48,324 nt of DNA from Nitrososphaerota archaeon. Its GTDB lineage: Archaea > Thermoproteota > Nitrososphaeria_A > Caldarchaeales > Wolframiiraptoraceae. The stretch is taken from assembly GCA_021159365.1 (NCBI GenBank), contig JAGGRY010000056.1, positions 1 through 48,324 of the forward strand, written 5' to 3'. Position numbers and translations under genes: made by a program. The notes beneath the pieces were generated by a model, which worked only from the letters and a program-made list of their open reading frames with translations, was not told the DNA's origin and searched no databases. Shown piece by piece: positions 1 through 48,324 of the stretch (positions are counted from its first letter, which is position 1; every line of letters begins with the position of its first letter).

Positions 1-456
1 ACCCGATATTCAACTTCTTGGCCAACAAGATCCCGATGTTTACTTCACGTTCTTCCTCAGGTTTGCTACCATTAATTGTCGCACCAACATATCCATAAAA
101 TCCCTTGACATCATCGACTCCCCGAACAATTACATCTAGATTTTGATCCTCAACCATGAGCTTTGAACGGATCAATAGCTCTCCATAGACTCTTTTGAAC
201 CCTGCTTTCCGCAGCTCATTAACGACCGAGTATTCTAGGATGCTGGTTGAGATCGTATCCGCCGAGGCGTTCATCATTATCACGCGATCACTCGTATAAG
301 TTGGAATCAGATCTGAAAGTTGTCTCGAATATCCGTTGGCTATGGCCGTTGGAGCTAGAATGACCATGACCAGAAATGCTATGGTGAGGATATAGAGGAG
401 GGTTCGCCTAGGATCGTTGAAAATGCTCCTAAAAGCTGGGGCGAAGGTTGCGGTCA
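1..456 (-). CDS. ABC transporter permease (FtsX/MacB-like), partial, runs off the left window edge
   Basis: Reverse-strand translation reads L(M)TATFAPAFRSIFNDPRRTLLYILTIAFLVMVILAPTAIANGYSRQLSDLIPTYTSDRVIMMNASADTISTSILEYSVV..., an N-terminal TM followed by a MacB periplasmic-like domain; probable TTG start; divergent from an ABC ATPase. Confidence 0.6.
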
Positions 457-516
457 AGCCAGCTAATGGAGATCGAGAATAGATTATTAAGCTTATTTCG
501 ACATCCTTGTGATTGA

Positions 517-1197
517 ATGAAGGAAGGGGTGAACGCCGTTAAGCTGCTCGATATCTGGAAGATCTATCCACCAAATGAGGCCGTGTTGAGGGGAGTGAAC
601 TTAGAAGTCAGCATCGGAAGCTTCATCTCGATCAGGGGAAAGTCCGGAGTCGGGAAATCAACCCTCTTAAGGATAATCGGTTTACTAGATGAACCCACCA
701 AGGGAAGAGTCTTCCTACTTGGAAACGACGTCTCTGAGATGAACGACGATGAAGCCTCCAAGATGAGGCTCAACCATATAGGATTCGTCTTCCAATTCTT
801 CAACCTAATCCCATCCCTAACGATCCTCGAAAACATAGAGCTACCCATGGCCTTAGCCGGAGTTAAAGGAGAGATCAGGAAGAGAAGGGCGATGGAACTC
901 CTTGAGAGGTTTGAGCTATCCAAGCTTGCCGACAAGCTTCCAAGTCAGCTCAGCGGCGGCGAGCAGCAGAGGGTCGCGGTCTTAAGAGCCTTGGCGAATA
1001 AACCTGACATAATATTGGCTGATGAGCCAACAGCGAACTTGGATGAAGAGAATAGCGAGATCTTGCTCGACTTATTCAAGGAGATAAATAGGGAGGAACT
1101 TGTCACAATAATCTTGACGACGGTCAGCGTCGAGGAAAAGCTTCCGACAAACCATGACTATCTCCTCAAGAATGGGAAACTGTATCAAATGAGATAA
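517..1197 (+). CDS. ABC transporter ATP-binding protein (LolD/MacB-like) with degenerate H-loop
   Basis: Walker A GKSGVGKST, signature LSGGEQQRVA, Walker B IILADEPTANLD; H-loop His absent (LTTVS). Confidence 0.9.
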   Translation: MKEGVNAVKLLDIWKIYPPNEAVLRGVNLEVSIGSFISIRGKSGVGKSTLLRIIGLLDEPTKGRVFLLGNDVSEMNDDEASKMRLNHIGFVFQFFNLIPSLTILENIELPMALAGVKGEIRKRRAMELLERFELSKLADKLPSQLSGGEQQRVAVLRALANKPDIILADEPTANLDEENSEILLDLFKEINREELVTIILTTVSVEEKLPTNHDYLLKNGKLYQMR

Positions 1198-1207
1198 TCA
1201 AGCCCTA

Positions 1208-2488
1208 TTAGGCCAAGACTTTCTCCCCGAATTTTATTTCAGCGCCCATCTTCTCCAATCCTCTAAGCAGCTTCCGATGGGAATGGTATGCTAGATATGC
1301 TTCCTCAAGATCTTTAGAGTCCAGCCAAGGCTTCATCGGAGTCAAGATTGACAATTTACCGCCAGAGTCTGCAACCATGGCCGCCAACTCCTTAACAAAC
1401 GTTGAATCTATCAATATGCATCCAACGTATATGATGTGCGTCCTAGGCTTCTTCAGGAAAACTCGTAACCGCCTTACCATTTCATCTAACTTCAACTTAA
1501 CAACTTCTTCCAGAGCGGATGACCTGATTTCTCTCAAGACATCCAATATCCTGCGAGCGGACTTAGGTTCGAAAAGCTCATAGACATCCCATTCCTCAAC
1601 GATATGAGGCTCAACAACATACGCTAAGGCAAGCTTTAACATATCGACCGGATTCACATCCTCTAGATCGAGGATCAATTCATCGCCATTCTTCAAGACT
1701 ATGCTGGGAGATAGGCCTGCTTGAATTGTTGAGACGAGAATTGAGAGAAAGTATGCCGCGCATTCATCCCTAGATACCGGGCCATGCGCCCTAACATCAT
1801 AAATTATCTTGATCGAGCCATATACTTCCTCTAGAAAATCCTTAACCATAAGCTTTTGAAGTCTCGCCGACGCCTTCCAGTCAATGAACTTGAATGAATC
1901 CTCCGGCTGATACTCCCTACTCCACAGATACTCGAAGCCATGGCCCTTCCTCTTCCCCGAAGTCTCGCCGAATCCCGCGGCTCTCTCACCGATCAATCTC
2001 AGCACCTCGATTATCCAGGGAACGATTCGTGGATAGATTATGGCCTTAAGCGTTAACGGCAGCCTAACATCTGTCTTGAAGAGTTCAAAGAAATCGTATA
2101 CACCGATCCTTAAACTCGTTAGCTCGTATTTCCCGCTTCGATCCGAGCCAACCTCGAACCTCAATAGACTTGATGGAGGCTCAACAATCCTCGAATCACA
2201 TCTCAACCACTCATGATCTTCTTCAATCGTGAAGGGCGTCTCACTATACATCTTAACAAGGAGTTCACCTCGTTCACCAGCCCTAATCTTAACGTCCAAC
2301 TTCCTAGGCTCGACCCTCACCTTCCCAGCCTTCTTCACCCTCCTGATGCAATTAACTATAGATGCGGCTAGAATTGATGCTGAGATTATTGAGGCGGCCA
2401 TGAGTATTGGATCCATGAATAAGATAGACGAGGATGACAGAAGTATTGTTATCGCTATGAGCTTCCATCCCCTATTGGTGGGCCTCAA
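1208..2488 (-). CDS. DUF58 domain-containing protein
   Basis: Contains G.G.E(Y).W.REYQPEDSFKFIDWKASARLQKLMVKDF, the DUF58 signature region; start overlaps the MoxR gene stop. Confidence 0.85.
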   Translation of the reverse strand: MRPTNRGWKLIAITILLSSSSILFMDPILMAASIISASILAASIVNCIRRVKKAGKVRVEPRKLDVKIRAGERGELLVKMYSETPFTIEEDHEWLRCDSRIVEPPSSLLRFEVGSDRSGKYELTSLRIGVYDFFELFKTDVRLPLTLKAIIYPRIVPWIIEVLRLIGERAAGFGETSGKRKGHGFEYLWSREYQPEDSFKFIDWKASARLQKLMVKDFLEEVYGSIKIIYDVRAHGPVSRDECAAYFLSILVSTIQAGLSPSIVLKNGDELILDLEDVNPVDMLKLALAYVVEPHIVEEWDVYELFEPKSARRILDVLREIRSSALEEVVKLKLDEMVRRLRVFLKKPRTHIIYVGCILIDSTFVKELAAMVADSGGKLSILTPMKPWLDSKDLEEAYLAYHSHRKLLRGLEKMGAEIKFGEKVLA

Positions 2489-3417
2489 TAGAGGGGAACC
2501 TCCAACTGCTCAAGGACTTTTAGGATGAGTTCTCTCGGCGTAAGATTATCCGCGAGATATTCAGGCTTAATCTTCAACCTATGAGCCAATACCGGGATCG
2601 CCAATCTCTTAACATCATCTGGGATGACATATCTCCTACCTTCGAGAAATGCCAGCGCCCTACTACCCTTATACAGCCAGATACTCGCCCTAGGTCCTGG
2701 TCCAGAGGCCAGCTCCTTAGACTTTCTCAAACTCTCAACGATATCGAGGATGTACTTCTTGATGGGATCTGAGACCATGATCTTCTTAACCCGCCCGATC
2801 AATACCTCAAGCTCCCTTGGAGACGTCACAGACTTAGCTCTCGGACGCTCAAGCTCATCTATCCTGGCGATTATCTCCAATTCTTCAGATCTCCTCGGAT
2901 AACCTAGATCGACGCTATATGCAAACCTATCTATCTGAACCTCCGTTAATGGATAGGTTCCCTCCCCGCTTGATGACAGCTGAGTCGCGATCACGAGAAA
3001 AGGCCTCGGAAGCCTTAGAGTAGTTCCCTCTACACTGACCTGCATCTCCTGCATGGCCTCTATAAGAGCTGCCTGAGCCTTCGGAGTCGCCCTATTAAGC
3101 TCATCGACCAAAACTACATTGGCGAAGATCGGCCCCTTCTTCAAGCTCCATGAACCCGAAGCCATATCGAAGTAGACCGTCCCAATTATATCGGCTGGCA
3201 GGAGATCCGGTGTCATCTGTATCCTCTTAAAAGTGCCTCCTATCGCCGCTGCAAAGGTCTTCGCGAGAGTCGTTTTCCCAGTCCCAGGCGGGCCTTCAAG
3301 CAAGATATGGCCCTCGGTGAGCATGGCGACCAACATCAACCTGATCACATCTCTTAATCCGACAATATACTTTGAGACTTCTGAGACTATTCGGCTTATG
3401 ATCGACGCGCCACTCAT
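2485..3417 (-). CDS. MoxR family AAA ATPase
   Basis: VGLRDVIRLMLVAMLTEGHILLEGPPGTGKT, DLLPADIIG, FANVVLVDELNRATPKAQAALIEAMQE. Confidence 0.95.
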   Translation of the reverse strand: MSGASIISRIVSEVSKYIVGLRDVIRLMLVAMLTEGHILLEGPPGTGKTTLAKTFAAAIGGTFKRIQMTPDLLPADIIGTVYFDMASGSWSLKKGPIFANVVLVDELNRATPKAQAALIEAMQEMQVSVEGTTLRLPRPFLVIATQLSSSGEGTYPLTEVQIDRFAYSVDLGYPRRSEELEIIARIDELERPRAKSVTSPRELEVLIGRVKKIMVSDPIKKYILDIVESLRKSKELASGPGPRASIWLYKGSRALAFLEGRRYVIPDDVKRLAIPVLAHRLKIKPEYLADNLTPRELILKVLEQLEVPLY

Positions 3418-4361
3418 CTTCTCCTCTCCCTCTCAAGCCTTAACAATAGCTCCTTATCCCAAGTCGGATTCCTCATTAAAATCTTTTCAACCTCACTCTC
3501 GACAGCTCTAATACTCTTCCTATATCTCGTGATCACGAGAATCGCTCCCACAAGTATAGCATATCTAGCCTCCGGCGTCGCCAGTATTCTGATCAAAGAT
3601 TCGACCATAGATTTGGCCGACGTTAATCGGCTTGGAACTCGATGAGAATAATCCATCATCACGGTTCTATTTCCAATCAATTTCTCCAAAAGCATATGGT
3701 TATCCTTCATCTCAAGCATCGAGTTTATCCAAATACTCGAATCGGAGATTATTATCAACGATCCTTCACCGACATTAAGCCTACATGCGACGGTGAACGG
3801 CCCCTTAGGTTCGCCTTCATCCCATTCCCCATTCATGTTTAGATCTAGAAAGCTGTAAGAGCTACTAAGCGCCAATGGATTTTGGCAACCTTCTATTATC
3901 GTCGCGTAATTAAAGACTATCTCGTCAACTCCAGATATCTTCACATCTCGTATCCTCGGAAACTTCATGTTACGTTCCTTGAAGAGCGGATCAACCAGTA
4001 GTGACCCATTTAAACGTGCATCGACTCCAAGCAATTCCAGTAGCTCATTCCCGCTCCCGAAGTCATCCGCCAAAATTATTCTTCCACCAGCCTCCAGAAA
4101 CCGTCTAAGGATCAAAGTCTCATATCCCGTGAAATTTCTCTCAGGCCCAATTATTAGAAGCACTGTGTTAGATGGACTTGGAAATAATCTTTCATCAAGT
4201 ACATCTTTAATCAATTGTGGATGATGAACTGTGTAGAGATTTGAGAATCCGTTCCAATAAGGGTTCTCCGGATCAAAATCTTCTGAGGATGGGGCTAGAT
4301 AGATTATGAGCATGATCACGATTATCGTGAGAAGCAATGTAATGGCGATGCTACGCTTCAT
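3414..4361 (-). CDS. DUF4350-like membrane-anchored protein
   Basis: N-terminal TM, NPYWNGFSNLYTV..., GPERNFTGYETLILRRFLEAGGRIILADDFGSGNELLE; C-terminal TM; position in the MoxR/DUF58 operon. Confidence 0.6.
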   Translation of the reverse strand: MKRSIAITLLLTIIVIMLIIYLAPSSEDFDPENPYWNGFSNLYTVHHPQLIKDVLDERLFPSPSNTVLLIIGPERNFTGYETLILRRFLEAGGRIILADDFGSGNELLELLGVDARLNGSLLVDPLFKERNMKFPRIRDVKISGVDEIVFNYATIIEGCQNPLALSSSYSFLDLNMNGEWDEGEPKGPFTVACRLNVGEGSLIIISDSSIWINSMLEMKDNHMLLEKLIGNRTVMMDYSHRVPSRLTSAKSMVESLIRILATPEARYAILVGAILVITRYRKSIRAVESEVEKILMRNPTWDKELLLRLERERRR

Positions 4362-6207
4362 GTATCCACCTCCTCATCTCATCCAATAGATTTCTAACGA
4401 GTTTCATGTCCGGCTTAACACCACCATATATCGCTGTTTCAGCTATGTAGCTGATCTCCTCGAATATCGCCGCTTTCTCACCCAATATGTCGATCACTCT
4501 ATTGAGGAATTCTCTAATGGTCTCGCTCGGCTTCCTAGCGACTCCAATCATTTTCTCAACCACCTTAACGGCTTCGAGGTAGATCTTCGCAATCTCTGCT
4601 AATCCTTCAATCCTTCGCTCAATTTCCTTAACGGCCTCAGCTTTCTTAGCCGTGATCTCAGGTCTCGGCCTTCTCTTCAAAGATATGGCCTTCACAGCAG
4701 TCTTCGATAGGTAAATTACCCCGAATAATGGTATGAGGATTATTATTGGATTAATTATCAACAGTTTGAGCCTCGTGATGGAATGGCTATAGACCGGGTT
4801 GACTGGATCAAACCTGATCACGATATCCGTGAAGCCGCTTGACGCCATTAAGGGAATGCTCAGATTTGCCGAAAACGTACCATTCTCAACCTTTAGAAGA
4901 CGTCTATCTCCAAGAAATTCTAAGACAAGTTCGCCGTCAAGAGCGTTACTAGTGAAGTTTCCAGCGGTCGATAGCTTTCCCTCGATCAACATCTGTGTTC
5001 CAGTTAGGGCTATTGCTGGAGCCTTAATGGATAAGTGAACCGGAATCCTATACACATTTACCCTGATCACATTTCGAGCCGGGGCCAGGATATCATGAGC
5101 CTCCGTATAGAAGATTATCTCATGGACGCCCGTCGAGACTCTTCCAGGAACATTTATCGTGAGGTTAAAGAAGCCATCTCCAGAAATCCTGACCACCCTG
5201 GTCTCACCAAACGCGTCTACATGAAGACTATCTGGAAGAATTCCGCTACTCGTTAAAATCTGCCCCATGACCTTAAGCGTTTCAAGAGGAGTGGCATTCA
5301 TCTTATCGACATAGACATTTATCGTTGGAGTATCGTAGATCAAACTCAACATTATAATCTTTGACCTAGACGCCTTAAACTTCCCCAAATCATCTCCCCT
5401 TGGAATATACTCTGCAAACAGCTTAACGTTAGGCTCATAGAGATATGGGATCTTAATTGAGCCATGGAAACTCCCATCCTCATGCGTGATAAATTCCTCA
5501 ATTCTCCTTCCATCGATGTACACCGTTACAGTTCTCCCCATCATTGGATTATCATCTTCATCGCGGAGAGTTCCATAGATCATAATCCGCGACCCGATCC
5601 AAGCCTCGGAGGAGCTTGCCCACAAGGTTAGCTTTGTGCCTATGATTTCCTTCTCCTTAAGCTGCTTAATTTGAAGTGAGAGTGAGTAGATTTCATCGCG
5701 ATATTCTTGAATCAGATCCCTTAACCCCTCAAGCTTACGTGATAGTTGAGGCAGAGATATTCCAAGAACACGCGAAAATTCTTTAGAGGAATCCTCCAAT
5801 TCGCGGTGTATAATATCTGCCTCGGCCAACGATGTCTCAGCGTTCTTCAGAGTTCTCGTGGCGTTCTCGAGTAAGCCTTGGGATAACTTTAGCTTGGTCT
5901 CGTTTAGAAAAATGCTTGTTTGATCGAGTTTCGAGACCTCTTTACTCAGCAACTCGTTAAATCTATCATAAACATATTTCACGTTCTCAGGAATATAGAC
6001 ACCATATAATTCATGGATCTTCTCAAAGGCGTGGGTGAAGTCCTGGCTAATGACGGCATCTATTATCGAGCCATAGATCATCAGTAGTTCGAGCTTAGAT
6101 GGCATCTCGGGCTCAGCTTGCTGAGGATTTAAGTGTCTCGGTAGATTCGTATAAGTTAACGCCGTCGCCAAGAGAGCCGTTAACGCGAGGACTATTATCT
6201 TGTTCAT
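4351..6207 (-). CDS. Signal-anchored Ig-like/coiled-coil membrane protein with C-terminal DUF4129-like segment
   Basis: N-terminal signal, long helical segment, beta-rich repeats (TVTVYIDGRRIEEFITHEDGSFHGSIKIPY), TM, then cytoplasmic KPSETIREFLNRV...YGGVKPDMKLVRNLLDEMR resembling the DUF4129 tail. Confidence 0.55.
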   Translation of the reverse strand: MNKIIVLALTALLATALTYTNLPRHLNPQQAEPEMPSKLELLMIYGSIIDAVISQDFTHAFEKIHELYGVYIPENVKYVYDRFNELLSKEVSKLDQTSIFLNETKLKLSQGLLENATRTLKNAETSLAEADIIHRELEDSSKEFSRVLGISLPQLSRKLEGLRDLIQEYRDEIYSLSLQIKQLKEKEIIGTKLTLWASSSEAWIGSRIMIYGTLRDEDDNPMMGRTVTVYIDGRRIEEFITHEDGSFHGSIKIPYLYEPNVKLFAEYIPRGDDLGKFKASRSKIIMLSLIYDTPTINVYVDKMNATPLETLKVMGQILTSSGILPDSLHVDAFGETRVVRISGDGFFNLTINVPGRVSTGVHEIIFYTEAHDILAPARNVIRVNVYRIPVHLSIKAPAIALTGTQMLIEGKLSTAGNFTSNALDGELVLEFLGDRRLLKVENGTFSANLSIPLMASSGFTDIVIRFDPVNPVYSHSITRLKLLIINPIIILIPLFGVIYLSKTAVKAISLKRRPRPEITAKKAEAVKEIERRIEGLAEIAKIYLEAVKVVEKMIGVARKPSETIREFLNRVIDILGEKAAIFEEISYIAETAIYGGVKPDMKLVRNLLDEMRRWIHEA

Positions 6208-6446
6208 GTTAGGAGTATCTCCGCGACCCTAACCCCAACTATGAAGAAGAATATTATCAAGAGGATTAAGGCCAGGATGTCTTTGATCCTCCGCCTAGGC
6301 CTCAGAATCGCCGTTGCTATGAAGTATTCGAGGGTGAACATGCTCACATACGCGTCTAATCGCGTCTCCCCCAAAGCTCCTAGGATCGGGACTGTTAAGG
6401 TGATCATCCCGCCGAGAACTATGTTGAACAACAGATTCTTATTCAT
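6204..6446 (-). CDS. Small membrane protein in MoxR/DUF58 gene block
   Basis: 80 aa with TM segments; overlaps both neighbours on the same strand. Confidence 0.55.
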   Translation of the reverse strand: MNKNLLFNIVLGGMITLTVPILGALGETRLDAYVSMFTLEYFIATAILRPRRRIKDILALILLIIFFFIVGVRVAEILLT

Positions 6447-7134
6447 GCTCCCAGACCTCCAATATTATCACCTTAGAGTTCTCCTCTAAGATCTCATCCG
6501 AGACCTTCACCGCTCCAATTAGATTTGCTGTTAAGCATGCCGCTATACTTGCCTCAAGGGATCCGAACACCGACTTGAATCTTCCAGCGGTTACATGCGA
6601 TTTAACATTTTTTAACCTAACAGTTATGAATCCGTCGCTCATAACCTCAATTGAGTCCGCGACCTCCATTAAGTCGACGAGCATATATGTAAGAGCTGAC
6701 TCAAGACTCATTCCCGAGATCTCTGGAATCTTAATTAGCTCTGAGGCCGGTGGAATGAGGATCAAGTATCTGGAATCCCCCTCTTCATGGATCAAACCTG
6801 AGGGTTCAACTCGCTTAGTAGGAGGCCCTCCATCTTCGCTTAACGGAACATAGAGATATACTCTGCCATCATCCGCTCTGACATAATATCCTCTCCTAGA
6901 TATGTCAAATTCCTCGAGAATTGCTTCTAGGCTTAGTATGGATCCCTCAAGCATCGCTCTAATCGCCCTTGGGGGTATGCTCTCTAATGGTGTTAAGAGG
7001 ATCGACGATGCGAGTATCATTAATCCTATTCCCAAGGCAGTTAAGGGGATATTCGATAAGATGATGTATGAGGCTATGGTGAATGGTATGGAGAATATGA
7101 GTAAGCCTAAAGCGAAGATGTAAAGCTTCTCCAA
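6439..7134 (-). CDS. Membrane-anchored protein of unknown function (MoxR/DUF58 block)
   Basis: 231 aa, two N-terminal TMs then a soluble domain; overlapping gene context. Confidence 0.6.
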   Translation of the reverse strand: MEKLYIFALGLLIFSIPFTIASYIILSNIPLTALGIGLMILASSILLTPLESIPPRAIRAMLEGSILSLEAILEEFDISRRGYYVRADDGRVYLYVPLSEDGGPPTKRVEPSGLIHEEGDSRYLILIPPASELIKIPEISGMSLESALTYMLVDLMEVADSIEVMSDGFITVRLKNVKSHVTAGRFKSVFGSLEASIAACLTANLIGAVKVSDEILEENSKVIILEVWEHE

Positions 7135-7767
7135 TCAATCACCCCCACCACGATTTCGAGAGATTATCTCCAACTTCAACAAGGAGTATTTCCTCGCAAC
7201 CGCTCCCGAGGCCAAGCCCAATGTTAAGAGCGACAATGATGTGAAGATTGGGGTTAAGCGAATTCCCCAGGGAGTATAGTTTAAGATTAATCCGACGAGT
7301 GGAACTAGGGCGAGGCTCAATCCTATTGAGAGAGCAAGCCTCTCAAGCTGAGATAGATCTTTCGGCTTCGGATATAATAGCTCTATCAAGGCTGCTCCAG
7401 GGAGATATAGGACGAAGAGGGATCCGAAACCATATCTGAGATATGTGAATGGAGGCTTCTGAGGCGTAAGATAGATTAGGAAAAACGTCATCATAACCGA
7501 ACCTACTAAAAGCCAAAACCATACCACATGACTACTGAAGAAATATTTTAGGAGGGATCTTGGAGGATTTGGATCTATGAATCGGATATAGCCTAAATCT
7601 TTCAACCTATAGACAAGTCTGGCCGCCTCATATCTCTCAACTCTGAGCCTGGTCACGGCTTCCTCAATTACCTGATCTACGCGGGCTTTCCTGTTTCTCT
7701 TTACGATCTTGAGCATCGATTTGAGCGGTTTCTCAAGCTTCGCTGAGTCTTCGCGCTTAAAGCTCAC
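7135..7767 (-). CDS. Winged-helix + DUF1616-like transmembrane domain protein
   Basis: N-terminal wHTH-like segment; TM region LTPQKPPFTYLRYGFGSLFVLYLPGAALIELLYPKPKDLSQLERLALSIGLSLALVPLVGLILNYTPWGI typical of the DUF1616 membrane part. Confidence 0.7.
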   Translation of the reverse strand: MSFKREDSAKLEKPLKSMLKIVKRNRKARVDQVIEEAVTRLRVERYEAARLVYRLKDLGYIRFIDPNPPRSLLKYFFSSHVVWFWLLVGSVMMTFFLIYLTPQKPPFTYLRYGFGSLFVLYLPGAALIELLYPKPKDLSQLERLALSIGLSLALVPLVGLILNYTPWGIRLTPIFTSLSLLTLGLASGAVARKYSLLKLEIISRNRGGGD

Positions 7768-7940
7768 ATCTTCGAATTATTAAGGGGATTATATAAGATT
7801 ATCAATTTGGAGAAGAATTCATTCATGGACTACAAATTAGTTAAATCCCAACCATTTTGCTCTCCTTTCGGCATTTTTAACGAGGGATTAGATGCGAAGA
7901 TCTCTTGAATTTACGCTCATGCTCCTTAACATTATTTTAG

Positions 7941-8432
7941 CTAGGATATAGTTGGCGCCGTGACATTTATCCAGAGCTGAACCCATCTTCCATGATATCT
8001 TAATGTCTCACTTGCAGGATCATAGATCCACATCTCAAAGATCAATCTAGCGTTTCTATATGGCTTCTGGATCTTCAGTGAAACCGGTATCGTGATGTTT
8101 TCGCCATGCGGCAGAATTACCTCATACCTATCTAGAATTGGAGCATTAGCCGAGACATTCTCATTTATCATCGTCGACCTATTTCCGAGCTTCGCATAGA
8201 TCACATAATACATTAGATGGCCTTCATGATTATCTATGAAGAGGTAGAGGTTTATGGTCTGGTTGACTAAGACGTTTTTCGGATAATCCCCGATCTTCAT
8301 CTTTGGCCCCAGCAATCCTATGGCCGAGAACGGCTCAACAACTCTCCCAGATGCGATGAGTTGAGCTATTGAAAAGACCCCGACGACGATTATTATCGCC
8401 AATATGACCGCCTTAACCTCCTCGTCGATCAT
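7941..8432 (-). CDS. DUF1616-like C-terminal (extracytoplasmic) domain protein
   Basis: One N-terminal TM, then F.AIGLLGPKMKIGDYPKNVLVNQTINLYLFIDNHEGHLMYYVIYAKLGN..., resembling the soluble half of DUF1616 proteins. Confidence 0.6.
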   Translation of the reverse strand: MIDEEVKAVILAIIIVVGVFSIAQLIASGRVVEPFSAIGLLGPKMKIGDYPKNVLVNQTINLYLFIDNHEGHLMYYVIYAKLGNRSTMINENVSANAPILDRYEVILPHGENITIPVSLKIQKPYRNARLIFEMWIYDPASETLRYHGRWVQLWINVTAPTIS

Positions 8433-8895
8433 TTTCCCTCACCCTCTCAATAATTTCGATCACCCAACGAGATCTAATCTTCAACCATAAAGTCCAAAAC
8501 ACTCTCGGACCATAATAATATGTCAAGAAAGACAGTATCGCGATCATAGCTACTACGGAGGCGATGGCGATGTTTCTCCAGAAGATCTTTTTCTCCCCCT
8601 CCTCTATGAGGAGGGGTATGCTTGACCTAACTTCTTCAACTAATTCTCTCGCCTCAGATAAGAGCGTCTCTCTATTCTCAGGATTCTCTTCGGCTTCCTC
8701 GACTAATTTCAGAGCTTTTTGAAGTTTCATGGCGGCATCTCGTACATCCGCTCCCTTTTCCTCAGCTTTCACAAGCTTTGAGTAAGTATCTCGTATTGAG
8801 CGGATAACGTCTTCATTTTCACCCATGCATCCTTGAATCATTATCGAGGAGATTATCAGGACCGATATGAGGCTCGCCGCCAATTCTTTTATCAA
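8413..8895 (-). CDS. Signal-anchored coiled-coil membrane protein
   Basis: Signal peptide with CMG motif, helical region rich in E/K, one TM; overlaps the downstream gene. Confidence 0.55.
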   Translation of the reverse strand: MIKELAASLISVLIISSIMIQGCMGENEDVIRSIRDTYSKLVKAEEKGADVRDAAMKLQKALKLVEEAEENPENRETLLSEARELVEEVRSSIPLLIEEGEKKIFWRNIAIASVVAMIAILSFLTYYYGPRVFWTLWLKIRSRWVIEIIERVRENDRRGG

Positions 8896-8926
8896 GGTCT
8901 CCGTTGCCCATCTTTAAGGTGCGGAT

Positions 8927-10525
8927 TTAAGCTTTTCGAGATCGCCTAAAACGCCCATCGATAAACCTCATGTAGCTTATGATGACCTCAGCTAGCCTCC
9001 CGACGAACCTCAACCCTCCCAAAATCTCCGATAGATTATAGTAATCTCCTTCATCAAGGGTCTTGAGCAGCGCGATAAATGTTACGTAAAGGGTGAGGAA
9101 TAAGATTCCGCCGATGATCAATGAAGAAAGCGCATGCAAGGAGATAACTCTCGCGATCATTAACGATATTGCGGCGGATGCTAATGATGCTAGATAGATC
9201 TTCAGGATTTGATGGACGTTAAAGCGTATCATCTCCTTTTTAACAATAAAGTTCGTCGCATAGATTATCGCCGCCAACTTGGCTATTATTATCGCGAGTA
9301 TCACTCCGATCACGCTCAAGAAATGTGCCAGTATGGGCGATAATGGAAGAATCAAAAGAAACGATATGATCGTTGAGGTTAAGGTCTTCTTTGGCAATCC
9401 CACGCCGTTAAAGTAGCTCATCTCAACCGATAACAATGGGATTATCGAGCAGAATGCGGCATAAAGAAATAGATACGATATTGCGGATGTAAAGGTTTCG
9501 CCGTAAACTATGATAACTAAATTTTCTGAGAACGCCGAAACGAATATGGCCGTCGGAGCTATTAATAGGATCGAATACCTAACCGCGAGCTCAAATGCTC
9601 TTGCAAGCTTATCTCTTCCTATCACCTCTATCTTTGAGAAGGATGGATAGAGGACGATCGCTATCGGCGTGGACACCAACATTATGATCATTGAGAGATT
9701 CATGGCAGCCATATAGGATCCTACTTGAGCATCCGACGCATATCTCGCCAAGACGACATTACTATATTGTTGAGCCATCACCGTGAAGATGGTCGACGCA
9801 TAGAGTGGGAGGCCGTAGGATATGAGAGGCTTAATGAAGGAGATTTGAGAAGCTGATCGATGATCATTGGAGCCGTTTCTTCCACGTATCATGAGGATGC
9901 TGATGAATAATCCTATTATGGCCGCGACCACATAGCCGAAGACGTGTCCAAAGACCGCTCCCCAAGTTTGGAACCCCAGGATAAGCAAGACTATTATCAA
10001 CGATACTTTGACCAATGCTTGAAGCGTCGCCAACGCCCCGGCCATCGAGGCCTTGCCAAAGCCTATGAAGAAGTTCGAGCATAAGGTGTAAAGGGCTTGA
10101 AATAAGATCAATAGAGATGAGATTTTGATGAGAGAGGACATATACGGTCTATTCAGGAGATTTGATGCGAGCGGTCCTGCTAGGAGATATATCATAATTG
10201 TCGTGGTAGCTCCCACGACCAACTTGAATAGCAATGAGGCTTGAAACATTCCGCGAATATTCGAGTAAAGTTTCTTGGATGCGTATTCTGACACATATTT
10301 AATCAGGGATTGATCTATTCCAAGACTCGTGAATAGGACGAGCATGGATGGAATGATGAAGGAGAGTGAATAGACGCCGTAATTCTCGGATCCGAGCAAT
10401 CTCGCGATCACTATCGAGCCTATGGCCAGAATCAGGGTGGATAAGGTGTTTCCTATAAAGAATCCATAGCCCTCTTTAACCGCCTCGACTCCCAGCTCCA
10501 CTAAGCTCTGCCTCTCAGAGGACAT
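8927..10525 (-). CDS. Oligosaccharide flippase / polysaccharide biosynthesis membrane protein (MATE/Wzx-like)
   Basis: 532 aa multi-TM; GFFIGNTLSTLILAIGSIVIARLLGSENYGVYSLSFIIPSMLVLFTSLGIDQSLIKYVSEY is a typical flippase N-terminus. Confidence 0.9.
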   Translation of the reverse strand: MSSERQSLVELGVEAVKEGYGFFIGNTLSTLILAIGSIVIARLLGSENYGVYSLSFIIPSMLVLFTSLGIDQSLIKYVSEYASKKLYSNIRGMFQASLLFKLVVGATTTIMIYLLAGPLASNLLNRPYMSSLIKISSLLILFQALYTLCSNFFIGFGKASMAGALATLQALVKVSLIIVLLILGFQTWGAVFGHVFGYVVAAIIGLFISILMIRGRNGSNDHRSASQISFIKPLISYGLPLYASTIFTVMAQQYSNVVLARYASDAQVGSYMAAMNLSMIIMLVSTPIAIVLYPSFSKIEVIGRDKLARAFELAVRYSILLIAPTAIFVSAFSENLVIIVYGETFTSAISYLFLYAAFCSIIPLLSVEMSYFNGVGLPKKTLTSTIISFLLILPLSPILAHFLSVIGVILAIIIAKLAAIIYATNFIVKKEMIRFNVHQILKIYLASLASAAISLMIARVISLHALSSLIIGGILFLTLYVTFIALLKTLDEGDYYNLSEILGGLRFVGRLAEVIISYMRFIDGRFRRSRKA

Positions 10526-10635
10526 GATCAGCTTTCAAAGACTGAGTAAACCGCATATAAAATCCTTGCAGATATGTCGATCGAGGACTATTAAGAGGCG
10601 TAGCGTTTATTTCTCCAGCTTTCGAGGGATTTGCC

Positions 10636-11472
10636 GTGAAGATCGGGTTTATTGGAGCTGGAAGAGTCGGCAGCGTATCAGCCTATACAATAATCCATCA
10701 TCTAAACGTCGATGAGATAGTCTTAGTGGACATAAATGAGAGATTGGCTGAAGGCGAGGCCCTAGACCTCCTCCACGCTTCCTACGCCTTAAAGAAGCCT
10801 ATTAAGGTGGTCGGCGGCTCAGACTACTCTCTATTAGATGGCTCGGATCTGATAGTCGTCTCCGCCGGGGTCGCTAGAAAGCCTGGGATGACTAGGCTCG
10901 ATCTTCTCCATAGGAATGCTGAGATCATGAGGGAGATCTCGAAGAAGTTGAAGAACTATGTCGAGAACTCGTTGATCTTGGTGGTGACGAATCCAGTGGA
11001 TTTAATGACCTATCTAATCTGGAAGGAGACCGGCATATCGAGGAAGAGGATCTTCGGAATGGGAGGATTACTCGATACAGCTAGGCTTTGGAGCCTAATG
11101 GGAAGAGTTGGAGAATCGTTTGTTATGGGCGAGCATGGAGAGACCATGTTCATAGTCAAGGGAGATAAGAAGTTCCAGGAAGGAGTTAGGAAGGCTGGAA
11201 TGGAAGTGATCAGCAGAAAGGGTGCAACCATCTATGGTCCGGCAACCTGCATCTATCGGATGATAAGAGCCGTGGTAGAGGATCTAAAGGAGATCTTACC
11301 AGCCTCGGTGATTCTTCAAGGCGAATATGGACTTAGAGAACTGGCCATAGGAGTCCCAATAATTTTGGGTAGAGGCGGGGTTGAGAAGATAATAGAGATC
11401 GATGGAATTGGAGAAGAGCTTAGGAGATCGGCTGAAATTCTGAGGCAGAAGCTCAAGGAGATAGGATATTAA
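10636..11472 (+). CDS. mdh: Malate dehydrogenase (L-lactate/malate dehydrogenase family)
   Basis: GAGRVGS, GVARKPGMTRLDLL, VTNPVD, GMGGLLDTAR, GEHGET motifs; Arg in the MDH-type substrate loop. Confidence 0.85.
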   Translation: MKIGFIGAGRVGSVSAYTIIHHLNVDEIVLVDINERLAEGEALDLLHASYALKKPIKVVGGSDYSLLDGSDLIVVSAGVARKPGMTRLDLLHRNAEIMREISKKLKNYVENSLILVVTNPVDLMTYLIWKETGISRKRIFGMGGLLDTARLWSLMGRVGESFVMGEHGETMFIVKGDKKFQEGVRKAGMEVISRKGATIYGPATCIYRMIRAVVEDLKEILPASVILQGEYGLRELAIGVPIILGRGGVEKIIEIDGIGEELRRSAEILRQKLKEIGY

Positions 11473-11517
11473 GTATAGGAAAGCAAAATAGGTTGGAAGA
11501 AGAGACTTTAAGCTGGC

Positions 11518-12816
11518 ATGAGTGGGGAAGGAAAGACCTCGAGAATTCCAGGATTCTATAAGTTGACGCCTAAAGAGAGGCTCCAAAAGGTTAAGGAGTT
11601 TGCGAATCTCACCGATGAAGAGGTTGAGATTCTAAGGAGATTTGGAGCGCTTGATGAAGCTTTAGCTGATAGGATGATAGAGAATGTGGTTGGAGTCTTC
11701 CAGTTTCCGCTCGGAATAGCCGTGAACTTCCTCATAAATGGAAAAGATTACATGATCCCGATGGTCATCGAGGAGCCCTCAGTGGTCGCAGCAGCGTCGA
11801 ATGCCGCGAAGATGACTAGAGCTGGCGGGGGAGTCTATACCATGAGCACAGGGCCCATAATGATAGGTCAGATACAATTACTCGATGTCGAGGATCCATA
11901 TGGAGCCAGATTCGAGATCCTGAAGGCCAAGGACGAGATCCTCCAGATAGCGAATGAGATGGATCCAGTCTTAGTGAGATTGGGTGGAGGGGCGAAAGAT
12001 CTAGAGGTCAGGGTTGTGGACTCGAAGGTGGGCCCGATGCTGATCGTCCACTTACTCGTAGATGTTAAAGATGCGATGGGAGCCAACGCCGTGAACACCA
12101 TGGCCGAGGCGGTCGCGCCTAGGCTCGCGGCGATAACGGGTGGAAGATTTAGGCTCAGAATAATCTCGAATCTAGCTGATAGGAGGCTTGTCAGGGCTTG
12201 GACGAGGATACCTCCAGAAGCGGTTGGAGGAGAAGATGTTGTTAAAGGAATAGTCGAGGCATGGGCCTTCGCGGATGCAGACCCCTATAGAGCGGCAACC
12301 CACAATAAGGGGATAATGAATGGAGTCGACGCGGTCGTCATAGCGACTGGAAATGATTGGAGAGCTGTAGAGGCTGGAGCCCATGCCTACGCTGCTAGAA
12401 CCGGCCGCTATAAGCCTCTAAGCACTTGGGAGATAGATGAAGAAGGATACTTGGTTGGCTCTCTTGAGATGCCTCTCGCGGTCGGAATAGTCGGTGGAGC
12501 GACGAGGACCAATCCGCTTGCCAGAATCGCGATAAAGATCCTCGGAGTTAAGACCGCTCAAGAATTAGCCGAGGTGATAGGAGCCGTCGGCCTAGTCCAG
12601 AATCTCGCAGCCTTAAGAGCATTGGCGGCCGAGGGCATACAAGCGGGCCACATGTCTCTCCACGCCAAGAACATCGCGGTTATGGCTGGAGCTGTTGGAG
12701 ATGAGATAGACTTAGTCGCGGAGAGGATGGTTAGGGAGAAGATAATCAGGGTTGATAAGGCGAAGGAGATCCTAGAAGAGATCAGGAAAACAGGTAAAAG
12801 CAGTAAAGCAACTTAA
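11518..12816 (+). CDS. Hydroxymethylglutaryl-CoA reductase, class II (degradative-type sequence)
   Basis: MIENVVGVFQFPLGIAVNFLINGKD, EEPSVVAAAS, DAMGANAVNTMAEAVAP, THNKGIMNGVDAV, ATGNDWRAVEAGAHAYA, GHMSLHA; close to the Pseudomonas mevalonii type. Confidence 0.95.
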   Translation: MSGEGKTSRIPGFYKLTPKERLQKVKEFANLTDEEVEILRRFGALDEALADRMIENVVGVFQFPLGIAVNFLINGKDYMIPMVIEEPSVVAAASNAAKMTRAGGGVYTMSTGPIMIGQIQLLDVEDPYGARFEILKAKDEILQIANEMDPVLVRLGGGAKDLEVRVVDSKVGPMLIVHLLVDVKDAMGANAVNTMAEAVAPRLAAITGGRFRLRIISNLADRRLVRAWTRIPPEAVGGEDVVKGIVEAWAFADADPYRAATHNKGIMNGVDAVVIATGNDWRAVEAGAHAYAARTGRYKPLSTWEIDEEGYLVGSLEMPLAVGIVGGATRTNPLARIAIKILGVKTAQELAEVIGAVGLVQNLAALRALAAEGIQAGHMSLHAKNIAVMAGAVGDEIDLVAERMVREKIIRVDKAKEILEEIRKTGKSSKAT

Positions 12817-12833
12817 TCATCGGGTTAAGTGGA

Positions 12834-13427
12834 TTGAGAGTCAGGCTTGAGAAGAAGGGGATAAGGGTTCTCGGAGTCGCCGAGAGCTTCAGAAAAGACC
12901 TAGATCGAAGGGCAGTTCTAGCTGGAATAGTTATGAGAATGGATCTAATAATCGATGGAGTAATCATAGGATTCTGCACGGTTGGGGGAATGGATTCAAC
13001 CGAGAGCATCTTGGAGATGTATCGCAGGCTTGAGAGAGGAGATATATCGGCGATAATGCTGAATGGATGTATAATCAGCTGGTTCAACGTGATAGATTTG
13101 AAGAGACTTCACGAGGAGACCGGTCTCCCAATAATCTCAGTAAGCTATAGACCATCGACGGGAATAAGGAGATACTTCATGGAATATTTTCCATCGGATT
13201 GGAAGAGGAGAGTCGAGGTTTATGAGAAGAATGGTCCAAGACTTGAGATCACAAACAAGAATGGATTCAAGCTCTATCTGAGGGCCATAGGATTGGATGA
13301 AGATGACGCAATTCGACTTGTAAACAGGTTCACTCTCTTTGGAAGAGTTCCAGAACCCCTTCGAGTCGCCCGATTAATAGCACACTCAATCCTAAATGAT
13401 GTGATGGCTGGAAGATCCTCAGCCTAA
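12834..13427 (+). CDS. DUF99 family protein (endonuclease dU-like)
   Basis: KKGIRVLGVAESF...LAGIVMRMDLIIDGVIIGFCTVGGMDSTE...MLNGCIISWFNVIDL...PIISVSYRPSTG. Confidence 0.85.
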   Translation: MRVRLEKKGIRVLGVAESFRKDLDRRAVLAGIVMRMDLIIDGVIIGFCTVGGMDSTESILEMYRRLERGDISAIMLNGCIISWFNVIDLKRLHEETGLPIISVSYRPSTGIRRYFMEYFPSDWKRRVEVYEKNGPRLEITNKNGFKLYLRAIGLDEDDAIRLVNRFTLFGRVPEPLRVARLIAHSILNDVMAGRSSA

Positions 13428-13455
13428 AATACTCATAGATCCATATTCTTCTTCG

Positions 13456-14493
13456 ATGCCGATCCATCTAATAGGCTTGGGGTTAGGAACCATTGAATAC
13501 CTCACGCTAGGAGCTTTAGAGACCGCTGAGAAGATGGATGAACTCTTCATAGACACCTATACGAGCTGGATCCATCGAGAATTGATGAAATATCTTGAGG
13601 AAAGGTTTGGCGAGAAGCTCGTTAAAGCCGATAGAAGCATGCTTGAGGAGAAGATCGGGAAGCTAATCGAGAAAGCTGAGGAGAAGGAGATCGGAATACT
13701 GGTTCCAGGAGATCCGCTGATAGCGACGACTCACATCTCGATAATATTGGAGGCGAAGAGGAGGAACGTTCCAGTCCACGTAATCTACGGAGTCTCAATA
13801 ATCTCGGCTTCTGCTTCAGCTTCAGGTCTCCAAGCATACAAGTTTGGAAGAATAACAACTATTCCAAGAGATGGTGTCGGGATAGAGACATGTTATAGAG
13901 TTGTCGCCGAGAATTTGGAGAAGGGCTTACACTCCCTAATACTCTTGGATACCGCCGATGGAGGACTTAGGATACCGGATGCCTTAAAGATGCTCATGAA
14001 AGTCGAGGATGAATTCGGATATGGAATCTTCCACCGAAACAGCATGGTGATCTGCTTGGCGAGAATAGGATCGAGTGAAGAGTTTAGATGGGCTGGAAAG
14101 ATCTCAGACGCCGTAAAGATAGATTATCCACCTCCACCACATCTCATAATAGTTCCAGGAGAACTACATTTCACTGAGGCCGAAGCACTAAAAGAGATTC
14201 TAAAAGCGGATGAGAAACTTGTAGAATCCTATAGGCCTCCAAGATATGAGAGGGGAAGAGTTCGATCATATATCCTAAAGGTTGAAAAAGTTTTAGACGA
14301 GATCGAGATGAGGACTGATTCAGAGAAAGTTATGGAAGTGATTGAGATCGTGAAGAGCTATCTTGAGGACTCGAAGAAATTCTTGGAGAATGGAGAAGTA
14401 TTTAATGCGCTTGCGGCGATCTCGTATGCCGAAGGCCTCCTAGATTCTCTAAAGAATATTGGATACGTTGATTTCAAGTGGCCTAGAACCTGA
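13456..14493 (+). CDS. dphB: Diphthine synthase fused to a C-terminal DUF357 domain
   Basis: DphB: LIGLGLGTIEYLTLGALE, VPGDPLIATTH, YPPPPHLIIVPGELHFTEAEAL; C-terminal SYLEDSKKFLENGEVFNALAAISYAEGLLDSLKNIGYV matches the DUF357 pattern. Confidence 0.9.
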   Translation: MPIHLIGLGLGTIEYLTLGALETAEKMDELFIDTYTSWIHRELMKYLEERFGEKLVKADRSMLEEKIGKLIEKAEEKEIGILVPGDPLIATTHISIILEAKRRNVPVHVIYGVSIISASASASGLQAYKFGRITTIPRDGVGIETCYRVVAENLEKGLHSLILLDTADGGLRIPDALKMLMKVEDEFGYGIFHRNSMVICLARIGSSEEFRWAGKISDAVKIDYPPPPHLIIVPGELHFTEAEALKEILKADEKLVESYRPPRYERGRVRSYILKVEKVLDEIEMRTDSEKVMEVIEIVKSYLEDSKKFLENGEVFNALAAISYAEGLLDSLKNIGYVDFKWPRT

Positions 14494-14743
14494 ATCCAAA
14501 TGCCTCGGCGAGCTTCTCAGCTCTCCTCAATTCTTCCAGAAACTTGTATCCTTTCTCAGTTAACTTATATTCGCCCATCTCTTCCTTGATTAACTCCTTT
14601 TCCAAGAGTTCCTTAAGATACTTCATCAATCTATCATAGGAGAGGTTCGCATAGAGGAGTATCTTCGATATCTTTCCACTTTCTTCGTTTATCGCCGTCA
14701 AGATATCCAAGATTATCTTAAGTCTAGATCTATAGGGCTTCAA
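14483..14743 (-). CDS. Winged-helix DNA-binding protein
   Basis: LKPYRSRLKIILDILTAINEESGKISKILLYANLSYDRLMKYLKELLEKELIKEEMGEYKLTEKGYKFLEEL; proposed TTG start overlapping the upstream TGA (TTGA) rather than the longer ORF-track start. Confidence 0.75.
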   Translation of the reverse strand: MKPYRSRLKIILDILTAINEESGKISKILLYANLSYDRLMKYLKELLEKELIKEEMGEYKLTEKGYKFLEELRRAEKLAEAFGFRF

Positions 14744-15477
14744 CCCGTCTTCACCACTCTGATTATGGAGGCGGCGAACATCATGAACCCAATGAATCTC
14801 AGGATTTGACCTATTATCAAGAGGCTTGCGAAGGCCAAGGCTTGTATCATGAAGCATAGATGGCTTAAGAATATCGAGGCGAATGCCATCGAGATCAAGA
14901 ACTTGTTAAGAGACCTATCCATCAAGAGATTTATCATCGATTGAATCATGACCGCGCCTATCAAGACTAATAGAATGGACTCGGATAGGGCGCCATACCT
15001 CATTATCGGAACGATCGCTAGAACAGCCTCTTCCGTCATAACTCTATCTATGATATAGGATCCGAGGATCAGCGCATAACCTATTGTGGTTGAGATGAAG
15101 TAGGCGAGGTAGCCGACTCCGAAGAAATGCGATATTCTCGAAGCTACGGCTGCATAGCTCAGGATTGAATCAGCCAATAATCCTATGCCCGTGAAGATGA
15201 AGCCCAATTCAAGCGCTAGAAAAGATTTCTTCTTGGTGATTGTATGAGCCCTATATGCTTGATAACTGACTATGAAGGCGACGAATGCGCTGATGAAGCT
15301 CATAATTATATCGTATCCGAAGAAAAGCACGGGCTTAATCGACATATCCTTCAACTCCAACTTCATGGAAGCGTATTTATGTCTTGTGTACGATTCATTC
15401 AGAATTTGAGAAATTATCGGGCTGAATCCATCAAGATTCTTGAAAGCGACGTTAAAATTAAAGACTAGATCAACCAT
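14740..15477 (-). CDS. Multi-pass membrane protein of unknown function
   Basis: About 7 hydrophobic segments; true start probably internal (MSIKPVLFFGYD, near 15342). Confidence 0.6.
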   Translation of the reverse strand: MVDLVFNFNVAFKNLDGFSPIISQILNESYTRHKYASMKLELKDMSIKPVLFFGYDIIMSFISAFVAFIVSYQAYRAHTITKKKSFLALELGFIFTGIGLLADSILSYAAVASRISHFFGVGYLAYFISTTIGYALILGSYIIDRVMTEEAVLAIVPIMRYGALSESILLVLIGAVMIQSMINLLMDRSLNKFLISMAFASIFLSHLCFMIQALAFASLLIIGQILRFIGFMMFAASIIRVVKTG

Positions 15478-15494
15478 AATTCTCCTCGACTGAG

Positions 15495-15941
15495 ATGGCT
15501 GGAAAAATAGTATTAACTACGGGAGCATTCGACATGCTTCACCCAGGTCACATACGGCTTTTAGAGGAGGCGAAGAAGCTCGCTGGACCAGATGGCAAGT
15601 TGGTGGTCTTAATCGCGAGGGATGAAACCGTTAGGAAGAATAAGGGGAGGGATCCGATCTTTGATGAGGAGGCTAGGAGATACATGGTCTCGATGCTTAA
15701 ACCAGTTGACGAGGTGATCTTGGGATATACGCCGTTCTCATTCGAGAAGGTGATCGAGAAAGTTAAACCGGACATAGTGGTCTTCGGATACGATCAGGAA
15801 AAGTTTAGGAAAGAGTTTGAGAGATTTTGCGAGGAGAAAGGGATAAAGGTGGAGATAGTGACCGCGAAGAAATACTTCCTCGGAAAGCTAAACAGCAGCA
15901 CGGAAATAATCGAGAAGATACTTAAGCTCTATAATCCCTGA
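15495..15941 (+). CDS. ribL: FAD synthetase / cytidylyltransferase-like nucleotidyltransferase
   Basis: TTGAFDMLHPGHIRLLEEAKKL, RDETVRKNKGRDPIFDEEAR, SSTEII. Confidence 0.85.
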   Translation: MAGKIVLTTGAFDMLHPGHIRLLEEAKKLAGPDGKLVVLIARDETVRKNKGRDPIFDEEARRYMVSMLKPVDEVILGYTPFSFEKVIEKVKPDIVVFGYDQEKFRKEFERFCEEKGIKVEIVTAKKYFLGKLNSSTEIIEKILKLYNP

Positions 15942-16647
15942 GAGCCGCCTGATAGAGATTCTTCGATGGAAGCTTAACGCATACATATACCTTATCTCCA
16001 TCCCTTAATCCGAGCTTCTCTCTCAAGCGCGTGGGGGCCACGAGCTCAACTACGTCTTCGCCGTAATGTGTTCTCTCGATAAAGATTATAGCAACATCTT
16101 CACGATCATTCAGTTTAGCCAAGATGCATCTAGCTCCACCATAAGCTCTTTTACCATTCTTGAATCCCTCGATCTTTATGTCAGCCGCCTTTTCCAATAG
16201 AATTCTATTCATTATCGAATCTTTATTCATCAATCTAATGTTGAGCGTTCCGGGATATGGCTTAAAGCCGAGCTTTTCCTCAAACTGCTTCAAATAATAT
16301 GGTATTTGGAGATAATATGCTCCCTCAGATAGTCCCGTAAACACCCTTCCCTCGAGTTTAACCTCTATCGGTCTCTCCAAGATTCCCTTGAGAGTTAGAT
16401 ATACGTCTAGGAGTTCCTTTAAGCCCTTCTCGGCGAGTTTTATCTTCCTCCTTTTTCCACATCTTCTCCTGATGATGTAGCCTTCCTCTTCAAGTTGGAT
16501 CAAGAGCCTCGAAGCTGTTTGCTGAGAGATCTTCAACGCCTTCGCGAGTTCTAGGGTTGAAATCTCCACGCTTTCGGCAAAGGCATTTCTCTCGGCCAAA
16601 AATATCAAAATCCTCTCCTTGTGGCCTAAGAGAGTCATCGAGAACAC
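15922..16647 (-). CDS. rbkR: Bifunctional riboflavin kinase (CTP-dependent)/transcriptional regulator, HTH + DUF120
   Basis: N-terminal MarR-like HTH, then LEGRVFTGLSEGAYYLQIPYYLKQFEEKLGFKPYPGTLNIRL. Confidence 0.9.
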   Translation of the reverse strand: MFSMTLLGHKERILIFLAERNAFAESVEISTLELAKALKISQQTASRLLIQLEEEGYIIRRRCGKRRKIKLAEKGLKELLDVYLTLKGILERPIEVKLEGRVFTGLSEGAYYLQIPYYLKQFEEKLGFKPYPGTLNIRLMNKDSIMNRILLEKAADIKIEGFKNGKRAYGGARCILAKLNDREDVAIIFIERTHYGEDVVELVAPTRLREKLGLRDGDKVYVCVKLPSKNLYQAALRDYRA

Positions 16648-16686
16648 CGGTTCACAGGGATCTTCTAAGTAATTTACTCTAAAGGT

Positions 16687-17283
16687 TTATCGTCTCATTA
16701 ACCTTAAGTCTTCATCTGTGAAGATCAAGAGATCTATGCCGTTTCCGCTCGCAGCATCTCTAGCTATTGAGGCTTTAATCGCCTTTAATGCAAGCTCCCT
16801 CAACTCTTTCATATCCATCTCAGGCTTATATGAGCTCTCGATTATGCCTATCGCTATCTCAGCTCCAGTTCCAACGACCGCATAATCGTCTTCGATCATC
16901 GATCCAAGTGGATCCAATACTATTACATGAGCTCCGGTTTCATCGAATCCGCCGACTATGGTCTCGGTTAGATATGGTAGGAACCTACTGCTGAATAGAT
17001 AGTTTGAGAGAACTTTCGCAACGGTTCTAACTGTGGGCTCTCTCCCATACCTGTATCTATAGATGTTTACTTCGGCTTGAGCATCCTTAATCAAGCTCTG
17101 CATATCTCCGACGAACCCAGCGCACGCCGCCCCTATCTTCGGAGTTATTTGGAAGACTTTTCTCACGACCTTGCTCACGACGAAGTATCCATAGGCGAGC
17201 CTCTTCTCCGATGCCAAGACGACGGAGTCCTTGCCCTTGATCCCGAGGGTTGTGGCCCCAGGATATGGAAACTGTTGAGCCAT
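16687..17283 (-). CDS. psmB: Proteasome beta subunit, non-catalytic type (Ala at the Thr1 position)
   Basis: MAQQFPYPG-ATTLGIKGKDSVVLASEKRLAYGYFVVSKVVRKVFQI...LSNYLFSSRFLPYLTETIVGGFDE...IERDAASGNGIDLLI-type tail; start chosen at MAQQ. Confidence 0.9.
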   Translation of the reverse strand: MAQQFPYPGATTLGIKGKDSVVLASEKRLAYGYFVVSKVVRKVFQITPKIGAACAGFVGDMQSLIKDAQAEVNIYRYRYGREPTVRTVAKVLSNYLFSSRFLPYLTETIVGGFDETGAHVIVLDPLGSMIEDDYAVVGTGAEIAIGIIESSYKPEMDMKELRELALKAIKASIARDAASGNGIDLLIFTDEDLRLMRR

Positions 17284-17404
17284 GATCTTAACCCAAAGAT
17301 CTCTCCTTAAGCCTCCTCTTAAACATAGATGCTTTAGACGATGGGCATGGATCCTGAATGATTCACCAATAAACTTATCAAGGATCACGTATCGAACTTG
17401 TTTG

Positions 17405-18166
17405 ATGAAGGAATCTTATGAAGGTGTTGAGATAGTTGAGGTCGAACCAGTTGAGGGCGAGGGATTCATAATAATCGAGGGTTTTCCCGATGTAGGGTTG
17501 GTGGGGTCGATAGCGGCGTCATTCATAGCTGATAGGCTTGGGATGAAAGAAGTTGGGTATGTGGACGTCGAGGCCTTGCCTCCGATAATCTCCGTGAGAG
17601 ATGGGAAGATCTTAGAGTTAATTCGAATCTATAGAAAGGATAATTTGCTGGCCATTCTCTCAGACGTCCCAGTTCCAGCCACGATAGTGAAGCCGTTTAG
17701 CCGCGAATTGATGAATTGGATCGAGTCTAAGAAGCCCAAGCTCCTAATATCTTTAACCGGAATCCCCGAGCCCAATAGATTGAATATTGACAAGCCGAAG
17801 GTCTACATCTTGGCGAGTAACGTCGAGTTGGCCCAAAAACTCTATGAAACCGCTGGAATTGATAAGTTTAAGGATGGGTTCATAGCTGGAATTAAGGGGA
17901 TGCTGCTTAAAGAGGGTGTGAAGAGGGGGATAGATACGATCTTGATCTCAGCTCAATCACACTTCAACTACCCAGATCCAGGATCAGCCGCTGAGGTCGT
18001 CAAATATGTCTCAAAGATCTTGCAGATAGAGTTGGATGTTAAGCCGTTGTTGGAGAGCGCTGAGGAACTGAAACTTAGGCTCAGAGACCTAATGAGGAGG
18101 ACGAGCCAGATGATGCAAGGAGTTCAGAAGTCTAGGGAGCTTGAGCGACCACCAGTCTACTTGTAG
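17405..18166 (+). CDS. PAC2 family proteasome assembly chaperone-like protein
   Basis: GFIIIEGFPDVGLVGSIAASFIADRLGMKEVGYVDVEALPPIISVRDGK; start at internal ATG MKESYEGVE. Confidence 0.9.
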   Translation: MKESYEGVEIVEVEPVEGEGFIIIEGFPDVGLVGSIAASFIADRLGMKEVGYVDVEALPPIISVRDGKILELIRIYRKDNLLAILSDVPVPATIVKPFSRELMNWIESKKPKLLISLTGIPEPNRLNIDKPKVYILASNVELAQKLYETAGIDKFKDGFIAGIKGMLLKEGVKRGIDTILISAQSHFNYPDPGSAAEVVKYVSKILQIELDVKPLLESAEELKLRLRDLMRRTSQMMQGVQKSRELERPPVYL

Positions 18167-18169
18167 GAG

Positions 18170-18589
18170 GTGAGGTGGATGAGTTATAGGAGAAAGCCTC
18201 TTTGGAGGATCTTGCTGGACGAGTTTAGGAGGATCGAGGAAGAGATGAGTAGGATTGAAGACGAGTTCATCAGGAGGATTAAGGAGGCCGAGGGGATGAG
18301 GGGATGCATAACACCTCTTCATAACCTCTATGAGTCTGGAGATGAGATAATCTTCACCGCCGATATGCCCGGCTCAAATAAGGAGGAGATAGATCTCAGG
18401 GTTGGAGAGAATTATATCAGAATAGAGGCTCCATGTAAATCTCCGATAAGAGGCGAGAGAAAATATCTGCTTCATGTTGAGCTTCCGGTTGAGATAGATC
18501 CGACCAGCGTCAGGGCCAGATACAAGGATGGAGTTCTCGAAGTGGTTGCGAGGAAGAGGCTTAGGGGCTTCAGGATCAGGGTGGAGTAG
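18170..18589 (+). CDS. Hsp20/alpha-crystallin family small heat shock protein
   Basis: PLHNLYESGDEIIFTADMPGSNKEEIDLRVGENYIRIEA... LPVEIDPTSVRARYKDGVLEVVARK. Confidence 0.9.
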   Translation: MRWMSYRRKPLWRILLDEFRRIEEEMSRIEDEFIRRIKEAEGMRGCITPLHNLYESGDEIIFTADMPGSNKEEIDLRVGENYIRIEAPCKSPIRGERKYLLHVELPVEIDPTSVRARYKDGVLEVVARKRLRGFRIRVE

Positions 18590-19544
18590 CGAGAGCTCTG
18601 ACGACCGCGGACCAAGCCTTCACAATATTATCTCTATTGTATCCGCCTCCGCCCATGGCTACAATTCTACCCTCGCATTTCTCCTCCGCGAGCTTATGCA
18701 ATCTTTTCGCGACAAAATAGTGAACTTCCTCCGTGTATTCAAGCCCTGTTAATGGATCTCCTATCAATCCATCAGCTCCTGCCTGGAGTAATATGAATTC
18801 TGGATCGACGTCGTTCAGAAATCTCTCAACGAGCTTCTCCCAATTCTCCATGAATTCTCCGACCCCGGCTCCAGGCATTAAGGGTATGTTCAGCTTCGTT
18901 CCAGCGGCTTCTCCTCCACCTCTTTCATGAGCAAATCCCGTTCCTGGATATAGGGTTCTACCATCTTGATGGAAGTCGACGTGCTTTAATCGCTTATCGT
19001 AATAAAAGTCGTAGAAGACTCCATCTCCATGATGTGCGTCGATATCGACGTATAGGACCTCATTCAATCCAATTTTATCCAAGAGATATTTTATCGCTAT
19101 CGATGCGTCGTTGAAGATGCAGAATCCCGCAGCTCTACCTTTTCTCGCGTGATGCAATCCACCCATCGGGTTGAATCCATGATCTATCTCCCCCTTCATG
19201 ACTAAGTCTACAAGTTTAAGGGTTGAGCCGACGACGTAGAGGGATGCCTCATAACATCCCTTGAAGGCGGGCGTATCCCCATAATCTAAGTATCCATATC
19301 CATCCATGGACATGTTCTTGACGAAGTCAACATACTCCTTCTCATGATAAAATAATACTTCTTCGAGGGTTGCCATCCTCGGCTTAACTCTAATGATCTG
19401 TCCTGGAAACTCTTTCTCAAGTTCTGGAAGCTTCTCATAGAATCTCTCGATCCTATCCTTTCTAAATGGATGGGGTTGGGGAAAGCTGTAGAGAAGCATC
19501 TCCTCGCCATAGATCACGCCTACTCTACATCCACTCACAGACAA
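18576..19544 (-). CDS. Histone deacetylase / AcuC-AphA superfamily protein
   Basis: GGLHHARKGRAAGFCIFNDASIAIKYLL, VDIDAHHGDGV, LQAGADGLIGDPLTGLEYTEEVH, GGGGYN. Confidence 0.95.
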   Translation of the reverse strand: MSVSGCRVGVIYGEEMLLYSFPQPHPFRKDRIERFYEKLPELEKEFPGQIIRVKPRMATLEEVLFYHEKEYVDFVKNMSMDGYGYLDYGDTPAFKGCYEASLYVVGSTLKLVDLVMKGEIDHGFNPMGGLHHARKGRAAGFCIFNDASIAIKYLLDKIGLNEVLYVDIDAHHGDGVFYDFYYDKRLKHVDFHQDGRTLYPGTGFAHERGGGEAAGTKLNIPLMPGAGVGEFMENWEKLVERFLNDVDPEFILLQAGADGLIGDPLTGLEYTEEVHYFVAKRLHKLAEEKCEGRIVAMGGGGYNRDNIVKAWSAVVRALATPP

Positions 19545-19619
19545 GCCCTCCAGAATTAGTCATCCAAGAGATTATGAGAGACCAACTATTAGATATTTTT
19601 ACTAAGGAGAATTTCCCCT

Positions 19620-20414
19620 TTGAATGGAGAATTGCTTCGGAGAAGATTTAGAGTCTTAGAGGGAAAGGATGGTGTTCGAAGACTTTATGATGATTTAGCT
19701 GAGATCTATGATCATTCACGGCTTCTCTATCTCACTAGGAGACTTGAGAGATGTGAGGAAGAGGTTTTGAGGGAATGGCTTAAGAAATTCGATTCACCAA
19801 TACTTGATGTTGGATGCGGCTCTGGGAGATATTCCTTGAAATTAGCTAGTAGAGGGGTTGAGACTATATCTATAGATCTAAGCCTAAAGATGTTGAAGGT
19901 TCTTCTTAGGAAGCTTGAAGGTCATGGACTTAGGGAGAATGTTCACGTGATCTTAGCCGATGGAGAGAATCTACCGTTTAGAGATGGATCTCTTAGAGGT
20001 CTGTTATGCACTCTAACCTTCGACCACTTTCAAGAGCCTAAAAAAGCGATCTCAGAGTTTTCGAGGGTTTTGAAGGTCGAGGGACTGTGTGTGATCTCCA
20101 CGCTGAATAAGGAGCATCTCAAGTTACTTAGGAGATTACTCGGTATATCGGCTGATAAGGTTCCTTTTCTCGGCGAGACCATTCCTCCAACCCTTGTCTA
20201 CGAGACTGGGCATACGGGTTTAGAAATCCAGCAGATGCTGTCAGCCTACGGCTTTAAGTCGATTAAGCTCATGGGATGCTGTTACTGGGGATTATTCACG
20301 CCATTCATACCCAAACCCATGTTTAAGTTGCTGGAGAAACTGTTAGTCAAGCTTAAGAACTCCATGAAACACGCCGCGTTGCACGTGGCTGTGGCCAAGA
20401 AGTCTCCTAAATAA
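19620..20414 (+). CDS. Class I SAM-dependent methyltransferase
   Basis: ILDVGCGSGRYSLKLASRGVETISIDLS, DGENLPFRDGSL. Confidence 0.9.
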   Translation: MNGELLRRRFRVLEGKDGVRRLYDDLAEIYDHSRLLYLTRRLERCEEEVLREWLKKFDSPILDVGCGSGRYSLKLASRGVETISIDLSLKMLKVLLRKLEGHGLRENVHVILADGENLPFRDGSLRGLLCTLTFDHFQEPKKAISEFSRVLKVEGLCVISTLNKEHLKLLRRLLGISADKVPFLGETIPPTLVYETGHTGLEIQQMLSAYGFKSIKLMGCCYWGLFTPFIPKPMFKLLEKLLVKLKNSMKHAALHVAVAKKSPK

Positions 20415-20511
20415 CTTCTTCGAAAGCAGAGATATTCTAAAAGCTTATTTAAGACGCTTTTAACACATCTAGCTGAATTTATATGCGAATTTATAAAATT
20501 TATAATCAATC

Positions 20512-21000
20512 TTGAATCAGGTATCCTCGATGAAGCCTAAGCATAGCTTAGATGAGAAAGATCTTCGGATACTGGAAATACTTCAAAATGATGGGAGGGC
20601 GTCGTATTCCCAGATCTCGAGGAAGCTTGGGATGAGCGAGGCGGCGATCTACTCTAGGATTCAAAAGCTCTTAAGGTTAGGCGTCATAAGGAGATTTCAA
20701 GCCATCTTAGATCCTGAGAAACTCGGTTTCACCCTCACAGCCTTCATCGCGATAACTGCTCAGCCGTCCAAGTATGAGGATGTCTTAAAGGCTTTAGCCG
20801 AGATACCGGAAGTCCAGGAGATCTACGACGTTACAGGAGACTATTATTGCTTGGTTAAGCTTAGGACTAATGGCAGGGAGAGCTTAGCAGAGATACTTGA
20901 CCAGATAGGATCCCTGGATGGAGTGGCGTCCACCGAAACTAGGATCGTCTTGAGAACAATAAAGGAAGATTACGCTCTACCCCTCACTAAGCATAAATGA
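20512..21000 (+). CDS. Lrp/AsnC family transcriptional regulator
   Basis: LDEKDLRILEILQNDGRASYSQISRKLGMSEAAIYSRIQKLLRLGVIRRF and AsnC_trans_reg domain. Confidence 0.95.
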   Translation: MNQVSSMKPKHSLDEKDLRILEILQNDGRASYSQISRKLGMSEAAIYSRIQKLLRLGVIRRFQAILDPEKLGFTLTAFIAITAQPSKYEDVLKALAEIPEVQEIYDVTGDYYCLVKLRTNGRESLAEILDQIGSLDGVASTETRIVLRTIKEDYALPLTKHK

Positions 21001-21784
21001 TCTCGACTAGTTTAAGCAGGTTTTCAGCTACATAGGTTGGCTTAAGATTCGGCGGGAGATCTATTAGATCTTCTCTCCTCGAAACCCCTGTTAAGACTAA
21101 AGCTGTGTCGGCTCCAATATTCTTTCCAGCTAATATATCGGTCTCAAACCTATCTCCAACCACCAAAACCTCATCTGGACTCACTTTAAGTCTCCTTAAA
21201 GCAGACTCCATGATTATCCTCGAAGGTTTACCTATAACTATGGGCTCTATTCCAGATGATTCTCTTAATGCTGCCACTATTGCTCCAGCCCCTGGATCAA
21301 GTCCATCTGGAGTTGGATAGGTTTTATCCGTGTTCGTCGCCACGAATTTTGCCCCATTCAGGATGGCTCTGAGACCGGCTCTAAGCTTCCAGTAATCCAC
21401 TTCACGATCCAGCCCAACTACCACGTATTCCGCTTCATCCCACCTCTTAATCGGAAGTAGCACATGTCCAATCCTCTTACAATATTCCTTGAATCCTCTC
21501 CCAGTTATCGGTAGTATCTTGCTTCTTCCCGAACTCTCCATTATGTAGGTTGCGGCCACCTCGCCCGACGTTAAGACATTCTCCTCAACACATTCAATGC
21601 CTAGTTTCCTGAGCTTGACGCAATACTCTTCCGATGTGTGGCCTGAGTTATTGGTAAGATACATGATCTTGACCCCCATCTCCCTTAACCTCTCTACGGC
21701 CTCATCGGATCCAGGAGTTAGCCGGTCTCCAACGTATATGCATCCATCTAGGTCCAAGATGAATGCCTTGTAATGCTTTCTCAT
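20987..21784 (-). CDS. HAD-IIA family hydrolase (NagD-like)
   Basis: FILDLDGCIYVGDRLTPGSDEAVERL, YLTNNSGHT, GKPSRIIMESALRRL, VVGDRFETDILAGKNIGADTALVLTG. Confidence 0.95.
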   Translation of the reverse strand: MRKHYKAFILDLDGCIYVGDRLTPGSDEAVERLREMGVKIMYLTNNSGHTSEEYCVKLRKLGIECVEENVLTSGEVAATYIMESSGRSKILPITGRGFKEYCKRIGHVLLPIKRWDEAEYVVVGLDREVDYWKLRAGLRAILNGAKFVATNTDKTYPTPDGLDPGAGAIVAALRESSGIEPIVIGKPSRIIMESALRRLKVSPDEVLVVGDRFETDILAGKNIGADTALVLTGVSRREDLIDLPPNLKPTYVAENLLKLVEIIYA

Positions 21785-21882
21785 CGTCGGGGATTAGATG
21801 GTCCTACCTTAAATGATTTACAGAGTTGGGCTGATGGTTTAGAATAAAGAGATTTTAGTAGGCTTTCAATAACCGTAAATCA

Positions 21883-22962
21883 CTAGGAATAGGTTATGGT
21901 TGAGAAGATTCCGGAGATCCTGCTCAGAGATTTCCTCTTCTCCGCGAGAGTCAGATCTGATTCTTGAATAGCCTCGATGAGCTCATAGATCCATCTATCC
22001 TCATCAACGTGATTTGGAAGCTCCTCGAATAGCATCGCCGGATCCCTCAAACTGGGATATACTTGATAGAGCTCTATGCATGCGGCGGCCAAGAATCTTA
22101 TGGTTGCTGGTCCAACGCCTCTCAGGGCTAAGAGTTCTTCAAAGTCTCTCGGCGAATGTTTATTCGCCATCATTATTGTAGACCACTTAATCCTCGGTAC
22201 ATCGATTATATGTTGAGAGGATTCTTGACCATCTAGATCCGTTAGGGTTAGCTGTCCACTCGGCGGGCTTCTATAAAATCTCCTGAGAGAGCTTAGATCA
22301 TCGTTAACCGCTTCAACGCAGACTTTTCGCGCATCCTTGCTATCTTCATCAGTCATGTCTAAAACCAATTCTTCCCTCGAAGTCGAGACGATTCCGCTGT
22401 GGGGCTCCTCGACGAAATTCCTCAATCCCTTAGAGATCCAGTGATATCTCCTCACCAGATTCGTCATAGGCTTTATTCCCTGCTGAACTATGACCCATTC
22501 CCCATCCATTGAGACTAGCATGATGTGTAGATATAGTTGGAATCCATCTTGAATTGCTGCGCTATCCACCTTTGCGACCATTCTGCTGGCGTATTTCAGC
22601 CTATTCACGAGATCTTCATCGAAGTTGAATATCTTGGCGACCCTGTCGAGTTCTTCGGGAACCTTATATCCTTTAGGTCTCTTACCGCCTATAACGGCTA
22701 ATCCCATCTCAGGTCGGATAAAGTTCTTCAATATAGCGGCTATAACTGTCGTCGCTCCTCCTCCAAGTTCATCTAGATACGCGGATGCTGCGAGGGCGTC
22801 GAAGAAGATGGGGGAGGAGAATCCTATCATGAATTTCTCGACTCCAAATAACTCGATGTATGATGTCATGATCTTTATCAGGGCGTTTTCAGCCGTTCTG
22901 AAATACCATTTGGGCTTCGTTGAGTAGATAAGTCGAAGTTCCCTTAGACCTGCCCTATACAT
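21883..22962 (-). CDS. DUF763 family protein
   Basis: AGLRELRLIYSTKPKWYFRTAENALIKIMTSYIELFGVEKFMIGFSSPIFFDALAA...ATTVIAAILKNFIRPEMGLAVIGGKRPKGYKVPEEL. Confidence 0.85.
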   Translation of the reverse strand: MYRAGLRELRLIYSTKPKWYFRTAENALIKIMTSYIELFGVEKFMIGFSSPIFFDALAASAYLDELGGGATTVIAAILKNFIRPEMGLAVIGGKRPKGYKVPEELDRVAKIFNFDEDLVNRLKYASRMVAKVDSAAIQDGFQLYLHIMLVSMDGEWVIVQQGIKPMTNLVRRYHWISKGLRNFVEEPHSGIVSTSREELVLDMTDEDSKDARKVCVEAVNDDLSSLRRFYRSPPSGQLTLTDLDGQESSQHIIDVPRIKWSTIMMANKHSPRDFEELLALRGVGPATIRFLAAACIELYQVYPSLRDPAMLFEELPNHVDEDRWIYELIEAIQESDLTLAEKRKSLSRISGIFSTITYS

Positions 22963-23032
22963 CCAATAAGTTAGCCGCTGGGTTAAATTAATCTATTCCC
23001 TTTTCAAAAAGTGTGGAGATATACGCTAAAGC

Positions 23033-23236
23033 TTACGGCATATTACGTTTTCCATAGACTTTAAGTCGGATGATAAGCCAGGCTATCAACGCCAATATGG
23101 TTGGGATCTGGAAGATGAATAGCAGAAATATCTGATTCAGGATTGGGGAGAAAAAATATTGGTAAATCGTCAATACGATTGTTATCGAAGCCAGAATTAT
23201 GAATGCTAAAAACCATGACAGTTCTTCCCGTTCCAT
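23033..23236 (-). CDS. Small membrane protein
   Basis: 67 aa, two TM segments; ATG overlaps the rpoK stop. Confidence 0.5.
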   Translation of the reverse strand: MEREELSWFLAFIILASITIVLTIYQYFFSPILNQIFLLFIFQIPTILALIAWLIIRLKVYGKRNMP

Positions 23237-23508
23237 TAGGCTCTCTGCTCCAATTTCTCCATCAGATCCTTTAATGGAACGTCGATATAGCTTCCATCAG
23301 GTCTTCTCCTTCTAATGATTATTGGGAGGACTCCGGCTTCAAGTTCTCTCTCAGCTATGTCGATCGGCGTATCTCCAGGCTTCACCTCAACTAATGGAAA
23401 TGCTCCTAGGGCGAGCTGAAGCGCTCTACCCCCAATTATCCTCGCTCGCTCATAGCGTGTTAGGGGTTGCCGATATGGATCTTCTTCTTCCTCACTCTTC
23501 CTCTCCAA
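23236..23508 (-). CDS. rpoK: DNA-directed RNA polymerase subunit K (Rpo6)
   Basis: [57 protein letters not shown]. Confidence 0.95.
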
Positions 23509-25138
23509 ATGACCCTTCCTTCCCTTCCTTCTCTTTCTCCTTCTCCTCGATCTTTGAAGCTGCTATTACGTCGTCTATCTTTAGGATCATCGCAGCCGCT
23601 TCGACCGCCGACTTGATGACCTGCTTCTTCACTAGGACTGGCTCTACGACGTCGAGTTTATACATGTCATCTACTTTCCTATCGAATACGTTGATCCCCA
23701 TCCACTTTTTTCCTTCTTTATGCTCAGCTCTGAGAGCAACTATAATCTCAATTGGATCTAAGCCGGCGTTCTCAGCGAGTTGAGCTGGAACTATCTCTAA
23801 TGCCTCAGCGAATTTCTCAACTGCTAGCTGCTCCTTTCCAGCAAGGGTCTTCGCGTAATCTCTTAATCCGAGTGCGACCTCCATCTCCGGAGCTCCGCCT
23901 CCAGCCACGACTCTGCCCTCGACTACAACGTCTTTGATCACATTCAACGCGTCTTTGATCGATCTCTCGGCTTCATCTACGAGTCTCTTCGTCCCGCCTC
24001 TGATCAAGATCGTTATCGACTTCGGGTTCTCGCATTGTTCTATGAAGACCATTCTATCCTCTCCAACCTTCCTCTCCTCGACCAGCTTCGCCTTTCCAAG
24101 ATCCTTTGGAGTGATCTCCTCTATTCTAGTGATTATCCTCGCGCCGGTGGCTCTTGCAATCTTATCTACATCCGATTTCTTGATTCTCCTAACGGCGAGG
24201 ATTCCCTTTCTAGCGAGGAAGTGTTGAGCCATATCATCTATTCCCTTCTGGCATAGAACCACGTTGGCTCCCGCGGCAGCGATCTTCTCAACCATCTCCT
24301 TCAACATCTTCTCCTCCTGCTCCATGAATGCCTTCATCTGCTCCGGGCTCTCGATGTGAAGCTTTGCATCAAACTCTGTTTTCTCGATCTCAAGTGGTGC
24401 GTCCAGCAATGCGATCTTCGCGTCGTGAACTATCTTGGGCATACCTCTATGGACTACTTCTTTGTCCAAGACTATTCCATCTATGAGCTTTGTGTCTCTA
24501 AGCGATTGCCCCTCCTTCTTCTCTATCTTGATATTATCTAGGTCAACCCTCCATTGATCGTTAACTTTCTCAGCGACCCTTAAGACAGCTTCAACCGCTA
24601 TCTCTGAAAGATATTCAGCCTCTTCTGAGACGAGTTTGCTGGCCATGGAGGTCTTCGCGATCTTCTTGAGGATCTCCTTATCAGTTGGAGAGACCGGGAT
24701 AGCTATCTTATCATAAATCTCCAAGGCCTTTCTAGCGGCCTTCTTATATCCCTCAATTATTAAGGCTGGGTGAACTTCCTTCTCTATAAGTTCCTCAGCC
24801 TTGGCCAGTAACTCCCCGGCCAAGACAACAACAGTAGTTGTCCCATCTCCAACTTCAGCATCCTGAGCCTTGGCGACTTCAACGAGCATCTTTGCAACCG
24901 GATGCTCGACATCCATCTCCTTTAGGATAGTTGCTCCATCGTTGGTGATCGTGACGTCTCCGAAGCTGTCTACAAGCATCTTATCCATTCCCCTAGGACC
25001 TAGGGATGATCTCATGGTCTCAGAGATGATCTTCGCGACCATTATGTTGTTTAACTGAGCCTCTCTGCCCCTACTCCTCTGCGTTCCTTCCTTAAGGATT
25101 ATTACAGGAACCCCTCCAGCAGAAGGTGCTGCAGCCAT
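23492..25138 (-). CDS. thsA: Thermosome subunit (group II chaperonin)
   Basis: [77 protein letters not shown]. Confidence 0.98.
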
Positions 25139-25181
25139 ATTCCCACCTCATATACTCCGCTTTTAGGATCGGTTCAGCGTA

Positions 25182-25190
25182 CTTATAAAC
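25182..25190 (-). promoter_or_regulatory. Putative TATA box for the thermosome gene
   Basis: Minus strand gtTTATAAGt about 45 nt upstream of the ATG, with a GAGGTGG SD-like stretch near the start. Confidence 0.45.
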
Positions 25191-25271
25191 CATTTCATCA
25201 TTCATTATTAGGTAGAGGATTTTGGTTCAAATATTCCTAGTTTTTAGCGTCTAGACGGCTTCTTCACTTGT

Positions 25272-26072
25272 TTATCGATTTTTTATCCTTATGACATCGC
25301 CGACATTCAATCTAAAGGTCTCTGCAGCACTTCCCCTATTGACTGCAAGCTCTATGAATCCGCTTCCACCCACCGTCAGTAGAGGCTCGCCAACTTTAAC
25401 CAGTCCATAAGCTTTTACAAATCTACATTTGATAACTCTATTCCTAAACTCTATCACGAGTTCATCAGATTTCATTCGATTTAGTAGAAGTTCTGGTTTA
25501 AGGTTGGTTATGAGATTTCCAAATCTATCGATGTGCATTATCGTTGCATCTATCCAATTCTCGCCCATAATCGGCTTCGGCAAACTCATCCTGGCATAAT
25601 CATCTATCTCAACTCCAATATCTTTGATGTCCATTCCAGCGGCAAGTCTTCCGGCGACGTGGGCGAAGACGTCTCTCCCATGAAAAGTTTCTGACGGCCT
25701 ACTGGGAAGCTTGGATTCATCAATCGCATAAACATGCTTTATTCCCAATAGTTCAGCTGCAGGTATCATGAAGCCCGTGTCAGGGCCTATGAATAAGTCG
25801 CCTCTCATGGTCTCGATAACTATCCCCCTTCTACCAGCGCCTACTCCTGGATCTATTATGCATACGTGAATGGTCTTTTCAGGCATGTACTCTATGTAAG
25901 TTGTCAGGAGAAATGCTGCTTCAAGTTCATTAAAAGCTGAGACCTCATGGCTAACATCTATTATCACAGCATCCCTACAATATGATAGGATTACCGCCTT
26001 AACCTCGGCGACATATGGATCTCTTAAGCCATAGTCGGTTAACAGGGAGATCACGGGTCTCAACTCTTTCAT
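25272..26072 (-). CDS. SAM hydrolase (DUF62, SAM hydroxide adenosyltransferase)
   Basis: PVISLLTDYGLRDPYVAEVKAVIL, VSHEVSAFNELEAAFLL, VCIIDPGVGAGRRGIVIE, GPDTGFMIPAAELLG, FHGRDVFAHVAGRLAAG; start taken at internal ATG (MKELRPV). Confidence 0.92.
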   Translation of the reverse strand: MKELRPVISLLTDYGLRDPYVAEVKAVILSYCRDAVIIDVSHEVSAFNELEAAFLLTTYIEYMPEKTIHVCIIDPGVGAGRRGIVIETMRGDLFIGPDTGFMIPAAELLGIKHVYAIDESKLPSRPSETFHGRDVFAHVAGRLAAGMDIKDIGVEIDDYARMSLPKPIMGENWIDATIMHIDRFGNLITNLKPELLLNRMKSDELVIEFRNRVIKCRFVKAYGLVKVGEPLLTVGGSGFIELAVNRGSAAETFRLNVGDVIRIKNR

Positions 26073-26129
26073 CTTATCACCCAGCCTTTTTAATGGATGA
26101 GTTATCATCAGCTCAAGTAAAAGATGCAT

Positions 26130-26182
26130 GCTCAGAGCTTTTAACCTTCATCATCAATCCGCCAGCCAAGACTCATCATAGC
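26130..26182 (-). ncRNA. Candidate C/D box sRNA (low confidence)
   Basis: Minus strand GCT-ATGATGA-gtcttggctgg-CGGA-ttga-TGATGA-aggttaaaagct-CTGA-GC: box C, degenerate D', C' and D with 11/12-nt guide-length spacers. Confidence 0.3.
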
Positions 26183-26290
26183 AATGATAAATCAATGAAT
26201 ACTCCCTAAAGAACATGTTGGCCTCTATAGCAGGAATTAGGAATTCACCTAGGAGTAATCGCTTTTAACCTCTCTGAGCCTCTTACTCAC

Positions 26291-27124
26291 ATGCATGAGG
26301 TCAGGGTTAGGAAGGCCGATGGAAGATTTCAGCCGTTTGATAGAAGGAAGGTGATTCGGACGTGTATGAAGCTTAGGGTTGGGAGAATCGAGGCTGAGAG
26401 AATCGCGGATAAGATCTCGAAAATGATTTATGATGGAATTCCGACAAATGAGATTCTCTCAGCGATCTATGAGGAAGTCAAGAAGATCAGGCCTGAATAT
26501 GAGCACGCTCACGACCTAAGAGAAGCGATCTCGATGATGAGACCTAAGCCCGACTTTGAGTACTTCATAGGGATTACCTTATCATCGCTTGGATATAGGG
26601 TTGAGAGCGCGAGGATTGTGGATGGAAGATGCATTGAACATGAGATAGATGGAATTGCGATGAAGAATGACGAGGTGTTGATGGTCGAGGTTAAACATCA
26701 TGTAAACCCACACACCTACACCGGATTAGATGTCTTCCTGGCGGTCCATTCGACATTAAGAGACTTGATGGATGGCTATAGGCTGGGATTGCATAGCTAT
26801 CCGTTCACAGCGGCATTGGTCGCATGCAATACTAAGATCTCTCAACACGCTGAGAGATATGCGAGATGTGTTGGGATAAGATACATGGGCTGGAGATATC
26901 CGAGAGCGTTCGCCCTCGAAGACCTAATAACGAGACATAAGCTATATCCGATCACCATGCTGAAGATCTTGAAGAGAGATCACGTTGAAAGACTCGGAGA
27001 CAGAGGGATCGTAACCCTAAAACAACTAATTGAAATCGACGTTGATAGATTGACGGAGATCTTAGAGATTAGTGAGAAAGAGATTGATGAGATCAAGGAT
27101 AAGGCGAGGGCGATTCTAGGCTGA
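26291..27124 (+). CDS. ATP-cone + PD-(D/E)XK-type nuclease + helix-hairpin-helix protein
   Basis: N-terminal VRKADGRFQPFDRRKVIRTCMKLRVGRIEAERIADKI (ATP-cone), HEIDGIAMKNDEVLMVEVKHH (nuclease motif), C-terminal HhH-like repeats. Confidence 0.8.
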   Translation: MHEVRVRKADGRFQPFDRRKVIRTCMKLRVGRIEAERIADKISKMIYDGIPTNEILSAIYEEVKKIRPEYEHAHDLREAISMMRPKPDFEYFIGITLSSLGYRVESARIVDGRCIEHEIDGIAMKNDEVLMVEVKHHVNPHTYTGLDVFLAVHSTLRDLMDGYRLGLHSYPFTAALVACNTKISQHAERYARCVGIRYMGWRYPRAFALEDLITRHKLYPITMLKILKRDHVERLGDRGIVTLKQLIEIDVDRLTEILEISEKEIDEIKDKARAILG

Positions 27125-27167
27125 TGCGAAGAACGGATATGGTCGATGAAACTCTTTATTATGGCTA

Positions 27168-28259
27168 TTGATAATCATTGATGACTTGTTGATCGAAATC
27201 GATGGTTCGATGGGCGAGGGCGGGGGGCAAATTCTGAGAAATGCGGTGGCATTATCCGCGGTTCTCCTGAAACCTATCCGAGTCTATAACATCAGGGCTA
27301 AGCGAAGTAATCCAGGTCTAAGGCCCCAGCACCTAACTGGAGTTAAGGCTGTTGCAGCTCTTTCATCGGCAAATGTCTCAGGGCTTTCAATAGGTTCTCG
27401 TGAGATCGTGTTTAAGCCTAGGATGCTTAGCGGAGGTAGGATGAGGTTCGATGCTGGAACCGCTGGAAGCACGACTCTGATGCTTCAAAGCCTTATGCCT
27501 GCCATGGCCTTCAGCAAGTCTCCAGTCGAGGTCGAGCTTAGAGGCGGGACGAACAACCCCATGGCTCCTCCAGTCGAATACTTTGAATATGTCTTGATAC
27601 CGACCTTGCGGAAGATGGGCTGTGAATTCGAGGTTCAGCTACTTAGAAGAGGATTTTATCCCCGGGGCGGAGGGGTGGTTAAGGCTAGATCGAAGCCTGT
27701 TAAGAGCTTGAATCCGATAAGGCTCACGAGATTCGATGGAGTCAGAATTATAAGGGGATTGAGCTATAGCTGTAGACTACCTTCTCATATAGTCGATAGA
27801 ATGGCTAGATCTGCGGAGAAGATCTTAATGAGCAAGGGCTATGACGTGGTAATAGAGAGGCAGGTCCTCCAACCCGGAGATAAGCAGTGCTCCCTAGACC
27901 CGGGATGTGGAATAATCTTGGTGGCGGAACTCAGGTCTGGAGCCTTAATCGCTTCAGATAACCTTGGGAAGAGAGGGGTTCCCGCCGAGAGAGTTGGAGG
28001 AGAAGCTGCTGAAGAGCTGTTGAGGCAGCTTGAGGCGGAGGCCCCTGTCGATAAGCATCTAGGAGATCAGCTCGTGATTTGGGCATGTTTGGCGAAGGGT
28101 GTCTCAGAGTACAGGGTTGCTGAATTGACTAGTCACACAACTACGAGCATAGATCTCTGCAAGATCATGGCCGGATGTGAAGCCGAAGTGGATGGAACGC
28201 TTGGATCACCGGCATTCATCAGGATAAGGGGTATTGGATTGGAGAACACCATTACCTAG
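27168..28259 (+). CDS. rtcA: RNA 3'-terminal phosphate cyclase
   Basis: IDGSMGEGGGQILRNAVALSAVLLKPIRVYNIRAKRSNPGLRPQHLTGVKA; HLGDQL; start may be internal. Confidence 0.97.
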   Translation: MIIIDDLLIEIDGSMGEGGGQILRNAVALSAVLLKPIRVYNIRAKRSNPGLRPQHLTGVKAVAALSSANVSGLSIGSREIVFKPRMLSGGRMRFDAGTAGSTTLMLQSLMPAMAFSKSPVEVELRGGTNNPMAPPVEYFEYVLIPTLRKMGCEFEVQLLRRGFYPRGGGVVKARSKPVKSLNPIRLTRFDGVRIIRGLSYSCRLPSHIVDRMARSAEKILMSKGYDVVIERQVLQPGDKQCSLDPGCGIILVAELRSGALIASDNLGKRGVPAERVGGEAAEELLRQLEAEAPVDKHLGDQLVIWACLAKGVSEYRVAELTSHTTTSIDLCKIMAGCEAEVDGTLGSPAFIRIRGIGLENTIT

Positions 28260-28265
28260 GATTAG

Positions 28266-28895
28266 GTGAGGAATGATATCGAGCCGATGTTGGAAAGGTT
28301 TATTGAGAGATTTGCCACCATCTTTTTGACTAAGATAGCGTATTTTGGAGTTAATGGAAGTGGTGTTAAGTTGAGGAGAGGATTATTCGTAGGAAGATTT
28401 CAGCCGCCTCACCTAGGCCACCTCCACGCAATCAAACAAGCGCTAGAAGAATGCGATGAGTTAATAATAGTTATTGGGAGCTCGCAATATAGCCACACAT
28501 TCGAGAACCCGTTCACAGCTGGAGAGAGGTTTGAGATGATTAGGTTGATGCTGAAAGACGGTGGGGTAGATCTGTCCAAGGTGATCATAATACCAGTTCC
28601 AGATGTTGGAGAGCATTCACTATGGGTATCGAGGATAGAGTCATATTGCCCAAGATTCGACGTAATCTACACTAATAATCCGCTGGTTCAGAGGCTCTTC
28701 AAGGAAGCTGGATACGAAGTAAAGGAACTGAAGCTTTATCGAAGAGATGTGGAGATGGGAACCATTATCAGAAAGAAGATGGTCAACGGAGATTTATGGG
28801 AAGATTTTGTGTCAAAGAGTGTCGCTGAGTATCTCAAGAAATCTGGAAAGGTTCAAAGGCTTAAGGAGATCTTTGGGAGAAGCGATAAGTCATAG
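28266..28895 (+). CDS. nadM: Nicotinamide-nucleotide adenylyltransferase
   Basis: RRGLFVGRFQPPHLGHLHAIKQALEECDELIIVIGSSQYSHTFENPFTAGER; probable start near 28371 (TTG). Confidence 0.92.
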   Translation: MRNDIEPMLERFIERFATIFLTKIAYFGVNGSGVKLRRGLFVGRFQPPHLGHLHAIKQALEECDELIIVIGSSQYSHTFENPFTAGERFEMIRLMLKDGGVDLSKVIIIPVPDVGEHSLWVSRIESYCPRFDVIYTNNPLVQRLFKEAGYEVKELKLYRRDVEMGTIIRKKMVNGDLWEDFVSKSVAEYLKKSGKVQRLKEIFGRSDKS

Positions 28896-30122
28896 AACCT
28901 CGACTTCAATCCCCTTCAACGTGCAAAACGACTTAACAGCATCAACGAAATCTCCCAAGACCATGACGTGATGGTTTCCAAGAGGATCTTCGACAATTCT
29001 TCTAGGATCTCCCTCAACCTTAATCCTGAACTGAGTCCTACATGCAAGCATCTTGGAGGGATTGCCATCCAGAATCATTCCGCGGATGACTCTGATCTTT
29101 CTGAGATCTGGTCTAAATCTCAGTAAGGTAACTCTTCCTCCATCATATATTCTCCCCGAAACTCCGACGCCGATTCCCGATTCGAAATGAGTTAGCAGAT
29201 GATACTCGTCAACGATGCTTAAAGCTATTGTGCAGTGCGCTAAGGAGACATAATCCTTACCGATCTCCGATATGTTCGCGATGAAGGTTGGAGAATTGCT
29301 GAGAAGTTTTCCCAAAATCATCGAGAGCAAGCTTGGGACGTCTCCCTCACAACCCGCTACAATTCCATCATCTTGGAGAAGCGAGAGGGCTAAGCAGGCG
29401 GTGGTCCTCAGATCCTTTATGAGATCAAAGCATCTGATCGTCAACGCATCTAGACCATATTCCTTAACGATCTCTTTCAACGCTTGATAAACTCTCAAAG
29501 CTTCCCCTAAATCACTTTCAGAGATCTCAACACGCTTAGCGTTCCTCAATACCTCATCCATCAGATCTTGATCGACCTTTGATGACTCAATTTTCGAATA
29601 AAGCTCTTCCATGCTGATCTCGACTAATTCGATGTCGAAAATTTCCTTCAGGGAATTTGGATCAGGTTCACTATAAACTAGCCAAGGACTTATATCCCCG
29701 ACCAAGCCTATCTTCAATCCGCTGAGTCTTGACGCTGCTTCAATCCCCTTTAAGGTCGATTCTATCTTCTTCCTCGCCCCGGGAATCCACGCCTCTATTA
29801 TCCAGCTTGGACTACCCATCTCTCTAAGCTTTGATGAGGCTTCGAGGGATGCTGCGAGGCTGTTTAGCTGATCATGGGCGACTATGATTAAGGGCTTACC
29901 TGCTTCTCCCACTCCGAGCAACATTTCTTCAACACCGCCGGTTAGCGCTAATGCTATCACAGCGTCGAATTCTCTTGATTCTCGACAGACCTCCTCCTTA
30001 GATGATGGAGAGACTTCAGAATCATATAATCCGTCGACGAGTATCTTTAGTGTTCTCAAGATATCATCAAGTTCCTCGAATCTCCTGAGCTTCGACGTTA
30101 AGGGCATGAGTAAAGTCTTCAA
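28890..30122 (-). CDS. L-fucose/L-arabinose isomerase-like protein
   Basis: Rossmann-like N-terminal half with IALALTGGVEEML, GLKIGLVGDISPWLV, then CLALSLLQDDGIVAGCEGDVPSLLSMIL; start proposed at TTG (MKTLLMPLTSKL) to avoid overlap with pth2. Confidence 0.7.
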   Translation of the reverse strand: MKTLLMPLTSKLRRFEELDDILRTLKILVDGLYDSEVSPSSKEEVCRESREFDAVIALALTGGVEEMLLGVGEAGKPLIIVAHDQLNSLAASLEASSKLREMGSPSWIIEAWIPGARKKIESTLKGIEAASRLSGLKIGLVGDISPWLVYSEPDPNSLKEIFDIELVEISMEELYSKIESSKVDQDLMDEVLRNAKRVEISESDLGEALRVYQALKEIVKEYGLDALTIRCFDLIKDLRTTACLALSLLQDDGIVAGCEGDVPSLLSMILGKLLSNSPTFIANISEIGKDYVSLAHCTIALSIVDEYHLLTHFESGIGVGVSGRIYDGGRVTLLRFRPDLRKIRVIRGMILDGNPSKMLACRTQFRIKVEGDPRRIVEDPLGNHHVMVLGDFVDAVKSFCTLKGIEVEVL

Positions 30123-30180
30123 CCCACTCCACCGCAATATAATCTCTAAATTATTCTGATTAAACATTTTTGAAGGGATT

Positions 30181-30540
30181 ATGGAATTTACATACAAGCA
30201 GGCGATAGTGATTCGAGTAGATCTGAAGATGAGTGTTGGGAAGATAGCAGTTCAAGCAGCACATGCAGCCGTCTCCGCCGCCGAGGAGTGTAGGAGAATT
30301 AAACCTGAATGGTTTAGAGATTGGCTTGAAGAGGGGCAGAAGAAGGTCGTGTTAAGGGTTTCAGAGCTTGAGGAGCTTAAGCAGCTTCATGAGCGAGCTA
30401 AGTCGCTAGGTCTTCCAACATCCATGGTCGAGGATGCTGGCTTAACCGAGGTTCCACCTGGAACTATTACCGCCTTGGGGATAGGCCCCGCTCCTTCAGA
30501 AATAATCGATAGGGTTACGGGAAAGCTTAAACTACTTTAA
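30181..30540 (+). CDS. pth2: Peptidyl-tRNA hydrolase 2
   Basis: YKQAIVIRVDLKMSVGKIAVQAAHAAV...GLPTSMVEDAGLTEVPPGTITALGIGPAP. Confidence 0.98.
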   Translation: MEFTYKQAIVIRVDLKMSVGKIAVQAAHAAVSAAEECRRIKPEWFRDWLEEGQKKVVLRVSELEELKQLHERAKSLGLPTSMVEDAGLTEVPPGTITALGIGPAPSEIIDRVTGKLKLL

Positions 30541-30555
30541 GGATTTAGAAGAGGA

Positions 30556-31950
30556 TTGGCCATGGATCTCTCAGCGGAGTCGCTGAACCGCTTAGATAAA
30601 TTAATGGTAGAGGAGTTCATAGGCATACGAGGATACGCTTCGAGTTCTATTGGAGTGGGCGGCGTGATAAAGGAGAAGCCCAACGACTTCAAGACTTGGG
30701 AGATATTGATGAATGGATTAGATGCTAGAAGGACTTATGAAGGATGGAGAGAGTATAAGGTTGGTTATGGGGATCTGACTTTATGCGTCTTAAAGAAGAT
30801 TGGAATAGATACCATTAGAGCCTCATCCATAATCTCTAGGGCGCTTGGAGTAAAGCCGAAGATGATAGGATTCTGCGGAATAAAGGATAAGATGAGCATC
30901 TCTTGGCAATTCATAACCACGCCGAGAGGAACCATGAGACTCGATGGATTGAAGATCGACGAAATCATGGATATTAAACCGATCGAGGACACCGGATCTA
31001 AGCTCACTTCCAGATCTCTTCTAAAGAATGTGTTCGAGATAAGGATTAGACATGCTAGAGTCGATGTCAATGAGGTTGAGAGATGCATCGAGGAGTTGAA
31101 GATTCACGGAGTCCCAAACTTCTATGGACATCAAAGATTCGGTATAACGAGGCCGATAACAGCGATAGTTGGAAAACTGATCATGGAAGATAGGCTTGAG
31201 GAAGCGGTTAAAGCGTTCCTATCGGCATATTCCCCGCTTGAGGGAGAGGAGAATAGATTAGCGAGAATGAGCCTCAGAGAGAATTGGGATCTAGAAGACT
31301 CCCTCAACACGTTTCCAAGAAGCTTGAGGTATGAAAGGGAGATCATGAGATACCTGATGCAGAAACCTGAAGATTATGCTGGAGCATTAAGAACGCTTCC
31401 GATAAGGCTTAGAAGACTTATGGTGGAATCAGTTGCGGCCCTAGCATTCAATAAAGCGTTATCGAGGATATTGGCTGAGGGGAAATTGATGGAACCCGAG
31501 ATAGGAGACTACGTGATGCCGTTAGGTCTAGGCGGGAGACCTGAGCAGGATAGATATATTCAAGTTAGGCCGGAAAACTTGGAAACCGTTAAGAACCTTC
31601 TCAGGATGAATAGGTTGGTGATAGCCTTACCCGTTCCAGGATATCTCTCAAATATTCCTAGAAGTTGGAAGGGAGAAGTGTTGAGAGAGGCGTTAGAGGA
31701 GCTTGGCGTCGAACTCAATATGTTTAGGGTTAGATCCCTTCCAGAGACCTCTACTAGAGGGACACTAAGGCCGATAATTATTCCGAGATGGGAGATCGAG
31801 ATATTATCCCACAGTGAAGATGAACTCCTCCTAAAACTTTCACTTCCACCTGGAAGCTATGCGACGATAGTTTTGAGGGAGATCATGAAATCCGCTGATC
31901 CATTAGCTTATATTGGGAGAGCTCCAGATAATTTTGAAGAATTAGGGTGA
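30556..31950 (+). CDS. truD: tRNA pseudouridine(13) synthase
   Basis: GFCGIKDKMSISWQFITTP, NFYGHQRFG, archaeal TruD length. Confidence 0.95.
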   Translation: MAMDLSAESLNRLDKLMVEEFIGIRGYASSSIGVGGVIKEKPNDFKTWEILMNGLDARRTYEGWREYKVGYGDLTLCVLKKIGIDTIRASSIISRALGVKPKMIGFCGIKDKMSISWQFITTPRGTMRLDGLKIDEIMDIKPIEDTGSKLTSRSLLKNVFEIRIRHARVDVNEVERCIEELKIHGVPNFYGHQRFGITRPITAIVGKLIMEDRLEEAVKAFLSAYSPLEGEENRLARMSLRENWDLEDSLNTFPRSLRYEREIMRYLMQKPEDYAGALRTLPIRLRRLMVESVAALAFNKALSRILAEGKLMEPEIGDYVMPLGLGGRPEQDRYIQVRPENLETVKNLLRMNRLVIALPVPGYLSNIPRSWKGEVLREALEELGVELNMFRVRSLPETSTRGTLRPIIIPRWEIEILSHSEDELLLKLSLPPGSYATIVLREIMKSADPLAYIGRAPDNFEELG

Positions 31951-31956
31951 GAAGTT

Positions 31957-32616
31957 ATGGCGGGATATGTTGCTCGAACCCCGAATGCTAACGCGACTTG
32001 GATGATAATTGGCGTGAATACCTTAATCGGCATATATCTCATCCTACTAAAGTACAACTACCCGATGAGCTTCATGCATGTGATTAGCGAGTTTGGGGCG
32101 GTTCCGATCTTAACGATAAATTGGATTCAACCATATAGGCTCGTAACCTCCATGTTCCTCCACAGCGGGTTCGTACATTTAGCCCTGAACATGTTCGCGT
32201 TATTCATCTTCGGGCCGGATATAGAGATGGTTTTGGGGAAGACGAGATACTTATTACTCTATTTTCTTAGCGGGATAATAGCAGGTCTAGTACACGCATA
32301 TTTCATCTACTTCTTCTTCCCATATAAGAGATTGCTGATAACTCCAGCGATAGGAGCTTCGGGGGCGATATATGGAGTGATGGCGGCGTTCGCGGTGATA
32401 TTTCCATTTAGGAGGATCATGATATTCATGGGATTTCCGATAATCGCTCCAGCCCTACTAGCCATAATGTTAATGGCTATCCTTCAAACAGTCTATGCAT
32501 TCTTCGATCCATTCTCACAAGTCGCTTACGCCGCCCATGTAGGGGGGTTCATAGCCGGCTTGTTGATGGCGTTCACATTTAAGCCGTCGTTGAGGAGAGT
32601 TCACTACTACATTTAG
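31957..32616 (+). CDS. Rhomboid family intramembrane serine protease
   Basis: YRLVTSMFLHSGFVHLALNMFALFIFG, GASGAIYGVMAAF, AHVGGFIAG. Confidence 0.97.
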   Translation: MAGYVARTPNANATWMIIGVNTLIGIYLILLKYNYPMSFMHVISEFGAVPILTINWIQPYRLVTSMFLHSGFVHLALNMFALFIFGPDIEMVLGKTRYLLLYFLSGIIAGLVHAYFIYFFFPYKRLLITPAIGASGAIYGVMAAFAVIFPFRRIMIFMGFPIIAPALLAIMLMAILQTVYAFFDPFSQVAYAAHVGGFIAGLLMAFTFKPSLRRVHYYI

Positions 32617-33023
32617 GTGCCCATTACATGGACTATCAATCTCCTTCTTCTGGGGCCATCGAACTCCGCGAAGAATATGCTTTGCCAAGTTCCAGTCGCG
32701 AGTCTTCCATCTATGATTGGAATGGTGATGGACGGCGAGATTACTATTGAGCGGAGATGGGCATGAGCATTATCATCTACTTCATCATGTAGATATCCAG
32801 CTCCTTTGGGAATCAATTTTGAGAGAACATGATCCACATCCCTCTTTAACCCGCTCTCATCTTCATTCACGTAGATCCCGGCGGTTGTGTGAGGAACGAA
32901 TATGGTCACGATCCCATTCTTTATCCCGCTTTCATCGATGACCTGCCTCACATGGCCCGTGATATTCCTCAAATCTACACTCGACCTGGTTTCGACGCCT
33001 AAGACCTTAGAGTAAGTCTTCAT
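32613..33023 (-). CDS. YjbQ/UPF0047 family protein
   Basis: GIVTIFVPHTTAGIYVNEDE, H.HLRS..., TGTWQSIFFAEFDGPRRRRLIVHVMG. Confidence 0.95.
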   Translation of the reverse strand: MKTYSKVLGVETRSSVDLRNITGHVRQVIDESGIKNGIVTIFVPHTTAGIYVNEDESGLKRDVDHVLSKLIPKGAGYLHDEVDDNAHAHLRSIVISPSITIPIIDGRLATGTWQSIFFAEFDGPRRRRLIVHVMGT

Positions 33024-33104
33024 GGGAAATCGATCAGCTTCCCTAGATAAAAACCTCTCTCAGTGGATAAAGTTTAATCCCGAATGATATGTTAAAGTTA
33101 TGAA

Positions 33105-33815
33105 ATGCTGGTCGATGCCCATTGCCATGCTCATGCATTTTCCGACATGGAGCTAAAAGAATTCTCAAAAATTAAGATTATAGCCGTCTCGGAGGATATT
33201 GAGAGCAGTAGGAAGACAATCGACCTCTCAAAGAGATTCGACAACATAATTCCATTCATAGGTATTCATCCATGGAACTTGGAGTCGATGTCGGCGAGGG
33301 AACTTAAAGGAGTCTTAAGGTCTCTTAAGCTGGGTGAAGCGATGGGCATCGGAGAAGTTGGAGTTGATGGAAGAATTAAGAAGAGCGTTCAGAAACAGAT
33401 CGAGGTCTTTAAGCTATTTTGCGAGGTCTCAGCGGAACTAGGTTTACCCATGAATATCCATGCATTAAACGCTTGGGACAAGGTATTTGAGATCATGCTA
33501 AAGATGGATGTTAGAAGAGCCTTATTCCACTGGTATACGGGGCCGATAAAGCTTCTAAAAGATATAGGTGAAGCTGGATATTATATCTCGATAAACCCGG
33601 CTGTGAGAATCCAACCAAAGCATAGAAGGATTCTTGAGAGCGCCGAGTTAGATATGATCATAACCGAGAGCGATGGACCATACAATTACAGAGGACTGAG
33701 GCTGAAGCCGACGATGATCAGCGATCTGATGGAGTTTATCTCGAATATAAAAGATGTGGACAGAATTTCTTTAGAGAAGATCATCGAGAGGAATTTTGAG
33801 AGGCTCCTCGGCTAA
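33105..33815 (+). CDS. TatD family hydrolase
   Basis: LVDAHCHAHAF, IPFIGIHPWNLE, GEVGVDG, IHALNAWDKVFEIML, ITESDGPYN. Confidence 0.9.
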   Translation: MLVDAHCHAHAFSDMELKEFSKIKIIAVSEDIESSRKTIDLSKRFDNIIPFIGIHPWNLESMSARELKGVLRSLKLGEAMGIGEVGVDGRIKKSVQKQIEVFKLFCEVSAELGLPMNIHALNAWDKVFEIMLKMDVRRALFHWYTGPIKLLKDIGEAGYYISINPAVRIQPKHRRILESAELDMIITESDGPYNYRGLRLKPTMISDLMEFISNIKDVDRISLEKIIERNFERLLG

Positions 33816-34233
33816 GCCTGCGCTTCAATATCTTGTGCAAAACCTTGACCTCTCCGTCGAAGTCAATTCTACCGTGATCGAGGAGACTTCCGCTGAAGGT
33901 CTTTGGAATATGTAAGAGTTCATGAATTATTATCTCATCTTTCTCATCATCTGGAAGCTTGTCGAATTTCTCGGCGATAAACTCTATGACGTAATGCGGC
34001 TTCATCCCAACGCCGATTAAGAACGCTTTAGATATGCCGTGAATCCTCGCAATAGTTTTCGGAGCATTCGTTCCATAACTTCTAACACACTTAACTCTAT
34101 CTGGATCTATGTATGATAGGTCGAGGAGCTTTACTATCCGTTTAACCCTCTCATCTAAGTCAGGCGCTTGAACATATCTAATCTTCATCTTTACATCTAA
34201 TCTAAATTCCGGGGGTATTTTAAGATTTATCAA
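33781..34233 (-). CDS. Putative metallopeptidase
   Basis: DEIIIHELLHIPKTFSGSLLDHG zinc-peptidase-like motif. Confidence 0.85.
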   Translation of the reverse strand: MINLKIPPEFRLDVKMKIRYVQAPDLDERVKRIVKLLDLSYIDPDRVKCVRSYGTNAPKTIARIHGISKAFLIGVGMKPHYVIEFIAEKFDKLPDDEKDEIIIHELLHIPKTFSGSLLDHGRIDFDGEVKVLHKILKRRLSRGASQNSSR

Positions 34234-34832
34234 CCTAATTCATTCACATACTCTTCCAATAAATTCTTCACGTATTCATTTATCTTTCTTTCATTTCCCA
34301 TAATTCGATTTAAAATCTTCCTTGCATTTGTGAGAATCGCGTATTCTTTTTCTGAGATTATTTCAAGGATCTTTAATCCTCCTTCACTTTCAGAAAGTAT
34401 GCAGTAAACTTTTGATGGAACTTTATCGGGTAATCTTGATACTAAGTATTCGTCGAGGATTGGGATGCTGAAGAATTTGCCGTCTATTCTCCCGCTTATC
34501 ACGGTGAATGTTTCTTTTGATATTTCATCAATTATTACCTGAGTGATCTTCAATTCATGTAAGTTGCTCTTCCTTGAGATGCGATCTATCAAAAGTCTGT
34601 CTCCAATAGATGTCACCGTGACATCTGCGGGCGTTCCAATTTTAAGCCATGATGGAAGTTCTCTAATATATACTGTCACTCTTTCTCCTCCAGGTGTAAC
34701 GATTCTCAACCTATATTCGATTAATCCTCTCCGACTTCTAGGCTCAATTAGAGTTATGTATCCGGTGATTTTCCTCTCTTCCAACCTCAATCGACCTTCG
34801 TTTTCCCGATAATTAATTTTTAGTTTTTTCAC
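34230..34832 (-). CDS. Hypothetical protein
   Basis: 200-aa ORF overlapping both same-strand neighbours; no family recognised. Confidence 0.6.
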   Translation of the reverse strand: MKKLKINYRENEGRLRLEERKITGYITLIEPRSRRGLIEYRLRIVTPGGERVTVYIRELPSWLKIGTPADVTVTSIGDRLLIDRISRKSNLHELKITQVIIDEISKETFTVISGRIDGKFFSIPILDEYLVSRLPDKVPSKVYCILSESEGGLKILEIISEKEYAILTNARKILNRIMGNERKINEYVKNLLEEYVNELG

Positions 34833-35574
34833 TCAAATCTATCATATGCTTCTTGATCAATTGTCCAAGTTCGCCGATGTCTTGGATGAGGAATGCGAAT
34901 GGATTCTTAAGAAGGGTTGGTGAGACATAGAGTAGAAGGGCTTGCTTAAAGTCTAAAACTAATCCATTAAGCGGTATCATGGAATTCACGATCTTCGCGT
35001 TAAACTCCTTCACGATCTCCGACATAGTCTCCTTTGGCATAGATGTTGAGAGAATCCTTGTGTCGAGTGTTAGGTAGACGTTTATGCCATCGGCCTTCAC
35101 CTCTCTCAACTTACTCAAAAGATTTTCAAGGATATCATGTGGAAGGTAGACGATTCTGACTAGGATATTCTCCTCGGCTTCGTCTATCAACCTTAAAGCG
35201 GTTCCATATGCCTGTATCCCTCTGAAGAGCCAAACATTATATCTTTGGGGTGAGGAGTTTCTCAGATAAACTTGTTCAAGATCGTTTAGAGTGTTTTCAA
35301 GATCCTTAACGATTGAGTCTTTCAGGGGTTTCAGCGTATGGCTTGGTGGGAGAGCTATATAGATCGTGGGTCTAGATCCCTTAAGTCCTTGGATAAAGCC
35401 ATTGGACTCAAGCTTTGATAGAATGTCATAGATCCTAGTCCTCGGAACTCCTGATCTCCTAGAGATCTCCAAGGCATCAGCCTCTCCATGTTCTAATAGG
35501 GCTATATATGCCTTGGCCTCATACTCCGTTAATCCAAGCTTCTTCAGGGAATTTATTATCTTCGCCGATTCCAT
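34813..35574 (-). CDS. TrmB family transcriptional regulator
   Basis: LKKLGLTEYEAKAYIALLEHGEADALEISRRSGVPRTRIYDILSKLESNGFIQ. Confidence 0.93.
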   Translation of the reverse strand: MESAKIINSLKKLGLTEYEAKAYIALLEHGEADALEISRRSGVPRTRIYDILSKLESNGFIQGLKGSRPTIYIALPPSHTLKPLKDSIVKDLENTLNDLEQVYLRNSSPQRYNVWLFRGIQAYGTALRLIDEAEENILVRIVYLPHDILENLLSKLREVKADGINVYLTLDTRILSTSMPKETMSEIVKEFNAKIVNSMIPLNGLVLDFKQALLLYVSPTLLKNPFAFLIQDIGELGQLIKKHMIDLSEKTKN

Positions 35575-35637
35575 TCTCTCATGAATAATACTCCTCCAGT
35601 TACAAAAAACTTTTATGGTCGCCCCAAGAGCTAGGCC

Positions 35638-36333
35638 ATGGTGGCGGAGATGGAAGTCCCGGCGATAAAGTTTGAGAATGTCTGGAAGATCTACAAGCTT
35701 GGAACCGTTGAGGTCGCCGCCCTCCGAGGTCTAAGCATAGAGATTAAGCGCGGAGAACATCTAGCGATGATGGGGCCTTCTGGAAGCGGTAAATCGACCT
35801 TCCTACACCTGGCTGGAGCCTTGGATAGACCTACGAAGGGCAAGGTATTGATAGAGGGAAGGGATCCAAGCAAGCTAAATGACGATGAGCTGAGTAAGCT
35901 CAGGAACAGGTATATTGGATTCGTTTTCCAGACCTTCAACCTAATACCTAGACTCACGGCGTTGGAGAACGTTATGCTACCCTTGGTTGTGCGAGGAGTA
36001 GATGGATCTGAGAGACGGAAAAGGGCTATCGAGGCACTTGAACAAGTCGGACTAGGAGACAGGATAAACCACAGACCCACCGAGCTGAGTGGAGGAGAGC
36101 AGCAGAGAGTTGCTATAGCTAGAGCGATAGTGACGAGGCCTAGGATAGTTTTGGCGGATGAGCCTACGGGAAACCTCGACTCAGCCTCAGCTAAGGAGAT
36201 AGTTAAAGTCTTAAGCCGATTAAATAGAGAGCTTGGGATAACCTTGGTCGTCGTGACCCATGATCCTGAAGTCGCCTCCGCCGCCGAGAGAATGGTTAAG
36301 ATTAGGGATGGTGTGATCTATGAAGAGAACTAG
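35638..36333 (+). CDS. ABC transporter ATP-binding protein (MacB/LolD-like)
   Basis: GPSGSGKST, LSGGEQQRVAIARAI, IVLADEPTGNLD, VVVTHDPEVA. Confidence 0.97.
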   Translation: MVAEMEVPAIKFENVWKIYKLGTVEVAALRGLSIEIKRGEHLAMMGPSGSGKSTFLHLAGALDRPTKGKVLIEGRDPSKLNDDELSKLRNRYIGFVFQTFNLIPRLTALENVMLPLVVRGVDGSERRKRAIEALEQVGLGDRINHRPTELSGGEQQRVAIARAIVTRPRIVLADEPTGNLDSASAKEIVKVLSRLNRELGITLVVVTHDPEVASAAERMVKIRDGVIYEEN

Positions 36334-38296
36334 CACGATCATAATTATTCTACTCATAGGAGCCCTGCTGATACCGCTACTCCAACCCATCTATGCTAAG
36401 GCGCCTGAAGTCCTTGTATCAGATGCATGGTTCGGAGAGATCGACAAGAAGATGGAGGTTGCTCCTGGAGATCATGGAGTTCAACTGGTCGTCAGGCTCG
36501 TCAATGCTTGGAATAAAACGTTCAGATATGCTGAGGGAAAACTGTATCTTCCAGAGGGATTCACGGACTCAGTAACCGGGAACTCGGTGACAAGATCATA
36601 TGTTGTCCAATCTCCCAAGGCTGGAAGCTACTTCTATCTAAAGTTCTTAGTGGATATCGGAGAGGATGTCAAGATTGGAGAATACATGGCCAAGCTTTGG
36701 ATGAGATACGTCTTCTGGGATGAGGAAAACGTGGAGAACGCATATGTCTACGTCAAGTTTAGAGTGACTGGTAAGAGCGAGCTAAGATTCTCAATAAATC
36801 CTGAAGAGATTAGATCCGACGAAGCCAAAGATCTCACCCTAAAGATTGAGAATACAGGATCCGCTAGGGCATCCTCAATAACATTAAGAATCGATAGCAT
36901 TACAAATGGATTAGCAATAATCTCCGGTCAAGGAACTCATATCATCGGCGATCTCGAACCTGGAGAATCCGAAGAAATCTCTTTGAAGATATTAGCCGAG
37001 AGTTTCCTCGCGGATAGGCTTGGAAGCATGAGAGTTTCAGTGACATATCTCGACTCATATGGTCAGATAGTTGAAGACGAGCGCATTTTATCCGTTAAGA
37101 TCTCCCCGCTTGGAGGAGTTGGAGTCGTTTTGGACACATACTTGAAGGATCCCATCTTGAAGCCGTCTAAGATAGCGGATTTGACGATGGTTGTGGCGAA
37201 TCGAGGAACCGAGGTGGCGAAATCTGTCGACGTATCCATAAGCTTACCGGAATCCGCGTATCCTCCAATAACCTTAGTAAGCGGAGCCATGGCGAGTAAG
37301 ATAGGAGACTTAAATCCCGGCGAGGAGAAGGAGCTTAAGCTTAAGTTCTTCGTAAATCAGCTCGCGGCTGGAAAATCCTTCACAATTCCAGTGAGCCTGA
37401 GCTACGCCGATGATGAGGGAAGACATGTCGTCAAGAGATTCTTGACCATAACGGTTGTGGAGGAGAGTAGGAGAAAGAGGCTCAGCATCTATTGCGATGA
37501 ATATGTCAGAGGCGGTTTAATAGAGGAGATCGAGGTTAGGATAAAGAATATCGCTGGAGAGGATTTGAGGGATCTGACTTTGACCCTAACTCCGGAGGTG
37601 AATTGGGTAACCCTACTGGGTCCAACGACATGGCACATAGACTCGATCAAGAATGGCGAGGAGAAGAGTTTGAAGTTGAAGATGTATGTTCCATCTGAGA
37701 CCTCGGCTGGATCGACGATAGGTGAACCATTCAATCTAAGGGTTGACGCGAGCTTCGAGGACTCCGCTGGACTTGTCAGAAACGAGGTTCATGAGCTTGG
37801 AATGTATGTTAAGGGAATAATTGACGTAAAGCTTCAGGACATCTCCTTGGAGAGGTTAGGGAAAGACCTATTCTTAGTCGGGAGGCTTTTGAACGAGGGA
37901 ACTGAGACAGCGTCCTACACGAGAGTGAAGATAATCGGAGGAGATCTAAAATCAAGCACGGTCAGCTATCTAGGAGACCTCAATCCAAACGCGCCACTAC
38001 TTTTCAATATACCGATCGAGTACGTAGTGCCGGGCAATTATAGGTCATGGATGGGTGAATCGAATGTAACCTGCTATGTTGTATTAAATGTCACTTATAT
38101 GGACTCCCTGAGAAATAGGGGAAGCACGGTCTTGAAGGCGTATGTGAAGATGCCCGCGGTCGAATCTGAAGCTCGTCAATCACCTCAATTAATCGGCTTG
38201 AGGGAGATTTTGATTATAGCGGTGATCTCGATAGCGGTCATAATCTCGGCGATCTATCTAGTGAGGAGGAGGGCGAGGGCTGGTGAAACCACTTGA
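36320..38296 (+). CDS. CARDB/COG1361-like extracytoplasmic protein with C-terminal TM
   Basis: Signal peptide, repeated LTLKIENTGSARASSITLRI...IGDLEPGESEEISLKI and VVANRGTEVAKSVDVSISLP...IGDLNPGEEKELKLKF, TM, Arg-rich tail. Confidence 0.85.
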   Translation: MKRTSTIIIILLIGALLIPLLQPIYAKAPEVLVSDAWFGEIDKKMEVAPGDHGVQLVVRLVNAWNKTFRYAEGKLYLPEGFTDSVTGNSVTRSYVVQSPKAGSYFYLKFLVDIGEDVKIGEYMAKLWMRYVFWDEENVENAYVYVKFRVTGKSELRFSINPEEIRSDEAKDLTLKIENTGSARASSITLRIDSITNGLAIISGQGTHIIGDLEPGESEEISLKILAESFLADRLGSMRVSVTYLDSYGQIVEDERILSVKISPLGGVGVVLDTYLKDPILKPSKIADLTMVVANRGTEVAKSVDVSISLPESAYPPITLVSGAMASKIGDLNPGEEKELKLKFFVNQLAAGKSFTIPVSLSYADDEGRHVVKRFLTITVVEESRRKRLSIYCDEYVRGGLIEEIEVRIKNIAGEDLRDLTLTLTPEVNWVTLLGPTTWHIDSIKNGEEKSLKLKMYVPSETSAGSTIGEPFNLRVDASFEDSAGLVRNEVHELGMYVKGIIDVKLQDISLERLGKDLFLVGRLLNEGTETASYTRVKIIGGDLKSSTVSYLGDLNPNAPLLFNIPIEYVVPGNYRSWMGESNVTCYVVLNVTYMDSLRNRGSTVLKAYVKMPAVESEARQSPQLIGLREILIIAVISIAVIISAIYLVRRRARAGETT

Positions 38297-39509
38297 CCTA
38301 TTCTCATACGCTTTCAAGGGTTTGAAGGATAGGAGAGCTAGAAGCGCGCTAACTATACTCGGAGTCACGATAGGGATCTTGGCGGTCGTCATGCTCATTT
38401 CAAATACTCAAGGATTCGACCAGTTCCTAACAGACGTTCTATCGAGAATAGGTTCTAATAACATCTGGATAGTTCCCACAAAGAAATCCCTGAAGTTGAC
38501 CGACACCGATGTAATGAAATTGATGAGGCTTCCTGGAGTTAAGGCCGCCTCGCCATTCTATCTCAGGAGGATTTTCTTCAGATCGGGTTCAATACAGGAA
38601 TACGCCAATCTCATAGCCGTTGACCCTAGGGTATTGAAACTCATCCTACCGGATCTAGAGCTTGGAGAAGGGGCGATGCTTCAGCCAAACGATCTCGGAA
38701 CCGCGTCGCTGGGATATAAGATAGCTCACCCGCCTGAAGATCCGAATAAGAGGGTTAACCTCTACTCCTCGGTAACCGTGGATATTCAAGAGGGCTCGAT
38801 GGTCAAGAGCTATACGTTCATGGTTGGGGGTATCTTCAAGGAGTTCGGTTCAACCCCTTACTTAGATGTCGATAAGAGCGTCCTCATAACAGTTAACGCA
38901 GCTAGGAATATCTTCAAATCTACGAGTTATCCATCGATAGTCCTGGTCGCGAGATCTCCGGACGATGTCGAGCCGATAATCAATATGCTGAGGCAGATCT
39001 ATGGCGACGACATCGAGATCATAAGCCCCCTAACGATCGTCAGACATGTTAAGGCAATTCTCGGAAACTTCTCCTTATTCATGCTCATAGTCGCCAGCGT
39101 CTCTCTAATAGTCGCTGGAATAGGCATAATGAACACCATGATAATGTCGGTGATGGAGAGGACTAGGGAGATAGGAGTTCTAAGAGCCTTAGGGTTTAGC
39201 CAGAAGGATATTGCAGCCGTCTTCTTGACAGAGGCGGCTCTAGTCGGGGTAATTGGGGGAATCCTAGGAGTCTCGACAGGAGTTATTTCGTCACTAGCTA
39301 TGGGAGGGGTCTTTAGCAGAATGCTCCAAATCGAAAACCCATCCATGACGATTGAGAGGGGGCTCGAATTATCATATTCGCCTGTGATAACGCCTGAACT
39401 CCTCGGAATGAGCTTCATCTTCGCGGTAATAGTAGGCTTGGTCTCAGGTCTCTATCCAGCTCTAAAGGCGGCGAGGATGGATCCGGTTCAAGCTCTTAGA
39501 ACCGAGTGA
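38283..39509 (+). CDS. ABC transporter permease (FtsX/MacB-like)
   Basis: LKDRRARSALTILGVTIGILAVVMLIS; IGIMNTMIMSVMERTREIGVLRALGFSQKDI; VSGLYPALKAARMDPVQALRTE. Confidence 0.97.
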   Translation: MKPLDLFSYAFKGLKDRRARSALTILGVTIGILAVVMLISNTQGFDQFLTDVLSRIGSNNIWIVPTKKSLKLTDTDVMKLMRLPGVKAASPFYLRRIFFRSGSIQEYANLIAVDPRVLKLILPDLELGEGAMLQPNDLGTASLGYKIAHPPEDPNKRVNLYSSVTVDIQEGSMVKSYTFMVGGIFKEFGSTPYLDVDKSVLITVNAARNIFKSTSYPSIVLVARSPDDVEPIINMLRQIYGDDIEIISPLTIVRHVKAILGNFSLFMLIVASVSLIVAGIGIMNTMIMSVMERTREIGVLRALGFSQKDIAAVFLTEAALVGVIGGILGVSTGVISSLAMGGVFSRMLQIENPSMTIERGLELSYSPVITPELLGMSFIFAVIVGLVSGLYPALKAARMDPVQALRTE

Positions 39510-39547
39510 AAGAACCTTATATTTACCCAAATTTTTGATCTACATGT

Positions 39548-39808
39548 ATGGTTGAAGCGGCTATATCATCTTGGGAAGATGCGAAGAATGTTATCTTGAG
39601 AGAGATTGAGAAGAGATTAGATGGAGACGTTGAGGATTGCTGGGTTGACTCGATAAGGCTTGAACAACACATGGATGGAGATATTTGGATAGTAAGACTC
39701 AAGACCATTCTAAAGAAGGGCTTCTCGAAGAAAGGTTACCTAGTCTCGGCCAAGGTAGACTCCATCAGCGGAGAGATCAAAGAATTTGAAGCGAAGCCGG
39801 CTCGGTGA
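39548..39808 (+). CDS. Small hypothetical protein
   Basis: 86 aa, compact alpha/beta-like sequence, free of overlap with credible ORFs; TATA-like sequence upstream. Confidence 0.6.
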   Translation: MVEAAISSWEDAKNVILREIEKRLDGDVEDCWVDSIRLEQHMDGDIWIVRLKTILKKGFSKKGYLVSAKVDSISGEIKEFEAKPAR

Positions 39809-39933
39809 GGGCCCGATTACTTAACTCATCCGAACTCGGCAAAATCCTCATTGCCGGCACGCAACTATACGATACACCAGCTTTTAGCCTTTTCCAGATC
39901 ACGGTTATAGCTAGGCTAAGCTAATCATCTATT

Positions 39934-40485
39934 GTGGCGGAAATCGGCCGAGTATTAGGCTATGACGTTCCAGCTGAAGGATACAGAGAGCTTTATGGAG
40001 AGGAGCAACTACAAAAATATGATTTGATCTTCAGGAATTCCACGATAGATTTAGAGAATGTTGAGATGGTTTTAGACGTCGGCTGCGGAATCGGATTGCT
40101 TAGAGAGTATCTCCGCGAACTCGGATTCGATGGATTCTACATAGGCTTGGATATCTTGGAAGACAGGATTATGGAGGCGAAGAAAAATAAAGATCACAAT
40201 TCTGATTTGATCTTAGCAGATGCGCATCATCTCCCCTTCAGAGATCGGTCATTCGACTTGATCGCCCTCATAACGGTAGCCCATCTCCTGAAGATCGAGG
40301 AATCGTTAAAGGAGCTTAAGAGAGCTTCGAAGAGAATCTTAATCATAACTATCCTAAAGGGAATGAGTTTCTCAGCTAAGCTCTTCAAGATCGTTAAAGA
40401 GCTTATGTCGGGCTGGATGGTTACCTCTCTTGATAAGCCTTGGATCAAGGATCTTATCTGCATCTCGATCAGACGAGGAGATTAA
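39934..40485 (+). CDS. Class I SAM-dependent methyltransferase
   Basis: VLDVGCGIGLLREYLRELGFDGFYIGLDI, ADAHHLPFRDRSFDLI. Confidence 0.9.
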   Translation: MAEIGRVLGYDVPAEGYRELYGEEQLQKYDLIFRNSTIDLENVEMVLDVGCGIGLLREYLRELGFDGFYIGLDILEDRIMEAKKNKDHNSDLILADAHHLPFRDRSFDLIALITVAHLLKIEESLKELKRASKRILIITILKGMSFSAKLFKIVKELMSGWMVTSLDKPWIKDLICISIRRGD

Positions 40486-41801
40486 GGAGTCAACCTAAAC
40501 TTATCTCTTGGAAAGAGGATCACTTCCCTGATATTATTTCTCCCCGTTAAGACCATTAAGAGCCTCTCAAATCCAAGTCCCCATCCAGCGTGAACCGGCA
40601 TACCATAGTCATAGACCTTTAGATGATTCTTGAATGATTCAGGGTTCAAGCCCTGCTCTCTAAGCCTCTTCTCTAGGAGCGATCTATCCGAGATCCTAGT
40701 CCCGCCTGAGGCGAGCTCAAGCCAGTCATGCATTAGATCGAATGATTCAGAGAGTTTTGGATCATCTTCACACGGCTGAATGTAGAAGGGCTTAGACTCG
40801 GTTGGGAAATGGGTTATGAAGTAATATCCCCTATGCTTCTCACCTAGAATTCTGAGATGAGGGGTTCCGAAGTCTTCTCCCCACTCGATCTCAACCCCGA
40901 TCTCCTTCAATTCCTTGACGAGCTCGTCATAGGTGTAGCGTTTAAACGGGATCTTTGGAACATCTAACTCAACGCCAAGCATCTCAAGTTCTCTCGGTCT
41001 CTCCTCTAAGACTCTCCTATGAACATGGGCTATAAGCTCTTCTAAGACCTTCATTACATCGTATAGATCCATGAAGGCTGCCTCAATATCTATTGATGTG
41101 AACTCACTTACATGCCTCCTCGTATGAGACTCCTCGGCCCTGAAAAATGGCCCTATTTCAAAGACTCTTTCAAAGACCGTTGTAAGCTCCTCCTTATACA
41201 GCTGAGGGCTCTGGGCCAAGAATGCCTTTCTGCCGAAATAGTCTACTTCGAAGAGAGCTGCCCCACCCTCGGTCGCGGTAACTATGATCCTCGGAGTCCT
41301 AATCTCCACAAATCCTTTATCGGTCAAAAATTCTCTAATTGCTTGAAGAACGGTTGAAGCTATCAAGAAGATCGCCTTATTCTCAGGTTTTCTGAGATCA
41401 AGTATTCTATGATCAAGCCGCGTATCTATGTTTGCAGGAACCTTTCCGGTAACATCATATGGTATCGGACGCCTGGCCCTGGAAAGGATCCTATAATCTT
41501 TTAGGAGAACTTCCACTCCGAGCCTCGCCTTTGGCTGCTTCCTCACGACTCCCTCAACGTAGATTACGTCTTCTGCTCCGAGATCTTCCAAATCCTTCAG
41601 CTTCTCGACTGAAAGAGCATTCTTCTTAACGGTCACTTGACATATTCCTGAAACATCTCTCAGGAGGATGAACTTTATCCCGCCTAGATCTCTTATCTCA
41701 TGAACCCAGCCCAACAATCTAACACTTTGGCCATCGAGTTCAGGTCTTATCTCAGCTGATAAATGACTTCTCCTCAGCCTTTCCCGGCTTCTCGGACTCA
41801 A
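40482..41801 (-). CDS. aspS: Aspartate--tRNA(Asp/Asn) ligase, probably non-discriminating
   Basis: RLLGWVHEIRDLGGIKFILLRD, LDHRILDLRKP, FLAQSPQLYKEEL, GLGFERLLMVLTGRNNIREVILFPRD. Confidence 0.95.
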   Translation of the reverse strand: MSPRSRERLRRSHLSAEIRPELDGQSVRLLGWVHEIRDLGGIKFILLRDVSGICQVTVKKNALSVEKLKDLEDLGAEDVIYVEGVVRKQPKARLGVEVLLKDYRILSRARRPIPYDVTGKVPANIDTRLDHRILDLRKPENKAIFLIASTVLQAIREFLTDKGFVEIRTPRIIVTATEGGAALFEVDYFGRKAFLAQSPQLYKEELTTVFERVFEIGPFFRAEESHTRRHVSEFTSIDIEAAFMDLYDVMKVLEELIAHVHRRVLEERPRELEMLGVELDVPKIPFKRYTYDELVKELKEIGVEIEWGEDFGTPHLRILGEKHRGYYFITHFPTESKPFYIQPCEDDPKLSESFDLMHDWLELASGGTRISDRSLLEKRLREQGLNPESFKNHLKVYDYGMPVHAGWGLGFERLLMVLTGRNNIREVILFPRDKFRLTP

Positions 41802-41888
41802 CTCCTCTCCACCTTTACTCGAAGTCCATGTTTAGCTCGGCTTCCCTAATTTTTAACCACTCCTACTAAAAATATTCTGCGGCCCTAT

Positions 41889-42440
41889 TTGACCGCTTCT
41901 AATTCCCTGAATTATCGAATCTATGTTTTTAGGGAGGCTTGCCGCGCTACGATGGGAATGGGTGTTAAACATTCTTTCATGGTTGGAATGAGCTTCGGCT
42001 TGACCTCCGCCGTGATAACCACACTTGGCCTCATGATCGGACTACATTCTGGAACTCATTCCAAGCTCGCGGTCATCGGCGGGATTCTCACGATAGCGGT
42101 CGCCGACGCCTTCTCGGATGCCCTCGGCATTCATATGTCGGAGGAATCTGAGGGAAAGCATACAGCGCGGGAAATCTGGCTCTCAACGATATTCACTTTT
42201 CTCTTCAAGCTCGTCTTCGGCCTCAGCTTTGCGATACCCGTCCTCATTCTAGACCTCGGAACGGCGATAATCATAAACATATTCTGGGGAATCATTTTAC
42301 TAAGCTCGCTGAGCTATAAGCTTGCGAGAGGACAGGGAGAAAGCTTTCTGAAGATTGCCGGAGAACATGTAGGAATAGCGATAGCGGTCATCATAATAGC
42401 TCACCTCCTCGGAGAAGCCATAGCGGTAACATTCAGCTAA
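41889..42440 (+). CDS. VIT1/CCC1-like membrane transporter family protein
   Basis: VGMSFGLTSAVITTLGLMIGLHSG...AVADAFSDALGIHMSEESEGKHTAREIW. Confidence 0.7.
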   Translation: MTASNSLNYRIYVFREACRATMGMGVKHSFMVGMSFGLTSAVITTLGLMIGLHSGTHSKLAVIGGILTIAVADAFSDALGIHMSEESEGKHTAREIWLSTIFTFLFKLVFGLSFAIPVLILDLGTAIIINIFWGIILLSSLSYKLARGQGESFLKIAGEHVGIAIAVIIIAHLLGEAIAVTFS

Positions 42441-42691
42441 ACATTGTTACGATCATCACAGAATATCTCTTGACGTTCAGAAATTGTTAATTATTGAAAA
42501 ATGACGTTTTGGTCAGATGAATCATCCAGCTCGTCAGATAAGCCTTTGAAGGCGGAAGAGTTATGGCGACTATAACCGTGGTCTCGAAGCATGAAAAACA
42601 CGCCGTCGAGGAGAAGTTCATGCGACTTAAGCACGAGTATGACGAAATCTTTTCGAGTTTAATGGTGAAATTAGGCTGGGACAATAGATCG

Positions 42692-43246
42692 CTAAACCTG
42701 AGATATTCTTTTTCCAACTTTTCTTGGCCTTATTCTCCATCTACGCTCAAAGTCGACGTTCAGCTTAACTCCCTTAACCTCTTCAACCACCTTCACTAAA
42801 GAGTTAACTCCGACCTTCAGCCTTCGCCTATCATCTAGGATTACCCTCATCTCCTCGCTTCCATCGGGGAGCCAGATCTTATTTACTGCAATTATCCTCG
42901 CGGGAGTTATGACCCCTTCAATGAACCTGATTACGTCGTTTGAATCCTCAACTATCCTGACATGCTTTTCGAGTTTCTCGGATAAGATTCTCCTGAGAGC
43001 GGCTAAGTCCTTAAACTTGACATCTCTTAAGCTCCCTTCCCTGAGAACTATAAATATGGTCTCCTTGCCGTTTACAGCCTTAACATATCCAGCTTTCTGG
43101 AGTCTCGGAAACCTCTTCTCAAGCTCTAGTAAGAGCTTCATAACTTTTATGTCGAACTCATCGTAGAGACCCTGCCTAATCTTCTCTCGACACTTTGAGC
43201 AAAAGATGCCCGTCTTTAGGTCGAAGGTACATAATGGAAACTCCAC
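42692..43246 (-). CDS. KH-domain (NusA-like) protein with N-terminal zinc-binding Cys motif
   Basis: LCTFDLKTGIFCSKCREKIRQG, later KH-like FIEGVITPARIIAVNKIWLPDGSEEMRVIL. Confidence 0.7.
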   Translation of the reverse strand: MEFPLCTFDLKTGIFCSKCREKIRQGLYDEFDIKVMKLLLELEKRFPRLQKAGYVKAVNGKETIFIVLREGSLRDVKFKDLAALRRILSEKLEKHVRIVEDSNDVIRFIEGVITPARIIAVNKIWLPDGSEEMRVILDDRRRLKVGVNSLVKVVEEVKGVKLNVDFERRWRIRPRKVGKRISQV

Positions 43247-43328
43247 GCACCCACCTCTGCTATCTTTTAGATCATGGTTTAAGGTTTTAAGGGATTATAT
43301 AAATATCAGGTCAACTTAACTTATATAA

Positions 43329-43592
43329 CCCAGAACACCATCGAATTCTATCTACGGCGTTTTCGACCGATATGGAAGAGACCTGCTTGATAGATATGGC
43401 GCGTCCATTTGGGGAGAGAAGGTTATAATCAATTCTCAAGACCTAAAAAAGGCTAGAGAATACATTCTATACTTAAAAGACGTAAAAGAGGTTAAAAACA
43501 GCTTCAACGCATGCCCTAGCTTCCTAATTTTACTCATCGCATTTTTTATCAAAGAAGGTATTAACTATCCAATTCCTTCTATGTCTAAATAG
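43329..43592 (+). pseudogene. Start-less open frame in a large intergenic gap, possible gene remnant
   Basis: Stop-to-stop frame PRTPSNSIYGVFDRYGRDLLDRYGASIWGEKVIINSQDLKKAREYILYLKDVKEVKNSFNACPSFLILLIAFFIKEGINYPIPSMSK with protein-like composition but no early ATG/GTG/TTG. Confidence 0.3.
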
Positions 43593-43666
43593 TCATTTAC
43601 CATTACATTCCGCGCCTCTCGACGCATTTCAGTCGCATCACCTACTATGGGATCCGAAGTTTCTAT

Positions 43667-43697
43667 CTAACCCCTGGGACAAGCCCACAGGAGTTAG
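43667..43697. repeat. Imperfect hairpin (inverted repeat)
   Basis: CTAACCCC-TGGG-acaag-CCCA-(CA)-GGAGTTAG; outer arms pair with one mismatch, inner TGGG/CCCA pair. Confidence 0.6.
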
Positions 43698-43729
43698 ATT
43701 CAGCTTATTTCAGCGATCTTTCTATGGGG

Positions 43730-44011
43730 TCAGCGTTTGAGTAGGATCTCAATCGTGCTGACGCTTACTGGCTGATTGTTTGGCCCAGTCATCTCCTCAG
43801 TTCCAAGCTTTATGTCCTCAACTTTCAGATCCTTGTAAAATCTGCGTTGAAGGACTTGAACCACGTCGACGGCTCTGCTTATGGCCCTACCCCTGGCCTT
43901 AATCAATAGCTGGTTTGCGCCTCCTTGAAGAGTTGTTAGACAAGCGAAGACATAGTTCATCAAGGGCTTCTTACCAACCAATACAGTTGGAATCTCCTTC
44001 TCAGCCATCAC
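43730..44011 (-). CDS. albA: DNA/RNA-binding protein Alba
   Basis: VLVGKKPLMNYVFACLTTLQGGANQLLIKARGRAISRAVDVVQVLQRRF. Confidence 0.97.
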   Translation of the reverse strand: MMAEKEIPTVLVGKKPLMNYVFACLTTLQGGANQLLIKARGRAISRAVDVVQVLQRRFYKDLKVEDIKLGTEEMTGPNNQPVSVSTIEILLKR

Positions 44012-44117
44012 TCAACACACTCCGTGGGCTAATAAAGTTTCTAGAGCTCTTACATAAATACATTTCCAAAACTTCGTCAAAATCCTGTGGCCACTACGAG
44101 ATCGAATCTGCGGAGAG

Positions 44118-44126
44118 TATATATTT
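44118..44126 (+). promoter_or_regulatory. Putative TATA box for rpl40e
   Basis: agTATATATTTg centred about 28 nt upstream of the ATG, consistent with a leaderless or near-leaderless transcript. Confidence 0.4.
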
Positions 44127-44150
44127 GAGGCTTAAACAGCTTAGTCCTAG

Positions 44151-44312
44151 ATGCCGATAAGGGATCCAACCATCCTTCAGATAGCTCAGCGTCGAAGGCT
44201 CTACTATAAGATCTGCAGGGAGTGTGGAGCTAGAAACGCGCCTACAGCCGTGAAATGCAGAAAATGCCGTAGCTATAACTTGAGATGGAAGAAGAGGGAG
44301 ATCAAAAGATAA
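44151..44312 (+). CDS. rpl40e: 50S ribosomal protein L40e
   Basis: Own translation MPIRDPTILQIAQRRRLYYKICRECGARNAPTAVKCRKCRSYNLRWKKREIKR*; 53 aa, below the ORF-track cutoff. Confidence 0.95.
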   Translation: MPIRDPTILQIAQRRRLYYKICRECGARNAPTAVKCRKCRSYNLRWKKREIKR

Positions 44313-44350
44313 CGAAATCTTAATTATCCCTCATAGAGAATCTAACTAAT

Positions 44351-44444
44351 GGGCCGGTGGTCTAGCGGTATGACGCCGCCCTCACGCGGCGGAGGTCGTG
44401 AGCCAGTTAAGCTGGCCGATAAGGTTCAAGTCCCACCCGGCCCA
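44351..44444 (+). tRNA. tRNA-Val (anticodon CAC) with a 22-nt intron in the T-stem (44401..44422)
   Basis: Acceptor GGGCCGG/CCGGCCC; anticodon arm CCGCC-CTCACGC-GGCGG; T-arm GTG[intron]GG-TTCAAGT-CCCAC after removal of agccagttaagctggccgataa; no encoded CCA. Confidence 0.92.
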
Positions 44445-47108
44445 TCAATTTTTAAGCGAATTCTTTATACAAGCTACACCTTCCTGATTTTCTTTAAACC
44501 TTCTTACAAGCTCGGTTAGTCTAGCGCCTATTCTTTCTTTCGTTTCCACGGTTTGGGCGCCTATGTGAGGAGTTATTATAAAATTTTCAAACTCAGTATC
44601 TACTAGTTCTCTCTCGATGATAGGTTCGTTCATGAACACATCTACCGCAACGCCTCCAAATTTTCCATCGTTTAAGGCTTTCAAAAAGGCTTTCTTCTCA
44701 ACTACTTGTGCCCGCGATGTATTAACGAAAATTACCCCGTCTTTCATCATGGAGAACTCTTCCTCTCCTATCAACCCCGCCGTTTCTTTGGTAAGGGGTA
44801 CGTGAAGCGTTATGATATCGGCCGTCTTCAATAATTCCTCCATGCTCACTTTTCTTACTTCAGCTTGCTTAACGTAAGGGTCAAACGCTATGACATTCGC
44901 CCCGAAAGCTTGGGCTAGCTCTGCAACCCGTCTTCCTATACGGCCCAACCCTATTATGCCGATCGTTTTTCCCTTCAGCTCTTTCCCCACAAGATTCCCT
45001 TTCATCCATTTTCCGCTCTTCAATCCCTTGTCGGCTATGATTATCTTTCTAAGTAGATTGAGGATTAGAGCTATTGTCAGCTCTGCGACGGCTTCCGTTG
45101 AACCGGCAGTGGTTTCGACGGTTATACCTAAAGCTCTCGCAGCCTCTACGTCTATATTGTCAATTCCATGACCAGCCCTTATTATCAACTTCAGGTTCTT
45201 CATCTTTCTCAACAACTCCTCAGTAACCTTTGTTCTACTCCTTACGATCAGTATGTTAGCCTCTGCTAGGGATTCATCATCGATTTTAGTTTCTACAATC
45301 GCTATCTTTTCTATCTGGCTTATCACACTTTCCGGTAGGTCGTCTGGGATGAGGACTATAGGATAATTATTCAGGATCTTGAAGGCATCCGCTGTAACCT
45401 TTCCCGTACCTCCAGTTATCATCTCCAAGGCGGCAATCGTATCCAACACATCATCTTTTGTAACATTACCCATGTGCGCTATCCTTATTATCTTATCCTT
45501 CAATTTCCCCTGTCCATTTGAAATGACTACTCCGAACTCCCTTAGTCTTTTTATGATTTCCTCCACTTCAAATCCTTCAGGCGGTTTAGCTGCCGTAAGC
45601 GTCGGCGACGCCGCTTCCTCTCTCACCAGAAGCTTAAACCCAAATTTCTTTAAGCTTCTCCTGACAACATTTCTAAAAAGTTCATGTCGCTTTGCCCTAT
45701 TTTCAACGCCCTCCTGTTCAATGATTTTCAACGCCTCATTCAAACCATACAATAGGTTGATTGCCGGTGTGAACGGGGTTTGACCGCGCTCTGCATACTG
45801 CTTGTAAAGAAGTAAGTCGGTATAGAAACCTCTATGATCGGTGATATGCTTCCACGCATCCTTCCTTATTGCCAAAACAACCAAGCCTGGAGGAGCTCCT
45901 ACTGCTTTTTGTACGCCGAGGATGGCGATGTCTACCCCAATGCCTTGAATGTCTACTTCGTCTCCGCCTATTGCGCTCACAAAATCTACGACCGTTACTT
46001 TACCGTACTTCTTCGCTAACTTCACTATTTTCTCTGTTGGATTTACCATTCCCGTTGACGTTTCGTTGTGCACTAGAGTAACGAGCTTTACATCACGCCT
46101 TTTCATGGCGCTCTCCACTTCCTTCATATCAAACTCTTCACACCAACTACCCACCCTAATGGGGATTGCACCTACTGTTTGTACTATTTTTGCGAATCTT
46201 TCTCCGAACTCTCCGTTGACAAGCGTCAATACTTTTTCTCCTTTTCTAAGAAAGTTCTTTATCGTTGCTTCCATACCCAAAGTACTGCTACCGGTCATGA
46301 TCACGATGTCATACTCACTCAAGTTGAAAATTTTCTTTATCAACTTTACCGAATTGCTTAGCAATTCTCGGAATGCTGCACTTCTGTGACTGACAACCTG
46401 TGTTGCCATCGCTCGCATTATTCTTTCGTTGATTGGAGTAGGACCTGGCATCATTAAACGCTTACCTCTTACTAAAAACACACGAATGAATGGAAGTAAT
46501 GCTCTTAGGTCGTCAGCATCAACTACAACTTTTACATTACGTCTCACAACTTCAGTTGCATTAAATCCTATCCCCAGTCCTGCTGTTCTCAGCATCCTTA
46601 AATCATTAGCTCCGTCTCCGACGGCAACCACGTTCTCTAATGCAACACCTAGCTCTTTAGCAATTTTCATTAAATGCTCGTGCTTATTGTCATCGCTCAC
46701 TCTCATTTCTACGCCGGCGAGAGTGTTGTGTTTGAACACAAGCTTATTGGCAATAGCGAAGTCAAGGCCGAGTTGTCGTTTAATTTTGTTTGCCAGAATC
46801 TCGAAGCCGCCTGTGATTACTCCAACCTTAATTCCAAGATCCTTAACCTCATCCACAAATTCTTTAGCGCCCTTAACTAGTTTCATGTTGTTTGCCACTC
46901 TCAGACAGTCTTCATATTTCATTCCAGTAAGTAGGCTTATTCTCTCTTTAAGGCCATGTTTCCAGTCTATCTTACCTTCGATGCCTCTTTTTGCTATCTC
47001 TTCGACAGCGTCATAGTTTCCAGCAACTTTTGCTAACTCTGAAAGATACTCACCATCCACTAGCACGCCTTCCATGTCTAGGATAAGGAGTTTAGCCACT
47101 ATCTTCAC
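44445..47108 (-). CDS. Trifunctional fusion: phosphoserine phosphatase-like HAD + class V aminotransferase + D-3-phosphoglycerate dehydrogenase-like
   Basis: Residues about 1-216 SerB-like (LLILDMEGVLVD, VITGGFEILANKIKRQLGLDFAIANKL, VAVGDGANDLRML); about 218-566 class V aminotransferase (MMPGPTPINERIM, TGSSTLGMEA, VDFVSAIGGDEVDI, GVQKAVGAPPGL); about 575-887 SerA-like (IIRAGHGIDNID, IGIIGLGRIGRRVAELAQAFG, VNTSRAQVV, VDVFMNEP, TPHIGAQT). Confidence 0.93.
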   Translation of the reverse strand: MKIVAKLLILDMEGVLVDGEYLSELAKVAGNYDAVEEIAKRGIEGKIDWKHGLKERISLLTGMKYEDCLRVANNMKLVKGAKEFVDEVKDLGIKVGVITGGFEILANKIKRQLGLDFAIANKLVFKHNTLAGVEMRVSDDNKHEHLMKIAKELGVALENVVAVGDGANDLRMLRTAGLGIGFNATEVVRRNVKVVVDADDLRALLPFIRVFLVRGKRLMMPGPTPINERIMRAMATQVVSHRSAAFRELLSNSVKLIKKIFNLSEYDIVIMTGSSTLGMEATIKNFLRKGEKVLTLVNGEFGERFAKIVQTVGAIPIRVGSWCEEFDMKEVESAMKRRDVKLVTLVHNETSTGMVNPTEKIVKLAKKYGKVTVVDFVSAIGGDEVDIQGIGVDIAILGVQKAVGAPPGLVVLAIRKDAWKHITDHRGFYTDLLLYKQYAERGQTPFTPAINLLYGLNEALKIIEQEGVENRAKRHELFRNVVRRSLKKFGFKLLVREEAASPTLTAAKPPEGFEVEEIIKRLREFGVVISNGQGKLKDKIIRIAHMGNVTKDDVLDTIAALEMITGGTGKVTADAFKILNNYPIVLIPDDLPESVISQIEKIAIVETKIDDESLAEANILIVRSRTKVTEELLRKMKNLKLIIRAGHGIDNIDVEAARALGITVETTAGSTEAVAELTIALILNLLRKIIIADKGLKSGKWMKGNLVGKELKGKTIGIIGLGRIGRRVAELAQAFGANVIAFDPYVKQAEVRKVSMEELLKTADIITLHVPLTKETAGLIGEEEFSMMKDGVIFVNTSRAQVVEKKAFLKALNDGKFGGVAVDVFMNEPIIERELVDTEFENFIITPHIGAQTVETKERIGARLTELVRRFKENQEGVACIKNSLKN

Positions 47109-47144
47109 CTCTTTCGCTTCTAATCGAGAAGAACGCGGGAATCA

Positions 47145-47247
47145 GCGGTGAGAAAAGGTCGGCGTGACATACTATAGGGATTGGAAGGCCATCACGCTCA
47201 CCAGGTTTAGCAATGTTGCTGTCTGATATTTATGGTTTTCTCACCGC
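47145..47247. other. Nested inverted repeats capable of forming a three-way-junction RNA
   Basis: Perfect 12-bp pair GCGGTGAGAAAA (47145-47156) / TTTTCTCACCGC (47236-47247) enclosing GGTCGGCGTGA/TCACGCTCACC and AGCA/TGCT arms. Confidence 0.6.
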
Positions 47248-47442
47248 CTTGATTTTAAAACAACGTCTATACAAGAGGTTTCTTACGAGTTCGCTCCTCG
47301 ATCAAAACATCGGAGTCATGAACTTCTATAAAGCTGATTCGTAGAGTTACTTGAGAAGATGAAGAAAGTGTTAGGCAGCTATACGAGGAGGTGAAGTTAG
47401 AAGGAATCAAAAGTCTCTAGTTAGAAGAAAATGCTATTATAA

Positions 47443-48324
<882 letters not shown>

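Follow-up and report, generated by a model that had tools for sequence, protein, structure and literature searches.

A single gene in an archaeon of a hot-spring lineage (Wolframiiraptoraceae, Caldarchaeales) very probably encodes a genuine covalent trienzyme leading from 3-phosphoglycerate to serine, in which a SerB-like phosphatase, a class V aminotransferase (AT) and a dehydrogenase (DH) of the 3-phosphoglycerate dehydrogenase (PGDH) type are predicted to follow one another in one polypeptide. The gene is located on the minus strand of the window, i.e. the whole stretch of 48,324 nucleotides of contig JAGGRY010000056.1 that was analysed. Two fused copies are known here, each from a fragmented draft genome, the second one being that of genome G812 (phylum Aenigmatarchaeota, DPANN). 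With somewhat less confidence, the two likely represent a horizontally mobile and previously undescribed trienzyme family of DPANN and Caldarchaeales, in which one chain would carry all steps of the phosphorylated serine pathway, a natural covalent serinosome. This pathway occurs very widely, and its steps are normally catalysed by three separate enzymes.

Domains and reading frame of the fused gene

The gene and its parts have the following coordinates in the window:

44445–47108, minus strand: fused gene for the SerB-like phosphatase, class V aminotransferase and PGDH-like dehydrogenase (domain calls; homologous fusion in G812)
47105–47111, minus strand: Shine-Dalgarno-like GAGGTGA, overlapping the first GTG and 5′ of GTG codon 4 (sequence; layout alike in G812)
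46485–47108, minus strand: domain 1, predicted HAD phosphoserine phosphatase, residues 1–208 (TIGR00338 match; PDB 1f5s)
46458–46484, minus strand: linker 1, residues 209–217, RVFLVRGKR (9 of the 12 residues over 206–217 are the same in G812)
46452–46468, minus strand: possible internal start for an AT-PGDH product, GAGGT and then ATG-ATG at codons 219–220 (sequence only)
45423–46457, minus strand: domain 2, class V aminotransferase, residues 218–562, with the PLP lysine K401 and D375 (PF00266; PDB 2dr1)
45360–45422, minus strand: linker 2, residues 563–583, a low-confidence helix in the structure model
44475–45359, minus strand: domain 3, PGDH-type D-2-hydroxyacid dehydrogenase, residues 584–878 (PF02826/PF00389; TIGR01327; PDB 1wwk)

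The gene forms a single open frame of 887 codons from its first GTG without internal stops, as the initial annotation of this DNA had it, and the remaining two minus-strand frames over 44445–47108 contain 68 and 129 stops, with a longest open run of 55 codons. The GTG start given in that annotation is doubtful at codon 1. Because the first GTG sits inside the Shine-Dalgarno-like GAGGTGA, an arrangement shared with the homologue of G812, which has GGAGGTGA ahead of its ATG, the real start is probably GTG codon 4 at position 47099, which would give a protein of 884 amino acids.

Pfam and NCBIfam models recognised, in succession, HAD/SerB (residues 4–207), class V aminotransferase (218–562) and 2-hydroxyacid dehydrogenase/PGDH (585–873). 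No ACT domain was found in the fused protein by either model collection, in agreement with the initial statement on the SerA part. The sequence features named there (D11, GDGAND, K401, GLGRIG, R799, E828 and H848) were all in place. Of the claim that the three catalytic domains look complete, a near-complete motif set stands; motif I of the phosphatase is DxE (D11-M-E13) and not DxD.

Domain 1 scored 187.7 bits over residues 4–207 with the serB equivalog model TIGR00338 (cutoff 144.15), which places it within SerB, and on the basis of this match and its motifs it is predicted to be a phosphoserine phosphatase (PSP). The nearest solved structure was the Methanocaldococcus jannaschii PSP 1f5s (E-value 4e-41, PDB sequence search). 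All residues of this enzyme which we take to represent HAD motifs I–IV and substrate positions (D11, D13, E20, R56, S99/G100, K144, D167 and N170) aligned with identical residues except for D13, replaced by E, and S99, replaced by T; the corresponding set in domain 1 comprises D11, E13, E20, R56, T99-G100, K142, D165, N168 and D169. The replacement of DxD by DxE could be read as a sign of a degenerate phosphatase, in which case the product would be O-phosphoserine, for cysteine or other uses, instead of serine, and the frameshift in the G812 copy (see below) points in the same direction. However, the solved PSP of Thermococcus onnurineus (4ap9) likewise has a DxE motif I, as do archaeal relatives from two genomes (G046 and G055), and the window copy keeps the other catalytic positions in an open phosphatase frame. 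A degenerate phosphatase is considered highly improbable, and domain 1 is treated below as a SerB-type enzyme.

The PLP lysine K401 of domain 2 sits in the motif GVQKAVG. The nearest solved relative, which was also the top fold match, was Pyrococcus horikoshii PH1308 (2dr1, E-value 2e-58), annotated as serine aminotransferase, and by fold, PLP lysine and nearest relative the domain belongs to the class V enzymes of PH1308/TK1548 type. By its sequence, domain 2 is outside the canonical SerC family. The SerC models TIGR01364 and TIGR01365 gave no aminotransferase match among the 25 NCBIfam matches listed, which included AGXT-, PhnW- and BhcA-type class V models instead, and phosphoserine aminotransferase (PSAT) entries in PDB produced weak matches (E-values 4e-16 to 8e-05). 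Class V relatives act on many substrates, and domain 2 is predicted to act on 3-phosphohydroxypyruvate.

In domain 3, the full PGDH catalytic set (R799/E828/H848) was identified together with the GxGxxG-type NAD site GLGRIG and its acidic residue D743, and with the RSxTKVT and RAG arginines in RSRTKVT (R623) and RAGHGID (R644), which, judging by PGDH structures, presumably hold the phosphate of 3-phosphoglycerate. The nearest solved structure was P. horikoshii PGDH 1wwk (E-value 2e-66). TIGR01327 was the best model for this domain, yet the score of 286.6 bits stayed below the equivalog cutoff of 454, which describes full-length PGDH including the C-terminal regulatory part, because this part is absent from domain 3 (model positions 2–302 of 525 were covered).

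The AlphaFold model of the protein was confident over most of the AT and PGDH domains only, and its phosphatase part is unreliable because the alignment contained no phosphatase homologues. A fold search with the model agreed with PH1308 (2dr1) for the AT and with PGDH 1wwk for the DH. These two Pyrococcus proteins are, we assume, probable orthologues of the Thermococcus kodakarensis TK1548 and TK1966 proteins.

Besides the full trienzyme, the gene might also give rise to a shorter AT-PGDH chain by internal initiation, which would make the fusion partial at the protein level. The GAGGT located 9 nt 5′ of ATG-ATG (codons 219–220) has a good ribosome-binding layout for such a start; the motif is short and may occur by chance, and the aligned G812 protein has W-L near these methionines. 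Two products are thus an unlikely, if the least unlikely, of the alternatives weighed here, and the single full-length chain is the preferred reading.

The second fusion and unfused relatives

The initial annotation proposed that archaeal genomes be searched for co-linear three-domain proteins, and one match was obtained among about 1,500 genomes. The same three-domain protein was present in G812, without stops and with 49% identity over 859 aligned columns, G812 being the sole fusion genome among the 156 searched genomes of its phylum (that of locus L080). Linker 1 (PFIRVFLVRGKR / PFIRTFLMKGKR) was 75% and linker 2 was 38% identical between the window and G812 fusions, and the AT and DH catalytic residues, together with the phosphatase residues from R56 on, were invariant. 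In G812 the first ca. 17 phosphatase residues including motif I (FLVAFDLEGTLLKGEYF) are read in a different frame that immediately precedes the long one (locus L171, 1250–1510). The cause appears to be a single-base offset within a run of T, either a genuine lesion or an error of sequencing, and because motif I lies out of frame, the G812 copy may be devoid of phosphatase activity.

The window genome is a draft of 58 contigs, the gene is close to a contig end, and in-frame AT-stop-DH gene pairs are common, all of which would fit an assembly or base-calling error that fused three separate adjacent genes, a doubt raised already in the initial annotation. The G812 assembly is unrelated (G+C 38.6% in its contig vs 45.4% in the window, and RNA 3′-phosphate cyclases of the two fusion contigs merely 39% identical) and has the same architecture with both linkers recognisable, so that an assembly artefact is effectively excluded for the window. 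Moreover, no ATG, GTG or TTG occurs between codon 563 and codon 595, i.e. beyond the start of the dehydrogenase domain, and both window flanks stay collinear with a congener. An error of this kind is considered extremely improbable. Stops between the domains, named initially as the mark of three separate genes, were present in stand-alone relatives but absent from the G812 fusion homologue.

No further three-way fusion was found among the genomes searched (44 from the class and 398 from the phylum; 375, 228 and 301 from the phyla of an Archaeoglobaceae, an Asgard and a Micrarchaeota locus, respectively; and 156 of Aenigmatarchaeota). The best 80 loci from an alignment-based scan of 84,980 species included no fusion of these domains, and did not show G812 either, i.e. 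these searches are not exhaustive. A contig scan with the single protein as query found nothing, viral contigs gave no match, and plasmids and phages gave none that covered 80% of the query. A weak Methylobacterium match spanned AT and DH. An apparent AT-DH fusion in Chloroflexi (G403; frame of 1063 amino acids) was rejected, as the frame holds a stop. At five bacterial loci (L151, L155, L145, L158 and L120) the DH frames overlapped the upstream AT gene, by up to several hundred bases when counted from the first start codon.

Separate AT-then-DH neighbour genes were common, which agrees with the initial remark that many archaea have a class V aminotransferase next to SerA. In G890 (phylum Aenigmatarchaeota; L172, 777–3513), a SerB-like phosphatase, a class V AT and SerA were encoded by three genes that adjoin or overlap one another and follow the order of the fusion. 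The arrangement of the fused domains in reverse reaction order, noticed at the outset, is borne out and is explained as operon order, because the G890 gene cluster has the same order. The fused gene would probably have arisen from neighbouring genes by loss of stops. Adjacent class V AT and serA genes in archaea and bacteria resemble the fusion in their AT and DH families, in the position of AT before DH and, often, in the neighbouring seryl-tRNA synthetase (SerS) gene, but they are separate, with stops, and the phosphatase is usually encoded elsewhere, with G890 as an exception.

A literature search, conducted mostly outside subscription journals, found no three-way serine-pathway fusion. The nearest described fusion is the two-way PGDH-PSAT of oomycetes, brown algae and Thecamonas (PMC5715807, PMC2705460), in which two of the three serine-pathway enzymes are likewise on one polypeptide. 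It is eukaryotic, has PGDH first and N-terminal to a canonical SerC_2-type PSAT, an arrangement not seen in the window fusion, and leaves the phosphatase separate, whereas the window fusion joins all three in the order PSP-AT-PGDH with an AT of AGXT/PH1308-type class V. In T. kodakarensis, genetics showed that TK1966 is a 3-phosphoglycerate dehydrogenase, and TK1548 was named as the aminotransferase of the pathway (PMC5120207); with a SerB homologue these constitute the same pathway as that predicted for the fusion, but as three separate proteins.

Serine context and proposed function

The stop of the G812 fusion overlapped the start of a SerS gene (TIGR00414, 507 bits) by 7 bp. Unfused AT-DH pairs followed by SerS on the same strand were found at seven loci (L114, L123, L130, L178, L179, L180 and L182; Micrarchaeota phylum and Bacillota), and at L126 SerS was 2 kb from the AT-DH pair. 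No second SerB-like protein turned up in the genome of the window (89% complete), and SerB-like HADs were absent from most of the searched Caldarchaeales. When homologues of serA and serC elsewhere in this genome were looked for, as suggested in the initial annotation, the other DH and AT matches were just 40% and 27% identical to the fused domains. The SerS neighbours together with the G890 gene cluster support a role in serine supply.

A different assignment would make the AT a serine:glyoxylate or serine:pyruvate aminotransferase and the DH a hydroxypyruvate reductase of the serine cycle or of serine breakdown, with the HAD domain acting on another substrate. The AT family does include serine-pyruvate/glyoxylate enzymes, and methylotrophs have an adjacent sgaA-hprA gene pair. 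Yet the HAD domain is above the SerB equivalog cutoff, the DH has the PGDH-type RSxTKVT and RAG arginines with PGDHs as its top structural matches, and the adjoining SerS favours serine supply, which leaves the serine-cycle assignment highly improbable. The trienzyme reading of the initial annotation is instead upheld by the SerB cutoff, by the nearest structures (PSP, PH1308 and PGDH), by the SerS context and by the lack of another SerB-like match in the 89% complete genome.

In the proposed trienzyme, 3-phosphoglycerate would be oxidised by the C-terminal PGDH domain, with NAD+ as the acceptor, to 3-phosphohydroxypyruvate. From this the PLP aminotransferase in the middle would form O-phosphoserine, with presumably Glu or Asp as amino donor, and hydrolysis of O-phosphoserine by the N-terminal phosphatase would give serine. 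Being irreversible, the phosphatase reaction at the end would draw the two reversible reactions before it forward. Since the separate AT and DH enzymes of these families are dimeric, the fusion is probably at least dimeric as well. As the domains are fused, their stoichiometry would be fixed at 1:1:1, unless the internal GAGGT-ATG-ATG (codons 213–220) yields a second AT-PGDH product. Substrate channelling by the fused protein is a hypothesis.

Physical grouping of the serine-pathway enzymes is under study in human cells, where the serinosome has been proposed as a reversible PHGDH-PSAT-PSP metabolon (PMC11139964). The three activities are grouped in both cases, and the irreversible step that drives the pathway falls to PSP, but the human assembly is non-covalent and reversible whereas the window fusion is covalent. 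With a natural all-in-one enzyme, it would be possible to test directly what physical coupling contributes to serine synthesis. For annotation, naming by best hit would call the fused gene SerA alone or aminotransferase alone.

Locus and origin of the gene

The following features define the locus:

44447–47424: stretch absent from the congener G001, which has 26 other bases there; it contains the fused gene and ca. 315 bp upstream only
about 44350–44446, plus strand: tRNA-Val (CAC), whose 3′ end is the insertion border
47464–48324, plus strand: flanking ketol-acid reductoisomerase (KARI), running off the contig; 89% amino-acid identity to G001
43730–44011, minus strand: flanking Alba; 100% amino-acid identity to G001 over 92 residues

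The flanks were collinear in G001, which belongs to the same genus, and the fused gene was absent there, which leaves ca. 3 kb extra in the window. In the AT tree (support 100/100) and the DH tree (100/95) the two fusions grouped in a clade set apart from the AT and DH proteins of the host family itself; the HAD tree was too small to resolve the pairing of the fusions, and its topology is compatible with it. Since G001 lacks the gene at the collinear locus and the trees set the fusions apart from the family proteins, a horizontal gain of the gene by this Wolframiiraptoraceae lineage, next to tRNA-Val, is suggested; alternatively, the gene may have been lost in G001. Such a gain would suggest that the whole pathway can be acquired as one gene by a lineage in which a recognisable SerB is mostly missing.

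An integrative element at tRNA-Val was considered and rejected. Just the position is element-like, because the stretch has no integrase, and neither direct repeats at its ends nor a duplicate of the tRNA tail were found.

The tRNA-Val gene is 97 nt long and so probably contains an intron. ARAGORN reports no tRNA at the G001 locus (L067, contig C13) despite a very similar tRNA-Val sequence there. The genomic 3′ end of the tRNA reads TCA in the window vs CCA in G001, exactly at the insertion border.
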